From Leifsonia williamsii (GTDB taxonomy: Bacteria > Actinomycetota > Actinomycetes > Actinomycetales > Microbacteriaceae): a stretch of DNA of 64,000 bases. Numbering within the stretch: position 1 is the stretch's first letter; every line of letters starts with the position of its first letter. Positions 1-64,000 of the stretch are shown here, piece after piece. A model generated the notes under the pieces. The model saw nothing but the letters and a program-made list of their open reading frames with translations, was not told the DNA's origin and searched no databases. Position numbers and translations under genes: made by a program. Where the stretch lies: NCBI RefSeq assembly GCF_030433685.1, contig NZ_JAROCF010000001.1, positions 1,302,001 to 1,366,000 of the forward strand, written 5' to 3'.

Positions 1-129
1 GCCGAAGCCTGCCGCCTCCGGCGCTGCGAAGCCCAAGCCTGCCGCGTCCGGCGCTGCGAAGCCGAAGCCTGCCGCGTCCGGCGCCGCCAAGCCCAAGCCT
101 GCCGCCTCTGGCGCTGCCAAGCCGAAGCC
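1..129 (+). repeat. 30-bp in-frame tandem repeat, 4.3 copies
   Basis: Four complete 30-bp units (1-30, 31-60, 61-90, 91-120) and the start of a fifth encode the KPKPAASGAA decapeptide. Units 1, 3 and 5 start gccgaag while 2 and 4 start gcccaag, giving a 60-bp higher-order period. The differences are mostly synonymous, so the array probably grew by duplication of a two-unit block. Confidence 0.9.
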
Positions 130-259
130 CACCCCCGCCGCGCCCGCCGAGCCCGCCGGGGCATCCGGCGGGGGCGCGCGCTCCGAAGAGTCAGCGCGGC
201 CCGCGGGGCCCGCGGGGCCTGCCGGGGGTCCGTCGTCCGTCCCGTCCGAGGGGGAGTAG
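1..259 (+). CDS. 3' end of a Lys/Pro/Ala-repeat protein (partial)
   Basis: An open frame enters from the left edge and ends at TAG 257-259, whose last base is the first base of the next gene's GTG. The visible 85 residues begin with four and a half copies of a decapeptide (KPKPAASGAA) and continue into a Pro/Ala/Gly/Ser/Glu-rich acidic tail. Such basic Ala/Pro/Lys repeats occur in disordered tails of actinobacterial proteins. The catalytic or folded part lies outside the window, so function cannot be read. By synteny with menaquinone genes in related bacteria a MenG/UbiE-type methyltransferase upstream is conceivable, but nothing here shows it. Translational coupling to the polyprenyl synthase is likely from the one-base overlap. 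Confidence 0.75.
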   Translation, partial: PKPAASGAAKPKPAASGAAKPKPAASGAAKPKPAASGAAKPKPTPAAPAEPAGASGGGARSEESARPAGPAGPAGGPSSVPSEGE

Positions 260-1338
260 TGCCACGTAGTGTTCCGGCTGTGCGGCGACCGCCGTCGCTG
301 ACCAGCCAGCTGGGGCTCACCGAGCGGATCTTCATCCGCGGGGAGGATCGCGAGCTGGCCGCCGCCGTCGATGCGGGGCTCGCCGAGGTCGAGGAGGGGC
401 TGCACCGCGAGATGCGGTTCGCCGACAACCTCGCCGACGTGACCGCGCGCTACCTCCTGGAGGCCGGCGGCAAGCGGGTGCGGCCCATGCTCACGCTGCT
501 CGCCGCCCAGCTCGGCAGGGGTGCGACGCCCGAGGTGCTGCAGGCGGCCAGGGCCGTCGAGATCACGCACCTCGCCTCCCTCTATCACGACGACGTCATG
601 GACGACTCGCAGATGCGCCGCGGGGTGCCGAGCGCGCAGTTCGTCTGGGGCAACTCGGTCGCCGTGCTGACCGGCGACCTGCTGTTCGCGCGGGCGAGCA
701 AGCTCGTCTCGGCGCTCGGCGAGCGCGCCATCCAGCTGCAGGCCGACACGTTCGAGCGGCTCTGCCTCGGCCAGCTGCACGAGACCATCGGCCCGCAGGA
801 GGGCGAGGACCCCGTCGCGCACTACATCCGCGTGCTGGAGGACAAGACCGGCTCCCTGATCGCCGTCGCGGCGCAGATGGGCGTGGTCTTCTCGGGGGCG
901 CCGGAGGAGTACGAGCAGCCGGTGGTGACCTTCGGCGAGAAGATCGGCGTCGCCTTCCAGATCATCGACGACGTCATCGACCTGTCGCCGAAGGGTGTCG
1001 CCGAGACGGGCAAGACGCCGGGCAACGACCTCCGCGCCGGCGTCGCCACCCTGCCGGTGCTTCGGCTGCAGGAGCGGGCCGCCACCGACCCGGAGGCCGC
1101 CGACCTGCTCGAGCGGCTCGAGCGCGACGTCATCGGCACCGCCGACGAAGGGCCCGCGACACCGGAGGCGACCGCGGCCATCGCGGCGCTGCGCGAGCAC
1201 GAGGTGACGCAGCAGACCCTGGAGGAGGCGCACCGCTGGGCGCGCGAGGCGGTCGAGGCGCTCGCGCCCCTGCCCGACGGGCCCGTGAAGAAGGCGCTGG
1301 TGCGGTTCGCCGACACCATCGTCGAACGATCCAGCTGA
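259..1338 (+). CDS. Long-chain polyprenyl diphosphate synthase
   Basis: A trans-isoprenyl diphosphate synthase of 359 residues, normal length for the family. It condenses isopentenyl diphosphate onto an allylic primer to make the side chain of menaquinone. Visible motifs are GKRVRP (71-76), the first Asp-rich motif DDVMD (111-115) and the second DDVID (237-241), which bind Mg-diphosphate. The residues four and five positions before the first motif are small (Ala106, Ser107), which in this family fits long products rather than FPP/GGPP. The GTG start overlaps the upstream TAG by one base. The next gene, an FprA-like reductase, follows after 18 bases with an AAGGA ribosome site, so the three probably form one operon. 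Exact chain length cannot be read from sequence. Confidence 0.93.
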   Translation: MPRSVPAVRRPPSLTSQLGLTERIFIRGEDRELAAAVDAGLAEVEEGLHREMRFADNLADVTARYLLEAGGKRVRPMLTLLAAQLGRGATPEVLQAARAVEITHLASLYHDDVMDDSQMRRGVPSAQFVWGNSVAVLTGDLLFARASKLVSALGERAIQLQADTFERLCLGQLHETIGPQEGEDPVAHYIRVLEDKTGSLIAVAAQMGVVFSGAPEEYEQPVVTFGEKIGVAFQIIDDVIDLSPKGVAETGKTPGNDLRAGVATLPVLRLQERAATDPEAADLLERLERDVIGTADEGPATPEATAAIAALREHEVTQQTLEEAHRWAREAVEALAPLPDGPVKKALVRFADTIVERSS

Positions 1339-1356
1339 GCACGAAGGAATCAACGC

Positions 1357-2730
1357 ATGACCAAACTCCGACTGGCCATCGTCGGCGCCGGCCCGGCGGG
1401 CATCTACGCCGCCGACATCCTGCTCAGGGCGGAACGCAGCTTCGACGTGTCGATCGACCTGTTCGAGCAGCTGCCCGCCCCCTACGGGCTGGTGCGGTAC
1501 GGCGTCGCGCCCGACCACCCGCGCATCAAGGGCATCATCACCGCGCTGCGCGAGGTGCTCGACCGGGGTGACATCCGCATCTTCGGCAACGTGAACTACG
1601 GCACCGACATCACGCTCGACGACCTCAAGCGGCACTACAACGCCGTGATCTTCGCGACGGGCGCCGTGCACGACTCCCCGCTCGACATCCCGGGCATCGA
1701 CCTCGAGGGCTCGTACGGCGCCGCCGACTTCGTGAGCTGGTTCGACGGCCACCCCGACGTGCCGCGCACCTGGCCGCTGGAGGCGCAGTCGGTCGCCGTC
1801 ATCGGCAACGGCAACGTCGCGCTCGACATCTCGCGCATGCTGGCGAAGCACGCCGACGACCTGCTGCCGACGGAGATCCCGGACAACGTGTACGAGATCC
1901 TGAAGGGGTCGCCCGTCACCGACGTGCACGTCTTCGGCCGCCGCGGGCCCGCGCAGGTGAAGTTCACCCCGTTGGAGCTGCGCGAGCTGGGCGAGCTGCG
2001 CGACGTCGACATGATCCTCTACGACGAGGACTTCGAGTACGACGAGCAGTCGAAGGCGGCGATCGCGAGCAACAAGCAGGTCATGGTCATCGACCGGGTG
2101 CTGCAGCAGTGGCGCAAGCGGGAGGTGGGCTCGGCGTCGCGCCGGCTGCACCTGCATTTCTACGCCAAGCCGCTGGAGGTCGTCGGCGACGAGGACGGCC
2201 GCGTGAAGGCGTTCCGGTACGAGCGCACGGAGCCGGACGGCGAGGGCGGCGTGCGCGGCACGGGCGAGATCCGCGAGGTGGAGGTGCAGGCGCTGTACCG
2301 CGCGGTCGGCTACTTCGGCTCGCCGCTGCCCGGCATCCCGTTCGACGCGCGCCACGGCGTGATCCCGAACCACGAGGGTCAGGTGCTGCGGCCGGACGAC
2401 AACGAGCGCATGTACGGCGTGTATGCGACCGGGTGGATCAAGCGCGGCCCCGTGGGGCTCATCGGTCACACCAAGTCGGATGCCATGGAGACGATCAAGC
2501 ATGTGATCAACGATCAGGGCAACTGGTGGTCTCCCGCAGACCCCGCGGAGGAATCTGTGGAGAACCTGTTGCGCGAGCGGGGTGTGGAGTACACGAACCT
2601 CGACGGCTGGCACAACCTCGACGCGCACGAGCAGGCGCTCGGCGCCGAGCGCGGCCGCGTGAGGATCAAGGTCGTGCCGCGCGACGAGATGGTGCAGGTG
2701 TCGAACGCGGTGCCGGCCCAGGCGGACTGA
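1357..2730 (+). CDS. fprA: FprA-like NADPH-ferredoxin reductase
   Basis: A 457-residue FAD/NADP oxidoreductase of the adrenodoxin-reductase type. The N-terminal FAD-binding Rossmann motif GAGPAG is at 10-15. A second nucleotide motif, GNGNVA (150-155), binds NADP. The C-terminal GWIKRGP...GLIGHTKSDA stretch is characteristic of mycobacterial FprA and mitochondrial adrenodoxin reductase. It should pass electrons from NADPH to a ferredoxin that serves P450s or other enzymes; no ferredoxin gene is in the window. It is cytosolic with no signal sequence. ATG is preceded by AAGGA. It sits behind the polyprenyl synthase in the same direction. Confidence 0.93.
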   Translation: MTKLRLAIVGAGPAGIYAADILLRAERSFDVSIDLFEQLPAPYGLVRYGVAPDHPRIKGIITALREVLDRGDIRIFGNVNYGTDITLDDLKRHYNAVIFATGAVHDSPLDIPGIDLEGSYGAADFVSWFDGHPDVPRTWPLEAQSVAVIGNGNVALDISRMLAKHADDLLPTEIPDNVYEILKGSPVTDVHVFGRRGPAQVKFTPLELRELGELRDVDMILYDEDFEYDEQSKAAIASNKQVMVIDRVLQQWRKREVGSASRRLHLHFYAKPLEVVGDEDGRVKAFRYERTEPDGEGGVRGTGEIREVEVQALYRAVGYFGSPLPGIPFDARHGVIPNHEGQVLRPDDNERMYGVYATGWIKRGPVGLIGHTKSDAMETIKHVINDQGNWWSPADPAEESVENLLRERGVEYTNLDGWHNLDAHEQALGAERGRVRIKVVPRDEMVQVSNAVPAQAD

Positions 2731-2743
2731 CACCGCAGCCCGA

Positions 2744-2763
2744 CTGAGCCGGGCCGCGCTCAG
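2744..2763. terminator. Hairpin between convergent genes
   Basis: CTGAGC (2744-2749) pairs with GCTCAG (2758-2763) around a GC-rich loop, in the 29-base gap between the converging fprA and acyltransferase genes. There is no clear T-run, so it may be a weak bidirectional terminator or just a stop-proximal hairpin. Confidence 0.35.
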
Positions 2764-4862
2764 CCCGCGAGCACGCCCGCGAACGCCTCGCGCATCGCGG
2801 GCACCAACCGCAGCACGTACGTGCTGATCGGGTGCCAGGTGTCGCGCTTGACGAGCGTGTCGCCGGCGAAGGCCGGGCACCGTCCCTCGACGCAGAACCA
2901 GGCCAGGTTGTCGACGACGGAGCCGCTGTGCGCCGCGGCGACCTCGCCGAGCATGGCCATCGAGGTCCGGTAGTCGGACTGCGACACCTTCGTCAGGCAG
3001 GCGGAGGGCGCCGTGCGCGGCGAGTAGCAGTCCGCGAGGTTGGCGCCGTACGGTGGCGGCGGGAGAACGACGAGGTTCCCGTAGGAGCCGTCGAGCGCCG
3101 ACAGCTGCCGGTCGAAGCCCGCCCGCCAGGCGGGGAGTGTGGCCTTCTTGCCCGTGTCGACGTCGTTGCCGCGCAGGTAGGTGTTCGACACGATGACGAG
3201 ATCGGGGTGGATCGAGCGCACGAGGTCGACCTCGCTCTGCCTGCGCGCTGCGCACGTCTCGGCGGCCCGGGCGGACGCGCCGATGCGCACGTCGACGAAG
3301 GGGCACGCGTAGAGGGCGGCCGAGCTCAGCCTCCACTCGCCCGATCCGACGACCTGAGCCAGGGCGGGGAGGTACGCGGCCGCGATGGAGTCGCCCACCA
3401 GCACCGCCGTGTGCGGCGCGTTCGGGTCGCCCCAGGTGCACTCCGCCTGGCTGTAGCCGCCGGAGGAGCACTTGTCGAAGTCGCGGTCGACCTCGACGCC
3501 GACGGGGTCTCCCGGGTCCTGCTGGAGCTGCGGCCAGGCGGTCGCGGAGAGCGCGGCCGTCAGCTGCTCCTGGAGGTCGGCGGTCGCGGCGCCCTGGCCG
3601 GCTTCACCTGCCGTCGGCGGGGTGGAAGGGGTGGAGGGCGCGGAGGGCGAGACCGGGCCGGCTGCAGCGCCTCCCGCCGTCGCAGCAGGGCCACGGTCGA
3701 GCAGGAGCGCGAACACCACGCTCGCGCACGCCAGCGCCGCCAGCGCGGAGATGCCGACGGTCGTGGAGCGGCGGACGCTCGTCTCCGACCGCTCGCGCCG
3801 CGGCTCCAGCCACTGGGAGCGGCGCACCGGCTCCTCGACGTAGCGGTACGACAGCGCGGCGAGGCCGCCGCTGACGACGACGGCGACCACGGCGGGGAGG
3901 GGTGTGCCGTCGCCGTCCGCGATCAGCACGATCGCGGGGAAGTGCCACAGGTACAGCGAGTACGAGATGTCGCCGAGGTAGCCGGAGATGCGGTTGGTCA
4001 GCGGGTGCAGCCTCCCGTACCGCTCCGGCTCCCACGGGAAGGCGAGCACGAGCGACGTCGAGACGACCGCGAGCGCGGCCCAGGGGGCGGGGAACCCGGC
4101 GCCGCTCGGGGTGACGAGCGCGGCGGCGACGATCCCGGCGAGCCCGGTCGTGGCGAGCGCCGCGCGCAGCCACGGAGCCGCCCGCTGCGTCAGTGGGAGG
4201 GCCAGAGCGACGGCGCCGCCGAGCGAGAGCTCCCACAGGCGGGCGGGCGTGACGAAGTATGCCGAGCCGGGGTCGGCGTCGGTCAGCGTGAGCGCGAGGA
4301 CGAACAGCAGGAGGGTCGCCCCGAGCGTGAGCAGCGCGACCGCCGGGCGGCGCAGGGCGCTGGAGGCGGCGAGTACGCACAGCATCAGCAGGCCGAGCGG
4401 CCACACCAGGTAGTACTGCTCCTCCACCGAAAGCGACCAGAAGTGCTGCAGCGGCGACGTGGCCGACCCCTGCTGGAAGTAGTCGGTCTGGAGGCTCGCG
4501 AAGCGCCAGTTGGAGACGAAGCCGAGCGCGCTCGCCGCATCCAACAGCGTCGCCTGGAAGCGCCCCGACGGGAACAGCAGCCACGCACCGCCCACAGTGA
4601 CCGCGACGGTCGCCGCGGCGGCGGGGAGCAGCCTCCTGGCGCGTCGACGGTAGAACGCGAGGAAGCGGATGCGGCCGGTGCGGTCGAACTCCCGGTACAG
4701 CACCGAGGTCATCAGGAAGCCGGACAGCACGAAGAAGACATCCACCCCGACGAAGCCGCCCGCTGGCACCCCGAATGCGTGATCGGCGACGACGAGCAGG
4801 ACGGCGACGGCGCGCAGGCCCTGGATGTCGCGGCGGTGACCGGGGGCAGGACGGGACGGCAA
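2760..4862 (-). CDS. OatA-like membrane acyltransferase with SGNH domain
   Basis: A 700-residue two-part enzyme. The N-terminal acyltransferase-3 domain (about 10-370) has the RDIQGLRAVAVLLVVADH opening, the GFVGVDVFFVLSGFLM segment, YRRRARRLLP and FWSLSVEEQYYLVWP (141-155), with about ten membrane helices. A Pro/Ser/Thr-rich linker leads to an extracytoplasmic SGNH esterase-like domain with GDS (Ser492) and DxxH (Asp674, His677). In OatA and relatives the membrane half moves acetyl groups across the membrane and the SGNH half transfers them to peptidoglycan or surface glycan. The start is TTG (minus strand, 4862-4860), chosen because GAGGAG lies seven bases upstream and the RDIQGLR motif begins immediately. 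It appears monocistronic. The acceptor substrate is unknown. Confidence 0.88.
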   Translation of the reverse strand: MPSRPAPGHRRDIQGLRAVAVLLVVADHAFGVPAGGFVGVDVFFVLSGFLMTSVLYREFDRTGRIRFLAFYRRRARRLLPAAAATVAVTVGGAWLLFPSGRFQATLLDAASALGFVSNWRFASLQTDYFQQGSATSPLQHFWSLSVEEQYYLVWPLGLLMLCVLAASSALRRPAVALLTLGATLLLFVLALTLTDADPGSAYFVTPARLWELSLGGAVALALPLTQRAAPWLRAALATTGLAGIVAAALVTPSGAGFPAPWAALAVVSTSLVLAFPWEPERYGRLHPLTNRISGYLGDISYSLYLWHFPAIVLIADGDGTPLPAVVAVVVSGGLAALSYRYVEEPVRRSQWLEPRRERSETSVRRSTTVGISALAALACASVVFALLLDRGPAATAGGAAAGPVSPSAPSTPSTPPTAGEAGQGAATADLQEQLTAALSATAWPQLQQDPGDPVGVEVDRDFDKCSSGGYSQAECTWGDPNAPHTAVLVGDSIAAAYLPALAQVVGSGEWRLSSAALYACPFVDVRIGASARAAETCAARRQSEVDLVRSIHPDLVIVSNTYLRGNDVDTGKKATLPAWRAGFDRQLSALDGSYGNLVVLPPPPYGANLADCYSPRTAPSACLTKVSQSDYRTSMAMLGEVAAAHSGSVVDNLAWFCVEGRCPAFAGDTLVKRDTWHPISTYVLRLVPAMREAFAGVLAG

Positions 4863-4930
4863 GACGGACTCCTCGGGTGAAAGGAGTCAGTACAGCAGGT
4901 GCGCCGTGTGCCCTGTTCGGGGGTGGGCGC

Positions 4931-5419
4931 CTAGCGCATGTTCACGAACTGCAGGGCGACGTCGAGGTCGGCGCCCTTCAGGAGGGCGATCGTCGACTGG
5001 AGGTCGTCGCGGCTCTTGGAGGAGACGCGCAGCTCGTCGCCCTGGATCTGCGACTTGACGCTCTTGGGGGCCTGGTCGCGGATCAGCTTGTTGATCTTCT
5101 TCGCCGCCTCCTGGTCGATGCCGTTCTTGAGGCCGATCTCGATGCGGAACTCCTTGCCGGAGGCGTAGGGCTCGCCCGCGTCGAGCGACTTGAGGGTGAT
5201 GCCGCGCTTGATCATCTTGGACTCGAGCACCTCGAGGACCGCCTTCACGCGCTCCTCGGTGCTGGCCTTGAGCAGGATCTTCTCGCCGCTCCACTCGACC
5301 GAGGCGCCGACGCCCTTGAAGTCGTAGCGCTGGTCGACCTCCTTGCGGGCCTGGTTGACGGCGTTGTCGGCCTCCATCTTGTCGACCTTGCTGACGACGT
5401 CGAACGAGGAGTCTGCCAT
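4931..5419 (-). CDS. yajQ: YajQ family nucleotide-binding protein
   Basis: 162 residues, the usual length. It begins [23 protein letters not shown] and contains YDFKG and EWSGEKI, both diagnostic of YajQ (UPF0234). The protein has two ferredoxin-like domains. In Xanthomonas a member binds cyclic di-GMP, and others bind nucleic acid or nucleotides. Here it stands alone between the acyltransferase and a glycosidase operon, with a 59-base spacer before the latter's 3' end in which nothing else is seen. Its role in this organism cannot be told from context. Confidence 0.92.
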
Positions 5420-5478
5420 GAGTGTGTTCCCATCTAGTCGAAGACGCGATCCAGTCTACGGACTGCGGCGGTGGTGGG

Positions 5479-7863
5479 TCAGAGGGTCGCGCTCTCGCCC
5501 GTCGCCAGCGTCAAGGTGACCCGGTCTTCGCCGACGCGGACCGTCACCGGACCGTCGCCTGCGACGCGCGTGACCGTCGCGTGCGAGAGTCTGCCCGCCT
5601 CCCACGTCAGGTCGACCGAGACGCCGCCGCGGGCGCGGAGGCCGGTGACCGACCCGGAGGGCCAGCCAGGGGGGAGGGCCGGGAGCAGGTGCAGCTCGCC
5701 CGCGTGGCTCTGCAGCAGCAGCTCGGCGATGGCCGCGGGGAGGCCCAGGCTGATGTCGACCTGGAAGGGCCGGTGCGCGCGCAGGAACGTGGGCACGAGG
5801 CCGCCCCAGGTCCAGCGCGGAGCGCCCCGCAGCTCCGGATCGCCCTCCTCCGGGAGGAAGGTGCTGCGGAGGACGGCCTCGGCAGCGGCTCCGTCGCGGA
5901 GCCGCGCCCGCAGTGCGATCGACCAGGCCCACGGCCAGCCTTCGGCGGGGTGCGCCCGCGAGGACACGAAGGCGGCGGCCGCGGCCGCGAGCTCCGGGTC
6001 GCGGTCGGCGTCGATGCGGCCGAGCGGGTACAGGCCGACGAGCGCAGAGAAGTGGCCGTGCGCGGGGTTCGGGTCGGCGCGGTCGACGTGCCACTCGCGG
6101 ATGCGGCCGTCGGCGCCGACGGCGTCCGGCTCGATGCGCGGTCGCGCCGCGCGGGCCCGTGCCACGACCTCGTCGTCCACGCGGTCGAGCGCAGTGGCGG
6201 CCTCCACGAGGTCGTCGAGGAGCTGGGAGATCAGCGCGCGGTCGATGGCGGTGGCGCGGTCGACCGCGGCAGCACCCTCCCCGTGCACGAAGTGGTTCTC
6301 GGGCGAGGTGGAGGGCGAGGTCACGAGCCACGGACCGCCCTCGTCGAGCAGCCAGTCGAGGGCGAACTCGGCGGCGCCGCGCAGGATGTGCCAGGCACGG
6401 TCCGCCAGCCAGTCGCGGTCGAGGGTGAACCGGTAGTGCTCCATCAGGTGCGTGGCCGGCCAGGTGCCTCCGGTCATCCAGATCGCCCAGGCGGGATCGC
6501 CGTGGCCGCGGCCGACCGGGAGCGGCCAGCCCCAGAGGTCGGTGTTGTGGTGGGCGACCCAGCCGCGGGCGCCGTAGAGCTCGCGCGCGGCCTCCTCTCC
6601 GGTCCTGGCCATGAGCTCCAGGAGGTGGACGAGCGGCTCGACCGTGTCGGCGAGCCCGGTCGTCTCCGCGGCCCAGTAGTGCATCGGCACGTTGATGTTC
6701 GTCGTGTAGTTCGAGGACCACGGCGGGCGGAGGTCGTCGTTCCAGAGGCCCTGCAGGTTCACGGCGGGACCGCCGGGGCGGGAGGCGGACACGAGCAGGT
6801 AGCGGCCGTACTGGAACAGCGCCGGTGCGATCACGGCGTGGTCGTCGTCGGCGGGCAGGCGGTCGACGGTCACCTCGTCCGGGGTGCCGGCGAGACGGAG
6901 GGACGCCGCGGTGAGGAGTGGCCGCACATCGTCGCGGTGGCGGCGCAGCGCGTCGGCGGAGGGGTGAGCCAGTGCGGCGGTTGCGCGCGCGTGTGCGCGG
7001 GTCTCGTGCCGGTCGAGACCCGGCTCGGCCGAGCCCTCCCGGAACCAGTCCTCGGCTGCGGTCGAGGAGGCGATGGTGAGGCGGACGCTCGTCGCGTCGC
7101 GGATCACGAGGCGGTCGCCGACGACCTCGGCGGCGCCGTCGGTGGCGACCGCGACGGCCGCGGCGGCGAGGTTCTGCCAGCCGTCGTCGCGTGTGTCGGC
7201 GGGGTGGCCGGGCCGCGCCGGGTCACCGGACCAGCGGAAGGGCTCGACGTCCTGCTCGTGCAGGGGCGCGCCATCCACGGGGAGCTCGATGCCGAGGACG
7301 AGGGAGTCGGCGGTGAGCGTCCGGCTGCGCTCCCGCAGCCGTGTGGTGAGGCGCAGGTGCAGGTCGAAGCGGCCGCGCTCTGCGGTCAGCTCCACGATGA
7401 CGGCGTCGTCGGGGCGGCTCGCCCACGAGCGGCGGACGACCGAGACGAGGTCGTTCTCGACGCGGTCGGTGTACACGGCGTCCTCCAGGTCGAGGGTGCG
7501 GCCGGTGAAATCGAGGGCGGCACCCGCGACCTCCAGCTGCGCGCGGACGTCGATGTACGGCAGGAACTCCTGGCTGTAGGTGCCCTCGAAGCGCATCAGC
7601 AGGCGCTCGGCGTCGTGCACGCGGCCGTCGCGGAGGGCGCGGCGCACCTCCTCCAGCGCCTCCGGCCCTGCGCCGCCCTGGACGAGGGCCGCCAGCTCGG
7701 AGCGCCAGGCGCCGGGGTCGCCCGACCAGACGGTGCCGTCGTTGACCTGCAGGTGGAGGCTGTCGCGGTCGCCGAGGATCATCGCGCCCAGCCGGCCGTT
7801 GCCGATCGGCGAGCCCTCGACCCAGCGGGCGGGCGGGGACTGCCAGCGGAGGCGGCGGGTCAT
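5479..7863 (-). CDS. GH95 family glycosidase (alpha-L-fucosidase type), copy 1
   Basis: A 794-residue GH95 enzyme. It shows the N-terminal beta-sandwich start (WVEGSPIGNGRLGAMILG), a (alpha/alpha)6 barrel with the paired Asn motif NIN (389-391) in SSNYTTNINVPMHYW, the predicted general-acid Glu522 in TSPSTSPEN, and a C-terminal HLLPALPPGWPSGSVTGLRARGG stretch. GH95 members release alpha-1,2-L-fucose or alpha-L-galactose by inversion. ATG at 7863 overlaps the esterase stop (ATGA); a longer in-frame ORF upstream is antisense noise. There is no signal peptide, so it acts on imported oligosaccharide. It is the last gene of the minus-strand arm and has a paralogue on the plus arm (16806-19232). 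Fucose versus L-galactose specificity cannot be decided by eye. Confidence 0.9.
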   Translation of the reverse strand: MTRRLRWQSPPARWVEGSPIGNGRLGAMILGDRDSLHLQVNDGTVWSGDPGAWRSELAALVQGGAGPEALEEVRRALRDGRVHDAERLLMRFEGTYSQEFLPYIDVRAQLEVAGAALDFTGRTLDLEDAVYTDRVENDLVSVVRRSWASRPDDAVIVELTAERGRFDLHLRLTTRLRERSRTLTADSLVLGIELPVDGAPLHEQDVEPFRWSGDPARPGHPADTRDDGWQNLAAAAVAVATDGAAEVVGDRLVIRDATSVRLTIASSTAAEDWFREGSAEPGLDRHETRAHARATAALAHPSADALRRHRDDVRPLLTAASLRLAGTPDEVTVDRLPADDDHAVIAPALFQYGRYLLVSASRPGGPAVNLQGLWNDDLRPPWSSNYTTNINVPMHYWAAETTGLADTVEPLVHLLELMARTGEEAARELYGARGWVAHHNTDLWGWPLPVGRGHGDPAWAIWMTGGTWPATHLMEHYRFTLDRDWLADRAWHILRGAAEFALDWLLDEGGPWLVTSPSTSPENHFVHGEGAAAVDRATAIDRALISQLLDDLVEAATALDRVDDEVVARARAARPRIEPDAVGADGRIREWHVDRADPNPAHGHFSALVGLYPLGRIDADRDPELAAAAAAFVSSRAHPAEGWPWAWSIALRARLRDGAAAEAVLRSTFLPEEGDPELRGAPRWTWGGLVPTFLRAHRPFQVDISLGLPAAIAELLLQSHAGELHLLPALPPGWPSGSVTGLRARGGVSVDLTWEAGRLSHATVTRVAGDGPVTVRVGEDRVTLTLATGESATL

Positions 7864-8819
7864 GCGCGCGCCTCCCCGGTGCCCGAGCCGGCGCTTGCAT
7901 CGGCGCCCGCGCCGAACCGCTCGCGCAGTACCGCGATCGCGCCCTGCCGGTCGGCGGTCGCTCCGGCCTCGTGCCCGGCGCCCGGCCACTCCCGGAAGAC
8001 CACCGGAGCCGCGTACTCCTGCGCGGCGGCCCGGGCGGTCTCGGGCGGGCAGATGTCGTCCTCCAGGCCGTCGCTGATCCAACCGGGTGCCACGGCGTGC
8101 CGGGCGGAGGTGACGCCGTCGACGTAGGCCAGCGTCGCGGCGACCCTCGCGGCCCGGTCAGGGTGCTCGGTCAGGTACGCGCGCAGCTCCAGCCACGGGC
8201 CGTTCTGGGCGAAGCGGAGGCCGTCCGGCGCGTCCGTCAGGAAGGGGGCCTGCGCGAGGACCGCCACCAGGTCGGGCACGAGCGCTCCGACGCCCAGGGC
8301 GATGCCGCCGCCCTGGCTGTTGCCGATCGCGGCGACGCGCGCCGGGTCGACCGCGTCGAGCGAGCGGAGGGCGTCGACCGCGCGGGCGGCGTCGACGAAG
8401 ACGCCGCGGTAGTAGGAGCGCCGCGGGTCGTCGATGCCGTCGAGGAGGTGGCCGGTGCTCCCGCCGCCCTGGCCGTGCGTGTCCACGACGAGGTGGGCCC
8501 AGCCCGCGGCCGACCAGGTGAGGTCGTCGATGGGGGAGAGGCGGCCGGCTCCGTAGCCGTTGGCGTGCAGGACGGCGGGGAGCGGGCCCGTGCGGTGGCG
8601 GGGGAGGCGCAGCCAGCCGCGCACGCGCCTCCCGTCGGCGCCGGCGAACGAGAGGTCGAGCACGTCGATGGTGGCCAGGCCGGAGTCGACCGCTTCGGCG
8701 CGAAGGTCGAGCGGGTGCCTGCGAGCCTCCTCCAGCGCCTCCGCCCAGAACACCTCGTAGTCGTCGGGCGTCGGCAGCGGATCGTGGCCGAGCAGCGCCG
8801 TGAACTCTCGGCGGGTCAT
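7860..8819 (-). CDS. Acetylxylan-esterase-like alpha/beta hydrolase
   Basis: 319 residues resembling the AXE1/cephalosporin-C deacetylase group (CE7). It has an N-terminal PTPDDYEVFWAEALEEAR helix, RGWLRLPRH, the nucleophile elbow GNSQGGG with Ser, a late Asp in GLEDDICPPETA (CE7 enzymes have DxxCPP-like text here) and the terminal GHEAG histidine. It would remove acetyl groups from sugars, fitting a glycan-degradation operon. ATG 8819 overlaps the upstream enolase-family stop (ATGA), and its own stop overlaps the GH95 start in the same way, so all three are translationally coupled. No signal peptide is present. Confidence 0.85.
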   Translation of the reverse strand: MTRREFTALLGHDPLPTPDDYEVFWAEALEEARRHPLDLRAEAVDSGLATIDVLDLSFAGADGRRVRGWLRLPRHRTGPLPAVLHANGYGAGRLSPIDDLTWSAAGWAHLVVDTHGQGGGSTGHLLDGIDDPRRSYYRGVFVDAARAVDALRSLDAVDPARVAAIGNSQGGGIALGVGALVPDLVAVLAQAPFLTDAPDGLRFAQNGPWLELRAYLTEHPDRAARVAATLAYVDGVTSARHAVAPGWISDGLEDDICPPETARAAAQEYAAPVVFREWPGAGHEAGATADRQGAIAVLRERFGAGADASAGSGTGEARA

Positions 8820-9904
8820 GCGGCGAACCGATCGAGGCCGGCCGGGTAGTCGAGCCCGGCGGGGAGGGCGATGCCGGGCGCGGTCGGCGCGTGCAGCATC
8901 CCGTCCGCATCGACGGCGGCCTCGCGGCGCACGGGGTTCGAGGTCACGAGCGACTCGTAGTAGGTCGTGTTGGGGATCGCCATGCAGAGATGGTGGGTCG
9001 GCAGGTCGGAGCCGTGCACCTCCGCCCGCAGCAGGAAGGAGTCGGCGAGGTGGGCGGTGCGCATCGCGCCGGTGATGCCGCCGCGCAGGTTCGTGCTGGT
9101 CCGGACGCCGAACGTGGCGGCTCCGGCGCGGATGAAGTCGGCGGAGTCCATGTGGGCGCCGTCGGAGGTCTCGCCCACCAGCAGCGGGATGCGCACGGCG
9201 CGGGCGAGGGCTGCGTAGGCGCTCACGCTGAACTCGCGCATCGGCTCCTCGTACCAGAGGTAGCCGGCGTCGCCGAGCGCGTGGCCCAGCCGGATCGCGT
9301 CGGGGAGGTCGAAGCCGGCCGAGCCGTCGTACATGAGCGGCACCTCCGGCCCGACATGCTCGCGCAGCGCGTGGGCGAGGGCGGCGTCGCGGCGGGCGTC
9401 GCCCCAGGCGTGCAGCTTGATGCCCCGGTAGCCGAGCGCGAGTGCCTGGTCGGCCACGTCGAGGTATTCGGGGATATCGGCGAAGGTGCTCGTCGACGCG
9501 TAGGCGGGGATCGCGGTGCGGTAGCCGCCGAGCAGCCGCCAGACGGGCTCGCCCTGGAGGCGGCCGGCGAGGTCCCACAGCGCGGTGTCGACCAGCCCGA
9601 GCACGAACAGCGGGAGCTCGTGGATGCGGTCGAGCTCCCACACGCGATGCCAGAGCCACTCACGTTGCAGCGGGTCAGCGCCGATCAGCTCGGGGCGGAA
9701 GACGTTCTCGGCGAGGTACGAGAGCATCGCCCAGGCGCCGGGACGGGAGAGGAAGGCGACCCCCTCCGCGCCGGTGTCCGTGCCGATCCTCAGCACGGCG
9801 CCGTCGCCCGTGGCGGGGCTGCCGCTCAGACCGTCGCGCCAGAGGAACGGCGGGTCGGCGGGAGGGACGTCGACGCGGAACGCCTCGACCTGGGTGATCT
9901 TCAT
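8816..9904 (-). CDS. Enolase-superfamily sugar-acid dehydratase/racemase, copy 1
   Basis: 362 residues of the mandelate racemase/muconate lactonising group. It has an N-terminal capping domain (MKITQVEAFRVDVPP), then a TIM barrel with the KxH base motif IKLHAWGD (Lys163, His165). Metal ligands follow in YDGSAGFD, WYEEPMREF and VGETSDG, and a late HGSDLPTHH segment carries the opposite-face His. Proteins of this type dehydrate sugar acids or epimerise alpha-hydroxy acids; the substrate is not readable. The start at 9904 is chosen because TGGAG precedes it; the ORF extends 16 codons further upstream without a ribosome site. It is coupled by ATGA to the esterase downstream. Confidence 0.85.
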   Translation of the reverse strand: MKITQVEAFRVDVPPADPPFLWRDGLSGSPATGDGAVLRIGTDTGAEGVAFLSRPGAWAMLSYLAENVFRPELIGADPLQREWLWHRVWELDRIHELPLFVLGLVDTALWDLAGRLQGEPVWRLLGGYRTAIPAYASTSTFADIPEYLDVADQALALGYRGIKLHAWGDARRDAALAHALREHVGPEVPLMYDGSAGFDLPDAIRLGHALGDAGYLWYEEPMREFSVSAYAALARAVRIPLLVGETSDGAHMDSADFIRAGAATFGVRTSTNLRGGITGAMRTAHLADSFLLRAEVHGSDLPTHHLCMAIPNTTYYESLVTSNPVRREAAVDADGMLHAPTAPGIALPAGLDYPAGLDRFAA

Positions 9905-9935
9905 GGGGGCTCCAGGGGTCGGAGAGTGGAGGGGA

Positions 9936-9965
9936 GGGTGGGCCGGGAGCATCCCCGGCCCACCC
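9936..9965 (-). terminator. Strong intercistronic hairpin
   Basis: A perfect 12-bp stem (9936-9947 with 9954-9965) with a six-base loop in the 80-base gap after the GH27 gene. There is no T-run on the minus strand, so partial termination or mRNA stabilisation between the two alpha-galactosidase genes and the three downstream genes is more likely than complete termination. Confidence 0.6.
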
Positions 9966-9984
9966 GTGGATCAGCGGCGGGGGA

Positions 9985-12495
<2,511 letters not shown>

Positions 12496-12596
12496 GCGTT
12501 CTTCCTCTCTGAAGAGCCCCGGCGCGTCGGTGCGCGGAGGCGATCGGTGCGGTGGGCCGTTCGAGGGGCAGGACGCCCGGTGACCGGCCGGCGGCG

Positions 12597-14801
12597 TCAG
12601 GCCGTCCGGACGAGGTCGAGGAGCATCGCCTGCTGCGGGTTGAGGGTGGGCAGGGGGACGCCGGCGACGGCGAGCACCGCGCCGGGGAGGGAGACGCCGT
12701 CCGGCGTGAGCGCGGCGGTCACCCAGCTCGGGTCGGCGCTCTGGTGCCGGCTGGCGACGCCGAGCTCGTCGCGGACGCGCACGGTGTAGACGGCGTCCTG
12801 GTCGAGGCCGGGGAAGCGCACGCGCCCCGACTGCCCGGGAGCGGAGGTGGCCAGCCGCGCCCAGGTGTAGACGGCCCGGGAGCCGTCGGCGGCGACGATC
12901 CCGCTGAGCACGGTCGCGTCGTCGGCGAGGTCGGCGTTGACGACCCGGCCGCTGTGGAGCAGCCCGCGCAGCTCGCGGTAGAGGGCGCCCCAGCGCGTGA
13001 TCAGGTCGAGCTCGGCGTCGGACGCCTCCTGCAGGTCCCACTCGATGCCCGCGTGCGCGGTCAGCGCGACGGTGAGCCGGAACGACAGGTCGGTGCGGCG
13101 GGAGGTGGTGTGCGAGCGCTCGGCGCCGAGGTGCGAGCCGATCAGCTCGGGCGGGAGGAGCATCCGCGTCCAGCGCTCGATCTGGAGCCGCTCGACGGGG
13201 TCGTTGCAGTCGGAGGCCCAGACCCGGTCGGTGCGGTCGAGGATGCCGAGGTCGACCCGGCCGCCGCCTCCCGAGCAGGTCTCGATCTCGAGGTGCGGGT
13301 GCCGCGCGCGGAGGGTGTCGAGCATCCGGTAGAGGGCGAGCGTCTGCTCGTGGACCGCCGGCCGGTCGACGCCGACGAAGCCGCTCACGGCCTCAGACAG
13401 ATCGCGGTTGTGATCCCACTTGATGTAGTCGACGGCGTACTCGTCGACGATCGCGCTGATCTGGTCGAGCACGTGCTCGTACGCGTCGGGCCGGGTGAGG
13501 TCGAGCACGTACTGGGAGCGGGCGGTCGCGCCGAGCTGCTGCCGCGGGCCGAGGACCCAGTCGGGATGCGCCCGAGCGAGGTCGGAGTCGAGGTTGACCA
13601 TCTCGGGCTCGAACCAGATGCCGAACTGCATGCCGTGCGAGCGGACCAGGTCGACCAGCGGGCTGAGGCCGTCCGGCCACACCGCGCGGTCCACGACCCA
13701 GTCACCGAGGCCGGCGTTGTCGTCGCGGCGGCCGTGGAACCAGCCGTCGTCGAGCACGACGCGCTCGACGCCGACGCGCGCGGCGCGCTCGACCAGGGCG
13801 GTGAGGCGCGTCAGGTCGTGGTCGAAGTAGACCGCCTCCCACGAGTTGAGGGTGAGCGGGCGCGGCGAGCGCGGGTGCGACGGCCGGGCGCGCAGGCGGC
13901 GGTGGAGGCGGTCGGCGAGGCCGTCGAGGCCGGCGTCGGACCAGACGAACAGCGCGGTCGGGGCGACGTAGCGGTCGCCGTCGGCCAGGGCGATCTCGCC
14001 CGGCCGCAGCCCCTCGCCGACGCCGATGGTGGCCGAGAGCGCGCCGGCCCCCTCGGTGAGCCGCTCCACCACGTACTCGGCGTCTCCGCTCCACGCGAGA
14101 TGGGTGGCCCACGCCTCGCCGCGGCCGAAGCCGAGGTCCTCTGTGCCGGCCACGACGAGGAACGGGGCATCGTGTCCCGGCTTGCCGCGGCGCGCCCGCC
14201 GGACGTGGCTGCCGAAGAAGAGCGGCCCGCGCTGCGGAGCACGCTCGCGGCACCACTTGCCGGTGAAGTCGAGGATGTCGACGGCGCGCTCCGGCACCGG
14301 GAGCAGCACGCGGAGGGCGTCGAGCGTGTACGGGACGGCGGCGCCGTCGCTCGCGAGCGACGCGTCGCGCATCATCGTGACGTCGACGGAGAGCACGCCG
14401 AACCGGTCGAGCGCGATGGTCATGGTCGAGCGCAGGGCGGTGATCTCGTCGGCGAGGTCGATCTCGACCGTCCCGCCGCCCGCGGCGTCGACGCGGTGGC
14501 GGACGGCTTCGGTGGCCGGGCGCGGAGTGGTCGCCGAGCCGGCGGCGTGTCCTTCCTGCGCCGGCGTGCCCGCCCACCCTTCGAACTCGGTCGGCCACAG
14601 GCTGAACGTGCGCGGGATGTCGGGCGAGTTGTTGAGCACGGCCGGTCCGCCGGACTCGCGCAGCGCGTCGGCGGCGGCCGCGTCGAGCGGTCCGAGATCG
14701 GCTCCCCAGTGCAGCACGCGCGGCACGCGTCCCGCCGTGTCGAGGACGAGGGAGGTGCCTGCTGCGCGCAGGACGAGAACGGCGCCATAGCCGTCGAGCA
14801 T
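12597..14801 (-). CDS. GH36 alpha-galactosidase
   Basis: 734 residues without a signal peptide, typical of cytoplasmic GH36 tetrameric enzymes. It has an N-terminal beta-supersandwich, the barrel with nucleophile Asp463 in DYIKWDHNRD and acid/base Asp531 in WASDCNDP. The CSGGGGRVDLG stretch is the family's Cys-containing substrate loop. It hydrolyses terminal alpha-D-galactose from imported oligosaccharides. ATG 14801 follows AAGGAG at ideal spacing. It is the first gene of the minus arm, reading away from the shared operator at 14823-14847. The 101-base gap to the GH27 gene holds that gene's ribosome site and nothing else obvious. Confidence 0.92.
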   Translation of the reverse strand: MLDGYGAVLVLRAAGTSLVLDTAGRVPRVLHWGADLGPLDAAAADALRESGGPAVLNNSPDIPRTFSLWPTEFEGWAGTPAQEGHAAGSATTPRPATEAVRHRVDAAGGGTVEIDLADEITALRSTMTIALDRFGVLSVDVTMMRDASLASDGAAVPYTLDALRVLLPVPERAVDILDFTGKWCRERAPQRGPLFFGSHVRRARRGKPGHDAPFLVVAGTEDLGFGRGEAWATHLAWSGDAEYVVERLTEGAGALSATIGVGEGLRPGEIALADGDRYVAPTALFVWSDAGLDGLADRLHRRLRARPSHPRSPRPLTLNSWEAVYFDHDLTRLTALVERAARVGVERVVLDDGWFHGRRDDNAGLGDWVVDRAVWPDGLSPLVDLVRSHGMQFGIWFEPEMVNLDSDLARAHPDWVLGPRQQLGATARSQYVLDLTRPDAYEHVLDQISAIVDEYAVDYIKWDHNRDLSEAVSGFVGVDRPAVHEQTLALYRMLDTLRARHPHLEIETCSGGGGRVDLGILDRTDRVWASDCNDPVERLQIERWTRMLLPPELIGSHLGAERSHTTSRRTDLSFRLTVALTAHAGIEWDLQEASDAELDLITRWGALYRELRGLLHSGRVVNADLADDATVLSGIVAADGSRAVYTWARLATSAPGQSGRVRFPGLDQDAVYTVRVRDELGVASRHQSADPSWVTAALTPDGVSLPGAVLAVAGVPLPTLNPQQAMLLDLVRTA

Positions 14802-14822
14802 GGGGAGCTCCTTGCGGATGTC

Positions 14823-14847
14823 GGTTACTTGACAGTGTCAATTAACC
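14823..14847. promoter_or_regulatory. 25-bp palindromic operator between the two glycan operons
   Basis: Left arm GGTTACTTGACA (14823-14834), centre G14835, right arm TGTCAATTAACC (14836-14847). Eleven of twelve positions are complementary. It sits in the 86-base gap between the GH36 start and the first permease. The -35 box of the plus promoter lies inside it, so binding should block transcription. The ROK regulator encoded in the plus operon (20651-21817) is the obvious candidate binder; that link is inferred. Confidence 0.75.
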
Positions 14848-14858
14848 ATGCCTAGTGT
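14829..14858 (+). promoter_or_regulatory. SigA-type promoter of the importer operon
   Basis: TTGACA (14829-14834), 18-base spacer, TAGTGT (14853-14858). The start codon of the first permease is 29 bases further on. The mirror-image TTGACA on the other strand (14841-14836) could serve the GH36 operon, but no good -10 was seen for it. Confidence 0.7.
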
Positions 14859-14887
14859 GTCCACTGCAACCCTGAGAAGGAAGACCA

Positions 14888-15853
14888 ATGACGATCTCCA
14901 ACGCCCCCATCGGGCTCGAACCGGCGCCGCCCGCCGGGCGCTCGAAGCGCCGCCCGCGCCGCGCCCTCAACGCAGGAGCCCCGTCGCACCGCGGTGACGC
15001 GAAGCTCGCCTGGATCCTCATCGCACCGGCGATGATCGGCTTCCTCGTCTTCGCCCTGTATCCGACTGTGCGCGGCATCTACCTGAGCTTCACCGACTTC
15101 CGGCTGCTCAGCGCACCGACCTGGATCGGCGTGCAGAACTTCGTCACGATGTTCCAGGACGACGTCTTCTGGAAGTCGCTCGGCATCACGGTCTACTTCG
15201 TGGTCATCGCCGTCGCCCTCACGCTCGCGGTCTCGATCGTCACCGCGGCGGTGCTGCACCGCGTGACGGAGTCGACGGTCCTGCGCGGGCTCATCATCCT
15301 GCCCTTCCTGATCTCGGGCGTCGTCGCGGCGACGGTGTGGTCGTGGATGCTCGACGCGCAGTTGGGCATCGTCAACCAGCTGGTGCACGCGCTGGGCGGG
15401 GACGGCATCCGGTTCCTCACCGCCCGCGAGTGGGCTGTCCCGTCGCTCGCGCTGATCCACGTGTGGAAGAACATGGGCTACACGTCGATCATCATCTTCG
15501 CGGGGATGCAGACCATCCCGCCGTCGATCTACGAGGCCGGCCGCCTCGACGGCGCGAGCGAGCCGAAGATGTTCATGCGCCTGACGCTGCCGCTGCTGCG
15601 GCCGATCCTGGCGCTCGTCGTCGTGCTCAACGTGATCGGCGCGTTCCAGGTCTTCGACATCGTGTCGGTCGCCACCAAGGGCGGCCCGGCGGACGCCTCC
15701 AAGGTGCTGCAGATGTACATCTACCAGAAGGCCTTCGGCCAGTTCGACTTCGGATACGCGTCGGCGATGTCGCTGGCGCTGTTCGCCATCCTGATCGTGA
15801 TCACCTTCGTGCAGATGCGACTGCTGCGCGCGAGCGAATCGGACAACGCCTGA
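14888..15853 (+). CDS. Sugar ABC transporter permease (MalF type)
   Basis: 321 residues with a cytoplasmic basic N-terminus, about six membrane helices and the EAA loop EAGRLDGASEPKMFMRLTLP, which docks on the ATPase. It is the first gene of the plus arm, preceded by GAGAAGGAAG. Its TGA shares one base with the ATG of the second permease. Together with that permease and the lipoprotein at 19240 it forms a CUT1-type oligosaccharide importer. No ATPase gene is present in the operon. Confidence 0.93.
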   Translation: MTISNAPIGLEPAPPAGRSKRRPRRALNAGAPSHRGDAKLAWILIAPAMIGFLVFALYPTVRGIYLSFTDFRLLSAPTWIGVQNFVTMFQDDVFWKSLGITVYFVVIAVALTLAVSIVTAAVLHRVTESTVLRGLIILPFLISGVVAATVWSWMLDAQLGIVNQLVHALGGDGIRFLTAREWAVPSLALIHVWKNMGYTSIIIFAGMQTIPPSIYEAGRLDGASEPKMFMRLTLPLLRPILALVVVLNVIGAFQVFDIVSVATKGGPADASKVLQMYIYQKAFGQFDFGYASAMSLALFAILIVITFVQMRLLRASESDNA

Positions 15854-16809
15854 TGACCACCACGACCGCACCCCGCCCGACGAGCCCCGCCCCGGCCGCG
15901 CCGGTCGCGGCCCCCGCACGCCGCCGCCGGCGTCGCCGGCCCTCCGCCGGACGGACCGTCGCGTGGGTCTACCTGATCGTCATCGTCGTCATCACGGTGT
16001 TCCCCTTCTACTGGATGCTGCGCTCGGCGCTCTCGAACAACTACGCGATGATCGCGAACCCGTCCTCGCCGCTGCCGGTCGGCTTCACCTTCGGGCCCTT
16101 CCTCCGGGTGCTCGGGCTGGAGGACCCGCAGGAGGCGATCGCGCAGGGCGGGTCGGGGGCGACGGTGCAGATCCTGCACTACCTGGTCAACTCGGTCGTC
16201 TACGCGACCATCTCGACCGTGCTGATCGTCTTCTTCTCGCTGATCGCCGCCTACGCGTTCGCTCGGCTGCAGTGGCGCGGGCGCGAGCTCGTCTTCTCGC
16301 TGTTCCTCGCGGCGCTGATGGTGCCGGGTATCCTCACGCTGCTGCCGAACTTCGTCCTGATCAAGGAGCTCGGCCTGCTGAACACCTTCGCCGGCATGAT
16401 CCTGCCCGGCGCGCTGTTCTCGGCCTTCAACATCTTCTTCCTGCGGCAGTTCATGCTGGGGCTGTCGACGGAGGTGGAGGAGGCGGCGCTGATCGACGGC
16501 GCCGGGCGCCTCCGCGTGCTGTTCCGGCTCACCCTGCCGATGACCAGCGGACCGATCATCACGCTGTCGATCCTCGGCTTCATCGGGATGTGGAACGACT
16601 ACTTCTGGCCGCTGCTGGTGACCACCGACTCCACCGTCCAGCCGCTCACGCTCGGACTCGCGGTGTTCAAGCAGTCGTCGCCGCAGACCCAGCCGGACTG
16701 GGCGGGTCTGATGGCCGCCACCCTGGTCGCGGCGCTGCCGATGCTGATCCTGTTCATGGTGTTCGGCAAGCGCATCGTGAACTCCATCGGCTTCTCGGGG
16801 CTGAAGTGA
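15853..16809 (+). CDS. Sugar ABC transporter permease (MalG type)
   Basis: 318 residues. The start ATG overlaps the previous stop by one base (TGATG); an upstream extension of the frame belongs to antisense-like noise. An Arg/Pro/Ala-rich N-terminus precedes about six helices. The EAA loop reads EEAALIDGAGRLRVLFRLTLP. It pairs with the upstream permease. The stop TGA overlaps the GTG start of the GH95 gene, so import and hydrolysis are translationally coupled. Confidence 0.93.
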   Translation: MTTTTAPRPTSPAPAAPVAAPARRRRRRRPSAGRTVAWVYLIVIVVITVFPFYWMLRSALSNNYAMIANPSSPLPVGFTFGPFLRVLGLEDPQEAIAQGGSGATVQILHYLVNSVVYATISTVLIVFFSLIAAYAFARLQWRGRELVFSLFLAALMVPGILTLLPNFVLIKELGLLNTFAGMILPGALFSAFNIFFLRQFMLGLSTEVEEAALIDGAGRLRVLFRLTLPMTSGPIITLSILGFIGMWNDYFWPLLVTTDSTVQPLTLGLAVFKQSSPQTQPDWAGLMAATLVAALPMLILFMVFGKRIVNSIGFSGLK

Positions 16810-19232
16810 CCGCGCGCACGCTGCAGCTCGCCTGGCGCGAGCCGGCCCGGCACTGGGAGGAGGCCCTCCCGATCGGCGACGGCCGCCTCGGCGCGATGGT
16901 CTTCGGCGGCGCCGACGGCCGCTACCAGGTGAACGACGCCACGGTCTGGTCGGGCACGCCGGACGGTCCGGCGGAGGGCCTGCGCCAGGTGCTCGCGGCC
17001 GGTGCAGGGCCCGAGCGGTTGCGGGAGGTGCGGGAGGCGCTCGCCGCCGGCGACCTCGACCGCGCCGAGGCGCTCCTGCTCACCTTCGAGGGCCGGTACA
17101 GCCAGGAGTTCCTGCCGTTCGTCGACCTGGTCGTGGGAGTTCCGGGCGCCGTGCCCGTCGACGGCGAGCCCGCCCGCGTGCTCGACCTCGACCGCGCCGT
17201 CGTCGAGGAGGCTCTGCAGGTCGGCGCAGCACGGGTCACGCGCACCTCGTGGGTCGCGGGCGGCGTGCTGCTGGTGAGCATCGCCTCCGACGAGCCCCTG
17301 CAGGAGGTGCGGCTCGCGCTGAGCACACCGCTGCGGTCGCTCGGAGTGGCTGCCGGGGATGGCGTCATCGCCCTCGATGTCGCCGTCCCGGTCGACGGCG
17401 CGCCCCTCCACGAACCGTCCGTCGTCCCTGCGCTGCGCTACGCGGAGCCGGGCGACGGCTACGACGGCTTCGCCGCCGCGGCCCTCGCGGTGCGGAGCGA
17501 CGGCACGACGGAGACCGACGACTCCGGTCTGACGATCCGTCGTGCGCGTCGGCTGCTGATCGCCCTCTCGTCGTCGACCCGCGCTGAGTCGTGGTGGGCC
17601 GGCGCGGACGACGAGGGGCGGACCGTCTCGCCCGAGACGATCCGGGACCGCGCCACGGCCCGCGCCCTCGACGCCGTCGCCGGGGGAGCGGAGCCGGCCG
17701 CGGGTGACGCGCCACGTCACCCCGCGGCGGCGCGGTTCGCGATCGGCGGCCGGCGCGACGGTCGCTGGGACGTCGAGGCCGACGTGCTGCGCGGCGGCGA
17801 CGACGCTCTGCGGGCGACCATCGCCGCCGAGTACGGCCGCTACCTGCTGCACTCCTCGTCGCGCGCCGGCAACCCGGCCGCGAACCTCCAGGGCATCTGG
17901 AACGGGGAGCTGCGCCCGGCCTGGTCGTCGAACTATACGATCAACATCAACACGCAGATGAACTACTGGGCCGCCGGCCCGCTCGGGCTCACGGCCGACG
18001 CCGAGCCGCAGCTCGCGCTGGTGGAGCGGATGGCCGCGACCGGCCGAGACGTCGCGCGCGAGCTCTACGGCGCCCGCGGCTGGGTCGCGCACCACAACAG
18101 CGACCTCTGGGGCTGGAGCCTCCCGGTCGGCATGGGCCGCGGCGCGCCGAGCTGGGCGATCTGGATGATGGGCGGCGTCTGGCTCTGCCACTCGCTCTGG
18201 GACCACTACGAGTTCTCCGGCGACACCGCGCTGCTGCGCGACCGCCTCTTGCCCCTGCTGCGCGGCGCCACCGAGTTCTGCCTCGACTGGATGCAGGTCG
18301 GCGACGACGGGGAGGCGGTCTTCGCCCCCTCCACCTCGCCCGAGAACACGTACCGCGACGCCGCCGGGACCCCGCGCGCCCTGGGGCTCACCGCTACCGC
18401 GGACCGCGAGCTTGTCCGCGGCCTGTTCCGGCGCACACTCGTCGCCCTCGAGGTGCTCGGCATCGACGACCCTCTGCGACGGGAGGTGGAGGCGGCGCTC
18501 GCCGTCATCCCGGAACCCGGCGTGGGCAGCGACGGCCGTTTGCTCGAGTGGTCGCGGGAGGTCCCGGAGCACGAGCCGGCGCACCGGCACCTCTCGCCGC
18601 TGGTCGGCCTGTACCCGCTGGACCTGATCACGCCGGACGGGACGCCCGCGCTGGCGGAGGCCTCCCGGCGCTTCCTCGACGCCCGTGGCGACGGCGCCAT
18701 GGGCTGGTCGTGGGCATGGAAGATCGCGCTGCGCGCGCGCCTGGGCGACGGCGAGACCGCGCACGAGCTGCTGCAGCAGGCGCTCACCCCGTACGACGGC
18801 GACGCCAGGAGGCACGGACCCGTCGACGGCTCCGAGTGGGGCGGCCTGCTGCCGAACCTGTTCAGCACCCATCCGCCGTTCCAGATCGACGGCAACCTGG
18901 GCTTCTCGGCGGCCATCGCCGAGCTGCTGCTGCAGAGCCACACGGGCGTGCTGCACCTGCTGCCCGCGCTGCCGGCGGCCTGGCCGGAGGGCCGCGTCGA
19001 CGGGCTGGGCGCCCGCGGCGGCCTGACCGTCGACCTCGCCTGGTCGGCGGGCCGCCTGGAGGGCGCCGTCCTCCGCAACCCGCACCCCGAGCCGCGCGAC
19101 GTGCGCGTGCGGCTCGGCGCCGACAGCTTCGACGTCTGCCTCCCCGCCAACGGGGAGCACGTCGTCACAGACCCACCACAACAACCCGCCCCCACCCCGA
19201 CACCGACGATGGTGTCCGGGCAATCACAGTGA
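16806..19232 (+). CDS. GH95 family glycosidase, copy 2
   Basis: 808 residues, a paralogue of 5479-7863. It has the same beginning (HWEEALPIGDGRLGAMVFGG), the paired Asn motif NIN (380-382) in SSNYTININTQMNYW, predicted acid Glu513 in TSPEN and the HLLPALPAAWPEGRVDGLGARGG end. The GTG start is fixed by the GTGA overlap with the permease stop. It is cytoplasmic. Differences around the NIN motif (NINTQMNYWAAG here, NINVPMHYWAAE in copy 1) suggest the two copies differ in substrate, perhaps L-fucose versus L-galactose or different linkage context. The C-terminal tail ends in a Pro/Thr-rich stretch. The lipoprotein gene follows after seven bases. Confidence 0.9.
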   Translation: MTARTLQLAWREPARHWEEALPIGDGRLGAMVFGGADGRYQVNDATVWSGTPDGPAEGLRQVLAAGAGPERLREVREALAAGDLDRAEALLLTFEGRYSQEFLPFVDLVVGVPGAVPVDGEPARVLDLDRAVVEEALQVGAARVTRTSWVAGGVLLVSIASDEPLQEVRLALSTPLRSLGVAAGDGVIALDVAVPVDGAPLHEPSVVPALRYAEPGDGYDGFAAAALAVRSDGTTETDDSGLTIRRARRLLIALSSSTRAESWWAGADDEGRTVSPETIRDRATARALDAVAGGAEPAAGDAPRHPAAARFAIGGRRDGRWDVEADVLRGGDDALRATIAAEYGRYLLHSSSRAGNPAANLQGIWNGELRPAWSSNYTININTQMNYWAAGPLGLTADAEPQLALVERMAATGRDVARELYGARGWVAHHNSDLWGWSLPVGMGRGAPSWAIWMMGGVWLCHSLWDHYEFSGDTALLRDRLLPLLRGATEFCLDWMQVGDDGEAVFAPSTSPENTYRDAAGTPRALGLTATADRELVRGLFRRTLVALEVLGIDDPLRREVEAALAVIPEPGVGSDGRLLEWSREVPEHEPAHRHLSPLVGLYPLDLITPDGTPALAEASRRFLDARGDGAMGWSWAWKIALRARLGDGETAHELLQQALTPYDGDARRHGPVDGSEWGGLLPNLFSTHPPFQIDGNLGFSAAIAELLLQSHTGVLHLLPALPAAWPEGRVDGLGARGGLTVDLAWSAGRLEGAVLRNPHPEPRDVRVRLGADSFDVCLPANGEHVVTDPPQQPAPTPTPTMVSGQSQ

Positions 19233-19239
19233 GGAACTC

Positions 19240-20583
19240 ATGAAGAAGCTCCGCATCATCGCCGGCATCGCCGCGGCCGGAATCGCGGCCCTCGGCCTCG
19301 CCGGGTGCTCGACCGCCGGCGGCGGCTCCGGCGACAAGGTCACCGTCAACTGGTGGACCTGGGACGACCACCAGGCCGCCAACTACAAGCTGTGCATCCC
19401 CGGCTTCGAGAAGGCCAATCCCGACATCACGGTGAAGATCTCGCAGTACAACGTCAACGACTACTTCACCAAGCTGACCGCCGGGTTCGTCTCGGGCACC
19501 GCCCCTGACGCGTTCCAGAACAGCGTGCCGCTGCTCGGCCAGTACGCCGGCCAGAAGCAGATCATGCCGCTGGACGATCTGATCAAGAAGACCGACTTCG
19601 ACATGAAGAAGTTCGACATCGGCGTCGACTCGTGGAAGTACACCGACGGCAAGCAGTACGGCATCCCGCTCGACTGGGCCGGCTCGGCGATCTACTTCAA
19701 CGAGGACATGGTCAAGGCGGCCGGCCTCACCGACCAGGACATCAAGACCATGACCTGGAACCCGGACGACGGAGGGACCTTCGACAAGATCGTTTCGCAC
19801 CTCACGATCGACCAAAACGGCAAGCGCGGCGACGAGCCCGGCTTCGACAAGGCGCACGTGAAGACGTACGGCATCGGCACCCTCGCCGCCGGCGACTTCA
19901 ACGGCCAGACCTCCTGGAACCCGTTCGTCACGACCCTCGGCTGGAAGCTGGCCGGCGACGTGAAGGCGTGGCCGAAGACGCTGCCGTTCGACGACCCGCG
20001 CCTGGCCAAGACGCTCGACTATGTGCGCACCCTCGGCGACCGCGGACTGATGCCGAAGTTCGGCCAGTTCACCGTCTCCGCCTCCGAGCAGATGGGCGCC
20101 GGCCAGGTCGCCATGGCCCAGGACGGCACGTGGAACGCGACCAGCATCACCAAGGTGCCGAACCTCAAGGTCGGCATCGCCCCGACGGTGGAGGGGCCGG
20201 AGGGTCGCGGCATGATCAGCAACTCCAACGCGAACAACATCTTCGTGGGCACCAAGCACGTCGACCAGACGTGGAAGTGGGTCTCGTACATGGGCACCGT
20301 GGAGTGCCAGACCACCGCGGGCAAGACGGCCACCTTCCTCCCCTCGATCGCGGAGGCGCTGCAGTCGACGGTCGACGCGCAGAAGGCCGACGGGGTCGAC
20401 ATCTCGAGCTTCGTCGACGCGCTGAAGAAGGGTGAGCTGTACCCCTCCCCGCCGGTCGCCAACGGACAGGAGCTGACCGATACGCTTCAGCCCATGTTCG
20501 AAGGGTTCTTCAACGGCGACGGCACCACGTCGTTCCTGAAGACGGCGCAGGAGAAGTCGGAAGAGATCCTCGCCAAGAAGTAG
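19240..20583 (+). CDS. Sugar-binding lipoprotein of an ABC importer
   Basis: 447 residues, extracytoplasmic solute-binding protein family 1. A lipoprotein signal ends at LAGC (Cys23). The mature part opens VTVNWWTWDDHQAANYKLCIPGFEKANPDI, as in CUT1 binding proteins, and has the conserved GTAPDAF and WNPDDGGTFD segments. ATG follows GAGGAA. It supplies ligand to the permeases at 14888-16809. Its placement after the glycosidase rather than before the permeases is unusual. A 14-bp perfect hairpin follows the stop. Confidence 0.92.
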   Translation: MKKLRIIAGIAAAGIAALGLAGCSTAGGGSGDKVTVNWWTWDDHQAANYKLCIPGFEKANPDITVKISQYNVNDYFTKLTAGFVSGTAPDAFQNSVPLLGQYAGQKQIMPLDDLIKKTDFDMKKFDIGVDSWKYTDGKQYGIPLDWAGSAIYFNEDMVKAAGLTDQDIKTMTWNPDDGGTFDKIVSHLTIDQNGKRGDEPGFDKAHVKTYGIGTLAAGDFNGQTSWNPFVTTLGWKLAGDVKAWPKTLPFDDPRLAKTLDYVRTLGDRGLMPKFGQFTVSASEQMGAGQVAMAQDGTWNATSITKVPNLKVGIAPTVEGPEGRGMISNSNANNIFVGTKHVDQTWKWVSYMGTVECQTTAGKTATFLPSIAEALQSTVDAQKADGVDISSFVDALKKGELYPSPPVANGQELTDTLQPMFEGFFNGDGTTSFLKTAQEKSEEILAKK

Positions 20584-20593
20584 CAACCCGGGT

Positions 20594-20625
20594 GCGGCGG
20601 GCGGGGTCACCACCCCGCCCGCCGC
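20594..20625 (+). terminator. Perfect GC hairpin between lipoprotein and ROK genes
   Basis: A 14-bp perfect stem around a CACC loop just after the lipoprotein stop. There is no T-run. It may terminate partially, lowering ROK expression relative to the binding protein, or protect the upstream mRNA. Confidence 0.6.
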
Positions 20626-20650
20626 TCCTGCCCGACAGAGGGAGCACCAC

Positions 20651-21817
20651 ATGAACGACGAGACGCAGACGCGGACCGCGCTGCTCGGTTCGTCGTCGGA
20701 CGCGGCCACCCGCGTCTTCACCACGATCCTCACCCGCAGCCCGATCAGCCGCATCGACGTGGCCCGCATCACCGGGCTGTCGCAGGCGGCGGTCACCAAG
20801 GCCGTGACGCCGCTGGTCGCCGCCGGGCTCGTCAACGACACGCTCGACGCGAAGCCGACCGGCCTGCCCGGCCGCCCGGTCAGCCCGGTCGCCGTCGTAC
20901 CCGACGCCGTCGTCGCGCTCGGCGTGAAGGTGAACATCGACGAGCTGGTCGGGGTCGCGACCGACCTGACGACCCGCATCATCACCTCCGACCGCCTCCC
21001 GCTGACCTCGCACGACCCCGTCGCGGTGGCCGACGCCATCGTGGAGATGTGCGACCGGCTGAAGGGGGAGCTGGGCGGCCTGCAGCCGCGGCTCGCGAGC
21101 GTCGGCGTCTCCGTCTCGGGCGACGTGGACACCGAGACCGGCGTCGTGCGCGACTCGGCCCAGATGGGCTGGCGGGGCGTGGAGCTGGGCGCGGCGCTGC
21201 GGGAGCGGCTCGGCCTGCGCGTGGTCGTCGACAACGACGTGCGCGCGCTCACCATCGGCGAGCACTGGTTCGGCGTCGGACTCGGCACCAACTCGTTCGC
21301 GATCGTCACGATCGGTCGCGGCATCGGCAGCGGCCTGCACCTGAACGGCGAGGTCGTCGAGGGCGCCTACGGCGTCGCGGGCGAGATCGGCCACCTCCCG
21401 CTGACCTCGCCCGACCGCATCTGCGCGTGCGGGCGCCGGGGCTGCGTGGAGGCCGTGGCGGCGACGAACGCGATCGTCGCCGCGATCTCGGCCGCGCACG
21501 GCAGGGACGTCTCCATCGAGGAGGCCGTCGACCTGGCCCGCGCCGGAGACGCGGCCGCCATCGACGCCTTCGGCGAGGCCGGAGCGGTGATCGGGCGGGC
21601 CATCGCCAGCCTGGTGAACATGGTCGGCCCCGAGCTCGTCATCATCGGCGGGGAGGGCGTCGCGAACTTCGACCTGTTCGAGGAGCGCCTGCGCCGCGCC
21701 TACGGCGAGCACGTCTTCGCGTCAGCCGACCGCTGCCGCATCGCGGTGCGACCGCACACCTTCGAGGACTGGGCGCGCGGGGCCGCCGCGACGGCCATCC
21801 GGTCGCTCGTCGTCTGA
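20651..21817 (+). CDS. ROK-family transcriptional repressor with zinc motif
   Basis: 388 residues. The N-terminal winged helix (RSPISRIDVARITGLSQAAVTKAVTPLVAAGLV) is followed by a sugar-kinase-like ROK domain. The zinc-site signature is complete: His248, Cys258, Cys260 and Cys265 in GHLPL...ICACGRRGCVE. ROK repressors bind palindromes and are released by a sugar or sugar phosphate. As the only regulator in the glycan locus it is the likely ligand of the 14823-14847 operator. GAGGGAG precedes ATG. The next gene, an enolase-family enzyme, follows after 44 bases in the same direction. Confidence 0.92.
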   Translation: MNDETQTRTALLGSSSDAATRVFTTILTRSPISRIDVARITGLSQAAVTKAVTPLVAAGLVNDTLDAKPTGLPGRPVSPVAVVPDAVVALGVKVNIDELVGVATDLTTRIITSDRLPLTSHDPVAVADAIVEMCDRLKGELGGLQPRLASVGVSVSGDVDTETGVVRDSAQMGWRGVELGAALRERLGLRVVVDNDVRALTIGEHWFGVGLGTNSFAIVTIGRGIGSGLHLNGEVVEGAYGVAGEIGHLPLTSPDRICACGRRGCVEAVAATNAIVAAISAAHGRDVSIEEAVDLARAGDAAAIDAFGEAGAVIGRAIASLVNMVGPELVIIGGEGVANFDLFEERLRRAYGEHVFASADRCRIAVRPHTFEDWARGAAATAIRSLVV

Positions 21818-21861
21818 CCCGGCCCACACCTCCACCACCTCCGAACCCCGAAAGGACAGCG

Positions 21862-22953
21862 ATGGACGGCACCATCGTCAGCGCTGAGGCCTGGCTGAGC
21901 GACCTCGCGGTCGAGACCGTGCGCACCGACGCGGTGCAGTCGTTCCTCAAGCAGGAGACGATCTTCGTGCGCCTGCGCACCGCGGACGGCGTCGAGGGCA
22001 TCGGCTACAGCTACACGATCGGCACCGGCGGCCGTGCCGTGCTCAGCCTGCTGCGCGAGACGCTGCTTCCCGTGCTCATCGGCAAGGATGCGAGCCGGCC
22101 CGAGGAGGTCTGGCGGTCGCTCCACGCTTCGACGCGCGCCACCTCCGTCGGCGTCATCACCTCCCTTGCGCTCGCCGCGGTCGACACCGCCGTGTGGGAC
22201 GCGCGCTGCCGAGCGGCGGGGGTTCCGCTGTGGCAGGCGGCGGGAGGCGCCCAGCCGAGCATCCCGCTGTACGACACCGAGGGCGGCTGGCTGCATCTGC
22301 CGGCCGACGAACTCGTCGAGCAGGCCCTCGCATCGCAGCGCCGCGGGCTCGGCGGCGTGAAGCTCAAGGTCGGCAAGCCGGCCGCCCGCGAGGACGCCGA
22401 GCGTCTGGCGGCGGTGCGTGCGGCGGTGGGCCCCGGCCTCGACATCATGGTCGACGCCAACCAGTCCCTGACGGCCGCGGAGGCCATCCGCCGGGCGGCG
22501 CTGTTCGAGGAGCTCGACATCGGCTGGTTCGAGGAGCCGCTGCCCGCGGAGGACGTCGCCGGTCACCGCCGGCTCGCCGCCTCCACGAGCATCCCGGTCG
22601 CCGTCGGCGAGTCGGTCTACTCGGTCGGGCACTTCCGCGAGTACCTCCAGGCCGAGGCCGCCTCGATCGTGCAGGTCGACGTCGCCCGGGTGGGCGGCAT
22701 CACGCCGTGGCTCAAGGTCGCGCACCTGGCCGAGGCGTTCAACGTCGCCGTGGCGCCGCACTTCCTGATGGAGCTGCACGTGTCGCTGTGCTGCGCGGTG
22801 CCGAACGCGCTCTACCTGGAGCACATCCCGCAGCTGCGCGCCATCACGCGCTCGGAGCTGACCGTGCAGGAGGGGCGGGCGCTCGCGCCGACGACGCCGG
22901 GCCTGGGCATCGAGTGGGATCTCGACGCGGTCGACGACCTGCGGGTGGCCTGA
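21862..22953 (+). CDS. Enolase-superfamily sugar-acid dehydratase/racemase, copy 2
   Basis: 363 residues. The barrel has the KxK motif VKLKVGK (Lys167, Lys169), first metal Asp198 in VDANQ, then FEEPLP and VGESVYS carrying the acidic ligands, and a late His in APHFLMELH. This pattern is the mandelate-racemase subgroup and differs from copy 1 (KxH), so the two enzymes are not interchangeable. ATG 21862 has AAAGGA upstream; the long frame before it overlaps the ROK gene and is not coding. It probably handles a sugar acid derived from the locus substrate, although no sugar dehydrogenase or aldolase is encoded nearby. Confidence 0.87.
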   Translation: MDGTIVSAEAWLSDLAVETVRTDAVQSFLKQETIFVRLRTADGVEGIGYSYTIGTGGRAVLSLLRETLLPVLIGKDASRPEEVWRSLHASTRATSVGVITSLALAAVDTAVWDARCRAAGVPLWQAAGGAQPSIPLYDTEGGWLHLPADELVEQALASQRRGLGGVKLKVGKPAAREDAERLAAVRAAVGPGLDIMVDANQSLTAAEAIRRAALFEELDIGWFEEPLPAEDVAGHRRLAASTSIPVAVGESVYSVGHFREYLQAEAASIVQVDVARVGGITPWLKVAHLAEAFNVAVAPHFLMELHVSLCCAVPNALYLEHIPQLRAITRSELTVQEGRALAPTTPGLGIEWDLDAVDDLRVA

Positions 22954-22976
22954 GCCGCGCCCGCTAGCATCGCGGC

Positions 22977-23834
22977 ATGGGGATGCTGCCGGGCGACGGT
23001 CATGTGCACAGCGAGTGGTCGTGGGACACCGGTGGTCCGCACTCGGAGGCGGTGGGCCGGATGCGCGCGACCTGCGCCCAGGCGGTGCGCATCGGACTGC
23101 CGGCGCTGGTCTTCGGCGAGCACCTCGACATCCCGGGGAGCTGGCGGGCGCAGCCGGAGGACCTGCTGCCGCACCAGCGGCACTACGTGCAGCCCGACGG
23201 CCGGGTGGTGTTCGAGCCCTTCGACGCCGACGGGTACTTCGCGAGCATCGAGCGGGTGCGGCACGAGTTCCCGGAGCTGCGCATCCTCACGGGGGTCGAG
23301 TTCGGGCAGCCGCACCTGTACGAGGAGGAGGCGCGCCGGATCGTCGACCTGAGCCGCTTCGACCGGGTGAACGGCTCCCTCCACACGCTCGACCTCGGCG
23401 GCGGGCGCGCCGAGCCGAGCCGGCTGCTGCAGGAGCATCCCGCGGCCGACGTGATGAACGCCTACCTGGCCGAGGTGCCGCGGATGGTGGCGGGCTCCGA
23501 CGCGTTCGAGGTGTTCACGCACCTCGACTATGCGCTGCGGCATTGGCCCGCCGCCGAGGCGGGGCCGTTCGACCCGCGCGACTTCGAGGACGGCATCCGC
23601 TCCGCGCTGCGGTCCATCGCCGAGGGCGGACGGGTGCTCGAGCTGAACACCCGGCGCCTCTGGTCGTGGCTGCCGCAGTGGTGGGCGGAGGAGGGTGGCG
23701 AGCGGATCACGTTCGCCAGCGACGCGCACACGCCGGACGCGCTCGCGAGCCGGTTCCCGGAGGCGGTCATCCTGGCCGAGACGTTCGGTTTCCGGCCCGG
23801 CCGGACGCCGGAGGAGCCGTGGTGGCGGCGGTGA
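22977..23834 (+). CDS. PHP-domain phosphoesterase (HisJ-like)
   Basis: 285 residues with the N-terminal PHP metal motif DGHVH (Asp7, His9, His11), then GEHLD, TGVEFGQPH, and the late SDAHTP. This is the layout of histidinol-phosphatase HisJ relatives, but no other histidine gene is present, so the substrate is unclear; a sugar phosphate would fit the locus. There is no Shine-Dalgarno sequence. Instead TAGCAT (22965-22970) lies six bases before ATG, as expected for a leaderless transcript, so it may have its own promoter. The 156 bases after it, up to the convergent epimerase, show nothing recognisable. Confidence 0.82.
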   Translation: MGMLPGDGHVHSEWSWDTGGPHSEAVGRMRATCAQAVRIGLPALVFGEHLDIPGSWRAQPEDLLPHQRHYVQPDGRVVFEPFDADGYFASIERVRHEFPELRILTGVEFGQPHLYEEEARRIVDLSRFDRVNGSLHTLDLGGGRAEPSRLLQEHPAADVMNAYLAEVPRMVAGSDAFEVFTHLDYALRHWPAAEAGPFDPRDFEDGIRSALRSIAEGGRVLELNTRRLWSWLPQWWAEEGGERITFASDAHTPDALASRFPEAVILAETFGFRPGRTPEEPWWRR

Positions 23835-23990
23835 CCAGCGTGACGACGAGGGTGAGGCCCCGGCGGCGGGTGGGACCAGCCGCGCTCTGCTTGGCGCTGC
23901 CCCGTGGGGGTCGGGACCGCCTGAAACCCGGTGTTCCCGCTCTCATCTCGCGGCTCGGCCGGGGCCTCGTGTCGATGCTCGTGCTGCGGG

Positions 23991-24755
23991 TCAGCGACCG
24001 GTCGGTGCCGCCTGCTGCGCGCTGAGCCACTGCTCGAACGTGGTCGGGAAGACCTCGGCGTCCGGCGCGGGGACCAGCTCGCGGTCGGTGAGGTGCGCAC
24101 CGAAGTAGCGGGCGTCGGGGTCGTCGACCACCGTGCGGCTGTCGCCGCGGGCGGCGAGGCCGCGGGTGATCAGCTCGGTGAGCCGGAACTCCTCCGGGCC
24201 GCTGACCTCGTGCACGCCGTTGACCGGCTCGCCGGCGGCCGCACGCGCGACGGCGGTCGAGACGTCCTCCGCCGCCATCGGCTTGATGAACACCGGGGCG
24301 AGGCGAACGGTGTCGCCGTCGGTGGCCGCGTCGGCGATCGACTTCACGAACTCGTAGAACTGGGTCGCGTGCACGATCGTGAACGGGATGCCCGACTCCG
24401 TGATCAGCGTCTCCTGCGCGACCTTGGCCCGCATGTAGCCGCTGTCGGTCATGCGCTCGGTGCCGACCACCGACAGGGCCACGTGATGCTTGACGCCCGC
24501 CTTCCTCTCGGCGGCGATCAGCGTGTTCGTGGCGGTCGTGAAGAAGTCCATCACCGCCTTGTCCTCGAACGACGGCGAGTTGGAGACGTCGACCACGACG
24601 TCCGCGCCGGCGAGGGCGGCATCCACACCCTCCCCGGTCAGCGTGTTCACGCCGGAGTTGGGGGAGGCGGCGACCGCTTCGTGCCCGTGCGCGTTCAGCT
24701 TCGCGACGACTTTCGAGCCGATCAGGCCGGTCCCTCCGATGACGACGATCTTCAT
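23991..24755 (-). CDS. NmrA/SDR-like NAD(P)-binding epimerase-type protein, copy A
   Basis: 254 residues of the atypical SDR group, beginning MKIVVIGGTGLIGSKVVAKL with the GGxGxxG dinucleotide motif. Later text includes PFTIVHATQFYEF. This is the oxidoreductase/epimerase class (the O and E of 'COE') that commonly neighbours ECF41 sigma genes. A close paralogue is transcribed divergently from 24929. GAGGAGAAG precedes the start. The minus-strand ECF41-type promoter at 24817-24843 lies about 60-90 bases upstream. The reaction is unknown; substrates may be quinones or carbonyl compounds. Confidence 0.88.
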   Translation of the reverse strand: MKIVVIGGTGLIGSKVVAKLNAHGHEAVAASPNSGVNTLTGEGVDAALAGADVVVDVSNSPSFEDKAVMDFFTTATNTLIAAERKAGVKHHVALSVVGTERMTDSGYMRAKVAQETLITESGIPFTIVHATQFYEFVKSIADAATDGDTVRLAPVFIKPMAAEDVSTAVARAAAGEPVNGVHEVSGPEEFRLTELITRGLAARGDSRTVVDDPDARYFGAHLTDRELVPAPDAEVFPTTFEQWLSAQQAAPTGR

Positions 24756-24816
24756 GTGCTTCTCCTCGTTGTTGCGATGTCAGGATGCGCGCCCGGAACG
24801 GCCTCGCAACAGCTCT

Positions 24817-24843
24817 GACCGGACTCCGCCCACGGTTGTGACA
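24817..24843 (-). promoter_or_regulatory. ECF41-type promoter, leftward
   Basis: On the minus strand TGTCACA (24843-24837), 15 bases, CGGTC (24821-24817). The ECF41 consensus I recall is a TGTCACA -35 and a CGTC -10. The spacing is identical to the other two copies at 24853 and 26607. The epimerase copy A start is 62 bases downstream of the -10. Confidence 0.8.
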
Positions 24844-24852
24844 GGAGGTGCG

Positions 24853-24879
24853 TGTCACATTCCCGCCCCCTGCGCGGTC
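24853..24879 (+). promoter_or_regulatory. ECF41-type promoter, rightward
   Basis: TGTCACA (24853-24859), 15 bases, CGGTC (24875-24879). It drives epimerase copy B and, through it, the sigma gene itself, which implies positive feedback. It lies back to back with the leftward copy, the two -35 boxes being separated by nine bases. Confidence 0.82.
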
Positions 24880-24928
24880 GTAGTTGGTGACGCGGCGCGA
24901 ACGCGCGCGCGAAGAAACGGAGAAGAGC

Positions 24929-25690
24929 ATGAAGATCGTCGTCATCGGAGGGACCGGCCTGATCGGCCGCGGGGTGGTCGAGCTGCTGCGCGAGCGCGGG
25001 CACGAGGCGGTGGCGGCGTCGCCGTCGACCGGTGTCGACGCGGTCACCGGGCAGGGCCTCGCGGAGGCGCTCGCCGGCGCGGACGTCGTGGTCGACGTCC
25101 CCAACGCTCCCTCGTTCGAAGACGGCCCGGTGCTCGAGTTCTTCGAGCGCTCGACCGGCAACCTGGTGGAGGCCGAGAAGGCGGCGGGCGTCGGGCACCA
25201 TGTCGTCCTCTCCATCGTCGGTGCCGACCGCATGCCCGACATCGGCTACATGCGGGCGAAGGTCGCGCAGGAGCGGATCGTGGGCGAGAGCGGCATCCCC
25301 TTCACGATCGTGCGGGCGGCGCAGTTCTTCGAGTTCATCCCGGCGCTCGCCGACGGGGCCACGCAGGGCGACACCGCGACCCTGTCGGACGTGCTGATGC
25401 AGCCGATCGCAGCGACCGACGTCTCGGCGGCGCTCGCCGAGGTGGCCGTCGTGTCGCCGGCGAACGACGTGATCGAGCTCGCCGGCCCGGAGCCGCTGCG
25501 GCTCGACGACCTCGCGCGCCAGGTGCTGGCTGCGCGCGGCGACGCGCGCACGGTGCGGACCGACCCCGCGGCGGGGTACTTCGGCGGGACGGTGGACGAC
25601 ACCTCGCTGGTGCCGGGCAACGACCCACGGGTGACGGATCAGCGCTTCGGGGCGACGTCGTTCTCGCAGTGGCTGGAGGCCGGGCACTAG
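24929..25690 (+). CDS. NmrA/SDR-like NAD(P)-binding epimerase-type protein, copy B
   Basis: 253 residues, paralogous over its whole length to the divergent gene at 23991-24755 (both MKIVVIGGTGLIG, both ADVVVDV.N.PSFED, both GIPFTIV.A.QF). ATG 24929 follows GGAGAAG; the frame extends 15 codons upstream without support. The TAG stop is nine bases before the sigma-factor ATG, so the two are probably cotranscribed. The pair most likely arose by duplication and then acquired mirror-image copies of the same promoter. Confidence 0.88.
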   Translation: MKIVVIGGTGLIGRGVVELLRERGHEAVAASPSTGVDAVTGQGLAEALAGADVVVDVPNAPSFEDGPVLEFFERSTGNLVEAEKAAGVGHHVVLSIVGADRMPDIGYMRAKVAQERIVGESGIPFTIVRAAQFFEFIPALADGATQGDTATLSDVLMQPIAATDVSAALAEVAVVSPANDVIELAGPEPLRLDDLARQVLAARGDARTVRTDPAAGYFGGTVDDTSLVPGNDPRVTDQRFGATSFSQWLEAGH

Positions 25691-25699
25691 CATTCGATC

Positions 25700-26593
25700 A
25701 TGTCCATCGGGAGCCAGGCGGAGCGGGACCTCGACACGGCGGCGGAGACGTTCGCCGCCGTGCGGCCGCGCCTGTTCGGAATCGCCTACCGGATGCTCGG
25801 CACGGTGGCCGACGCCGAGGACCTCGTGCAGGAGACCTGGCTGCGCTGGCAGGCGTACGACCGGGCGAGCGTGCGCGAGCCGGCGGCGTTCCTCGCCACG
25901 ACCATCACCCGGCTGGCGATCAACCAGGCGCAGTCCGCCCGCGCCCGCCGCGAGACCTACATCGGGCCGTGGCTGCCCGAGCCGGTGGACACCAGCGCCG
26001 ACCCGTCGCTCGGGGCCGAGCGGGGGGAGGCGCTGGAGTTCGCCGTGCTCGTCCTCCTCGAGAAGCTGCCGCCGACCGAGCGCGCGGCGTACGTGTTGCG
26101 GGAGGCGTTCGACTACCCGTACGCGCAGATCGCGGACATCATCCAGGCGTCGGAGGCGTCGGCCCGGCAGCTCGTCAGCCGGGCCCGCAAGCACCTCACC
26201 GAGGAGCGGCACGTGCGCGAGGTGACCCACGAGGAGCAGCGGAGGATGCTCGGCGCGTTCCTCGAGGCGGCGCAGTCCGGCGACATGGCCGCGCTCGAGA
26301 GCCTGTTCACGGCCGACATCGTGAGCTACTCGGACGGCGGCGGCCTGGCCCGCGCCTCCCGCATCCCGGTGCGCACCCGCGAGGTCGTCGCCAAGTACGT
26401 GCACGCCTTCGCGGACCGCTTCTGGGTCGGCGAGGTGCGGATCGTGGAGGCGAACGGCGCTCCGGCGGCCGTGCTCGTGCGCGACGGCGCGATCGTCGCG
26501 TTCATCACGCTCGACGTCACCGCCGACGGCATCCGCCGCCTGCAGTGGGTGCTCAACCCGCAGAAGCTGGAGCGGCTGCCCCTGCCCGTGTGA
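25700..26593 (+). CDS. ECF41/SigJ-type sigma factor with SnoaL-like C-terminal domain
   Basis: 297 residues. Region 2 (RPRLFGIAYRMLGTVADAEDLVQETWLRW) and region 4 (LPPTERAAYVLREAFDYPYAQIADI) are clear. The family signatures are present: WLPEP in the linker (91-95), DGGG in the C-terminal domain (Asp212 onward; followed by Leu rather than the usual Lys) and NPxKL-like NPQKL (from Asn286). In ECF41 factors the C-terminal SnoaL-like domain acts in cis to control activity, and no classical anti-sigma factor is used; none is seen here. There is no Shine-Dalgarno sequence. TAGCAT overlaps the upstream stop six bases before ATG, so leaderless or coupled expression are both possible. It is likely autoregulated through the promoter at 24853. 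Confidence 0.93.
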   Translation: MSIGSQAERDLDTAAETFAAVRPRLFGIAYRMLGTVADAEDLVQETWLRWQAYDRASVREPAAFLATTITRLAINQAQSARARRETYIGPWLPEPVDTSADPSLGAERGEALEFAVLVLLEKLPPTERAAYVLREAFDYPYAQIADIIQASEASARQLVSRARKHLTEERHVREVTHEEQRRMLGAFLEAAQSGDMAALESLFTADIVSYSDGGGLARASRIPVRTREVVAKYVHAFADRFWVGEVRIVEANGAPAAVLVRDGAIVAFITLDVTADGIRRLQWVLNPQKLERLPLPV

Positions 26594-26606
26594 ATCCTGC
26601 GCCGGC

Positions 26607-26633
26607 CGTCACAAACGGCGGCCCTGTCCGGTC
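26607..26633 (+). promoter_or_regulatory. ECF41-type promoter of the dehydrogenase/cytochrome b operon
   Basis: CGTCACA (26607-26613; one mismatch to TGTCACA), 15 bases, CGGTC (26629-26633). It begins 14 bases after the sigma-gene stop and about 45 bases before the dehydrogenase ATG, the same distance relation as at the other two copies. Confidence 0.75.
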
Positions 26634-26678
26634 TTAACAGGTGAAGACATTCCTGACCGGATGGGGAGGTTCATCGAC

Positions 26679-28076
26679 ATGCGTCGCATCCTCGTGGTGG
26701 GCGGCGGCTACGCCGGGTTCTACACGGCCTGGGGCCTGGAGAAGCGGCTGAAGCCGGGAGAGGCCGAGATCACGGTCGTCGACCCGCGGCCCTACATGAC
26801 CTATCAGCCCTTCCTGCCGGAGGTCGCCGCCGGCTCGATCGAGGCACGGCACGCGGCCGTCTCGCTGCGCAGCCACCTCCGCCGCACGCGACTGGTGCAC
26901 GGCACCGTGACGCGCATCGAGCATGCGCGGCATGCCGCGACGGTCCAGCCGCCGGACGGCGAGCCGTTCGAGCTCGGCTACGACATCGTCGTGGTGACGG
27001 CGGGCGCTGTCACCCGCACCTTCCCGATCCCGGGCGTCACCGAACAGGCCATCGGCATGAAGCACGTGGAGGAGGCGATCGCCATCCGCGACCGGCTGCT
27101 CGACGCCTTCGACCGGGCGTCCCTGCTCCCGGCAGGGCCCGAGCGGTCGCGGCTGCTCACGGTCGCCTTCGTCGGCGGCGGCTTCTCGGGCGTCGAGGGG
27201 TTCGCCGAGCTGCTCTCGCTCGCGACGGCGCTGCTGCGCTCGTATCCCGAGCTGCGGTTCGACGACCTCTCCTTCCACCTCGTGGAGGCCCGCGACCGCA
27301 TCCTGCCCGAGGTCACCGACAAGCCGGGCGAGTGGGTCGTGCGGCACCTGGTCGAGCGCGGGGCGCGCATCCACCTCGGCGCCCAGCTGCTGTCGGCGGA
27401 GGACGGCCACATCGTGCTCTCGACCGGCGAGGAGTTCGACGCGCACACCATCGTGTGGACCGCCGGCAACGGCGCGAACCCCGTCGTCGCGAACAACACC
27501 GACCTGCCCGTCACGGCACGCGGCTCGGTGATCGTGCGAGCGGATCTGCGGGTCGGCACGGCCGACGCGATCGTCCCCGACGCGTGGGCGGCGGGCGACG
27601 ACGCGGCGGTCCCCGATCTCGCCTCCGCGGTGGAGGGCGCGATCACCGTCCCGAACGCCCAGCACGCCGTGCGGCAGGGCCGCCTCCTCGCGAAGAACAT
27701 CGCGGCGTCGATCCGCGGCGGCCGCGTCCGCGACTACGTGCACCACAGTCTCGGCGTCGTGGCGACGCTGGGGCTCGGCAAGGGCATCTTCGAGTGGCGC
27801 GGCATCGTGATCAAGGGATTCCCGGCCTGGGTGATGCATCGCGGCTACCACGTGCTCGCGATCCCGACCTGGGAGCGCAAGGTGCGGGTGGCGCTCGTCT
27901 GGGCCACCGCGCTGCTGTTCGGGCGCGACATCGTGTCGCTGCTGTCGGTGCAGCACCCGCGGCAGGCCTTCCTGCGAGGCGGCCGGGTGGAGGCGGAAGC
28001 AGCCACCACCGTGCCGCCCCGGCCCGCACCTGAGCCCGCCGCCGCGACCGCCGCCGCCGGGGCCGGGAGCCTCTGA
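26679..28076 (+). CDS. Type II NADH dehydrogenase-like FAD oxidoreductase
   Basis: 465 residues. The FAD motif GGGYAG is at 8-13 of MRRILVVGGGYAGFYTAW and the NAD motif GGGFSG begins near 166. WAAGDDAAVPD is the second FAD-contact motif of NDH-2 proteins, and a C-terminal hydrophobic/basic segment (VALVWATALLFGRDIVSL) resembles the membrane anchor. It should pass electrons from NAD(P)H to menaquinone without pumping. ATG 26679 is preferred over 26661 because GGGGAGG lies nine bases before it. The stop overlaps the cytochrome b start (TGATG), so the two are made together. Confidence 0.9.
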   Translation: MRRILVVGGGYAGFYTAWGLEKRLKPGEAEITVVDPRPYMTYQPFLPEVAAGSIEARHAAVSLRSHLRRTRLVHGTVTRIEHARHAATVQPPDGEPFELGYDIVVVTAGAVTRTFPIPGVTEQAIGMKHVEEAIAIRDRLLDAFDRASLLPAGPERSRLLTVAFVGGGFSGVEGFAELLSLATALLRSYPELRFDDLSFHLVEARDRILPEVTDKPGEWVVRHLVERGARIHLGAQLLSAEDGHIVLSTGEEFDAHTIVWTAGNGANPVVANNTDLPVTARGSVIVRADLRVGTADAIVPDAWAAGDDAAVPDLASAVEGAITVPNAQHAVRQGRLLAKNIAASIRGGRVRDYVHHSLGVVATLGLGKGIFEWRGIVIKGFPAWVMHRGYHVLAIPTWERKVRVALVWATALLFGRDIVSLLSVQHPRQAFLRGGRVEAEAATTVPPRPAPEPAAATAAAGAGSL

Positions 28077-29746
28077 TGCCCGTGCAACGGCGCCGCCGCC
28101 CATCCCTCACCGACCGCCTCGCCGGCCTCGCGAGCACGACCTCCGCGGGTCGGCGGGCGGGCGGCCTGCGCGCCTCGCTCGCCGCCCGCCGGGTGACGCT
28201 GCGCTGGTCGAACCTGTTCGGCGTGGTCGCGGCCGCGTGCGTCGCCGTGCTGTTCGTCACGGGCTTCGTGCTCATGTTCGTCTACGCGCCGACCAGCGAC
28301 CGGGTGGTCTACGACGGCCCGTACGCGCCGCTCGCCGGGGTGGAGATGTCGAAGGCGCTGCAGTCGACGCTCGCCATCTCGTTCGAGCTGCCGGGCGGCC
28401 TGCTGCTGCGGCAGGCGCATCACTGGGCCGCCCTGCTGCTGCCGGCGGCGCTGATGCTGCAGCTCGCGGTGTCGTTCTTCACGGGCGCGTTCCGCCGTCC
28501 CCGCCGGCTCTCCTGGGTGCTGCTGTTCGGCCTCCTGATCGTCGCCCTGGTCGGTGGCTGGAGCGGGTACGCGCTGCCCGACGACATGCTGTCGGGCACG
28601 GGTCTCCGCATCGTCGAGGGCATCGTGCTCGGCATCCCCGTGGTCGGCACCTGGCTGTCGTGGCTGCTGTTCGGCGGTGAGTTCCCCGGCCGCATCATCG
28701 AGCACCTGTACCCGATCCACATCGCGGTCGTGCCGGTGCTGCTCCTGGTGCTCTACGCGGCCCGGGCACGCCTCGCGTACCGGGAGCGCCCGCTGCGCTC
28801 CGCGGGCGAGGAGCCCTCGGTCGGCCTGCCGGTGTGGCCGCACGTCGCGCTCCGGGCGGGAGGCCTCCTGACGATCGTCGCCGGCGTCATCGTGCTCGTC
28901 TCCGCCACCGTGACGATCAGCCCGATCTGGCTGTACGGCCCCTCCTCGCCCGGCGACGCGTCCGCGGGCAGCCAGCCCGACTGGTACACCGGCTTCCTCG
29001 ACGGCGCCCTGCGGCTGGTGCCCCCGGGCTGGGAGGTGGAGTGGCTCGGCCGCACCTGGACCCTGGCGATCCTCGTGCCGCTGATCGTCGTCGGGCTGTT
29101 CCTCGCCGCCGTCGCCGTCTACCCGTTCATCGAGGAGTGGCTGAGCGGCGACACCGCCGAGCACCACCTCCTTGACCGGCCGCGCAACGCGCCCACCCGC
29201 ACCGGTCTCGGGGTCGCCGGCATCGTCTTCTACGGCGCGCTGTGGGGCGCCGGCAGCGCCGACCTGGTGGCCACGCACTTCCACCTCTCGGTGGAGGCTG
29301 TGGTGCACGCCTACCAGGCGGCCGTGCTGCTCGGACCGATCGTCGCCTTCGTGGTGACGCGGCGCGTCTGCCTCGCGCTGGAGCGCAAGGACCGCGACAT
29401 CCTGCTGCACGGCTACGAGACCGGCCGCATCGTGCGGCTGCCGGGCGGCGAGTACGTCGAGGTGCACGGCGCGGTGGAGGCGCACGAGCGTTATCGACTC
29501 GCCGGACCCGTGGAGGCGCACCCCTTCGAGGCTCGCCCCCGGCCGGACGGCCGGCTGCGGCTCGCCGACCGCCTCCGAGCACGGGCGTCGCGGTTCTTCT
29601 TCGAGGACCGCCTGACGCCGCTGCCCGGCCCGGGCGCGGAGGCGACCGGCGCGCTGCCGGGCGGTGACGACGACGTCGACGATGGGCGGATGGATGACAG
29701 CACGCGGGAGCGGATGCCGGCGCAGGAGGCGGCGGTGGCACGATGA
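28076..29746 (+). CDS. QcrB-like cytochrome b lacking one pair of haem ligands
   Basis: 556 residues, full length for actinobacterial QcrB and colinear with it: QAHHWAALLL helix B, GYALPDDMLSGTGLR, FPGRIIEHLYPIHIAVVP helix D, ISPIWLYGP...SAGSQPDWY at the quinol site and the HGYETGRIVRLPGGEYVEVH tail. In QcrB each of helices B and D carries two His 14 residues apart. Here the first of each pair is present (His115, His215) but the second is Gln129 on helix B and Ala229 on helix D, so only one b haem should be bound. No Rieske protein or cytochrome c subunit is nearby, so this is not the main bc1 operon. The start overlaps the dehydrogenase stop. Partnership with the NDH-2-like protein is inferred from coupling. 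Confidence 0.88.
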   Translation: MPVQRRRRPSLTDRLAGLASTTSAGRRAGGLRASLAARRVTLRWSNLFGVVAAACVAVLFVTGFVLMFVYAPTSDRVVYDGPYAPLAGVEMSKALQSTLAISFELPGGLLLRQAHHWAALLLPAALMLQLAVSFFTGAFRRPRRLSWVLLFGLLIVALVGGWSGYALPDDMLSGTGLRIVEGIVLGIPVVGTWLSWLLFGGEFPGRIIEHLYPIHIAVVPVLLLVLYAARARLAYRERPLRSAGEEPSVGLPVWPHVALRAGGLLTIVAGVIVLVSATVTISPIWLYGPSSPGDASAGSQPDWYTGFLDGALRLVPPGWEVEWLGRTWTLAILVPLIVVGLFLAAVAVYPFIEEWLSGDTAEHHLLDRPRNAPTRTGLGVAGIVFYGALWGAGSADLVATHFHLSVEAVVHAYQAAVLLGPIVAFVVTRRVCLALERKDRDILLHGYETGRIVRLPGGEYVEVHGAVEAHERYRLAGPVEAHPFEARPRPDGRLRLADRLRARASRFFFEDRLTPLPGPGAEATGALPGGDDDVDDGRMDDSTRERMPAQEAAVAR

Positions 29747-30098
29747 GCTCGCGCTGGCGCGCCTCGTCGCCGGGTTCCGCGACGCCTACGCGATGGAGGA
29801 TCTCGCCGCGCTCGCGCGCATCCTCGGGCCGTGGGTGCGGATCGCCGTCGACGCCGGCGAGCAGGCGACGGCTCCGCCGCCGGCCCTCGGCGTCATCGCG
29901 GTCATCGGCCTCCTCCACCAGGTGCTCGGACCGCCCGGCGACCTGACCCTGGAGGTGCGCTCGGTGAATGGCGGCCCGGGTCTCCTCGTAACACGGTGCG
30001 GAGACCCGGTCGCCGTCGTCGTGCTGCGCGGACGGGTCGGCGCGGTGACGGACCTGTGGGTGGTCGCGGACCCCGGGAAGCTGCTGCGCTGGCGGTGA
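29694..30098 (+). CDS. Free-standing SnoaL-like protein related to the ECF41 C-terminal domain
   Basis: 134 residues from ATG 29694 (ATG 29664 is a longer alternative); either start overlaps the end of the cytochrome b gene. After a short Arg-rich opening the body (LARLVAGFRDAYAMEDLAALARILGPWVRIAVDAG ... VTDLWVVADPGKLLRWR) follows the same order as the C-terminal domain of the sigma factor at 25700-26593 (FLEAAQSGDMAALESLF ... LQWVLNPQKL), including the terminal (N/D)PxKL. No sigma region 2 or 4 is attached. It could be a ligand-binding or regulatory partner of the sigma factor or an enzyme of the same fold. The overlap places it in the dehydrogenase/cytochrome b operon. Confidence 0.75.
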   Translation: MTARGSGCRRRRRRWHDELALARLVAGFRDAYAMEDLAALARILGPWVRIAVDAGEQATAPPPALGVIAVIGLLHQVLGPPGDLTLEVRSVNGGPGLLVTRCGDPVAVVVLRGRVGAVTDLWVVADPGKLLRWR

Positions 30099-30160
30099 CG
30101 CCGTGGCCCGCGAGCCCTCTGCGCTTGCCCTTCGGCCGGACATCTGCCACGATTGGAACG

Positions 30161-30180
30161 CATTGATACCGGTATCAATG
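30161..30180. promoter_or_regulatory. Perfect 20-bp LacI-type operator
   Basis: CATTGATACCGGTATCAATG is a perfect palindrome with the central CG of LacI-family sites, 24 bases before the FrlB-like start. A 16-bp version recurs at 33319-33334 in front of the transporter genes. The LacI regulator at 32175-33266 is the probable binder. A possible promoter upstream (TTGCCC 30125, CACGAT 30148) would put the operator at the transcription start; that part is weak. Confidence 0.85.
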
Positions 30181-30203
30181 GGTGAGCCGGTGGAGGGAGA
30201 CAC

Positions 30204-31205
30204 ATGCTGGGCTTCAACGAAGAGGAATTCCTGGAGCAGGCGCGGAGCACCGTGGCGCTCCGGCCGCAGATCGAGCAGCTGGTGGAGCGCATCCAGGGCG
30301 GCAGCTGGAAGAACATCTACTTCATCGGCGCGGGCGGCACGTACGCCGCCGCGCTGCCGTACGAGCGGTTCTTCCAGACCCGCTCGGCGTTCCCGGTGCG
30401 CGCCGTGATCGGCAAGGAGTTCATCCTCGCGCCGGACCCGCAGTTCGGCCCCGACTCGGTCGCGATCTTCGCCTCCGTCTCGGGAACCACGGAGGACATC
30501 CTCGAATGCGTCGAGTTCGCACGCGAGAAGGGCGCGCTGACCATCGGCTTCACCGGTTACCCGGAGAGCCCGATCGCCACCGCGGTCGACGAGGTGCTGC
30601 TGTCGGCGCCCAAGGCGTGGCCGTTCGACGTGCAGTTCCTGCTGTTCGGGGCCGCGTTCCTCGCCGCGCGGGGCGAGTTCGAGGGCTATGATCGGTTGGT
30701 CCAGGACCTGCAGTACGTCCCGGAGGCGCTGGTCGCCGTCACCAAGCAGGCCGATGCGGCGGGGGAGGCCTTCGCCGAGAAGCACGCCGAGACCGACTAC
30801 CACTTCCTCGTGGGGTCGGGGAACCTGTGGGGCTTCACGTACCTGTATTCGATGTGCATCCTCGAGGAGATGCAGTGGCTGCGCACGACGCGCGTCCACG
30901 CGGCGGAGTTCTTCCACGGCTCGCTCGAGCTCATCGAGAAGGACACCAGCCTCCTGCTCTTCATGGGCGAGGACGAGACCCGGCCGCTCATGGACCGCGT
31001 GCTCGGCTTCGCGACGGAATACAGCGACGACGTCACGGTGATCGACACCAAGGACTACGCGCTGCCGGGCGTGAGCGACGAGTTCCGCAGCCTGCTCGCC
31101 CCGATGATCGCCGACGCCGTCGTCGACCGGTTCAGCAAGCACCTCGCCCGGGTGCGCGACCACTCGCTCGACCTGCGCCGCTACTACCGCGTCGTCGCGT
31201 ACTGA
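30204..31205 (+). CDS. frlB: SIS-domain fructosamine-6-phosphate deglycase (FrlB-like)
   Basis: 333 residues with two sugar-isomerase (SIS) domains: IYFIGAGGTYAAALPYERFF near the start with the SVSGTTED phosphate loop, and YHFLVGSGNLWGFTYLYSMCILEEMQWL in the second half, followed by the HAAEFFHGSLELIEKD stretch that holds the catalytic Glu/His in FrlB. FrlB splits fructoselysine-6-phosphate into glucose-6-phosphate and lysine. GGAGGGAG precedes ATG. The kinase that would make its substrate follows after ten bases. The exact amino-acid part of the substrate is unknown. Confidence 0.82.
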   Translation: MLGFNEEEFLEQARSTVALRPQIEQLVERIQGGSWKNIYFIGAGGTYAAALPYERFFQTRSAFPVRAVIGKEFILAPDPQFGPDSVAIFASVSGTTEDILECVEFAREKGALTIGFTGYPESPIATAVDEVLLSAPKAWPFDVQFLLFGAAFLAARGEFEGYDRLVQDLQYVPEALVAVTKQADAAGEAFAEKHAETDYHFLVGSGNLWGFTYLYSMCILEEMQWLRTTRVHAAEFFHGSLELIEKDTSLLLFMGEDETRPLMDRVLGFATEYSDDVTVIDTKDYALPGVSDEFRSLLAPMIADAVVDRFSKHLARVRDHSLDLRRYYRVVAY

Positions 31206-31215
31206 TCGAGGCGCG

Positions 31216-32139
31216 ATGAGCAACGTGCGCGTCCTCGGCTTCGGGGACAACATCGTCGACCGGTTCGTCGACCGCGGGGTGGAGTATCCGGGCGGGAACG
31301 CGGTGAACGTCGCGGTCTTCGCCCGGCGGCTCGGCGCCGAGGCCGGCTACCTGGGGGTCTTCGGCGACGATGAGCGCGGCGCGTTCGTCCGGGGCGCCAT
31401 CGAGGAGTGCGGGGTCGACACCTCGCTCTCCGCGGTGCGCCCCGGGCCGAACGGCGTGACCGAGATCGAGACCGTCGACGGCGAGCGGCGCTTCCTGGGC
31501 TGGAACCAGGGCGGCGTCACGCTCAGCGACCCGATGCGGCTGGGCGAGGAGGAGCTGCGCTACGCGGCCGGCTTCTCGCTCATCCACTCCAGCGCCTATT
31601 CGGCCTCGGTGGAGGAGCTGCCGAAGCTCGCGCCCACGCGGGCCCTGCGCTCCTACGACTTCTCGTCGGAGCCCGAGTTCCGCACCTCCGAGTACCTCGA
31701 CGCGGTCGGACCCTGGATCGACCTGGCCCTCGTGTCGTGCGGCGACCTCAGCCGCAGCGAGGTCTGGGCGGAGCTGCGCCGCGTGGCAGGGCACGGTCCG
31801 CGGCTGGTGCTGGGAACCCGCGGACAGGCGGGCGCGATGCTGTTCGACGGCGAGGCGTACTACTACTCCGAGGCCGCGCCGGTGCCTGGGCCGTTCCTCG
31901 ACACGATGGGCTGCGGCGACGCCTATCTCGCGGCGTTCGTGGTTGAATTGCTCCGTTCCGGCTGGCGCAGGAACGCCCGGCCCGGGGGCGTCGCGCTCCA
32001 CCGGTCGATGCGGCAGGCGGCGCAGTTCGCGGCCCTCCAGTGCACGGTCGATGGAGCCTTCGGCCACGGGCGTCCCATCGAGGGCGCAGTGGAGGTCGGG
32101 AGTCCGATCGGAGGAGTTGCGGCCGGCGACGCCGGGTGA
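31216..32139 (+). CDS. frlD: PfkB-family kinase, FrlD-like (fructosamine 6-kinase)
   Basis: 307 residues of the ribokinase fold. The N-terminus (VRVLGFGDNIVDRFVDRGVEYPGGNAVNVAV) matches fructoselysine 6-kinases. The anion-hole/catalytic motif is DTMGCGDAY with catalytic Asp235, Cys replacing the usual Ala. Adjacent to the deglycase gene it should phosphorylate the imported Amadori compound at C6. A GAGG site precedes ATG. The C-terminal 25 residues beyond the fold are Gly/Ala-rich. The LacI regulator follows after 35 bases. Confidence 0.82.
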   Translation: MSNVRVLGFGDNIVDRFVDRGVEYPGGNAVNVAVFARRLGAEAGYLGVFGDDERGAFVRGAIEECGVDTSLSAVRPGPNGVTEIETVDGERRFLGWNQGGVTLSDPMRLGEEELRYAAGFSLIHSSAYSASVEELPKLAPTRALRSYDFSSEPEFRTSEYLDAVGPWIDLALVSCGDLSRSEVWAELRRVAGHGPRLVLGTRGQAGAMLFDGEAYYYSEAAPVPGPFLDTMGCGDAYLAAFVVELLRSGWRRNARPGGVALHRSMRQAAQFAALQCTVDGAFGHGRPIEGAVEVGSPIGGVAAGDAG

Positions 32140-32174
32140 TCCGGGCGTCGCCCCGCGCGGAGGAAGGGGTGGCG

Positions 32175-33266
32175 ATGTCCACGGAACGCGAACGGACGCC
32201 GTCGCCGACGATCTCCGAGGTGGCGGAGGCGGCCGGCGTCGGCCGCGCTACCGTGGCGCGCACCCTGGGCGGCTACGGCTCCGTGAGCCCGAAGACCAGG
32301 GACAGGATCCTCGCCGCGGCCAAGGAGCTCGGCTACCGCCCCAACTCGATCGCCCGCAGCATGACGACGGGCGAGACGCGGACGCTCGGCGTCGTGCTCG
32401 CCGATGTCGGCAACCCCTTCTTCGCGGGCGTGCTGCGCGGGATCAGCGACGCGGCGCGCGAGGCCGGATACGACGTGATCGTGCTCAGCACGGACGAGAG
32501 CGTCGAGCAGGAGGCCGCGGCGATCGAGGTGCTCGTCGACAAGCAGGTCGACGGCATCGCGCTCGCGCCCGCGGCCGGCCGGCGCGAGACGCTGCCGCAC
32601 CTCGACGTCGTCGCCAAGCGGGGCATCCCGCTGGTGCTGCTCGACCGGCTCGTCGACACCGTCGCGGCCGACGCGGTCGTCATCAACAACCGCGAGGCGT
32701 CGCGGGAGGCGGTGGAGGCGCTCATCGCGCAGGGTCACCGGCGCATCGGTTTCGTCTGGGGCCCGGTGACGAACGAGCCGGCGGCCGACGCCGACGACCT
32801 CCGGCGCATCCTCGACCATGCCCTGTGGAGCGACGGCGAGCGTCTGCTCGGCTACCTCGACGCGCTGGAGCGCGCCGGTATCCCGTTCGACACCTCCCTC
32901 GTCACCCATGTGCTCAAGAACGAGCAGCAGGCCACCAGGGCGGTGCTCGGGATGCTCGCCCTCTCGGACGCCCCGACCGCGATCTTCGCGACCGAGACCG
33001 ACGCCCTCACCGGAGCCTTGCGCGCCATGCGGCAGCGCGGGCTGCTCTGCCCCGAGGACATCTCGCTGATCGGGTTCGACGACAGCTCGTGGGCGAGCGT
33101 GATGACGCCGCCGATGTCGGTGGTGGCGCAGCCGATGCACCGGCTCGGCGTGCTGACGGCGGAGTGCCTGCTCGCCCGGGTCGCCGGCAGCGACGCGCCG
33201 GTCGCGACGCACGTGCTCGAGGCGTCGTTCATCGCGCGCGACTCGGTCGCCCCGGCCGCGCGCTGA
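32175..33266 (+). CDS. LacI-family repressor of the fructosamine locus
   Basis: 363 residues. The helix-turn-helix (PTISEVAEAAGVGRATVARTLGGYGSVS) and hinge (LGYRPNSIARSM) are followed by a periplasmic-binding-protein-like effector domain. ATG 32175 has AGGAAGGGG upstream; an in-frame upstream extension overlaps the kinase. Two matching operators flank it functionally: before the frlB-like gene (30161) and before the binding lipoprotein (33319), where the site covers the -35 box, so repression released by sugar is expected. Confidence 0.92.
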   Translation: MSTERERTPSPTISEVAEAAGVGRATVARTLGGYGSVSPKTRDRILAAAKELGYRPNSIARSMTTGETRTLGVVLADVGNPFFAGVLRGISDAAREAGYDVIVLSTDESVEQEAAAIEVLVDKQVDGIALAPAAGRRETLPHLDVVAKRGIPLVLLDRLVDTVAADAVVINNREASREAVEALIAQGHRRIGFVWGPVTNEPAADADDLRRILDHALWSDGERLLGYLDALERAGIPFDTSLVTHVLKNEQQATRAVLGMLALSDAPTAIFATETDALTGALRAMRQRGLLCPEDISLIGFDDSSWASVMTPPMSVVAQPMHRLGVLTAECLLARVAGSDAPVATHVLEASFIARDSVAPAAR

Positions 33267-33318
33267 CCCGTCCGGCTTCGCCGTCTGAACGTCGGACGGC
33301 GATGTCCTGATACCGATG

Positions 33319-33347
33319 TTGATACCGGTACCAATTTCCCGTATAGT
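33319..33347 (+). promoter_or_regulatory. Promoter with overlapping LacI operator
   Basis: TTGATA (33319-33324), 17 bases, TATAGT (33342-33347) is a good SigA promoter. The operator TTGATACCGGTACCAA (33319-33334) covers its -35 and differs from the core of the 30161 palindrome by one base. A further half-site resemblance (ctgatacc, 33307-33314) lies just upstream. Confidence 0.85.
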
Positions 33348-33441
33348 CGTCGCAACCGGCGCCCGAGACAGCCGGAGAAGCGATCCAAGGACGGGTCAGC
33401 GGTGAACGATCTCCGCCCGACCCGGATGACGGGAGAAGAGC

Positions 33442-34758
33442 GTGAAGAAGACCAGAACCATCGCCACAGCCGCGGCGGGCGTCCTCGCCCTGGCGCTGAC
33501 CGCGTGCTCCTCCGGTGGAGGCAGCAGTGCCGACATCGCCGCGAAGCCCGACTTCTCCGGCAGCCTGAGCATCCTCACCGCCGGTGCCGGCGACCCGATG
33601 AGCTCCTACTTCGAGGATCTGGTCGCCGACTACAAGAAGCAGCACCCCGACGTGAAGATCACGCTGGCGCAGGAGACCGACGACAACGCCATCAAGGACA
33701 AGGAGAAGGTCCTGATCGGCTCGCAGTCGCTGCCCGACATCTACTTCAGCTATGCGGGCAACTGGGGCGAGAACTTCGCCGAGAACGGCCTCGCCGCCGA
33801 CCTCAGCTCGGTGATCGCGCCCGGCACCGCCTGGGGCGACACGTTCGGCACGGGCTCGGTCGACGCGTTCAAGTACGGCGGCAAGTACTACGGAGTCCCG
33901 CTCTACAACGACGCCAAGTTCATGGGCTACAACACGAAGATCTTCTCCGACCTCGGCCTCGACGTCCCGAAGACGCTCGAGCAGCTGATCTCGGACTGCT
34001 CCACGATCAAGGCGGCCGGCTACGTGCCGATCGCGTTCGGCAACAAGGACGGCTGGCCCGGCCTGCACTACCTCGGCCAGCTGTTCGCGTACGACGTCCC
34101 GCGCGACGCCCTCGACGACGACCTGCTCCCCAAGACGGCGAAGTACACCGACCAGGGCTACGTGGAGGGCATGAAGCAGTTCCAGCAGCTCGTCACCGCG
34201 TGCACGGGCGACGGCTCCAACTCGAACGGCGTCACCTACACCACCGCGCAGCAGCAGCAGGCGACCGGCAAGGCGGCCATGTACTACCAGGAGCTGATCG
34301 AGTTCGACTCGGTCAACACGGACGACAGCCAGCTCCACAAGGACGGCTTCGGCATCTTCCCGCTGCCGGCTCCCGAGGCCGCCGCGGGCGACGCGAAGAC
34401 GCTCGAGGCCGCCCCCGAGGGCTACATGATCAATCAGCGCAGCAAGAACGCCGCCCTGGCCCTGGACTTCCTGAAGTTCGTCACGAACGAGAAGAACGCC
34501 ACGACGCTCTCGGCTCCGCCGTACGGCCAGCCGAGTGCCGTCAAGGACGTCGTCACCGAGGACATCGCGACCCCCGCCGTCGTGGAGGGCACCAAACTCG
34601 TCAACGACGCGCCTTCGACCGTCGTCTGGCTCGACATGGCGAACGTGCCGTCGGTGGCCGACGCCTGGGTCGCCGCCTCGGAGGGCCTCGTCTCCGGCAG
34701 CCTCAGCCCCGAGGACGCCCTGGCGTCGGTGCGTCAGGCCTCCGAGAAGGCGAAATGA
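33442..34758 (+). CDS. Sugar/fructosamine-binding lipoprotein of ABC importer
   Basis: 438 residues from GTG 33442, which follows GGAGAAGAG. The lipoprotein signal ends LTAC (Cys22). The mature sequence (GSLSILTAGAGDPMSSYFEDLVADYKKQHPDVKI) is a family 1 solute-binding protein. It is the first gene of a three-gene importer under the LacI-controlled promoter at 33319. Its stop overlaps the next ATG (ATGA). An Amadori compound is the likely ligand from context, though the CUT1 family mostly binds oligosaccharides. Confidence 0.9.
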   Translation: MKKTRTIATAAAGVLALALTACSSGGGSSADIAAKPDFSGSLSILTAGAGDPMSSYFEDLVADYKKQHPDVKITLAQETDDNAIKDKEKVLIGSQSLPDIYFSYAGNWGENFAENGLAADLSSVIAPGTAWGDTFGTGSVDAFKYGGKYYGVPLYNDAKFMGYNTKIFSDLGLDVPKTLEQLISDCSTIKAAGYVPIAFGNKDGWPGLHYLGQLFAYDVPRDALDDDLLPKTAKYTDQGYVEGMKQFQQLVTACTGDGSNSNGVTYTTAQQQQATGKAAMYYQELIEFDSVNTDDSQLHKDGFGIFPLPAPEAAAGDAKTLEAAPEGYMINQRSKNAALALDFLKFVTNEKNATTLSAPPYGQPSAVKDVVTEDIATPAVVEGTKLVNDAPSTVVWLDMANVPSVADAWVAASEGLVSGSLSPEDALASVRQASEKAK

Positions 34759-35744
34759 CCACCACCCAGGCGCCCCAGGCGCCCGTGCGGACCCGCCTCG
34801 AGCGGGGCCGCACGGCGCCCGCGGCGGGCGCGCCGGGCACCGGGGCGCCCGGGGCGGCACGGCGCCGCGGCGCCGCTTGGCGCGGGCTGGTCTGGCTGCT
34901 TCCGGCGCTCGCCGTGCTGGCCGTGTTCGTCTACTGGCCGCTGATCCAGAACATCGTGTTCAGCTTCCTGAAGTGGAACATCTACAGCGGCGAGCAGACC
35001 TTCGTCAGCGTCGACAACTACTCGGCGCTCGCGGAGGACCCGGTCTTCTGGAGGGCCCTCGGCAACAACGCCTGGTACGCGGTGCTCTCGATCGTGTTCC
35101 AGGTGCTCGGCGCGCTGGTCCTCGCCGCGATCGTGGAGAGCGTGCGCAGCGACCGCTGGCGCAAGGCGTTCCGCGCGATCTACTTCATCCCGTCCGCCAT
35201 TTCGCTCACCGTCGCGGGCCTCCTCTTCTACTTCGTGTACCAGCCGCAGACGGGCCTCCTGAACGTCTTCCTCGACGGCATCGGGCTGGGGCAGTTCTCC
35301 CAGGCCTGGCTCGGGCACGAGAGCACGGCGATCTTCGCGATCATCGCGATGAGCCAGTGGCAGGGCTTCGGCTACAGCGTGCTGCTGTTCTCGGTCGCGC
35401 TGCAGCGCATCCCGCAGGAGCTGTACGAGGCGGCCCAGCTCGACGGGGTCGGGCCGGTGCGCCGCTTCTTCACCGTCTCCGTGCCGCTCGTGCGGGAGAT
35501 GACCGGGCTCATGATGATCGTCACGATCTCGGGAGCGTTCCAGGTCTTCAACGAGGTCATGGTGATGACCTCGGGCGGACCCAACAACTCCAGCCAGGTG
35601 CTGGGGACCTGGCTCTATCACGCCGGCTTCGTGACCAACGACTTCGGCTCGGCGGCGGCCATCGGCGTGGCGATCTTCGTCATCACGCTGCTGCTCGCGG
35701 TCGCGCAGCTCGCCTACTCGAGGAAGCGGAGAGTGGAATGGTGA
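34755..35744 (+). CDS. ABC transporter permease (MalF type) of the fructosamine locus
   Basis: 329 residues. ATG 34755 overlaps the lipoprotein stop; a much longer frame upstream runs across that gene and is not coding. A Pro/Ala/Arg-rich cytoplasmic head precedes about six helices, and the EAA loop is YEAAQLDGVGPVRRFFTVSVP. It overlaps the second permease by seven bases. No ATPase gene is adjacent. Confidence 0.92.
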   Translation: MTTTQAPQAPVRTRLERGRTAPAAGAPGTGAPGAARRRGAAWRGLVWLLPALAVLAVFVYWPLIQNIVFSFLKWNIYSGEQTFVSVDNYSALAEDPVFWRALGNNAWYAVLSIVFQVLGALVLAAIVESVRSDRWRKAFRAIYFIPSAISLTVAGLLFYFVYQPQTGLLNVFLDGIGLGQFSQAWLGHESTAIFAIIAMSQWQGFGYSVLLFSVALQRIPQELYEAAQLDGVGPVRRFFTVSVPLVREMTGLMMIVTISGAFQVFNEVMVMTSGGPNNSSQVLGTWLYHAGFVTNDFGSAAAIGVAIFVITLLLAVAQLAYSRKRRVEW

Positions 35745-36574
35745 TCCTCGCCCGGCTCGGACGCGGTGTCCGTTCGGCGGCCATGTGGGCGCTGCTGATC
35801 GTCCTCGCGATCGTGGTCCTGTACCCGCTCGTCTGGATGATCATGAACGCGCTCAAGACGAACGCGGAGCTCTTCACCGACCCGTTCGCGCTGCCCGCGA
35901 GCCCGCTGTGGCAGAACTTCGCCACGGCATGGCGGCAGGGCGTCGGCGACTTCGTGCTCACGAGCGTCTCGCTGACCGTCCTGGCGACCCTGATCACAGA
36001 GCTGATCAGCGCGTGGGCGGCGTACGGGCTGACCCGGGTGAGCATCCCGCTCAACCGCACCTTCACCGTCATCGTGCTCGCCGGCCTGATGCTGGCGCCG
36101 ACGGTCGCGCTCATCCCGCTGGTGAAGATGTTCCAGGGCATGGGGCTCTACGACTCGTTCCTCGGCCTGCTGATCCTCTACACGGCGTTCCGCATCCCGT
36201 TCACCGTGTTCCTCATGCGGGCGTACATGCTCGATCTGCCCCGGGAGGTGGACGAGGCGGCCTCGATCGACGGCGCCTCCCGTGCCGCCACCTTCTGGCG
36301 GATCATCCTGCCGATGAGCATGCCGATCATCATCACGACGATCGTGCTGAACGTCCTGCAGAACTGGAACGAGTACCTGTTCGCGATGGTGTTCACCTCC
36401 GGGACCGGCGTGCAGACCCTCCCGGTCGGGCTGGCCGATCTGATGTCGAAGAACGGCACGCAGTACCCGGTCGTCTTCGCGGGCATGGTGATGGCCGCTG
36501 CCCCGATGGTGATCCTGTTCTTCGTCTGCCAGCGCTACTTCGTTCGCGGGCTCGCCGGCGGGGTCGGCAAATGA
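35738..36574 (+). CDS. ABC transporter permease (MalG type) of the fructosamine locus
   Basis: 278 residues from ATG 35738, inside the end of the first permease. About six helices are visible and the EAA loop is DEAASIDGASRAATFWRIILP. It completes the importer with 33442 and 34755. The MFS gene follows after seven bases. Confidence 0.92.
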   Translation: MVILARLGRGVRSAAMWALLIVLAIVVLYPLVWMIMNALKTNAELFTDPFALPASPLWQNFATAWRQGVGDFVLTSVSLTVLATLITELISAWAAYGLTRVSIPLNRTFTVIVLAGLMLAPTVALIPLVKMFQGMGLYDSFLGLLILYTAFRIPFTVFLMRAYMLDLPREVDEAASIDGASRAATFWRIILPMSMPIIITTIVLNVLQNWNEYLFAMVFTSGTGVQTLPVGLADLMSKNGTQYPVVFAGMVMAAAPMVILFFVCQRYFVRGLAGGVGK

Positions 36575-36581
36575 CCTGCTG

Positions 36582-37769
36582 ATGCGGGTCTACCTCGACC
36601 TCGTCCGGCTGCCGGGCGTGGTGCGGATCACCGCGTCCCAGCTGCTGGCGCGGTTCCCCCTCGGGATGCTGTCGCTCGCCGTGCTGCTGCACGTGCGGGA
36701 ACTGACCGGCTCGTACGCCGTCTCCGGGCTGGCGGTCGCGTGCCTCAGCGTCGGGCAGGCCGTCGCGATGCCGGTCACCAGCAGGCTGGCCGGCCGCCTC
36801 GGCATCCGGAGGACGATCGCCGCGCTCACCGCGGCGAACGCGGTGGCGCTGCTGGTGCTGACCGTGACACGACCGGGGACCCCGGGCCTCCTCGCGCTCG
36901 GGCTCGCCATCGGGCTCTCGGTGCCGCCGCTGATGCCGGTGGTGCGCGCGCTCTACCCGCGGCTGGCGCCGCAGGAGAGCGTCGGCGCGCTGTTCGCGCT
37001 CGACACCTCGGCGCAGGAGCTGATCTGGATCCTCGGCCCGGTCGTCGCGACGACCCTCGCGGCGACGGTGTCGACGGCCTTCCCGCTGCTCGTCGCCGCC
37101 GCCGTGTCGCTGGTGGGAACAGCCTGGTTCCTCCTGAGCCGCCACGTGGGTGAGGTGCGCCTCGAGCGCAACCGCTCACCCTTCGGGCGCGTGCTGCTGC
37201 GGCCGGCGATGCGCTTGGCGCTCGCGGCGAGCTTCGGACTGGTGGCCTCGTTCGGGGCCCTGGAGCTGGCGCTGGTCTCGCGGTTCGACGAGTCGGGACC
37301 GCTCGCGGGGATCGCGATCGCGGTTGCGAGCCTCGGGTCGCTGGTGGGAGGGATCGCGATCGGCCACCGGAGGCTGCGTCGGGGCCTCCTCGCCCTCATC
37401 CTGCTCGGGATGGCCGCCGCCACGGCCGCGGCGGCGCTGACGACAGCGCTTCCGCCCTTCCTCGCGCTGATGTTCGTCGCCGGGCTGGGCTTCGCCCCGT
37501 CGCTGGCTGGGCTCTACGCGCTCGTCTCGTCGGCGCTGGCATCGTCGTCACAGGGGGAGGGGGAGTCGGCGGAGGCCTTCGGCTGGCTGAACACCGCGGG
37601 CACCGTCGGCGGAGCCGTCGGAACGGCCGTCGGCGGCTTCGCGGGGCAACTCGTCGGGACCCTCTCGCCGGTCGCCGGAGCCGGTCCGTTCGCCGCCTCG
37701 ACGCTGTTCGTGCTCGGGGCTGCGGCTGTGCCGCTGCTGCCGGGATTCCGACGCGCGGCAGAGGCGTAG
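36582..37769 (+). CDS. MFS transporter
   Basis: 395 residues with twelve predicted helices and a GRLGIRR-type loop between helices 2 and 3. The second half carries a Ser/Glu-rich loop (SSSQGEGESAEAFGWLNTAG). It lies seven bases after the second permease and could be co-expressed with the fructosamine genes, for instance to export the released amino acid or a by-product; that is speculation. The Shine-Dalgarno sequence is weak. The 125 bases after it contain only an imperfect GC hairpin and the next gene's ribosome site. Confidence 0.85.
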   Translation: MRVYLDLVRLPGVVRITASQLLARFPLGMLSLAVLLHVRELTGSYAVSGLAVACLSVGQAVAMPVTSRLAGRLGIRRTIAALTAANAVALLVLTVTRPGTPGLLALGLAIGLSVPPLMPVVRALYPRLAPQESVGALFALDTSAQELIWILGPVVATTLAATVSTAFPLLVAAAVSLVGTAWFLLSRHVGEVRLERNRSPFGRVLLRPAMRLALAASFGLVASFGALELALVSRFDESGPLAGIAIAVASLGSLVGGIAIGHRRLRRGLLALILLGMAAATAAAALTTALPPFLALMFVAGLGFAPSLAGLYALVSSALASSSQGEGESAEAFGWLNTAGTVGGAVGTAVGGFAGQLVGTLSPVAGAGPFAASTLFVLGAAAVPLLPGFRRAAEA

Positions 37770-37894
37770 ACCGCTCGACCGAACGGGGGCTCGGGATTCC
37801 TCGCCGGGCGCTGCCCCGTCACAGCGGCGGGGCGCGCGCGGTCAATGCTGTGAGCGCGTCGCATCGGGCGGCGCCCATCCGAGAGGACATCACC

Positions 37895-38668
37895 ATGACC
37901 GAACAGCTCCCCACCGTCGTGCTCGTGCACGGCGCCTTCGCCGAGTCGGCCAGCTGGAACGGCGTCATCGAGCGGCTGCGCGCCCGCTCCGTTCCGGCCG
38001 TCGCCGTCGCGAACCCGCTGCGCAGCCTCACCGGCGATGCCGGTTACGTGCGCGACGTCATCGCGAGCATCGACGGGCCGGTCGTGCTCGTCGGCCACTC
38101 CTACGGCGGGCTCGTCATCAGCGAGGCGGGCGCAGCGAACGACGCGGTCGCCGCCCTCGTCTACGTCAACGCGTTCGTGCCCGAGCACGGCAAGACGGCC
38201 TTCGACCTGTCGACCGAGTTCCCCGGCAGCACGCTCCCCGACGCGCTGGCGCCGCGGACCCTCGCCGACGGCTCGGTCGAGCTCACCATCCGGCCAGACG
38301 TGTTCCGGCACCAGTTCGTGGCCGATGTCTCCGAGGCGGAGGCCGCCCTCATGGCCGCGACGCAGCGCCCGGTGACGCAGGCCGCGCTGACCGACCCGCT
38401 GCCGACCAGCACGCCCGCGTGGACGACCACGCCGTCGTGGTTCGTCTTCGGCGACCAGGACCTCAACATCCCCGTCGCCGAGCACCGCGCGGGCGCCGAG
38501 CGCGCAGGAGCGAACGCGCGCGGCGTGCGCGAGGTGGCGGGCGGCTCGCACGCGCTGAGCGTCTCACGACCCGACGTCGTGGCCGAGGTGATCCTTGAGG
38601 CGGTCGAGGCCGTCGCCGCGGGCGCCGGCGCCGGCGTCACCACCGCAGCGTTCCAGACCGGGGCCTGA
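37895..38668 (+). CDS. Alpha/beta hydrolase (salicylate-esterase-like)
   Basis: 257 residues. TVVLVHGAFAESASWNGVIERL is the oxyanion segment, GHSYGG the nucleophile elbow with Ser69, and GGSHALSVSRP contains the late His. This short form with HGAFAESASW is common in actinobacteria and resembles plant-type methyl-salicylate esterases; substrate unknown. ATG 37895 follows GAGAGGAC. A second, unrelated hydrolase follows after ten bases, so the two are likely cotranscribed. Confidence 0.87.
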   Translation: MTEQLPTVVLVHGAFAESASWNGVIERLRARSVPAVAVANPLRSLTGDAGYVRDVIASIDGPVVLVGHSYGGLVISEAGAANDAVAALVYVNAFVPEHGKTAFDLSTEFPGSTLPDALAPRTLADGSVELTIRPDVFRHQFVADVSEAEAALMAATQRPVTQAALTDPLPTSTPAWTTTPSWFVFGDQDLNIPVAEHRAGAERAGANARGVREVAGGSHALSVSRPDVVAEVILEAVEAVAAGAGAGVTTAAFQTGA

Positions 38669-38678
38669 GGCGGAGCGC

Positions 38679-39659
38679 ATGCACGACACGACCCGCCCGC
38701 CGGGACCGGGGGCCACGGGCGCACCTCAGCCGGACGCCCTCGGCCCGCTGCGGCGCGCGCAGACGCCCGAGCTCGACGTGGCGTTCCACGAGCTCGGCCC
38801 GGCGGGCGGGCCGGCCGTCCTCCTGCTGCACGGGTACCCGTACTCCGTGAGCAGCTACGTGGAGGTCGCACCGCGGCTCGCCGCGCACGGCCTCCGCGTG
38901 ATCGTGCCGCACCTCCGCGGGCACGGACCGACGCGGTTCCGCGACGACAGCACGCCGCGCAGCGGCCAGCAGGCGGCGCTCGCGACGGACGCCGTCGACC
39001 TCCTGGACGCCCTCGGCATCGACTCCGCGGTGCTGGCCGGCTACGACTGGGGCGGCCGCGCGGCGTGCGTGGCCGCCGCGCTCCAGCCCGAGCGGGTGCG
39101 CGGCATCGTGTCGGTCAACGGCTACCTCATCCAGGACATCGCCGCGTCGGGGAACCCGCTGCCGCCACGACTGGAGGCGGGCTTCTGGTACTTCTTCTAC
39201 TTCCTCACGGAGCGCGGACGCGCCGGCCTGACCGCGGACCCGCGCGGCGTCGCCGAGGTCATCTGGCGCAGGAACTCTCCCGAGTGGGCGTTCACCGACG
39301 CCGAGCTGGATGCCGCCGCAGCGGCCTTCGACAACCCGGACTACGTGGAGGTCGTGCTGCACTCCTACCGGCACCGGCTCGGTGCCGCGCCGGGGGCGCC
39401 AGCCTATGTGGCGGCGGAGTCAGTGCTCGCCACGTTGCCTCCGATCCCCGTCCCGGCCGTGACGCTCGACGGGATGGCCGACGGCAACTTCCCGGCGACG
39501 GACGGCTCTGCGCAGGCCGTGCGGTTCACCGGACCGCGCGAGCACCGCCAGGTCCCGCATGCGGGCCACAACCTCCCGCGGGAGGCGCCGGACGCCTTCG
39601 TGGCGGCCGTGCTCCGGGTGGAGGAGCTGGCGCCCCCTGAGGCCGTCTGGGCCCCTTAG
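38679..39659 (+). CDS. Alpha/beta hydrolase of the epoxide hydrolase/dehalogenase type
   Basis: 326 residues. The nucleophile elbow is GYDWGG with Asp123, so it belongs to the Asp-nucleophile branch (epoxide hydrolases, haloalkane dehalogenases). LLLHGYPYSVSSY is the oxyanion motif; His near 297 in HAGHNLPREAP is the base. Trp/Tyr-rich text in the cap (GFWYFFYF) fits an epoxide hydrolase lid. The gene runs toward the convergent zinc-ribbon gene, and a tandem 18-bp repeat follows its stop. Confidence 0.85.
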   Translation: MHDTTRPPGPGATGAPQPDALGPLRRAQTPELDVAFHELGPAGGPAVLLLHGYPYSVSSYVEVAPRLAAHGLRVIVPHLRGHGPTRFRDDSTPRSGQQAALATDAVDLLDALGIDSAVLAGYDWGGRAACVAAALQPERVRGIVSVNGYLIQDIAASGNPLPPRLEAGFWYFFYFLTERGRAGLTADPRGVAEVIWRRNSPEWAFTDAELDAAAAAFDNPDYVEVVLHSYRHRLGAAPGAPAYVAAESVLATLPPIPVPAVTLDGMADGNFPATDGSAQAVRFTGPREHRQVPHAGHNLPREAPDAFVAAVLRVEELAPPEAVWAP

Positions 39660-39707
39660 GCGGTCTGCGCCGTCTAAGCGGTCTGCGCCGTCTAAGCGGT
39701 CTGCGCC
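39660..39707. repeat. 18-bp tandem repeat containing a stop codon
   Basis: Units 39660-39677 and 39678-39695 are identical and a 12-base partial unit follows. On the minus strand each unit reads Ala-Gln-Thr-Ala-stop, so the end of the zinc-ribbon gene and its stop have been copied tandemly downstream. Confidence 0.85.
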
Positions 39708-39898
39708 AGCTCCGCGTAGTAGGTGACGTGGCACCCGTCACCGTTGCACTCGACGCACACGGTGATCTCCTCGCTGTGCTGGGACGGGTCGGCACCCGAT
39801 CCGTCGCACCGTTCGCAAATCTCCAGGGTTCTCATGCCGACGATTCTGCGCCCGACCTCCGACATCGGCGGCAGGCGCACGGGTGTGTCGTGGATCAT
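39692..39898 (-). CDS. Small two-CxxC zinc-ribbon protein coupled to TetR
   Basis: 68 residues. ATG at 39898 overlaps the TetR stop (ATGA), which decides the start; an internal ATG at 39835 would give 47 residues. The second half has CERCDGSG (Cys28, Cys31) and CVECNGDGCH (Cys48, Cys51, Cys56), two CxxCxGxG-like knuckles as in the DnaJ zinc domain, so it probably binds one zinc ion. No partner protein motif is seen. Translational coupling to the regulator suggests it works with or tunes it. I do not recognise a named family. Confidence 0.7.
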   Translation of the reverse strand: MIHDTPVRLPPMSEVGRRIVGMRTLEICERCDGSGADPSQHSEEITVCVECNGDGCHVTYYAELAQTA

Positions 39899-40515
39899 TC
39901 CGGTGACCGGGAGGGCGCGACCGCGAGCCAACGGAGTGCGGCGTCGACGGCGTCGGCCGGCGCGCTCGCGCCGTCGGCCGACGCCCACTCGATCAGGGCC
40001 GTATGGGCCGCCGCCTGGTAGGCCGAGGCGACCGCCCGGCGCGCCGGCTCCGGCATGGTCGGCTCCGCCCGGCCCAGGTGCGCGGCGATGATCCCCTCCC
40101 ACGCGTGATACGCGGGAGCGGCGGAGGCGGCGAGCTGCGGCTCCGTCGACACGAGCCGCGCCCAGCGGGAGCCGAGCCGGCGCACGAAGTCGCTGCGCGA
40201 GACGGAGTGCACCACGGCCTCCCGGAGCACATCGGCCAGCGGTCTGCCCGGCTGCGCGGCCTCGAGGGAGTCGCGGAGCCGGTCGGAGGCCGCCTCCAGC
40301 CCGACCCAGGCGATCGCCGCGCGCGTGGGGAAGTGCCGCATCAGCGTGCGGGCGCTGACCCCGGTTGCTGTTGCCAGGTCGTTCCAGCTGGTGCCGGAGA
40401 ACCCGCGCGCGCTCCACAACTCGATCGCGGCCTCGGCCACGGCGTCGACGTCGACCACGCTCGGACGCCCTCGCCGCGCGGGCCCGGCGGCGGTGTGCTC
40501 GTTCGGCGTCTCCAT
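39895..40515 (-). CDS. TetR-family transcriptional regulator
   Basis: 206 residues. The N-terminal helix-turn-helix is GFSGTSWNDLATATGVSARTLMRHFPTRAAIAWVG, followed by an all-helical ligand domain rich in Ala. The start ATG 40515 faces the SDR gene at 40582; the 66-base gap contains an inverted repeat (40542-40564). It most likely represses itself and the SDR. Coupled downstream to the zinc-ribbon protein. Confidence 0.9.
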   Translation of the reverse strand: METPNEHTAAGPARRGRPSVVDVDAVAEAAIELWSARGFSGTSWNDLATATGVSARTLMRHFPTRAAIAWVGLEAASDRLRDSLEAAQPGRPLADVLREAVVHSVSRSDFVRRLGSRWARLVSTEPQLAASAAPAYHAWEGIIAAHLGRAEPTMPEPARRAVASAYQAAAHTALIEWASADGASAPADAVDAALRWLAVAPSRSPE

Positions 40516-40541
40516 CCGAGGAACGATAGCAGCGGAGCCGC

Positions 40542-40564
40542 TTTTTGACGTAGAGTGACAAAAA
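40542..40564. promoter_or_regulatory. Probable TetR operator
   Basis: TTTTTG (40542-40547) is mirrored by CAAAAA (40559-40564), with one more matching pair inside. TAGAGT (40551-40556) in the middle looks like a -10 box for the SDR gene, so binding would block it. Confidence 0.6.
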
Positions 40565-40581
40565 AGAGTGAGGAGCTCCCC

Positions 40582-41391
40582 ATGCCACGCACCTACGTCG
40601 TCACCGGTTCCGCCTCCGGGATCGGCGCCGCCACCGCCGCCCTGCTCCGCGAGCGCGGCGAACGCGTCATCGGCGTCGACCTCCGCGGCGCCGACGTCGA
40701 GGCCGACCTGAGCACGAAGGAGGGCCGCATCGCCGCGGCCGCCGCCGCGAGCGACCTCGCCGGCGGCGTGGTCGACGCCGTCATCGCGTGCGCGGGCATC
40801 TCCGCACCCGTCCCGAAGACCATCTCGGTCAACTTCTTCGGCGTCACCGAGTTCGTGGAGGCGCTGCTGCCCGCCCTGCGCGCCTCGGACGCGCCCCGCG
40901 CCGCCGTCGTGTCGTCGATGGCCTCCCTCCAGCCGAACTCGGCCGAGATGGTGGAGGCGGCGCTCGCCGGAGACGAGGCGCGCGCCCTCGAGATCGCCCA
41001 GGGCTTCGTCGGCGACGACCCGATGACCGGCTACATCGTGTACCCGTCGTCGAAGCGCGCGCTCGCCCGCTGGGTGCGCCGCGAGTCGATCACCGAGGCG
41101 TGGGCAGGCGCGGGCATCCCGCTCAACGCCGTGGCCCCCGGCACGGTCGTCACCCCGATGACCGCCGAGCTGCTGGCGACCCCGGAGGGCGCGGCGATGG
41201 TCGACAGCCAGGTGCCCATGCCGCTCAACCATCACCAGCCTCCCGAGTCGATCGCGAACCTCCTGATCTGGCTCACCAGCGTCGAGAACACGCACATGGC
41301 CGGCCAGGTGATCTACGACGACGGCGGTGCCGACGCGACCCTGCGCGGCGACGACATCTGGTCGTGGAACGACGCTCCCGGGGCGGCCTGA
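40582..41391 (+). CDS. Short-chain dehydrogenase/reductase
   Basis: 269 residues. The cofactor motif GSASGIG is near the N-terminus, ACAG replaces the usual NNAG, the catalytic region shows Ser in VVSSMASL and YPSSK, and the C-terminus has the DGG of classical SDRs (IYDDGGADATLRGD). It resembles hydroxysteroid dehydrogenase-like SDRs with an extended loop before the active-site Tyr. GAGGAGC precedes ATG 40582. It is divergent from, and probably controlled by, the TetR gene. Substrate unknown. Confidence 0.9.
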   Translation: MPRTYVVTGSASGIGAATAALLRERGERVIGVDLRGADVEADLSTKEGRIAAAAAASDLAGGVVDAVIACAGISAPVPKTISVNFFGVTEFVEALLPALRASDAPRAAVVSSMASLQPNSAEMVEAALAGDEARALEIAQGFVGDDPMTGYIVYPSSKRALARWVRRESITEAWAGAGIPLNAVAPGTVVTPMTAELLATPEGAAMVDSQVPMPLNHHQPPESIANLLIWLTSVENTHMAGQVIYDDGGADATLRGDDIWSWNDAPGAA

Positions 41392-41399
41392 CCGGCTGA

Positions 41400-41429
41400 T
41401 TTCGCGTGCGGGCGCGCGCCGAGTATCCT
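41400..41429 (+). promoter_or_regulatory. Promoter of tRNA-Tyr
   Basis: TTTCGC-like -35 (41400-41405), 18 bases, TATCCT (41424-41429), about 48 bases before the mature tRNA. The -35 is weak. Confidence 0.5.
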
Positions 41430-41477
41430 TATGTGGCGCCTCCGCTCAGCAGCTGACTGGTGGTCGGGAGCGCGAAT

Positions 41478-41562
41478 GGCGAGTTACCCAAGCGGCCAAA
41501 GGGATCTGACTGTAAATCAGCCGGCGTAGCCTTCGGGGGTTCGAATCCCTCACTCGCCACCA
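41478..41562 (+). tRNA. tRNA-Tyr (GTA)
   Basis: Acceptor arms GGCGAGT (41478-41484) and ACTCGCC (41552-41558) pair fully. The anticodon loop CTGTAAA gives GTA, a long class II variable arm (gccggcgtagccttc) is present, the T-arm GGGGGTTCGAATCCC is standard, and CCA is encoded (41560-41562). Confidence 0.96.
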
Positions 41563-41566
41563 TCGG

Positions 41567-41597
41567 AAGGGACCGGGCGTCATGCCCGGTCCCTTTT
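41567..41597 (+). terminator. Rho-independent terminator of tRNA-Tyr
   Basis: A perfect 12-bp stem (41567-41578 with 41584-41595), loop GTCAT, ending in TTTT, directly after the tRNA. Confidence 0.92.
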
Positions 41598-41625
41598 CCG
41601 TTGCCGGACGTGCCACGCTTGACCC

Positions 41626-42438
41626 ATGCCCTCCAACGTCGAGCTGCAAGAGATCGCTGTCACCGTCGCCCGGCGCGCCGCCGTGCTCGCCTTCCAGCGG
41701 AGGCGGGACGGAGTCGAGATCGCCGCCTCCAAGTCGAGCATCGTCGACATCGTCACGCGGGCCGACCAGGAGGCCGAGCGGCTCATCCGCGACGCCATCG
41801 CGGCCGCGCGACCGCGGGACGGGTTCCTCGGCGAGGAGTCGGGGGCCGGTGAGGGCACCAGCGGGCTGACGTGGGTGGTCGATCCGATCGACGGGACCGT
41901 CAACTACTACTACGGCATCCCCGCCTACGCGGTCAGCATCGCTGTCGTCGAGGGGGACCCCGACCCGGCGACCTGGACCGCCCTCGCGGGCGCGGTCGTG
42001 AACCCCGAGACGAAGGAGACCTTCGCCGCCGCCGCCGGCCACGGCGCCACGCTCAACGGGACCGCCCTGCACGTGAACCTCGACGTCGAGCTGCCGCTCG
42101 CGCTGGTCGGCACGGGCTTCGGGTACGACCCGGAGGTGCGGGTGCGGCAGGCGGCGTTCGTCCACCAGCTGATCGGACAGGTGCGCGACATCCGCCGGGC
42201 CGGCGCCGCCTCCCTCGACCTGTGCTCGGTCGCGGCGGGCCGGCTCGACGCGTACTACGAGCGCGGGCTGAACCCGTGGGACCACGCGGCGGGCGCGCTC
42301 ATCGCGGCCGAGGCCGGCGCGCGCGTCGGGGGACTCGACGGCACGCCGGCCGGGAAGCGGCTCCTGCTCGCGGCCGCGCCGGAGCTCTACGACCGGCTGC
42401 ACCCGATGATGCAGGAGTACTTCAGCGCCTGGGAGTGA
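41626..42438 (+). CDS. Inositol monophosphatase family protein
   Basis: 270 residues with all metal motifs of the family: GEES (Glu70, Glu71), DPIDGT (Asp86, Asp89) and PWDHAAG with Asp219. It hydrolyses inositol phosphate or a related sugar phosphate (for example histidinol phosphate or fructose-1,6-bisphosphate in some members). No Shine-Dalgarno sequence is visible; a CACGCT box six bases before ATG suggests a leaderless transcript. Its last codons and stop are tandemly repeated just downstream. Confidence 0.92.
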   Translation: MPSNVELQEIAVTVARRAAVLAFQRRRDGVEIAASKSSIVDIVTRADQEAERLIRDAIAAARPRDGFLGEESGAGEGTSGLTWVVDPIDGTVNYYYGIPAYAVSIAVVEGDPDPATWTALAGAVVNPETKETFAAAAGHGATLNGTALHVNLDVELPLALVGTGFGYDPEVRVRQAAFVHQLIGQVRDIRRAGAASLDLCSVAAGRLDAYYERGLNPWDHAAGALIAAEAGARVGGLDGTPAGKRLLLAAAPELYDRLHPMMQEYFSAWE

Positions 42439-42469
42439 TCGACTCGGGAGTGATCGACCCGGGAGTGAC
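42431..42469 (+). repeat. 15-bp tandem repeat of the gene end with stop codon
   Basis: GGGAGTGATCGACTC (42431-42445), GGGAGTGATCGACCC (42446-42460) and GGGAGTGAC (42461-42469). Each unit contains in-frame Glu-stop, so the inositol monophosphatase terminus has been copied twice. Confidence 0.85.
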
Positions 42470-42486
42470 CCCGGCGCCGCGGACGC

Positions 42487-44232
42487 TCAGCGCAGCCACA
42501 CCGTGGTGTCCTGCGGCAGGAGGCGTCCCTCCACCGGGCCGCTCTGCAGCACGATCTCGCCCGCGGGCAGCTCCACCGGCTTCTCGCCGAGGTTGACGAC
42601 GACCGTCACCGCGCCCGAGCGGAACAGCAGGGTGTCCTGGCCGAGGTCCGACCACTCCAGCTCGCCGAACGCCAGGTCGTGCTCGCGGCGGGCCGCCAGC
42701 GCCTCCTGGTACATCGTCAGCGTCGAGCCGGGCACACCGCGCTGCGACGAGCGCGTGTACTCCGCCCACGACGCGGGCTGCGGCAGCCAGCTCGCCGCAC
42801 CGGGTCCGAAGCCGTACGACGGGTCGGCGCCCTCCCACGGGATCGGCACGCGGCAGCCGTCGCGGCCGTAGCGCTCGCCGCCGGTGCGGAACCAGGTCGG
42901 GTCCTGGCGGGCCTCGTCGGGCAGGTCGATGGCCTCAGGGAGGCCGAGCTCCTCACCCTGGTAGAGGTACGCCGAACCGGGCAGCGCGAGCATCAGCGCG
43001 GTCGCGGCGCGGGCCCGGCGCAGGGCGAAGGCCGGGTCCGGGATGCCCGTGCTCTTCGGCCCGATGCCGTGGCCCTGCGGGTTGTCGCCGGTGAGCGCCA
43101 GGCGGGTCGCGTGGCGCACGACGTCGTGGTTCGACAGCACCCAGGTGCTCGGCGCGCCGACGCTGCCGAAGACCGAGATGGAGCGGTCGATCACCGTGCG
43201 CAGCGCCGGGGCGTTCCACGGCGTCTCCAGGTAGCCGAAGTTGAAGGTCTGCTGCATCTCGTCCGGGCGCACCCAGCGGGCCAGCTTCTCCAGCGGCTCC
43301 ACCCACGCCTCGCCGCAGAGCACGCGGTCTCCCTCGTACTCCTCCAGGACTTTGTGCCAGTCGCGGTAGATCTCGTGCACGCCGTCCTGGCCGAAGTAGG
43401 GCGGGGTCGCCGGGTCCTGCTCGGCGTGCGCGGCGATCTCGGGCTCGAGCGGGATGCCGCCGGTCGTGGTGGGCAGCTCGGCGCCGGTCATGCTGCCGGC
43501 CCCTGCGGGCGGCGTGTAGTCGGGGAGGCCCTCCTCCTTGATCATGCCGTGGGCGACGTCCACGCGGAAGCCGTCGACCCCGCGGTCGAGCCAGAACCGC
43601 AGGATGCCGCGGAACTGCTCCCACACCCACGGGTTCTCCCAGTCGAGGTCGGGCTGCGACTTGTCGAACAGGTGCAGGTACCACTGGCCGGGCTGCCCGT
43701 CGGCCTCGGTGATGCGGGTCCAGGCCGGGCCGCCGAAGATCGACTCCCAGTTGTTCGGCGGCAGCTCGCCGTGCTCGCCCTGGCCCTCGCGGAAGATGTA
43801 GCGGGCGCGCTCGGGGCTGCCCGGACCGGCTGCCAGCGCCTCCTGGAACCACGTGTGGTCGCTGGAGGAGTGGTTGGGCACCAGGTCGATGATCACGCGG
43901 AGGCCGAGGCCGTGGGCCTCGTCGAGCAGCGCGTCGAAGTCGGCGAGCGTGCCGAACAGCGGGTCGACGTCGCAGTAGTCGGCGACGTCGTACCCGGCGT
44001 CGCGCTGCGGCGAGGTCTGGAACGGCGACAGCCAGACGGCGTCGACGCCCAGCTCGGCCAGTGCGGGCAGGCGGCGGGTGATGCCGGGCAGGTCGCCGAT
44101 GCCGTCGCCGTTCGCGTCCGCGAACGACCGCGGATACACCTGGTAGATGACGGCGGAGCGCCACCATTCGCGGCCGGGCGTGCTCGGCGACAGCGGGGAG
44201 GGGGTGGGGGAGGTCGTGGCGATGATCGTCAC
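42487..44232 (-). CDS. GH13 alpha-glucosidase
   Basis: 581 residues. It starts [26 protein letters not shown], the mark of GH13 oligo-1,6-glucosidase/alpha-glucosidase subfamilies. Nucleophile Asp225 lies in GFRVDVAHG, acid Glu308 in LCGEAWVE and the third carboxylate Asp370 in LSNHD. A C-terminal beta domain completes it. It is cytoplasmic and releases glucose from malto- or isomalto-oligosaccharides. The start is GTG 44232, seven bases after the LacI stop, so it is expressed from the LacI promoter on the minus strand. Confidence 0.93.
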
Positions 44233-44239
44233 CTCTCTG

Positions 44240-45313
44240 TCATGCGTTTCTCGTGGTGGGGGTCGGGTGGTCCGCCGGAGCGGCCGTGCTCGTGCGCACG
44301 ACCAGGTCGACGGGGGAGTGGAGGGTCGTCGGCGCGTCGTCCGCGGCGGGCCCGTGCCGGCGCGGCGGGTCGATCGTGCGCAGCAGCAGCTCCGCGACCT
44401 GCTCGCCCTGCCGCTCGACGTGCTGGGCGACGGTGCTGAGGCCGAAGAAGGCGGCGAGCGGGTGGTCGTCGACGCCGATCACCGACAGGTCGCCCGGCAC
44501 GGAGAGCCCGAGTTCGCGTGCGGCCAGGACGGCGCCGATCGCCATCTCGTCGGAGGCGGCGAAGACGGCCGTCGGTCGCCGCTGCGCCGACTCCAGCAGC
44601 GCCGGCTCCAGCAGCCTCCGCGCCGCCTCATGGCCGCCCGGGATGGTGAAGTCGCCTGCGACGGAGAGCGCAGGGTCGGGGGCGATGCCGGCGGCGAGCA
44701 GCGCGGCCTCGTAGCCGAGCCTCCTGCTGGTCGGCACGTGGAACTCGAGGTCGAACTCGGGGCGCCCGCCGAGATGCGCGATGCGGCGGTGGCCGAGCGC
44801 GAGGAGGTGCTCGGTGGCGAGGCGGCCGACGTGCACGTCGTCGATCGTGACGGTGCTCGCGCCGGGCAGCGGGCCGCCGACGCCCGCGACCGGCTTGCCG
44901 ATGGCCAGGAGGCGGCCGATCTCGTCCTCGGTGAGCTTGAGCGCGACCGCGATCACGGCATCCACGCGGCCCCGCAGCAGGTGGTGCTCGAAGACGCGGG
45001 GGCGCTCCTCCCCCTCTCCGCCGAGGTTGTAGAGCGTCACGTCGTAGCCGCGCTGCAGCAGCACGCGCTGCGCTCCCTCGATCACGGCCGTGAAGTACCA
45101 GCGGCTGAGGTGCGACACCACGACTCCGACATTGCGGGTGCGGCCGGAGGCGAGGCTGGAGGCGTCGGAGCTGACGACATACCCCAGCGAGGCCGCCGCC
45201 TGGGTCACCCTGACCCTGGTCTCGGCGGACACGGCGCCGTTGCCGCTGAGCGCGCGCGAGACCGTCGCGGTGGAGACGCCGGCGAGGCGGGCGACGTCGG
45301 AGATCCCGGGCAT
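44240..45313 (-). CDS. LacI-family regulator of the GH13 gene
   Basis: 357 residues. [29 protein letters not shown] is the DNA-binding head; the effector domain follows ([13 protein letters not shown]). ATG 45313 has AAGGGAG upstream; the frame runs further upstream without support. It is first in a two-gene operon with GH13. A palindrome at 45412-45425 covers the predicted -35 of its own promoter, so autoregulation with release by a maltose-like sugar is expected. Confidence 0.92.
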
Positions 45314-45385
45314 CGGGGGCTCCCTTCCCGGTCGGCGGACGCGGTGCGAACGGTGTCGGATCGGCCGCCGGTAGCGGCCGTGGCG

Positions 45386-45425
45386 AGTATATCGGCGGGG
45401 CGGGAGGGGGATGCAAGCGTTTCCA
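45386..45425 (-). promoter_or_regulatory. Promoter and operator of the LacI-GH13 operon
   Basis: Minus strand: -35 TTGCAT (45416-45411), 19 bases, -10 TATACT (45391-45386). TGCAAGCGTTTCCA (45412-45425) is an imperfect LacI-type palindrome centred on CG and covers the -35. Confidence 0.65.
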
Positions 45426-45462
45426 GTGAGATCCCTGAGCGGTACTGCGCCCGGATTCCGTG

Positions 45463-45468
45463 TAGGGT
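45463..45468 (+). promoter_or_regulatory. Extended -10 box of the cold-shock gene
   Basis: TGTAGGGT has a TG extension before TAGGGT (45463-45468). It would start an mRNA near 45475 with a leader of about 72 bases. No good -35 is seen. Confidence 0.55.
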
Positions 45469-45476
45469 GGGCCACC

Positions 45477-45525
45477 AACCGTGCTATTTAAAGCTCGGTT
45501 ACGGGTGCGGGAGTTCCAGCACCCG
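45477..45525 (+). promoter_or_regulatory. Two consecutive leader hairpins of the cold-shock mRNA
   Basis: Hairpin 1: AACCGTGCT (45477-45485) with AGCTCGGTT (45492-45500), eight of nine pairs, loop ATTTAA. Hairpin 2: CGGGTGC (45502-45508) with GCACCCG (45519-45525), seven pairs. The ribosome site GAAGGA begins ten bases later. Such leaders often control cold-shock translation. Confidence 0.65.
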
Positions 45526-45547
45526 AGATAACACGAAGGAAGAAACG

Positions 45548-45754
45548 ATGGCCAACGGCACCGTCAAATGGTTCAACTCGGAGAAGGGGTACGGGTTCAT
45601 CACTCCGGATGACGGCAGCGCCGACGTCTTCGCCCACTTCAGCGAGATCGCGTCGCAGTCCGGTTTCCGGAACCTGGAGGAGAACCAGAAGGTCGAGTAC
45701 GACCTGACCCAGGGCCCGAAGGGTCTGCAGGCGTCCAACATCCGCGTCCTCTGA
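45548..45754 (+). CDS. Cold-shock protein
   Basis: 68 residues, a single cold-shock domain. RNP1 is KGYGFI (13-18) and RNP2 is DVFAHF (26-31); it begins [14 protein letters not shown]. It binds single-stranded RNA and DNA as an RNA chaperone. It has a structured leader of about 72 bases and a strong terminator downstream, so it forms a monocistronic unit. Confidence 0.97.
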
Positions 45755-45786
45755 GCGACCAGCTCTGAGACGCGCACAGGCGCGGG

Positions 45787-45817
45787 AAGGGCGTCCGGCT
45801 TCGTGCCGGGCGCCCTT
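45787..45817 (+). terminator. Rho-independent terminator of the cold-shock gene
   Basis: A 13-bp stem with one G-U pair (45787-45799 with 45805-45817), loop TTCGT, followed by TCTT. Its right half is part of a 20-21-bp direct repeat (45810-45830, 45831-45850). Confidence 0.9.
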
Positions 45818-45970
45818 TCTTCATGCCCGTGCGCCCTTCCTTCATGCCGTGAGCGGCATGCATGGCTCGATGCCCGGCCGCTGCCCAGGCTTCGAGGATA
45901 CGGTGGCGACATCTAGGGCATCCGCCCACTCCTCGGCTGGGAAGTCGGTTCGACACAGCGGAGGACGTGC

Positions 45971-47065
45971 ATGTCCGTATCCACTCTCGGCCCCGTGCGA
46001 CGCACGCGGCCCCGTGCCGAGGGCCGTGCCCCGGTCACGAGCACCTACAACGAGCTCCTCGCCCGCGTCAGGGCCGACGGCCTGCTGGAGCGCAAGCGCG
46101 GCTTCTACATCGGCATGTTCAGCGCGCTGGTGCTGGCGCTCGCCGGACTGGCCACGGGCTTCGTGCTGCTGGGCGACTCCTGGTTCCAGCTGCTGATCGC
46201 TGCCGCGCTGGGCCTGATCCTCACGCAGTTCGCCTTCCTCGCCCACGAGGCGTCTCACCGGCAGGTGTTCGCCTCCGGGCCCGCCAACGACCGGGCGGGG
46301 CGGCTCACCGCCACCTGGCTGGTCGGCATGAGCTACCAGTGGTGGATGACCAAGCACACCCGGCATCACGCCAACCCCAACACGATGGGCAAGGACCCGG
46401 ACATCGCCTTCGACACCGTCTCGTTCACCGAGGAGGATGCGGCGAAGCAGCGCGGCCTCCTCGCCGTGATCACGCGGAGGCAGGGGTACCTCTTCTTCCC
46501 GCTCCTGCTGCTCGAGGGCGTGAACCTCCACGTCACCTCGATCCGCTCGCTGTTCGCCCGCGGGCCGGTGGAGCGCCGCTCGGCAGAGCTGACCGCGATC
46601 GTGCTGCGGCTCTCGGTGTACGTGGCGATCGTGTTCCTGATGCTGCCGGTCGGCATGGCGTTCGCGTTCCTGGGGGTGCAGCTCGCCGTCTTCGGCGTCT
46701 ACATGGGCGCCTCATTCGCCCCGAACCACAAGGGCATGCCCCTCATCCCGGAGGGGAAGCGCGTCGACTTCCTCAGCAAGCAGGTGCTCACCTCGCGCAA
46801 CATCCGCGGCGGCTGGTCGATGAACCTCCTGATGGGCGGCCTCAACCACCAGGTCGAGCACCACCTGTTCCCCAGCATGGCGAGGCCCCACCTCGGCCGG
46901 GCGCGGAAGCTCGTGCGCGAGCACTGCGCGGCCCACGGCATCCCCTACACCGAGACGACGCTCATGCGCTCGTACGCCATCGTCATCCGGTACCTCAACC
47001 GGGTCGGACTGGCCGCGCGGGATCCGTTCGACTGCCCGGCCGTGCAGCGCTACCGGCGGGCCTGA
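45971..47065 (+). CDS. Membrane fatty-acid desaturase (acyl-CoA type)
   Basis: 364 residues with the three His boxes that bind the di-iron centre: HEASH (92-96), HTRHH (129-133) and HQVEHH (293-298), between two pairs of membrane helices. The Gln in the third box is typical of front-end/delta-6-like and DesA3-like desaturases. GGAGGA precedes ATG. It overlaps the convergent pentapeptide gene by 16 bases at its 3' end. Proximity to the cold-shock gene fits a role in membrane fluidity, though the two are separated by a terminator. Confidence 0.93.
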   Translation: MSVSTLGPVRRTRPRAEGRAPVTSTYNELLARVRADGLLERKRGFYIGMFSALVLALAGLATGFVLLGDSWFQLLIAAALGLILTQFAFLAHEASHRQVFASGPANDRAGRLTATWLVGMSYQWWMTKHTRHHANPNTMGKDPDIAFDTVSFTEEDAAKQRGLLAVITRRQGYLFFPLLLLEGVNLHVTSIRSLFARGPVERRSAELTAIVLRLSVYVAIVFLMLPVGMAFAFLGVQLAVFGVYMGASFAPNHKGMPLIPEGKRVDFLSKQVLTSRNIRGGWSMNLLMGGLNHQVEHHLFPSMARPHLGRARKLVREHCAAHGIPYTETTLMRSYAIVIRYLNRVGLAARDPFDCPAVQRYRRA

Positions 47066-47991
47066 GCGCCTTTCGGCTGCGTGCCTCTCGGCTGCGTGCC
47101 TTTCGGCCGTGCGCCTTCCGCCTGTGCGCCTTCCGCCTGCGCGCCCGTCCAGTGCGAGGGGCGGGTCAGGCCGGCGGGGAGGCGCGTGCCCGCGTCGCCC
47201 CGAGCCGCGTTGACCTGCAGCTGCGTGAGGTAGATCGCGCCGGTCAGGTCGGCGCCGTCGACACGGGCGTCGCGCAGATCGGCCCCGATCAGCTCCGTCG
47301 CGGTGAGGTCGGCGCCACGGAGGTCGGCCGCGATCAGCAGCGCGCCGCGCAGCTCCGCCCCGCGGAGGTCGGTCGTGCGCAGGTCGGCGCCGAGCAGGTC
47401 GGCGCCCGGGCGCAGGCGGTCGCGGCGGGCGGTGGCACGGGCATCGCGCTGCGGGCGGCCCGGCAGCGTTTCGCGGGTGAGCCGGGCGGCGTCGCGCAGC
47501 AGCGCTGCGGCCGGTGCGCGCAGCTCCTCGATGTCGAGGGCCAGGATGAGCGCCGGTTCGGCCTCGGACGCGGCGAGCACCTCCCGCTCGGCCTGCCGGA
47601 GGGCCGGGTGGAGGGAGGCGGCCGCCGGCATCGTCAGCGCCTCCCGCAGATAGAACAGCAGCTCGTGAAGCTGCCGGACGATCGGGAAGACGGCGAACAT
47701 CCCGTCGCGCACCTCCGCCCCGTCGCGCCAGGTCGCGCCGCCGTAGAGGGACTGCGTGACGTGCTGGCCGGCGCCGAAGCAGTCGAAGACCGTGCAGCCC
47801 TTGAAGCCGCGGTCGCGCAGCCGGGGATGGATGCGGCAGCGGAAGCCGTCGTCGAGGTTCACGCACTCCTCGCCGGCCGCCTTGTCGAACGCGAAGTCGG
47901 CGGACTTCGCGAAGGCGAGCGCAACGCAGCAGAGCCCGGCGCAGCGCGAGCAGTCGGCGGTGAGCTCCCGCGGCGAAGTGGAGGTGTGCAT
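47050..47991 (-). CDS. Cys-cluster and pentapeptide-repeat protein
   Basis: 313 residues. The N-terminal part has CSRCAGLCC (Cys14, 17, 21, 22) with further Cys in GEEC, FRCRIHP, GCTVFDCFG, an arrangement seen in actinobacterial pentapeptide-repeat proteins and suggestive of metal binding. A helical middle follows. Pentapeptide repeats of the A(D/N)LRx type (GADLLGADLRTTDLRGAEL...) then build a right-handed helix. The end is a 30-residue tail of five-residue repeats (AQAEG, ARPKG, TQPRG). ATG 47991 is chosen for GGAAAGG upstream; ATG 48009 is possible. Function unknown; the fold can mimic DNA. Confidence 0.85.
   Translation of the reverse strand: MHTSTSPRELTADCSRCAGLCCVALAFAKSADFAFDKAAGEECVNLDDGFRCRIHPRLRDRGFKGCTVFDCFGAGQHVTQSLYGGATWRDGAEVRDGMFAVFPIVRQLHELLFYLREALTMPAAASLHPALRQAEREVLAASEAEPALILALDIEELRAPAAALLRDAARLTRETLPGRPQRDARATARRDRLRPGADLLGADLRTTDLRGAELRGALLIAADLRGADLTATELIGADLRDARVDGADLTGAIYLTQLQVNAARGDAGTRLPAGLTRPSHWTGAQAEGAQAEGARPKGTQPRGTQPKGAQARR
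47053..47142 (-). repeat. 15-bp in-frame repeats at the pentapeptide gene end
   Basis: Six 15-bp units encode the C-terminal tail AQAEG, AQAEG, ARPKG, TQPRG, TQPKG, AQARR. The tail lies outside the pentapeptide helix pattern and abuts the convergent desaturase stop. Confidence 0.8.
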
Positions 47992-48086
47992 GAAACGACC
48001 TTTCCACATCTTCAGACGCCGCCGGAATAGCGCCAGGGTCGCGGCGTTAGCGTGAGAGGACGACCCCGGCAGAAGGAGACGGACGC

Positions 48087-49043
48087 ATGACCGCACCCCG
48101 TCGCACGATCGGCACCTCGGACCTGGAGGTCCTCCCGCTCTCGCTCGGAGGCAACGTGTTCGGCTGGACGGCCGACCGCGACACCTCCTTCGACGTGCTC
48201 GACGCGTTCACGGCGGCGGGCGGCGACTTCGTCGACACCGCGGACGGCTATTCGGCCTGGGTGCCCGGCAACACCGGCGGCGACTCGGAGCGGATCCTCG
48301 GCGAGTGGTTCTCGGCGCGCGGCAATCGCGACCGCGTGGTGCTCGCCACCAAGGTGAGCCAGCACCCCGACTTCCGCGGTCTCGCGGCCGACAACATCCG
48401 CCGCGCCGCCGACGCCTCGCTGGAGCGCCTGCAGAGCGACCACATCGACCTCTATTACGCCCATTTCGACGACGAGACCGTGCCGTTGGAGGAGACCGTC
48501 GGCGCCCTCTCCGCGCTGGTCGACGCCGGTAAGGTGCGCTACATCGGCATCTCGAACTACACGCCCGAGCGCATCGAGGAGTGGTTCCGGATCACCGAGC
48601 GCGACGGCCTCCACCGCGCGGTGGCGCTGCAGCCGCACTACAACCTGGTCGAGCGCGGCTACGAGCAGGCGTACCGCCCGATCGCCGAGCGCGAGCAGCT
48701 CGGCGTGATGCCGTACTTCGCTCTCGCCGCCGGCTTCCTCACGGGCAAGTACCGCGACGGGGCCGAGGTCGACAGCCCGCGCGCCGGCGGCGCCGCCAAG
48801 TACCTCGACGACGACGGCCGCCGCGTGCTCGCCGCCCTCGACGAGGTCGCCGCAGCCCACAAGGCCGAGGTCGCGACCGTCGCCCTCGCGTGGCTCGCCG
48901 CCCAGCCGACCATCACCGCCCCGATCGCGAGCGCGCGCACGCTGGAGCAGCTCCCGGCCCTCCTCGCCTCGACCGAGCTCGAGCTCACCGCCGACGAGCT
49001 GGCGGCCCTCGACGGCGCCTCGGAGGCAGCCAAGGCGGCGTAG
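48087..49043 (+). CDS. Aldo-keto reductase
   Basis: 318 residues, AKR fold. The catalytic tetrad is visible as Asp50 and Tyr55 in FVDTADGYSAW, Lys in LATKVSQ and His in LYYAHFDD. The C-terminal NADPH segment reads PIASARTLEQL. This subgroup (GGDSERILGEW) is a general NADPH-dependent carbonyl reductase. AGAAGGAGA precedes ATG, and TAGCGT (48048-48053) may be its -10. No partner gene is adjacent. Confidence 0.92.
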   Translation: MTAPRRTIGTSDLEVLPLSLGGNVFGWTADRDTSFDVLDAFTAAGGDFVDTADGYSAWVPGNTGGDSERILGEWFSARGNRDRVVLATKVSQHPDFRGLAADNIRRAADASLERLQSDHIDLYYAHFDDETVPLEETVGALSALVDAGKVRYIGISNYTPERIEEWFRITERDGLHRAVALQPHYNLVERGYEQAYRPIAEREQLGVMPYFALAAGFLTGKYRDGAEVDSPRAGGAAKYLDDDGRRVLAALDEVAAAHKAEVATVALAWLAAQPTITAPIASARTLEQLPALLASTELELTADELAALDGASEAAKAA

Positions 49044-49145
49044 GAGGCTCGGCGGGCAGCGCGTCGTGCGCTGCCCGCCGCGCCGCCCGCCGCGGACCCC
49101 GCCGCGGACGGTCACACGTGGTTCGGAGCACCCCCGCCGGGATGG

Positions 49146-49151
49146 TATTCT
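49146..49151 (+). promoter_or_regulatory. -10 box of the tRNA-Thr/tRNA-Met unit
   Basis: TATTCT, 46 bases before tRNA-Thr, in a GC-rich gap. No clear -35 hexamer. Confidence 0.5.
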
Positions 49152-49197
49152 CTTCTGGTTGCCGAAAACGTCCCGCCGTCTGGCAGGCGCCGGCTCC

Positions 49198-49269
<72 letters not shown>

Positions 49270-49311
49270 CCGCCTCCCCGCTCATGCACTCCGGTGCGAC
49301 GGGGATGCCGC

Positions 49312-49385
49312 GGCGGGGTAGCTCAGGTGGTTAGAGCACACGGCTCATAATCGTGGTGTCGCGGGTTCGAGTCCCGCCCTCGCTA
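49312..49385 (+). tRNA. tRNA-Met (CAT), elongator type
   Basis: Acceptor GGCGGGG (49312-49318) with CCTCGCT (49378-49384), containing G-U pairs. The anticodon stem CACGG/TCGTG encloses loop CTCATAA, anticodon CAT; T-arm GCGGGTTCGAGTCCCGC. CCA is not encoded (the next bases are CAA). It lacks the initiator features. Confidence 0.94.
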
Positions 49386-49395
49386 CAAGACACGA

Positions 49396-49430
49396 ACGAA
49401 ACGGCGGTCCAGGATGGACCGCCGTTTCGT
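49396..49430 (+). terminator. Terminator of the tRNA-Thr/Met unit
   Basis: A perfect 15-bp stem (49396-49410 with 49416-49430), loop AGGAT, followed by CGTTT, ten bases after tRNA-Met. Confidence 0.88.
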
Positions 49431-49498
49431 CGTTTCCGGGCGGCGCTCCCGGGGCCGAGGCTTGCGTCCTGCGGCCCTCGCATGCTTTCATGGCGTTC

Positions 49499-49514
49499 GC
49501 CGAAACGTTTCGGC
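49499..49514. promoter_or_regulatory. Perfect 16-bp palindrome, LacI-type operator candidate
   Basis: GCCGAAACGTTTCGGC, with a central AACGTT, lies 40 bases before the surface nuclease-like gene. LacI/GalR-family sites often have this shape. No regulator gene is adjacent. Confidence 0.6.
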
Positions 49515-49553
49515 TGCGCGCTCGCGCAGAACCCCGCTCGATGAGGAGACGCC

Positions 49554-51623
49554 ATGACCGCACGGACTTCTGCCTGGCGCCGGTGGTTCGCGGTGGGAGC
49601 CGTCGCCGCCGCGCTCGTGGTCGGCGCCGGCGTCGGTGCCGCCCCGGCCGCCGCAGCCGTTCCGGCGATCAGCGTCACGGCCCCCGAGATCGGTCTCGGC
49701 GACACGGTCACCATCGCCTATGACGCCGGCGGGCCGGGAGCCGCGAAGAACTGGGTCGGGATCTACCGGCACGGGACGAAGCCGGGCAGCGGGACCTCCT
49801 CCCTCGACTGGCGGTATGCGCCGGGGGCGTCCGGCAGCTTCGCCTGGGGGCCGCAGAAGCGTGACGGATGGACGCAGGAGGCGAACGCGATCGGGGCCGG
49901 CGACCTGGACGTCTACCTGTTCGCGAACGACGGCTACACCGTTCTGGCCGGACCAGCAGCGCTGCGGGTGACCGCTACAGCGACGCCCCCGAAGCCGTCG
50001 GTGGACGGCAAGAGCGAGCTCAACGTGCTCTCGCTGAACCTGTGGAAGGGCGGGTCGGTCGTCAAGGACGGCATCCACCACGCCGCGGAGGTGATCCGCC
50101 AGGCGGACGCGGATGTCGCCTTCCTGCCGGAGCGGTTCGACCCGAAGCTCAACGATGCGACGCCGGCCCTCGCGGGCGAGCTCGGGTATCACGCGGTGTC
50201 CGATACCGATACGGGCGTGGTGTCGCGCTACCCGATCGTCTCGACGGCGACGGTCGGAACGCGATGGACCAAGGCGATCATCGACGTCAACGGCACCGAG
50301 GTCGTGGTCTACGGCGGCCATCTGGAGTACCGCTGGTACTCCGAGTACCTGCCGCGCGGCTACGGCCCGACCGCGGTGGGCGACTGGCCTGCGGAGTACC
50401 GGAGTGGTGCGGAGCTCAGCGCGCCCGTGACCGACGTGCCGACGATGCTCGCGATGAACGAGCAGTCGGGGCGTCCGGACTCCGCCCGGCAGCTCCTCGC
50501 CGACATCGGCTCGGAGAAGGCCGCAGGACGGCTGGTGGTCGTCGGCGGCGACTTCAACGAGCCGTCGACGCAGGACTGGACGGCCGCGACCGCGGACCTG
50601 TTCGACCACCGCGGAACGGTGGTCCCGTGGCAGACCACGCAGACGCTCATCGACGGCGGGCTCACCGACTCCTACCGGCGCGCCCACCCCGACCCCGTGC
50701 GCAACCCGGGGTTCACCTGGCCGGCCGGCAACCCGAACGTCTCGATCGCCAGCTTGACCTGGGCGCCGAAGGCCGACGAGCGCGACCGCATCGACTACGT
50801 CTTCTACGCCCCGTCGGATCGCCTCGCGCTGGCATCGTCGCAGGTGGTCGGCCCCTCGGCCTCGATCGTGCGCAGCCAGCGCGTCGAGGACGACAGCGAC
50901 GACGTCATCCTCACCCCCGGCGCCACCTGGCCGAGCGACCACAAGGCTGTGCTCAGCAGGTTCACCGTGTGCGCCGAGGGCTGCGACCCGAAGCCGCCTG
51001 CCGGTCCCACTACGGGGCACGAGGCGCTCGCGGCGCCCGGCGGGCTGCAGGTGGGAGGCGCCGTCGGCATCCGTGGCACCGGCTTCGTCCCCGGCACGAC
51101 CGTGGCCCTCGAACTGCACTCGACGCCCGTCGCGCTCGGGACGGCGACCGCGGACGCCAACGGCGGGTTGCGGCTGGACGCGACCATCCCCGCCTCCGTG
51201 ACGCCGGGAGCGCATGACCTCGTCGCGCTGATCGGTGGAGTGGAGGTGGCTCGCACGACGGTGCAGATCGCGGCGGCCGCGAGCGGCGGTGGTGGTGGCG
51301 GGTCCGATCCTGGCGGGTCGGGCGGCTCTGGCGGGCCTGGTGGCTCCGGCGGCTCGGGCGGGTCTGGCGGCTCCGGCGGCTCGGGCTCCGGCGGTTCCGG
51401 CCCCGGCGGGTCGGGTTCGGGAGGGTCCGGCGCCGGCTCGGCCGGCCCCGGCAGCGGCGCCTCGACCCCCACAGGCGTCGCGCCGGGGGACACCACCGCA
51501 CCCGCCCGCACGCTCGCGAGCACGGGCAGCGATGAGACCGCGGGGGCGGTGCTCGCCATCGCGGCGCTCACCGTCGGCGGACTCCTGTACAGCCTGCGGC
51601 GTCGTCCGCAGGCACGTCGATAA
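49554..51623 (+). CDS. Cell-wall-anchored endonuclease/exonuclease/phosphatase-fold protein
   Basis: 689 residues. A signal peptide (1 to about 34) is followed by a beta-sandwich domain (VPAISVTAPEIGLGDTVTIAYD...) and an EEP-fold domain from about 155. That domain shows LNLWKGG, PERFD, GGHLEYRW, GDFNEPS, ERDRIDYVFY and the terminal SDH. A short Ig-like domain, then a long Gly/Ser/Pro linker, leads to the sortase signal LASTG (654-658), a hydrophobic helix and an Arg-rich tail. The LAxTG form is what class E actinobacterial sortases recognise. It probably hydrolyses phosphodiester or phosphate substrates at the cell surface. GAGGAGA precedes ATG. The next surface protein starts nine bases after its stop. 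Confidence 0.87.
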   Translation: MTARTSAWRRWFAVGAVAAALVVGAGVGAAPAAAAVPAISVTAPEIGLGDTVTIAYDAGGPGAAKNWVGIYRHGTKPGSGTSSLDWRYAPGASGSFAWGPQKRDGWTQEANAIGAGDLDVYLFANDGYTVLAGPAALRVTATATPPKPSVDGKSELNVLSLNLWKGGSVVKDGIHHAAEVIRQADADVAFLPERFDPKLNDATPALAGELGYHAVSDTDTGVVSRYPIVSTATVGTRWTKAIIDVNGTEVVVYGGHLEYRWYSEYLPRGYGPTAVGDWPAEYRSGAELSAPVTDVPTMLAMNEQSGRPDSARQLLADIGSEKAAGRLVVVGGDFNEPSTQDWTAATADLFDHRGTVVPWQTTQTLIDGGLTDSYRRAHPDPVRNPGFTWPAGNPNVSIASLTWAPKADERDRIDYVFYAPSDRLALASSQVVGPSASIVRSQRVEDDSDDVILTPGATWPSDHKAVLSRFTVCAEGCDPKPPAGPTTGHEALAAPGGLQVGGAVGIRGTGFVPGTTVALELHSTPVALGTATADANGGLRLDATIPASVTPGAHDLVALIGGVEVARTTVQIAAAASGGGGGGSDPGGSGGSGGPGGSGGSGGSGGSGGSGSGGSGPGGSGSGGSGAGSAGPGSGASTPTGVAPGDTTAPARTLASTGSDETAGAVLAIAALTVGGLLYSLRRRPQARR

Positions 51624-51632
51624 GGAGCAGGC

Positions 51633-54600
51633 ATGGCATCGGGAGCATTAACCCGCTGGCGGAGGCTGATCGTGCGGGTGCGCCGGGCGGCTGTCACGGG
51701 CGTCGGCGTGATCGCGCTCGCCCTTTCGCTGGCCGCTGCGGGCGCGACGGTTCCCGCGCAGGCGGCGGACGCACCCGCATACGGCGCGCCCGACGCCACC
51801 GCGGCCGGGTACTACAAGGCGCTCCTGCGGCACACGCAGTGGGTGAACACGGTGTGGGATGCGTCGATCGGCGCGTACAAGCTGGCCGACTTCGACTTCG
51901 CTGTCGTGCTGGGCAACGCCGTCCTCGTCACCCACGGCGACTACGACGAGCAGTTGGCGGGCATCTCCAAGGAGGACCTGCGGCAGCGCACGGTGGCGAC
52001 GATCACGCACTACGCCGCCTCCAACCGGTTCGTGGACCCGAAGGGCACCTGGGGCAAGCAGCTGTTCTGGGACTCGACGTTCCAGTCGTACTTCCTCGAC
52101 GCCGGCCGGCTGATGTGGGACCAGTTGGACGCCGCCACCCGGGCCAACCTGGTGACGATCGCGGCCGGGCAGTCCACCTACACCGCGGACCTGAACCACG
52201 GGCGCGACCCGATGTCCGGTTCGTGGACGGCGGAGTGGCCGGATGGCCGCCACGAGGACGACACGGCGCTGGAGGAGTCCGGCGTGTACACGCAGGCGCT
52301 CGCGCCCGGCCTCGCCTGGGCTCCCGGCAACCCGGACGCCGGGCGGTGGCAGACGCAGTTCGACGACTGGGCGCGCAATGCGGCTGGCCAGCCGACCGCC
52401 GACGCGAACAACCCTTCCGTGGTCGGCGGCAAGCCGATCGCCTCCAACACCATGGACAACATCTACGACACCTACGTCGTCGACAACCACAACACGGTCG
52501 AGCCGCACTACCAGTCGGACATCTGGCGATCCGGCGGCAGGAACGCGATCCAGTTCATCCTCAATGGCCGGCCGCTGCCGGAGATCCTGACCAAGCAGCC
52601 GAACTCGGCCGAGCTGTGGAACTCCCTGAAGCTCGTGCTGTCGGGCCGGGGCGAGCCGTTCCAGCCGATGAAGGACGACCGCGAGTTCCTGTACGGACGC
52701 GACGTGATCCCGCTCGCCTTCCTCGGCCAGGTGCTGCGCGACCCGGACGCTGCGCGCGCGGAGGCTGACATCGCCGGGGCCCTCGACGCGTACCAGAGCT
52801 ACGCTCCGGTGAACCGGCTGGCCAAGTTCTCGGGCGAGCCCAAGTACGAGCCGGAGGCGCGGGCCGAGATCGCGATCTCGTACCTGCTGCACGTCCACGC
52901 GGCCGGAGCGGGCGGCGGAGTCGTGACGCCGACACCCGAGAACACGTTCTACCAGCGCTTGTCGGGCGTGCGCGACTACGGGGCGCGTGCGGGACTCACG
53001 GTCCAGCAGTCGTCCTCCGCGTGGGCCGCCGCCTCCAGCCGGCCCGGTTACGTGAAGTTCCCCTGGGTGCCCGACCACGACGAGTGGCTGTTCGACGTCT
53101 CCGGAACGACGCCCTTCCTCTACCCGACGACGTCGGCGACGGTCGGCACGCGCAGCACGTCGGTGTACACCGCGCCGCGCGACGGCTTCGCCGGGACGGC
53201 CTCCGTCTACGAGCTGGGCGACGGTTATGCGGGACAGGTCACGCTGCCCGACGGGTCGGCGATCTACGCCTCCACCGGCGCGGGCGCCGATGACGGGAGC
53301 ATCCGCGTCCGCAACCTCGACATGTCCGGCCTCGACGGCCTCGACGGCTCGCGGACGTACGAGACCGCGGAGGGCAGCACCACGGCGGCGCTGCCGGTGA
53401 CGCACGTCGCAGATCCCGCGGACGCCAAGGCGGCGCGGGTGGACGATCTCGACTTCGAGCCCGTGCACGCGCGCTATGTCCGGATGCAGGGCCAGCAGGG
53501 CGACGCGACCTACGGCTACTCGCTGTACTCGTTCCACGTCTACGGCGACGGCTCGGCCACCGCGGGCGACCTCGCTGCGGGGAAGACCGCGCAGGCGTCC
53601 AGCGAGGACGCGAAGAACGCGCACCTCGTCGCCCACGCCACCGATGCGAGCGCCTCCACCCGCTGGGCGGTGTCGGTCGCCGACCGGAAGCGGGCCGACT
53701 CCTGGATCCAGGTCGACCTGGGGTCGTCGCAGACGGTGTCCGGCGTCCGCCTGGCCTGGGAGGCGAGCGCCGGGGCGCGGTACCTCGTGCAGACCTCCGA
53801 CGACGGCACCACCTGGACGACGCGGTCGGCCTACGGCGGCGCGCCGGCGGACGTCAACGTCGCCCGCCTCGACACGGTCGACCTCACGCCCGCGGGCGGC
53901 AGCACGCCGGCGCCGGTGACTACCCGCTTCGTCCGGATGCAGGGCGAGCAGGGCGACCCGTCGTACGGGTACTCGCTCTACCATCTGCGCGCGCTGACGG
54001 CGGCGGGCGTCGACGCGGCCGCCGGTCGTCCGGCCTCCGCGTCGAGCGCCGACCCGGCGAACCCCGCGAGCGCCGTAACCGACGGCAAGGCCACGACCCG
54101 CTGGGCCGTCGCCAAGGCCGAGCGGACGCGCGCCGACTCCTGGGTGCAGGTCGACCTCGGCGCACCGACCGCCATCGCCCAGGTGCAGCTCGGGTGGGAG
54201 AACGCCGCCGGCCGCCAGTACCGCATCCAGACCTCGCTCGACGGGGTGACCTGGGAGGATGCGGCCCGGTTCCGCTACACCGGCGACCAGATCCTCTCGA
54301 GCTCCGGCCACTGGCTCGACGTGGAGGGGAAGGCCGGCTTCGTCGTGCGCGGCGCGACGGCTCCCATCACGGTGTCGCGCGAGAACGACGCCACGCACGT
54401 CGTCCGGCTCGCCGACGGTGCTACGGGCGCGCGCCTGATCGAGATGGTGCCGGCCGATGCGGCGGCGACGAAGGCGAGGGCGGCCGCGGCCGAGCCCAGC
54501 ACGGACGCCCCTGGCGTGCTCCTGAGCTCGCTGGGCGGCTACCTCACCGCGTTCAACCTCACGGGAGCCGACGTGAAGGCGGCGATCTCGATCCCGTACA

Positions 54601-55625
54601 CCGGCTCGACGGTCCCGCTCTTCGTCGGGACGCAGCAGCTCGGCGGCAGCGCGTCGACGCTCGCCGTCACCGTCCCGGCAGGCTCGGCGGTCGTGCTCGC
54701 GCCGCGGGCGACACTGCCGGTGGAGGCCGCCGCCACGGGAACGCTCACCGCGACGGTCGCCGATGCGCGGACCGTGCGGCTGTCCGGGGCGGGAGCGACG
54801 TCGGCGCGCGTGACCAACGTCCAGACGGGGGAGACGCGACCGGTCACGCGGGGCGGCGTCGTGTTCGCGTCGGCGACGGCCTACCCCGTCGCCGACCTGG
54901 CGCTCAGCACCTTCACGTATCCCGCCTCCGTCCTCCCGCCCGGGATGACGTCGCCGGCGCTGGCCGTCGACGGCGACGCGCGGACGTCCTGGGTGCCGGG
55001 CCCGGACGGGCGGATGGTGACCGACCTCGGCTCCCCGCGCGCGATCGGCGCCGTCGCGACGACATGGGACGGCCGCGCGGTGCCCGCAGCGACCGTCTCG
55101 GTGAGCGACGACGGCCTGACGTTCACACCGGTCGGGACCATCGCGCCGGCCGCGCGGACCGGGTCCGGCTCCGCCGCGGTCGCGGCGGACGCCCGCACCG
55201 GCTCCGTCGCCGTGGGGGTCACCGCACGGTACGTCGCCGTGAGCACGGCCTGGCGAGCGGGGGACGCAGGTCTCACAGCGCTCCGCGTGCTGCCGCCCGG
55301 TGTCCCCGTCGATGACGGCGCCGGTCCGGGCGGCGGCGATCCGGGAGGCGGCGGCCCCGGTGGTCCCGGCGGCCCCGGTGGCCCCGGCGGCGGGACGCCG
55401 GGCGGTGGCGGTTCCGGCGGGACGCCGGGCGATGGCGGCGGCGGAGGAACGCCGGGAGGCCCGGGAGAGACGGACGGCTCCGGCGGCTCGGCCGCGGGCG
55501 CCGACCACCATCGCGACGGCCTCGCGGCGACCGGATCGGACGTGGCCGGGGTGGCGGTGCTCGGCGCGCTCATCGTCGCCGCGGGCGGGGCGCTCGCCGT
55601 CCGTCGCCGCAGAAGCGCCCCCTGA
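51633..55625 (+). CDS. Large cell-wall-anchored multidomain protein with F5/8-type domains
   Basis: 1330 residues. A Sec signal (to about 45) precedes an all-helical region of roughly 400 residues (AAGYYKALLRHTQWVNTVWD... EDDTALEESGVY... WRSGGRNAIQF) that looks like an (alpha/alpha) toroid, possibly a glycan lyase or hydrolase. Then come at least two discoidin-like (F5/8 type C, CBM32-like) domains, each with the RYVRMQG.QGD..YGYSLY.. and ADSWIQVDLGS text. Further beta domains and a third discoidin-like stretch near 1110-1240 follow, then a Gly/Pro-rich linker and LAATG (1297-1301) with anchor helix and Arg tail. AGGAG precedes ATG. It forms an operon with the EEP protein. The enzymatic family is not recognised. 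Confidence 0.83.
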   Translation: MASGALTRWRRLIVRVRRAAVTGVGVIALALSLAAAGATVPAQAADAPAYGAPDATAAGYYKALLRHTQWVNTVWDASIGAYKLADFDFAVVLGNAVLVTHGDYDEQLAGISKEDLRQRTVATITHYAASNRFVDPKGTWGKQLFWDSTFQSYFLDAGRLMWDQLDAATRANLVTIAAGQSTYTADLNHGRDPMSGSWTAEWPDGRHEDDTALEESGVYTQALAPGLAWAPGNPDAGRWQTQFDDWARNAAGQPTADANNPSVVGGKPIASNTMDNIYDTYVVDNHNTVEPHYQSDIWRSGGRNAIQFILNGRPLPEILTKQPNSAELWNSLKLVLSGRGEPFQPMKDDREFLYGRDVIPLAFLGQVLRDPDAARAEADIAGALDAYQSYAPVNRLAKFSGEPKYEPEARAEIAISYLLHVHAAGAGGGVVTPTPENTFYQRLSGVRDYGARAGLTVQQSSSAWAAASSRPGYVKFPWVPDHDEWLFDVSGTTPFLYPTTSATVGTRSTSVYTAPRDGFAGTASVYELGDGYAGQVTLPDGSAIYASTGAGADDGSIRVRNLDMSGLDGLDGSRTYETAEGSTTAALPVTHVADPADAKAARVDDLDFEPVHARYVRMQGQQGDATYGYSLYSFHVYGDGSATAGDLAAGKTAQASSEDAKNAHLVAHATDASASTRWAVSVADRKRADSWIQVDLGSSQTVSGVRLAWEASAGARYLVQTSDDGTTWTTRSAYGGAPADVNVARLDTVDLTPAGGSTPAPVTTRFVRMQGEQGDPSYGYSLYHLRALTAAGVDAAAGRPASASSADPANPASAVTDGKATTRWAVAKAERTRADSWVQVDLGAPTAIAQVQLGWENAAGRQYRIQTSLDGVTWEDAARFRYTGDQILSSSGHWLDVEGKAGFVVRGATAPITVSRENDATHVVRLADGATGARLIEMVPADAAATKARAAAAEPSTDAPGVLLSSLGGYLTAFNLTGADVKAAISIPYTGSTVPLFVGTQQLGGSASTLAVTVPAGSAVVLAPRATLPVEAAATGTLTATVADARTVRLSGAGATSARVTNVQTGETRPVTRGGVVFASATAYPVADLALSTFTYPASVLPPGMTSPALAVDGDARTSWVPGPDGRMVTDLGSPRAIGAVATTWDGRAVPAATVSVSDDGLTFTPVGTIAPAARTGSGSAAVAADARTGSVAVGVTARYVAVSTAWRAGDAGLTALRVLPPGVPVDDGAGPGGGDPGGGGPGGPGGPGGPGGGTPGGGGSGGTPGDGGGGGTPGGPGETDGSGGSAAGADHHRDGLAATGSDVAGVAVLGALIVAAGGALAVRRRRSAP

Positions 55626-55711
55626 CCTCCGCATCCGGTACGAACGTCGGAGGCATGGCGCTGGGCGGCCGGTGGGCGGGGCGCGGTAGTCGCGCACGGG
55701 AGAATGGAGCG

Positions 55712-56323
55712 ATGACGACCCTCATCGTGACGGCGCACCCGCACGCGCCGTCCCTCACGTCGAGTATCGCCGCAGAGCTGGCGGAGGCGCTGGGCCCGGA
55801 GGTCGAGCTCGCCGACCTCGCCGCGGAGGGTTTCGACCCTCGCTTCACCCTGGCCGACCGGCGCACCTACCTCAGCGGGACCGATGCTCCCGCCGACGTC
55901 GTCGCCGAGCAGCGGCGGGTGGACCGGGCGACCGACCTGGTGCTCGTCTTCCCGGTCTTCTGGTGGTCCATGCCGGCCCTGCTCAAGGGGTGGATCGACC
56001 GCGTGTTCGTCAACGGCTGGGCGTTCTCCGCGGGGGAGGAGGGCGGCATCCGGCGCCGGCTCGGCCGGCTCACCATCCATCTCGTCGCCGTCGCGGGTGA
56101 TGACGCCGGGGTGTACGAGCGCCACGACTACGAGCGTGCGATGCGCACGCAGCTGCAGCACGGGATCATCGACTACTGCGGCGCCCGCCGCGGCGCGATG
56201 ACCTTCGTCTACGACTCGGAGAGCGCGGACGACGACGCCAGGGGCGCAGCCGTCGCCGCCTCCGTGGCGGCCGTGCGCGCGGCCGTCGAGGCCACCCGGG
56301 AGCGCGACGGGGTCGCGCGGTAG
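55712..56323 (+). CDS. Flavodoxin-fold NAD(P)H dehydrogenase (quinone)
   Basis: 203 residues of the NQO1/KefF/MdaB type. TLIVTAHPHAPSLTSSIA is the FMN phosphate loop, FPVFWWSMPALLKGWIDRVF the flavin-contact segment. It catalyses two-electron reduction of quinones. ATG 55712 follows GGGAGAATGGAG; the frame upstream is not supported. It ends 17 bases from the convergent kinase gene. Confidence 0.9.
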   Translation: MTTLIVTAHPHAPSLTSSIAAELAEALGPEVELADLAAEGFDPRFTLADRRTYLSGTDAPADVVAEQRRVDRATDLVLVFPVFWWSMPALLKGWIDRVFVNGWAFSAGEEGGIRRRLGRLTIHLVAVAGDDAGVYERHDYERAMRTQLQHGIIDYCGARRGAMTFVYDSESADDDARGAAVAASVAAVRAAVEATRERDGVAR

Positions 56324-56340
56324 ACGCTCGCGAAGCGACG

Positions 56341-57189
56341 TCACCCGTCCGCCCGCAGCGCCTCCCGCGCGGCGGTCGCGACGTCGGCGGCGGACGGCCT
56401 GCTCGATGCGTCCGCACGGGTCATCCACTGGATGAGCGCGCGCCACGGTTCCGGCACCGTGGCAGGAATCTCCGGGTCGCGGTCCAGCCTGCCGAGTGCG
56501 GAGTCCACGGGCGTTCCCGGGAAGGCGACGGTCCGCGTGAAGCACTCCAGCAGGACGAGGCCGAGCGAGTAGATGTCGGAGGCCGGTGTCAGGGGCTCGC
56601 CCCGCACCTGCTCGGGGCTGAGGTAGGCGGCCGTCCCGAACGTCTCCTCCTCCAGCTCCTGTGGGCGGGTCGCGTCGATGGCGATACCGAAGTCCGTCAG
56701 CCGTGCCCGCGGGCGCGAGAACCGGGTCCCGTAGTCGACGACCATGATGTTGGTCGGTGTCACGTCGCGATGGATGACGCCGCGGGCGTGGACGTACTCG
56801 AGCGTCTCGGCGACCTCGAAGACGATCTCGCCGGTCCGCCTGGTCGAGAGCGGGCCCGCGTTGAGCAGCGCGCGGAGCGTGTCGCCGTCGACCAGCTCGA
56901 TGACCAGGAAGGGCCGGGGGTCCTTCGGCGACGAGTCGTCGACGCCCGCATCGAGGATCGACACCACACCGTGGTGACGCAGGCCGGCGAGCACGCCGAC
57001 CTCGGCGCGGAACCGCGCACGGTGGTCGGGGGTTCCTGCGGAGAAGAGCTTGATCGCGACGTCACGGCCGAGGTTCTCGTCGCGGGCGCGGAACACCATC
57101 GAGGAACCGCCGCGCGCAAGAAGCCTTTCCGGGCGATACCGCCCGAGCAGAAGCGGAACCGGGGTCTCAGTTCTGTCCACGCCCTCCAT
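56341..57189 (-). CDS. Soluble Ser/Thr protein kinase
   Basis: 282 residues, just a kinase domain with no membrane helix or PASTA repeats. The ATP Lys is Lys47 in VAIK, the glycine loop is ARGGSSMVF, the catalytic loop is HRDVTPTN (140-147) and the DFG motif is present (LTDFGIA), followed by GTAAYLSPEQVRG. In the catalytic loop Thr144 replaces the common Lys; HRDVS/TPxN loops occur in other bacterial kinases, so activity is still likely. Only the Val-Asp-Arg N-terminal tail precedes the domain. Its target is unknown; neighbours give no clue. Confidence 0.92.
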   Translation of the reverse strand: MEGVDRTETPVPLLLGRYRPERLLARGGSSMVFRARDENLGRDVAIKLFSAGTPDHRARFRAEVGVLAGLRHHGVVSILDAGVDDSSPKDPRPFLVIELVDGDTLRALLNAGPLSTRRTGEIVFEVAETLEYVHARGVIHRDVTPTNIMVVDYGTRFSRPRARLTDFGIAIDATRPQELEEETFGTAAYLSPEQVRGEPLTPASDIYSLGLVLLECFTRTVAFPGTPVDSALGRLDRDPEIPATVPEPWRALIQWMTRADASSRPSAADVATAAREALRADG

Positions 57190-57265
57190 CCTCGGGCATC
57201 CTGGCCATCGGCGCCGCCCGGTAGACCCGTGAGCGACTCCGGTGTAAAGCCGGGCGCCGGGCGTC

Positions 57266-57706
57266 TCACGGTGTGATGACCAGTCCGTGGAGGAAGCCGT
57301 TCGTCAGACGGCGGGCCAGGTCGGCCGGCCGGGATCGCAGCCGGCGGGTGTGGCCGATGACGACGATGTCGGCGCATCGTCGCCTCGCCAGCCGGGCGAG
57401 CTCCGTGGCCGGGTCGCCGGTGGACACCAGCACGTGACCGTCGATACCGGCGCCGGCGATGGCGTCGGCGGCCGCAGCGGTCACCTCGTGCGCGACCGCC
57501 GTCTCCACCGGCTCCGCAGGCGGCACGGTCATCCCGCCGACCGCGGCGACCGAGGAGAGCAGGAGCGTGGTCCACTGGGCATACGGGCGCACGTGGCAGA
57601 CGGTCAGCGCGGCCGACTCGCGTTGCGCGAGTCCGATGCTGAAGGCCAGCGCCCGGTACGACTTCTCGCTGCCGTCCACCCCCACGACGATGCTGCGCAT
57701 GCTCAT
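57266..57706 (-). CDS. Universal stress protein
   Basis: 146 residues, one Usp domain: MRSIVVGVDGSEKSYRALAFSIGLA at the start, DIVVIGHTRR late. The usual ATP-binding GxxGxG...GS(V/T) motif is degenerate (GHTRRLRSRPADLARR), so it may not bind ATP. ATG 57706 overlaps the MFS stop (ATGA), tying it to the exporter. The 76 bases between it and the kinase start show nothing clear. Confidence 0.88.
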   Translation of the reverse strand: MSMRSIVVGVDGSEKSYRALAFSIGLAQRESAALTVCHVRPYAQWTTLLLSSVAAVGGMTVPPAEPVETAVAHEVTAAAADAIAGAGIDGHVLVSTGDPATELARLARRRCADIVVIGHTRRLRSRPADLARRLTNGFLHGLVITP

Positions 57707-58998
57707 GGCCTCGCTCCGCCCGTGGAGAAGACGTGGCGGTCGCGCGCGGCCGCCGCGCCCGCTGCGAACTGCGCCACCAGCACGGCGAGGAGGGCCCCCA
57801 CGGGCATGCTCCAGCCTCCGGTCGCCGAGTGGATGATGCCCAGGCCGACCGGCCCGAGCCCGGCGAGGAGGTAGCCGATGCCCTGCGCCATGGTGGAGAG
57901 GTGGCCGGTGTGCCGGGAGTCCGGCGAACGCAGCACGATGAAGCTCAACGACAGCGCGATCGCCGAGCCCTGACCGAGACCGAGGAACGTCATCCACCAC
58001 CACGGCGCCCCGCCGTCGGTCACCAGCAGCAGCCCGGTGAAGCCCACGATCAGGCAGGCCGTGGACAGCGCGATCGGCAGCCACGGCGGCCGGAGCCGGG
58101 AAAGCGCCGGAACGGCGAGCGCTGCGGCGATGCCGGGGAGGCTCGTGTACGAGAGCATGAGGCCGGCTTCGCCGTCGGGCACGCCGGCGTCGCGCAGCAG
58201 CGTCGGGATCCACGTGAGCGCCGCGTAATAGGTCAAGCTCTGGGTGCCCATGAAGCCGGTGACCGCCCAGGCGACGCGATCGCGCAGCAGCCGCCGCATG
58301 CGGGGCTCGTCGGGGAGCTCCTCCACGGCGTCGAGGACCCGGGTCGAGTGCGGCACATGGCCGGGGTTCATCGCCGCCCGGGGGAGCCAGACGAGGAGGG
58401 CCGCCGCGGCGGGGACGAGCCAGAACCCGAGGGCCGCCCGCCACGACCCGCCGAAGTCGGCCATGAGCGGCACGGTGAACGCCGTGGCCACGGCGGCGCC
58501 GACGAACATCGCCGTCGAGTACAGGCCCATCATCGACGCCGTCCGGTGCGCGAAGTCCTGCTTGATGGCCGCCGGCATGCACACGTTTGCGACGGCGATC
58601 GCTGCTCCCACCACCACCGTCCCGGCGAAGAGAGCCACCGGCGACGGGATCAGCCGGAGTCCGATGCCGAGCGCGGCCGCCGCCATGGTGACGCCGAGCA
58701 GCCGGTGCAAGCCGATCCGGCGCGAGAGGGCGGGCGTGAGGAACGCGAACGCGCCGAAGGCGAACACCGGGATCGTCGTCAGCAGGCTCGCGGCGGCCGG
58801 CGACCCGCCGAGGTCGTGTTCGAGCGACGACAGCACGGGGCTGACCGAGGCGATGCCGACCCGGAGGTTGAAGGCGATGAGCAGCAGGCCCGCCGCCACG
58901 TACACGGCGAGGGCGGCGCTCCCGCGGCGCGGCCGGGCCGCCGACGACCCGCGCGCGGGGAGGGAGCCGGTGCGGGGCGCTTCATCCGTGAACGTCAT
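57703..58998 (-). CDS. MFS transporter, CynX/NimT-like
   Basis: 431 residues with twelve helices. The opening helix LLLIAFNLRVGIASVSPVL and SSLEHDLGGS are typical of the cyanate/nitroimidazole CynX-NimT group. The substrate cannot be read. It is divergent from an AraC regulator (59053), which probably controls it; the gap is only 54 bases. Downstream it is coupled to the universal stress protein. Confidence 0.88.
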   Translation of the reverse strand: MTFTDEAPRTGSLPARGSSAARPRRGSAALAVYVAAGLLLIAFNLRVGIASVSPVLSSLEHDLGGSPAAASLLTTIPVFAFGAFAFLTPALSRRIGLHRLLGVTMAAAALGIGLRLIPSPVALFAGTVVVGAAIAVANVCMPAAIKQDFAHRTASMMGLYSTAMFVGAAVATAFTVPLMADFGGSWRAALGFWLVPAAAALLVWLPRAAMNPGHVPHSTRVLDAVEELPDEPRMRRLLRDRVAWAVTGFMGTQSLTYYAALTWIPTLLRDAGVPDGEAGLMLSYTSLPGIAAALAVPALSRLRPPWLPIALSTACLIVGFTGLLLVTDGGAPWWWMTFLGLGQGSAIALSLSFIVLRSPDSRHTGHLSTMAQGIGYLLAGLGPVGLGIIHSATGGWSMPVGALLAVLVAQFAAGAAAARDRHVFSTGGARP

Positions 58999-59052
58999 GC
59001 GTTCATCCCAGCAGGGGGAGGGTCTGCCCGGAAACAGCTAGAGTGACGCGTG

Positions 59053-59820
59053 ATGTCGGATTCTCGCCAACCGGGCTGGTTCGCCACGGCGGACGCCCTA
59101 TCCACCGAGGGCGCCTTCCTGTTCGAGCACGCCGAGACATCGCCCCTCCACGCGCATCCGTACGGTCACCTCGTGCACGCGGCCTCCGGCGTGCTGTCGC
59201 TGCTGACCGAGCACGGGGCCTGGATCGCGCCCGCGAACCGGTTCGCGTGGGTGCCGGCGGGCTTCCTCCACCGCCACCGGGCGCACGGTCGCACGGACAT
59301 GCGGATCGTCGCCCTCTCCGAAGCGGCGGCCGGGAGGCTGCCTCCCGCGCCGGCGGTGCTCGTCGCCACCACACTCGCCCGCGAGGCGGCCCTGGCGGTG
59401 ACCTCCCCGGCCGAGCGCTCCGTCGACGCGCTCGACCGGCTGCGCCTGGTGATCGTCGACGAGGCGACCGCTGCGCCCGAGCAGCCGCTGCATCTCCCGG
59501 AGCCGCAGGACCCGCGGCTCCGGGCGGCCGCCGCCCACGTGCAGGAGAACCTGTCCGAGCCCGTGCCGCTCGACGTCCTGGCCGACCGCATCGGCATCGG
59601 CGCCCGCACCCTCAGCCGCCTGTTCCAGCGGGAGACGGGGATGGGCTACCGGCAGTGGAGGCTGCAGCTGCGCGTGCACCGGGCACTGGTCCTCCTCTCG
59701 AGCGGGGAGACGGTCGCCACCACGGCGGCCGAGTGCGGCTGGGCCACGACGAGCCAGTTCATCGAGCAGTTCACCCCGCTCGTCGGGATGACGCCCGGTC
59801 AGTACCGGAAGCTGCGCTGA
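59053..59820 (+). CDS. AraC-family regulator
   Basis: 255 residues. A cupin-like sensor domain (HAHPYGHLVHAASGVLSLLTEHGAWIAPANRFAWVPAG) precedes two C-terminal helix-turn-helix motifs (LDVLADRIGIGARTLSRLFQRETG, VATTAAECGWATTSQFIEQFTPLVGMTP). ATG 59053 is chosen over GTG 59050 because TAGAGT (59039-59044) lies eight bases upstream, fitting a leaderless start. It is divergent from the MFS exporter, the usual layout for NimT-like pumps and their regulators. Confidence 0.9.
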   Translation: MSDSRQPGWFATADALSTEGAFLFEHAETSPLHAHPYGHLVHAASGVLSLLTEHGAWIAPANRFAWVPAGFLHRHRAHGRTDMRIVALSEAAAGRLPPAPAVLVATTLAREAALAVTSPAERSVDALDRLRLVIVDEATAAPEQPLHLPEPQDPRLRAAAAHVQENLSEPVPLDVLADRIGIGARTLSRLFQRETGMGYRQWRLQLRVHRALVLLSSGETVATTAAECGWATTSQFIEQFTPLVGMTPGQYRKLR

Positions 59821-59852
59821 GGCGCTCTTTCCACCGATTCCAGCGCTCGTGC

Positions 59853-59882
59853 TTGACAGCGGCTGAGCGCTTCGCATATCGT
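59853..59882 (+). promoter_or_regulatory. Promoter of the ROK-ABC operon
   Basis: TTGACA (59853-59858), 18 bases, TATCGT (59877-59882), 48 bases before the ROK start. Confidence 0.75.
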
Positions 59883-59887
59883 CTCAG

Positions 59888-59916
59888 CAATCGATAGGAA
59901 ACTTCCTAGTCGATTG
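59888..59916. promoter_or_regulatory. Probable ROK operator
   Basis: Inner palindrome TAGGAA-AC-TTCCTA (59895-59908), flanked by CAATCGA (59888-59894) and its mirror TCGATTG (59910-59916). It begins six bases after the -10, so binding would block transcription. The adjacent ROK gene is the likely source of the binder. Confidence 0.75.
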
Positions 59917-59930
59917 TCGAGGAGGACACG

Positions 59931-61100
59931 ATGAGCACGTCAGGCAGCCCCAGCGTTCTGCGGGTCCTCAACGACCGCGCGGCCCTGGAGGTCCTGGTCC
60001 GCGAGGAGACCGTGTCGCGCTCGCAGCTGGAGAACCTGGTCGGGCTGTCCAAGCCGGCCACCTCGCAGCTGCTCGCGCGGCTGGAGCACGCCGGCCTGGT
60101 CGCCAAGGCCGGGCACCGCCAGGACGGCCCCGGCCCCCGCGCCCAGCTGTGGTCGCTGAAGGCCGACGCCGGGTTCGCCGCCGGCGTCGACGTCTCCGCC
60201 GCCGGGATCGACGTCGCCATCGCCGACCTGCGCGGCACGGTCGTCGCCGAGGAGTTCACACCCGCCGACAGGCTCGGGCCTCGCGACGCCCTGCTGGTCG
60301 CGCTGACCGCCGCCAGCGTGAAGGCCGGCATCGCGCCGGAGACGCTCACGCACATCTCCATCGGCATCCCCGGCGCCGTCGACCAGCAGACCGGCTACCT
60401 GCGCTACGCCTCCGAGCTCCCGGGCTGGAAGCAGGTGGACCTGCTGCACCTGCTCGACGACGCCCTGCCCGTGCCCGTCACCATCGAGAACGACGTCAAC
60501 CTGGTCGCGCTCAACGAGATGGCGCACGGCACCGCCCAGGGCCGCAGCGACTTCTTCCTGCTGTGGATCGCCGAGCGCGGGGTCGGGTCGTCCGTCGTCG
60601 TCGGCGGCGAGCTGATCCGCGGCGCCACTCTGGGCGCGGGTGAGATCGGCTTCACGCCGGTCCCCGACCTGGCGACGGCCACGACTCCTTTCATCGGCCA
60701 TCGGTTCGGCGACCTGATCACCAACGCCGCGCTTCTCGACCTCGCCGCCGCCCACGGCATCCGGGCGACGGGAGCCATCGACGCGCTCGAGCAGGGGCTC
60801 GCCACCGACCCGGACGGCTTCCCCCGCGACTTCGCCCGCCGCATCAGCGCCGGCCTCGCCGCGGTCGTCAGCATCCTCGATCCGGAACTGATCATCCTCG
60901 ACGGCGACATCTGCGTCGCCGGCGGCGACCGCCTCGCCGCGCTCGTCGCGGAATCCCTGGCCGGGCTCGTCGAGCCGCGGGTCCCCATCGTCTCGGGGCG
61001 CGACGACGCCAGCTCCGTGCGGGCCGGCGCCGTCCAAGCCGCTCTCGTCCCGGCGCGCGAAGCCCACTTCGCGGCCGGGTCGACCATCGATGTCCCCTAA
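59931..61100 (+). CDS. ROK-family regulator lacking the zinc motif
   Basis: 389 residues: winged helix (VSRSQLENLVGLSKPATSQLLARLEHAGLV) plus ROK domain (SIGIPGAVDQQTGYLRYASELPGWKQVDL, IENDVNLVALNEMAHG). The Cys-rich zinc signature is absent: GEIGFTPVPDLATATTP contains no Cys, unlike the ROK protein at 20651. It should regulate the following importer through the palindrome at 59888. GAGGAGG precedes ATG. The 66-base gap to the lipoprotein gene has only its ribosome site. Confidence 0.9.
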   Translation: MSTSGSPSVLRVLNDRAALEVLVREETVSRSQLENLVGLSKPATSQLLARLEHAGLVAKAGHRQDGPGPRAQLWSLKADAGFAAGVDVSAAGIDVAIADLRGTVVAEEFTPADRLGPRDALLVALTAASVKAGIAPETLTHISIGIPGAVDQQTGYLRYASELPGWKQVDLLHLLDDALPVPVTIENDVNLVALNEMAHGTAQGRSDFFLLWIAERGVGSSVVVGGELIRGATLGAGEIGFTPVPDLATATTPFIGHRFGDLITNAALLDLAAAHGIRATGAIDALEQGLATDPDGFPRDFARRISAGLAAVVSILDPELIILDGDICVAGGDRLAALVAESLAGLVEPRVPIVSGRDDASSVRAGAVQAALVPAREAHFAAGSTIDVP

Positions 61101-61166
61101 CCGGGCAAGCACCATCGCAACTCAGCCTCACCCGACGTGCTCCACCATCCCAACCCAGGAGAACAC

Positions 61167-62489
61167 ATGCGAAAGGTCATCCCTGCTGTCGTCGTGACAG
61201 CACTGGCGGCGCTCGCGCTCAGCGCGTGCACCGGCACCGGCTCCTCCTCGTCGTCGCTGTCGCCGAAGCCGGCCGACGACGAGAAGATCACGCTCACGGT
61301 CTGGAGCGGCTTCGCCGACCGTGAGCTCGACGTGGTCAACAGCGCCCTCGACGGCTTCCACAAGCTCCACCCGAACATCACCATCACGAGCGAGGGCAGC
61401 CAGGACGACGACAAGATCGCCCAGGCCGTCCGCGGCGGCACCGCGCCCGACGTCGCCATCTCCGGCAACGCGAACGCGCTCGGCCAGTACTGCAAGACCG
61501 GCGCCTTCCAGGACCTCGGCGGCTACATCAAGCGCGACAAGGTCGACCTCGGCAGCATCCCGAAGGCGGTGCAGTCGTACACCGAGCACGACGGCGTGCG
61601 CTGCGCGATGCCGCTCCTCGCCGACGACTACGGCCTCTATTACAACAAGGACCTCTTCGCGAAGGCGGGCATCACCGAGCCGCCGAAGACGATGAGCGAG
61701 CTGCAGGAGGACGCCGAGAAGCTCACCGAGCTGAACCCCGACGGGTCGATCAAGGTGGCCGGCTTCGTCCCGACCATCGGCTTCTACAACAACCGCCTCG
61801 ACGTCTGGGCGCCGCAGTTCGGCGCCGAGTGGCAGAACAGCAAGGGCGAGTCGTCCCTCGCCTCCAGCAAGGGCTGGAACGACCTCTTCACCTGGCAGAA
61901 GAAGATGACCGACTTCTACGGCCAGGACAAGCTCACCGCCTTCACCGCGGCGGCCGGCCAGAAGTACTCGCCGGACAACGCGTTCCAGACCGGCCAGATC
62001 GCGATGATGTTCGACGGGGAGTTCCGCACCGGGTTCATCGACGACCAAGCGCCCGACATCTCGTACGGGACCGCGCCCCTCCCGGTCGCGGACGGGCTGA
62101 AGACGTACGGCGGCAGCGACGTCGGCGGCAACATCATCGGCATCCCGAAGGGCGCCAAGAACGCCGGGGCCGCGTGGGAGCTGATCAAGTACCTCTCCCT
62201 CGACACGAAGCCGCTCGTCCAGCTCGCCAACGGGCTCAAGAACGTGCCGACGACGCTCGACGCGCTGAAGTCCCCCGACCTGCAGTTCACCGGCACTCTC
62301 GCGCCGTTCCTCGACATCTTCGCCAACAAGCACTCCAGCTCGCTGCCGACGACCTCGAACGGCGCCGCCTACCTCAAGACCGCGACCGACTTCGCGGTGA
62401 AGTGGCAGACCGGCGGGGTCAGCGACCTGAAGGCGGGGCTGAAGGACGTCGACACGCAGATCCAGAACGACAACGCGCTGCAGCAGTGA
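61167..62489 (+). CDS. Sugar-binding lipoprotein, third ABC importer
   Basis: 440 residues from ATG 61167 (AGGAGA upstream). The lipoprotein signal ends LSAC (Cys21). The mature part (KITLTVWSGFADRELDVVNSALDGFHKLHPNI) is a CUT1 family 1 binding protein. The stop overlaps the permease ATG by one base. Confidence 0.93.
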   Translation: MRKVIPAVVVTALAALALSACTGTGSSSSSLSPKPADDEKITLTVWSGFADRELDVVNSALDGFHKLHPNITITSEGSQDDDKIAQAVRGGTAPDVAISGNANALGQYCKTGAFQDLGGYIKRDKVDLGSIPKAVQSYTEHDGVRCAMPLLADDYGLYYNKDLFAKAGITEPPKTMSELQEDAEKLTELNPDGSIKVAGFVPTIGFYNNRLDVWAPQFGAEWQNSKGESSLASSKGWNDLFTWQKKMTDFYGQDKLTAFTAAAGQKYSPDNAFQTGQIAMMFDGEFRTGFIDDQAPDISYGTAPLPVADGLKTYGGSDVGGNIIGIPKGAKNAGAAWELIKYLSLDTKPLVQLANGLKNVPTTLDALKSPDLQFTGTLAPFLDIFANKHSSSLPTTSNGAAYLKTATDFAVKWQTGGVSDLKAGLKDVDTQIQNDNALQQ

Positions 62490-63505
62490 TGACGACCCAC
62501 GACACGACCACGGCAGCGGCGCCCCGCCTCGGGGCGCCGCTCGCCGGCCGACGCTCGGGACGGCCGGGGAGACGCGGCAACCGGGCGGCGATCCGCAACC
62601 GCTGGACGGTGCTGGCCTTCATGTCGCCCTGGATCGTCGGGTTCGGGGTGTTCTTCCTCTACCCGCTCGGCGCGACGATCTTCTACTCGTTCACCCGGTA
62701 CGACCTGATCAACGATCCGACCTTCGTCGGGCTGCGCAACTACATCTTCCTGTTCACGCAGGACCCGCTGATCTGGGTCTCCATCCGCAACACCGCGTAT
62801 CTGGTCATCGCGATCACGGTCGGCCGCGTGGTGTACGGCCTGCTCACCGCGCTCGTGCTCTCGAAGATCAAGCGCGGGGCCGGCATCTACCGCACACTCT
62901 TCTACCTGCCGGCCCTCGCGCCGCCGGTGGCCGCGGCGCTCGCGTTCGTGTTCCTCTTCAACCCCGGCACCGGACCGGTCAATCAGTTCCTGGCGTGGTT
63001 CGGCATCAGAGGCCCGCTGTGGTTCAACGACCCGGCGTTCTCGAAGCCGGCACTCACCGTGCTCGCGCTGTGGGCGTCCGGCGAGATCATGGTCGTGCTC
63101 CTCGCGGCGCTGCTCGACGTGCCGGCGGAATACCACGAGGCCGCCTCCCTGGACGGAGCCGGCGCGTTCCGCCGCTTCTGGCACATCACGCTGCCCTCCA
63201 TCTCCCCGGTGCTCCTGTTCGCGGTGGTCAACTCGATCATCGTCGGCCTGCAGTACTTCACCGAGGCGGTGGTGGCCGGCGCTGTCGCGTCCGGATCGTC
63301 CGACGCGGTCGGCAACGCGACCTCGATCGGCTACCCCGACAACTCGACCCTGACCTTCCCGATGTGGCTCTACGAGCAGGGCTTCCACGCATACAACATG
63401 GGCTACGCCTCGACGATGGCCATCGTGCTGTTCCTCGTCTCGGCGGTGTTCACGATCATCCTGGTGCGACGGATGCGCGTCACCGGCGTCCAGGAGGAGG
63501 AGTAG
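62489..63505 (+). CDS. Sugar ABC permease (MalF type), third importer
   Basis: 338 residues. The TGATG overlap with the lipoprotein fixes the start. About six helices follow a basic N-terminus (RRSGRPGRRGNRAAIRNR). The EAA loop is HEAASLDGAGAFRRFWHITLP. The second permease begins two bases after its stop. Confidence 0.93.
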   Translation: MTTHDTTTAAAPRLGAPLAGRRSGRPGRRGNRAAIRNRWTVLAFMSPWIVGFGVFFLYPLGATIFYSFTRYDLINDPTFVGLRNYIFLFTQDPLIWVSIRNTAYLVIAITVGRVVYGLLTALVLSKIKRGAGIYRTLFYLPALAPPVAAALAFVFLFNPGTGPVNQFLAWFGIRGPLWFNDPAFSKPALTVLALWASGEIMVVLLAALLDVPAEYHEAASLDGAGAFRRFWHITLPSISPVLLFAVVNSIIVGLQYFTEAVVAGAVASGSSDAVGNATSIGYPDNSTLTFPMWLYEQGFHAYNMGYASTMAIVLFLVSAVFTIILVRRMRVTGVQEEE

Positions 63506-63507
63506 CA

Positions 63508-64000
63508 GTGACCCTCACGACCACCGCCGTCGCGTCCGCGCGACCCGAGCCCGCCGCCCCGGCCCCTGGCCCCGGCATCGGCCGGCGCACCCGCGATCCG
63601 CGCGCCCGCGCCCGTTCGGTGCTCGGCTGGATCGGTCTCCACGCCGTCGCCATCGCCATGGCGCTCGGCTTCATCGGCCCGATCGTCTTCGTGCTGTTGA
63701 CCGCCGTGATGAGCGACCAGCAGGCGCTCACCAAGGACCTCTGGCCGCACGAGTGGCGCTGGGACAACTTCGGCGCCGTCTTCGAGAAGGCCCCGATGCT
63801 CGGGTACTTCGGCCAGAGCCTGTTCTACTCGCTCACGGCGACCGTCGGAATGCTGCTCTCGAGCGTCCCGATCGCCTACGGGCTGGCCAAGCTGAAGTGG
63901 AAGGGCCGCACCTGGGCCTTCTACCTCGTGATCGTCGCGATGATGCTCCCGCCGCAGGTGATCGCCGTGCCCATGTATGTGATGTGGGCGAAGCTCGGCC
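63508..64000 (+). CDS. Sugar ABC permease (MalG type), third importer, cut by window end
   Basis: 164 codons are visible from GTG 63508, preceded by AGGAGGAGG. An Arg/Pro/Ala-rich N-terminus leads into the first helices (LHAVAIAMALGFIGPIVFVLLTAVM), the SDQQALTKDLWPHEWRWDNF loop and the start of the core (PIAYGLAKLKWKGR, MMLPPQVIAVPMYVMW). The EAA loop lies beyond the edge. Confidence 0.9.
   Translation, partial: MTLTTTAVASARPEPAAPAPGPGIGRRTRDPRARARSVLGWIGLHAVAIAMALGFIGPIVFVLLTAVMSDQQALTKDLWPHEWRWDNFGAVFEKAPMLGYFGQSLFYSLTATVGMLLSSVPIAYGLAKLKWKGRTWAFYLVIVAMMLPPQVIAVPMYVMWAKLG

Follow-up and report, generated by a model that had tools for sequence, protein, structure and literature searches.

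In the 64-kb window (the whole stretch of DNA that was analysed), an intact frame of 556 codons encodes a paralogue of QcrB, predicted to carry a single haem b and hereafter referred to as the one-haem protein. Its ATG shares an A with the stop codon (TGA) of a gene for an NDH-2-like protein, so that the two genes overlap by one base (Table 1). Upstream lie NmrA-like genes, candidate ECF41-like promoters and the gene for an ECF41-type sigma factor, with a candidate C-terminal SnoaL-like domain that scores below threshold (PF12680, 20.9 bits; cut-off 27). A stand-alone frame, which scores 37.6 bits against NF007214, far under the cut-off of 271, overlaps the 3'-end of the cytochrome gene; relatives of this frame are found downstream, on the same strand, in 14 of the 47 loci of the clade described below (this locus included).

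Table 1. Genes, candidate promoters and replaced codons at the locus (positions in the window)
Feature	Position	Strand	Basis or remark
Second NmrA-like gene, downstream of the divergent promoter	23991..24755	-	Named by similarity to the first
Predicted divergent ECF41-like promoter	24817..24842	-	
Predicted ECF41-like promoter before the epimerase-like and sigma factor genes	24854..24879	+	
NmrA/NAD(P)-binding epimerase-like gene	24884..25690	+	Real start likely ATG 24929
ECF41-type (SigJ-like) sigma factor	25700..26593	+	TIGR02957, 339.5 bits (cut-off 323.25)
Predicted ECF41-like promoter GTCACA-N16-GGTC before NDH-2/cytochrome b	26608..26633	+	Motif count
NDH-2-like NAD(P)H:quinone oxidoreductase, 471 aa	26661..28076	+	
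Putative one-haem QcrB paralogue, 556 aa	28076..29746	+	Homology and alignment residues
Gln129 codon, helix B bH-ligand position	28460..28462	+	Gln in 46/47 of the clade; His in 37/37 reference QcrBs
Val132 codon, Arg in references	28469..28471	+	Alignment
Leu150 codon, helix III Gly in references	28523..28525	+	Leu in 47/47; Gly in 37/37 references
Arg230 codon, helix D bH-ligand position (Ala229 is the preceding codon)	28763..28765	+	
Stand-alone frame resembling the C-terminal part of SigJ-type sigma factors	29664..30098	+	NF007214, E 1.3e-9

A preliminary description of this DNA had proposed that the protein is colinear with QcrB, and this was borne out: residues 28-466 align with actinobacterial QcrB (7q21_B, 375.5 bits), the QcrB family model NF050120 is matched over full length (525.6 bits; cut-off 500), and the overall fold of an AlphaFold model matches that of QcrB, this match alone being used, as the mean pLDDT is 70.3 and much of the cd and ef loops falls below 50. 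The same genome codes for a second QcrB, with all four His residues and inside a qcrC-qcrA-qcrB operon, and a second QcrB, 52-54% identical to the one-haem type, is present in 16 of 16 one-haem genomes of the genus sample (own included). The one-haem gene is not encoded beside qcrC or qcrA; in agreement with the earlier remark on the absence of neighbouring Rieske and cytochrome c genes, tblastn searches with the QcrA and QcrC of the genome (E up to 1e-3) returned no match in the whole window or in the stretches, 3.9 to 18 kb each, of 46 related loci.

Two haems b require four His ligands, of which the one-haem protein has the haem bL pair, with Gln129 and Arg230 in place of the haem bH pair. 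The reported retention of His115 and His215 (47/47 in the clade) and the presence of Gln129 at the helix B position were both confirmed by alignment. The fourth position had been assigned to Ala229; helix D indeed has no His there, but the position is that of Arg230, one residue later, because the helix D histidines of actinobacterial QcrB are 15 residues apart (H211 and H226 in M. smegmatis 6adq_B), and Ala229 was rejected on the alignment. Arg is found at this position in 45 members of the clade, Trp and Leu in one each, and His in 37 of 37 reference QcrBs. The Arg of all 37 references that we take, from bc1 structures, to be the partner of a haem bH propionate is replaced at Val132 (Val in 27, Thr in 12, Ala in 5 and Ser in 3 members), and the helix III Gly, which presumably packs on haem bH, by Leu150; the helix I Gly on the bH side is retained in 46 of 47. 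On the bL side, R112 and G164 are kept with the two His residues, as is PDWY301-304, the PEWY motif of the quinol-oxidation site QP (P, D, W and Y each 47/47). Of the quinone-reduction (QN) site, the positions mapped were Glu49, Leu225 and Trp236 in Mtb numbering (PMC8616580): the Glu, present in 37/37 references, is V50 here and Val, Ile or Ala in 47/47 of the clade, and the other two are variable among references too. The bH-pocket Arg, helix III Gly and QN-site Glu are thus replaced together in 47/47 members and, on this pattern, the missing haem is bH, on the cytoplasmic side.

A similar polarity is seen in the remainder of the protein. Of the residues of TM I-IV at least 95% conserved in reference QcrBs, 15 of 23 in the outer half and 6 of 21 in the inner half are kept at ≥90% in the clade (Fisher P 0.019); four of the 23 outer-half invariants are almost wholly lost. 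The three periplasmic loops keep 39 of 47 reference-conserved residues at ≥90%, the cytoplasmic de loop 1 of 10 and the cytoplasmic fg loop 8 of 14, as tallied by hand from the conservation listing with loop limits that we set; some residues of the periplasmic loops face the Rieske head in bc1 structures. Since inner-half invariants, the helix I Gly and part of the fg loop persist, the inner (cytoplasmic) side is, as judged from these alignments, not uniformly lost.

The one-haem clade (n = 47), of soil actinobacteria, includes members of Leifsonia, Agromyces, Microbacterium and Nocardioides, among other genera. In the contig scan the best 80 of 185 relatives were kept, and the loci fetched are part of the QcrB matches in the genomes scanned. 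Before counting, longer stretches from the same genomes took the place of L001 and L003-L020, and L050, L054, L055, L056, L061 and L076 were excluded, together with eight other duplicates (L139, L149, L153, L155-L159) and two fragments (L082, L084); among the 37 reference QcrBs, defined by exclusion, are L103 and four additional Streptomyces copies (L150, L151, L152, L154). In a tree made with the seven trait columns masked, the 28 sampled one-haem rows form one side of a branch with 100/100 support, and the sampled Streptomyces orphan QcrBs form a separate group. Among the 15 pairs chosen for dN/dS, ten of one-haem genes gave 0.145-0.28, above the 0.03-0.10 of reference qcrB. The change at the bH positions is beyond chance, because it is fixed across the clade, and the joint loss of bH determinants under purifying selection points to selected conversion into a one-haem cytochrome b, as the preliminary description had argued. 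An exact DNA pattern was found in 2 of 396 genomes of the phylum, one being the window's own, a scan that understates the spread because no mismatch was allowed. Among the matches listed in a search of the open literature, no earlier report of such a one-haem QcrB was found.

The pattern GTCACA-N16-GGTC, chosen after three of its four sites in the window were known, occurs there four times against 0.24 expected from shuffles; a first scan with CGTC and a variable gap gave none (1.05 expected). The comparison across loci, with CGTC or GGTC allowed and chance figures from single-base shuffles of the same segments, is cleaner: the motif immediately precedes 13 of 47 one-haem genes, 37 of 41 sampled Streptomyces-type orphan qcrB genes (a count not specific to SCO7120 or SCO7236) and 1 of the 33 reference qcrB genes, out of 37, used in this test. 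In 28 of 47 loci the strict motif lies immediately before the gene or up to 4 kb upstream of it, a count without its own control; it was not found in 19, two of which have less than 1.5 kb of upstream sequence. A looser scan gave many matches inside genes; in the Streptomyces loci it gave 279 matches, against 40.8 in shuffles. The ECF41 systems of Wecke 2012 (PMC3426412) share with this locus the SigJ-type factor, NmrA-like and Pyr_redox neighbours and a TGTCACA-N16-CGTC-type promoter, whereas the -10 element in the intergenic DNA here reads GGTC. The targets described there are carboxymuconolactone decarboxylase, oxidoreductase or epimerase genes, and the word 'cytochrome' does not occur in the main text. 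The NDH-2 and cytochrome genes are predicted to stand behind a cognate-type ECF41 promoter, with GGTC for CGTC; such a promoter before genes of this kind is a new observation.

The best reading is that the one-haem protein is a natural bH knock-out of QcrB, with the quinol-oxidation half retained and the Q-cycle half dropped. More explicitly, and with a rough probability of 0.42, a QcrB duplicate may have been specialised into a bL-only cytochrome b working in the housekeeping QcrA/QcrC complex, a proposal drawn from residue pattern, conservation, selection and promoter sequences, from which partners and function are inferred. It is favoured by the clade-wide joint loss of bH and QN determinants with bL ligands and PDWY intact, by the better preservation of the outer half and periplasmic loops than of the inner half and de loop, by the well-supported branch and dN/dS values, by the second QcrB in all 16 one-haem genomes of the genus sample, and by the promoter statistics, set against the motif and targets of Wecke 2012. 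The periplasmic half (haem bL, QP and the periplasmic loops) would be retained, and the cytoplasmic half (haem bH and QN) would be dismantled to a considerable extent. Made under the ECF41 sigma factor, sometimes alongside an extra non-pumping NDH-2, the protein would join QcrA/QcrC, as a homodimer or beside normal QcrB, and oxidise menaquinol at QP without the cross-membrane bL-to-bH step; the outcome would be a respiratory branch saving less energy and not restrained by membrane potential. If the dimer is mixed, an exit for the bL electron through the bL and bH of the partner would remain. The electron loop across the membrane by which energy is normally saved should not be open to the one-haem protein. 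Against this reading, the partners have to be assumed, as no Rieske or cytochrome c gene lies in the fetched stretches, the loss on the inner side is uneven, and the strict motif was not found in 19 loci.

Known systems bear on the proposal in both directions. With actinobacterial QcrB of the bcc-aa3 supercomplex (6adq, 7q21, 7e1v) the protein shares sequence order, fold, bL ligands and the PDWY region, but the two bH ligands are missing, as are the Arg of the bH pocket, the Gly of helix III and the Glu of the QN site, and its gene has no adjoining qcrA or qcrC. The Streptomyces orphan paralogues (QcrB2, SCO7120, and QcrB3, SCO7236, in S. coelicolor) likewise lie outside the qcr operon, but of the 41 such orphans sampled, 31 keep the full set of four His and 10 are without one of the bH ligands, and they group apart in the tree. 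QcrB3 was reported to co-purify with bcc-aa3 components (PMC7931247), in support of a bcc partnership, an analogy weakened by the separate grouping of the orphans sampled. The engineered bH knock-out H212N of R. capsulatus bc1 is likewise described as a cytochrome b with bL and without bH, but it is a laboratory single-residue mutant, whereas the one-haem clade is natural, conserved and multi-residue (PMC4330944). Dimers with bH removed on one side are reported to turn over through bL-bL, in favour of the proposal; in the symmetric knock-out the main antimycin-sensitive phase of cytochrome c reduction was missing and Qo and Qi were not connected, and no complex was recovered of the symmetric fused form (PMC4330944), so that a homodimer might work poorly.

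Action outside the bcc complex is less likely than partnership with QcrA/QcrC: a QP-site/bL protein could pass single electrons from menaquinol to a periplasmic acceptor, or serve the ECF41 circuit as a sensor of how reduced the pool is. The orphan position of the gene, its promoter linkage to a sigma factor and newly fixed residues, including W162, S163, L308 and L150, which point to a changed job, would suit such a role, but the residues of the periplasmic loops are largely kept and the recurring neighbours identified (sigma factor, NmrA-like, NDH-2 and hydrolase genes, and one small protein without a Pfam match) include no evident electron acceptor. We consider it rather improbable that the protein is a damper, entering the bcc dimer to lower or stop Q-cycle turnover without productive catalysis; the retained outer half and overall fold, the partly dismantled inner half and the predicted sigma factor control are compatible with this, but the invariant bL ligands and PDWY suggest that quinol chemistry is still selected.

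Direct electron transfer between NDH-2 and the cytochrome, perhaps by way of a new cofactor where haem bH used to sit, close to Gln129 and Arg230, seems improbable, as does the quinone to NDH-2 route of the preliminary description. The two genes are linked by their one-base overlap and a shared ECF41-like promoter upstream, but just 17 of the 47 loci have NDH-2 immediately upstream (in one of the 17 split by a frameshift), and a tie between haem loss and NDH-2 was rejected, the loss being independent of it. Gln and Arg are strongly conserved with or without this neighbour: both counts are 29 in the 30 loci without NDH-2 in view, and 17 and 16, respectively, in the 17 with it. Among 60 near genomes, NDH-2 genes with ≥69% identity are present in 11 (own included), each of these also with a one-haem gene, and NDH-2 is found near 12 of 41 Streptomyces orphan qcrB genes within the fetched stretch, but one genome (G049) contains an NDH-2 at 65% identity whose contig shows no QcrB match. 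The NDH-2 of the window is 59-60% identical to a housekeeping-type copy elsewhere in the genome and has the two glycine motifs of the Rossmann type and the quinone-site stretch found in that copy; a lost quinone motif was ruled out, as AQHAVR is the same in both. Both the haem and the quinone site that were lost lie on the cytoplasmic side, within reach of a cytoplasmic NDH-2, and a link through the menaquinone pool is therefore more likely.

It is very unlikely that haem bH is still bound through non-His ligands (Gln or Arg): an engineered bc1 with His changed to Lys at a bH ligand is reported to keep the haem (PMC4807273) and the helix I Gly persists, but the pocket Arg and helix III Gly are also lost and the residues found are not Lys. 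A decaying pseudogene, to which dN/dS above that of reference qcrB might point, is scarcely credible and was rejected on clade-wide conservation, open frames, ratios well below 1 and new residues invariant across genera.

It is possible, though doubtful, that Q-cycle-free, potential-insensitive menaquinol oxidation and a non-pumping NDH-2 form a low-coupling branch switched by ECF41, or that the bcc dimer is asymmetric and has one bH exit only. In cytochromes bc, the pairing of two haems is described as a motif of high conservation (PMC9720722). A conserved, natural bH-less form would test what haem bL, bL-bL transfer and QP can do without the Q-cycle. ECF41 sigma factors, of whose physiological role little is known to our knowledge, would gain a respiratory target.

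The gene under study codes for a 556-residue protein related to actinobacterial QcrB, and since the protein matches the NCBI QcrB model at 525.6 bits, against a cut-off of 500, automatic annotation would likely label it an ordinary cytochrome b. The single other QcrB of the genome, which sits in a qcrC-qcrA-qcrB operon, is 54% identical to the window protein and has all four haem His residues. In the window protein, aligned to M. smegmatis QcrB, the bL pair is formed by His115 and His215, whereas the bH positions are occupied by Gln129 and Arg230. The preliminary description was thus right in substance, in that the bH ligands are replaced and Gln129 stands; its second residue, Ala229, is one residue off, because the helix D His pair is spaced 15 residues in the QcrB family. 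Each His pair of the window protein is assigned to bL or bH by bc1 topology. In the M. tuberculosis bcc complex, bL is close to the periplasm and bH close to the cytoplasm (passages of PMC8616580).

The 125 sequences aligned came from a set of 60 near genomes that includes the window's own, a contig search (best 80 of 185 relatives), and the genomes behind 20 of those loci. The window protein fell in a group of 47 in a quick tree (SH-aLRT 100). A more careful tree, built on 64 selected rows after masking of seven trait columns, left the 28 sampled members together at 100/100; they count as a clade provided that the root falls outside them. All 37 reference QcrBs have H, H, R, G and E at the helix B and helix D bH positions, the Arg site, the helix III Gly site and the quinone-reduction (QN) site Glu, respectively. 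In the 47, the helix B position is Q in 46 and H in one (Herbiconiux), the helix D position R in 45, W in one and L in one, the Arg site (helix B position +3) V27 T12 A5 S3, the helix III bH Gly site L in 47/47, and the site of the QN Glu (Mtb Glu49) V38 I5 A4. The exception to these losses is the helix I bH Gly, present in 46/47. Every member retains the two bL ligands, the Arg at bL, the bL Gly residues in helices I and III, and all four residues (P, D, W, Y) in the quinol-oxidation (QP) motif. The roles of the bH and bL Arg and Gly residues are presumed from bc1 structures.

More is lost on the inner side. Of the TM I-IV positions with at least 95% conservation among the references, the one-haem set retains (at least 90%) 15/23 in the outer half but 6/21 in the inner half (Fisher P 0.019), and 4/23 against 11/21 are almost wholly lost (Fisher P 0.025); both P values are descriptive, as sites are not independent. 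In the loops, counted from the conservation listing of the TM comparison with limits that we set, the three periplasmic loops retain 39/47 reference-conserved residues and the cytoplasmic de loop 1/10; the cytoplasmic fg loop retains 8/14, so that inner-side loss is not throughout. Newly fixed residues occur in both halves (e.g., L122, L150, S163 and L308). The one-haem gene is under constraint, though looser than that on housekeeping qcrB: dN/dS is 0.145–0.28 (NG86, ten chosen pairs), a figure that the up to 45 upstream residues included in some frames would raise, against 0.03–0.10 for reference qcrB (NG86, five pairs).

Besides the window's own genome, the one-haem gene was found in 15/27 genomes of the genus sample, in 3/9 from other genera of the family, and in Nocardioides and Microlunatus. 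Of 299 genomes in a family sample, 17 had a match with an identity of 57% or higher and a score above 600 bits, the ligands being read in a fetched subset of the 17.

Orphan QcrBs of Streptomyces show a parallel loss. The helix D bH ligand is lost in 9/41 (Y6, R2, A1) and the helix B ligand in 1/41, against 0/37 references with a bH ligand lost (Fisher P 0.001, kinship ignored). These ten retain the bH Arg, and their sequences make them possible intermediate states. Over the tree of 64 rows, the helix D His changed at least six times, a count that includes the change in the one-haem clade itself, and the bH end seems freer to disappear after QcrB leaves the operon.

The NDH-2 stop codon and the cytochrome gene start overlap by one base. 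This NDH-2 is a second copy, 59–60% identical to the housekeeping type and with the same motifs. The preliminary interpretation, a selected conversion to a one-haem cytochrome b that may move electrons between quinone and this enzyme, was half right. Neighbour counts across loci make the association with NDH-2 real yet optional. NDH-2 lies directly upstream of the one-haem gene in 17/47 loci, a few contigs ending too early to judge; among the 17 it is split into two frames in one (L034) and just 60–61% identical in two (L080 and L083). At a further locus, L042, 18 residues that match the end of NDH-2 stand immediately before the cytochrome gene and look like a deletion scar; NDH-2 may be being lost in some lineages (L042, L034). 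An NDH-2 relative lies inside the fetched stretch at 12/41 Streptomyces orphan loci.

An ECF41-type sigma gene lies upstream of the NDH-2 and cytochrome genes. The motif GTCACA-N16-GGTC has four sites in the window against 0.24 expected (0/100 shuffles as high), and a slightly stricter form has seven genome-wide, four of them in the window (reversed control, 0). Across loci, the strict motif (with CGTC or GGTC, −450 to +90 of the gene start; expectation from shuffled segments) was found at 13/47 one-haem genes (expected 0.06), 37/41 Streptomyces orphans (0.06) and 1/33 reference genes (0.03), the last an extra Streptomyces copy (L150). In a further 15 one-haem loci it lies on the gene's own strand no more than 4 kb upstream; neither scan found it in 19/47. 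Thus, two separate orphan QcrB groups seem to share a regulator type, an ECF41-like link that is a new finding. The gene behind the fourth promoter clusters with alpha/beta hydrolases, named via a scanned relative in locus L035, and the cluster is found again near 10 one-haem loci and 17 loci of Streptomyces orphans.

Features of the window and of related loci
Feature	Location	Strand	Remark
ECF41-type sigma gene	25700..26593	+	
NDH-2 gene	26661..28076	+	
One-haem gene	28076-29746	+	
Stand-alone frame	29664-30098		Directly after cytochrome gene; like C-terminal part of SigJ-type sigma factors; same-strand downstream relatives in 14/47 loci, window included
SIS-domain gene, then frames resembling sugar kinase, LacI-type regulator, ABC transporter	30204-36574		Frames after the SIS-domain gene named by eye; probably a separate sugar-uptake operon
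Two GTCACA-N16-GGTC sites			Divergent, between NmrA-like genes
One GTCACA-N16-GGTC site			Before NDH-2/cytochrome b
Fourth ECF41-like promoter (GTCACA-N16-GGTC)	37818-37843		Motif match; before hydrolase-like gene
Hydrolase-like gene	37850-38668		
Herbiconiux one-haem gene	L081 7001-8464		Helix B His, yet Thr, Leu, Arg at remaining bH sites; His either reversal or relic
Tandem pair of QcrB-like genes	G033:C1:1308637-1311975		One-haem type in same genome
Naasia aerilata QcrB other than one-haem copy	G079:C1:2988196-2989760		Appears as two matches that overlap but lie in separate open frames; frameshift or misassembly possible
Streptomyces orphans with one bH ligand lost	L087, L091, L092, L095, L097, L102, L105, L108, L124, L125		

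Lacking bH and the QN site, the protein would have no evident electron route from QP to the cytoplasmic side, and hence no Q-cycle within itself. The remainder could plausibly bind menaquinol, reduce bL and contact a Rieske head. Most likely the protein joins the housekeeping QcrA and QcrC. There is precedent in S. coelicolor, where QcrB3 is recovered together with components of bcc-aa3 on purification (in passages of PMC7931247), and in engineered dimers without bH on one side, in which turnover persists via bL-bL; the symmetric bH knock-out warns that a one-haem homodimer may work poorly (both in passages of PMC4330944). Together with the non-pumping NDH-2, the one-haem protein could form a low-coupling branch. 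In the open-access literature, a natural bH-less QcrB was not described in titles or abstract starts among the matches listed, and no paper joined ECF41 with qcrB or qcrB with Leifsonia. The one-haem protein is a known protein in a new form, with an unexpected regulatory link.
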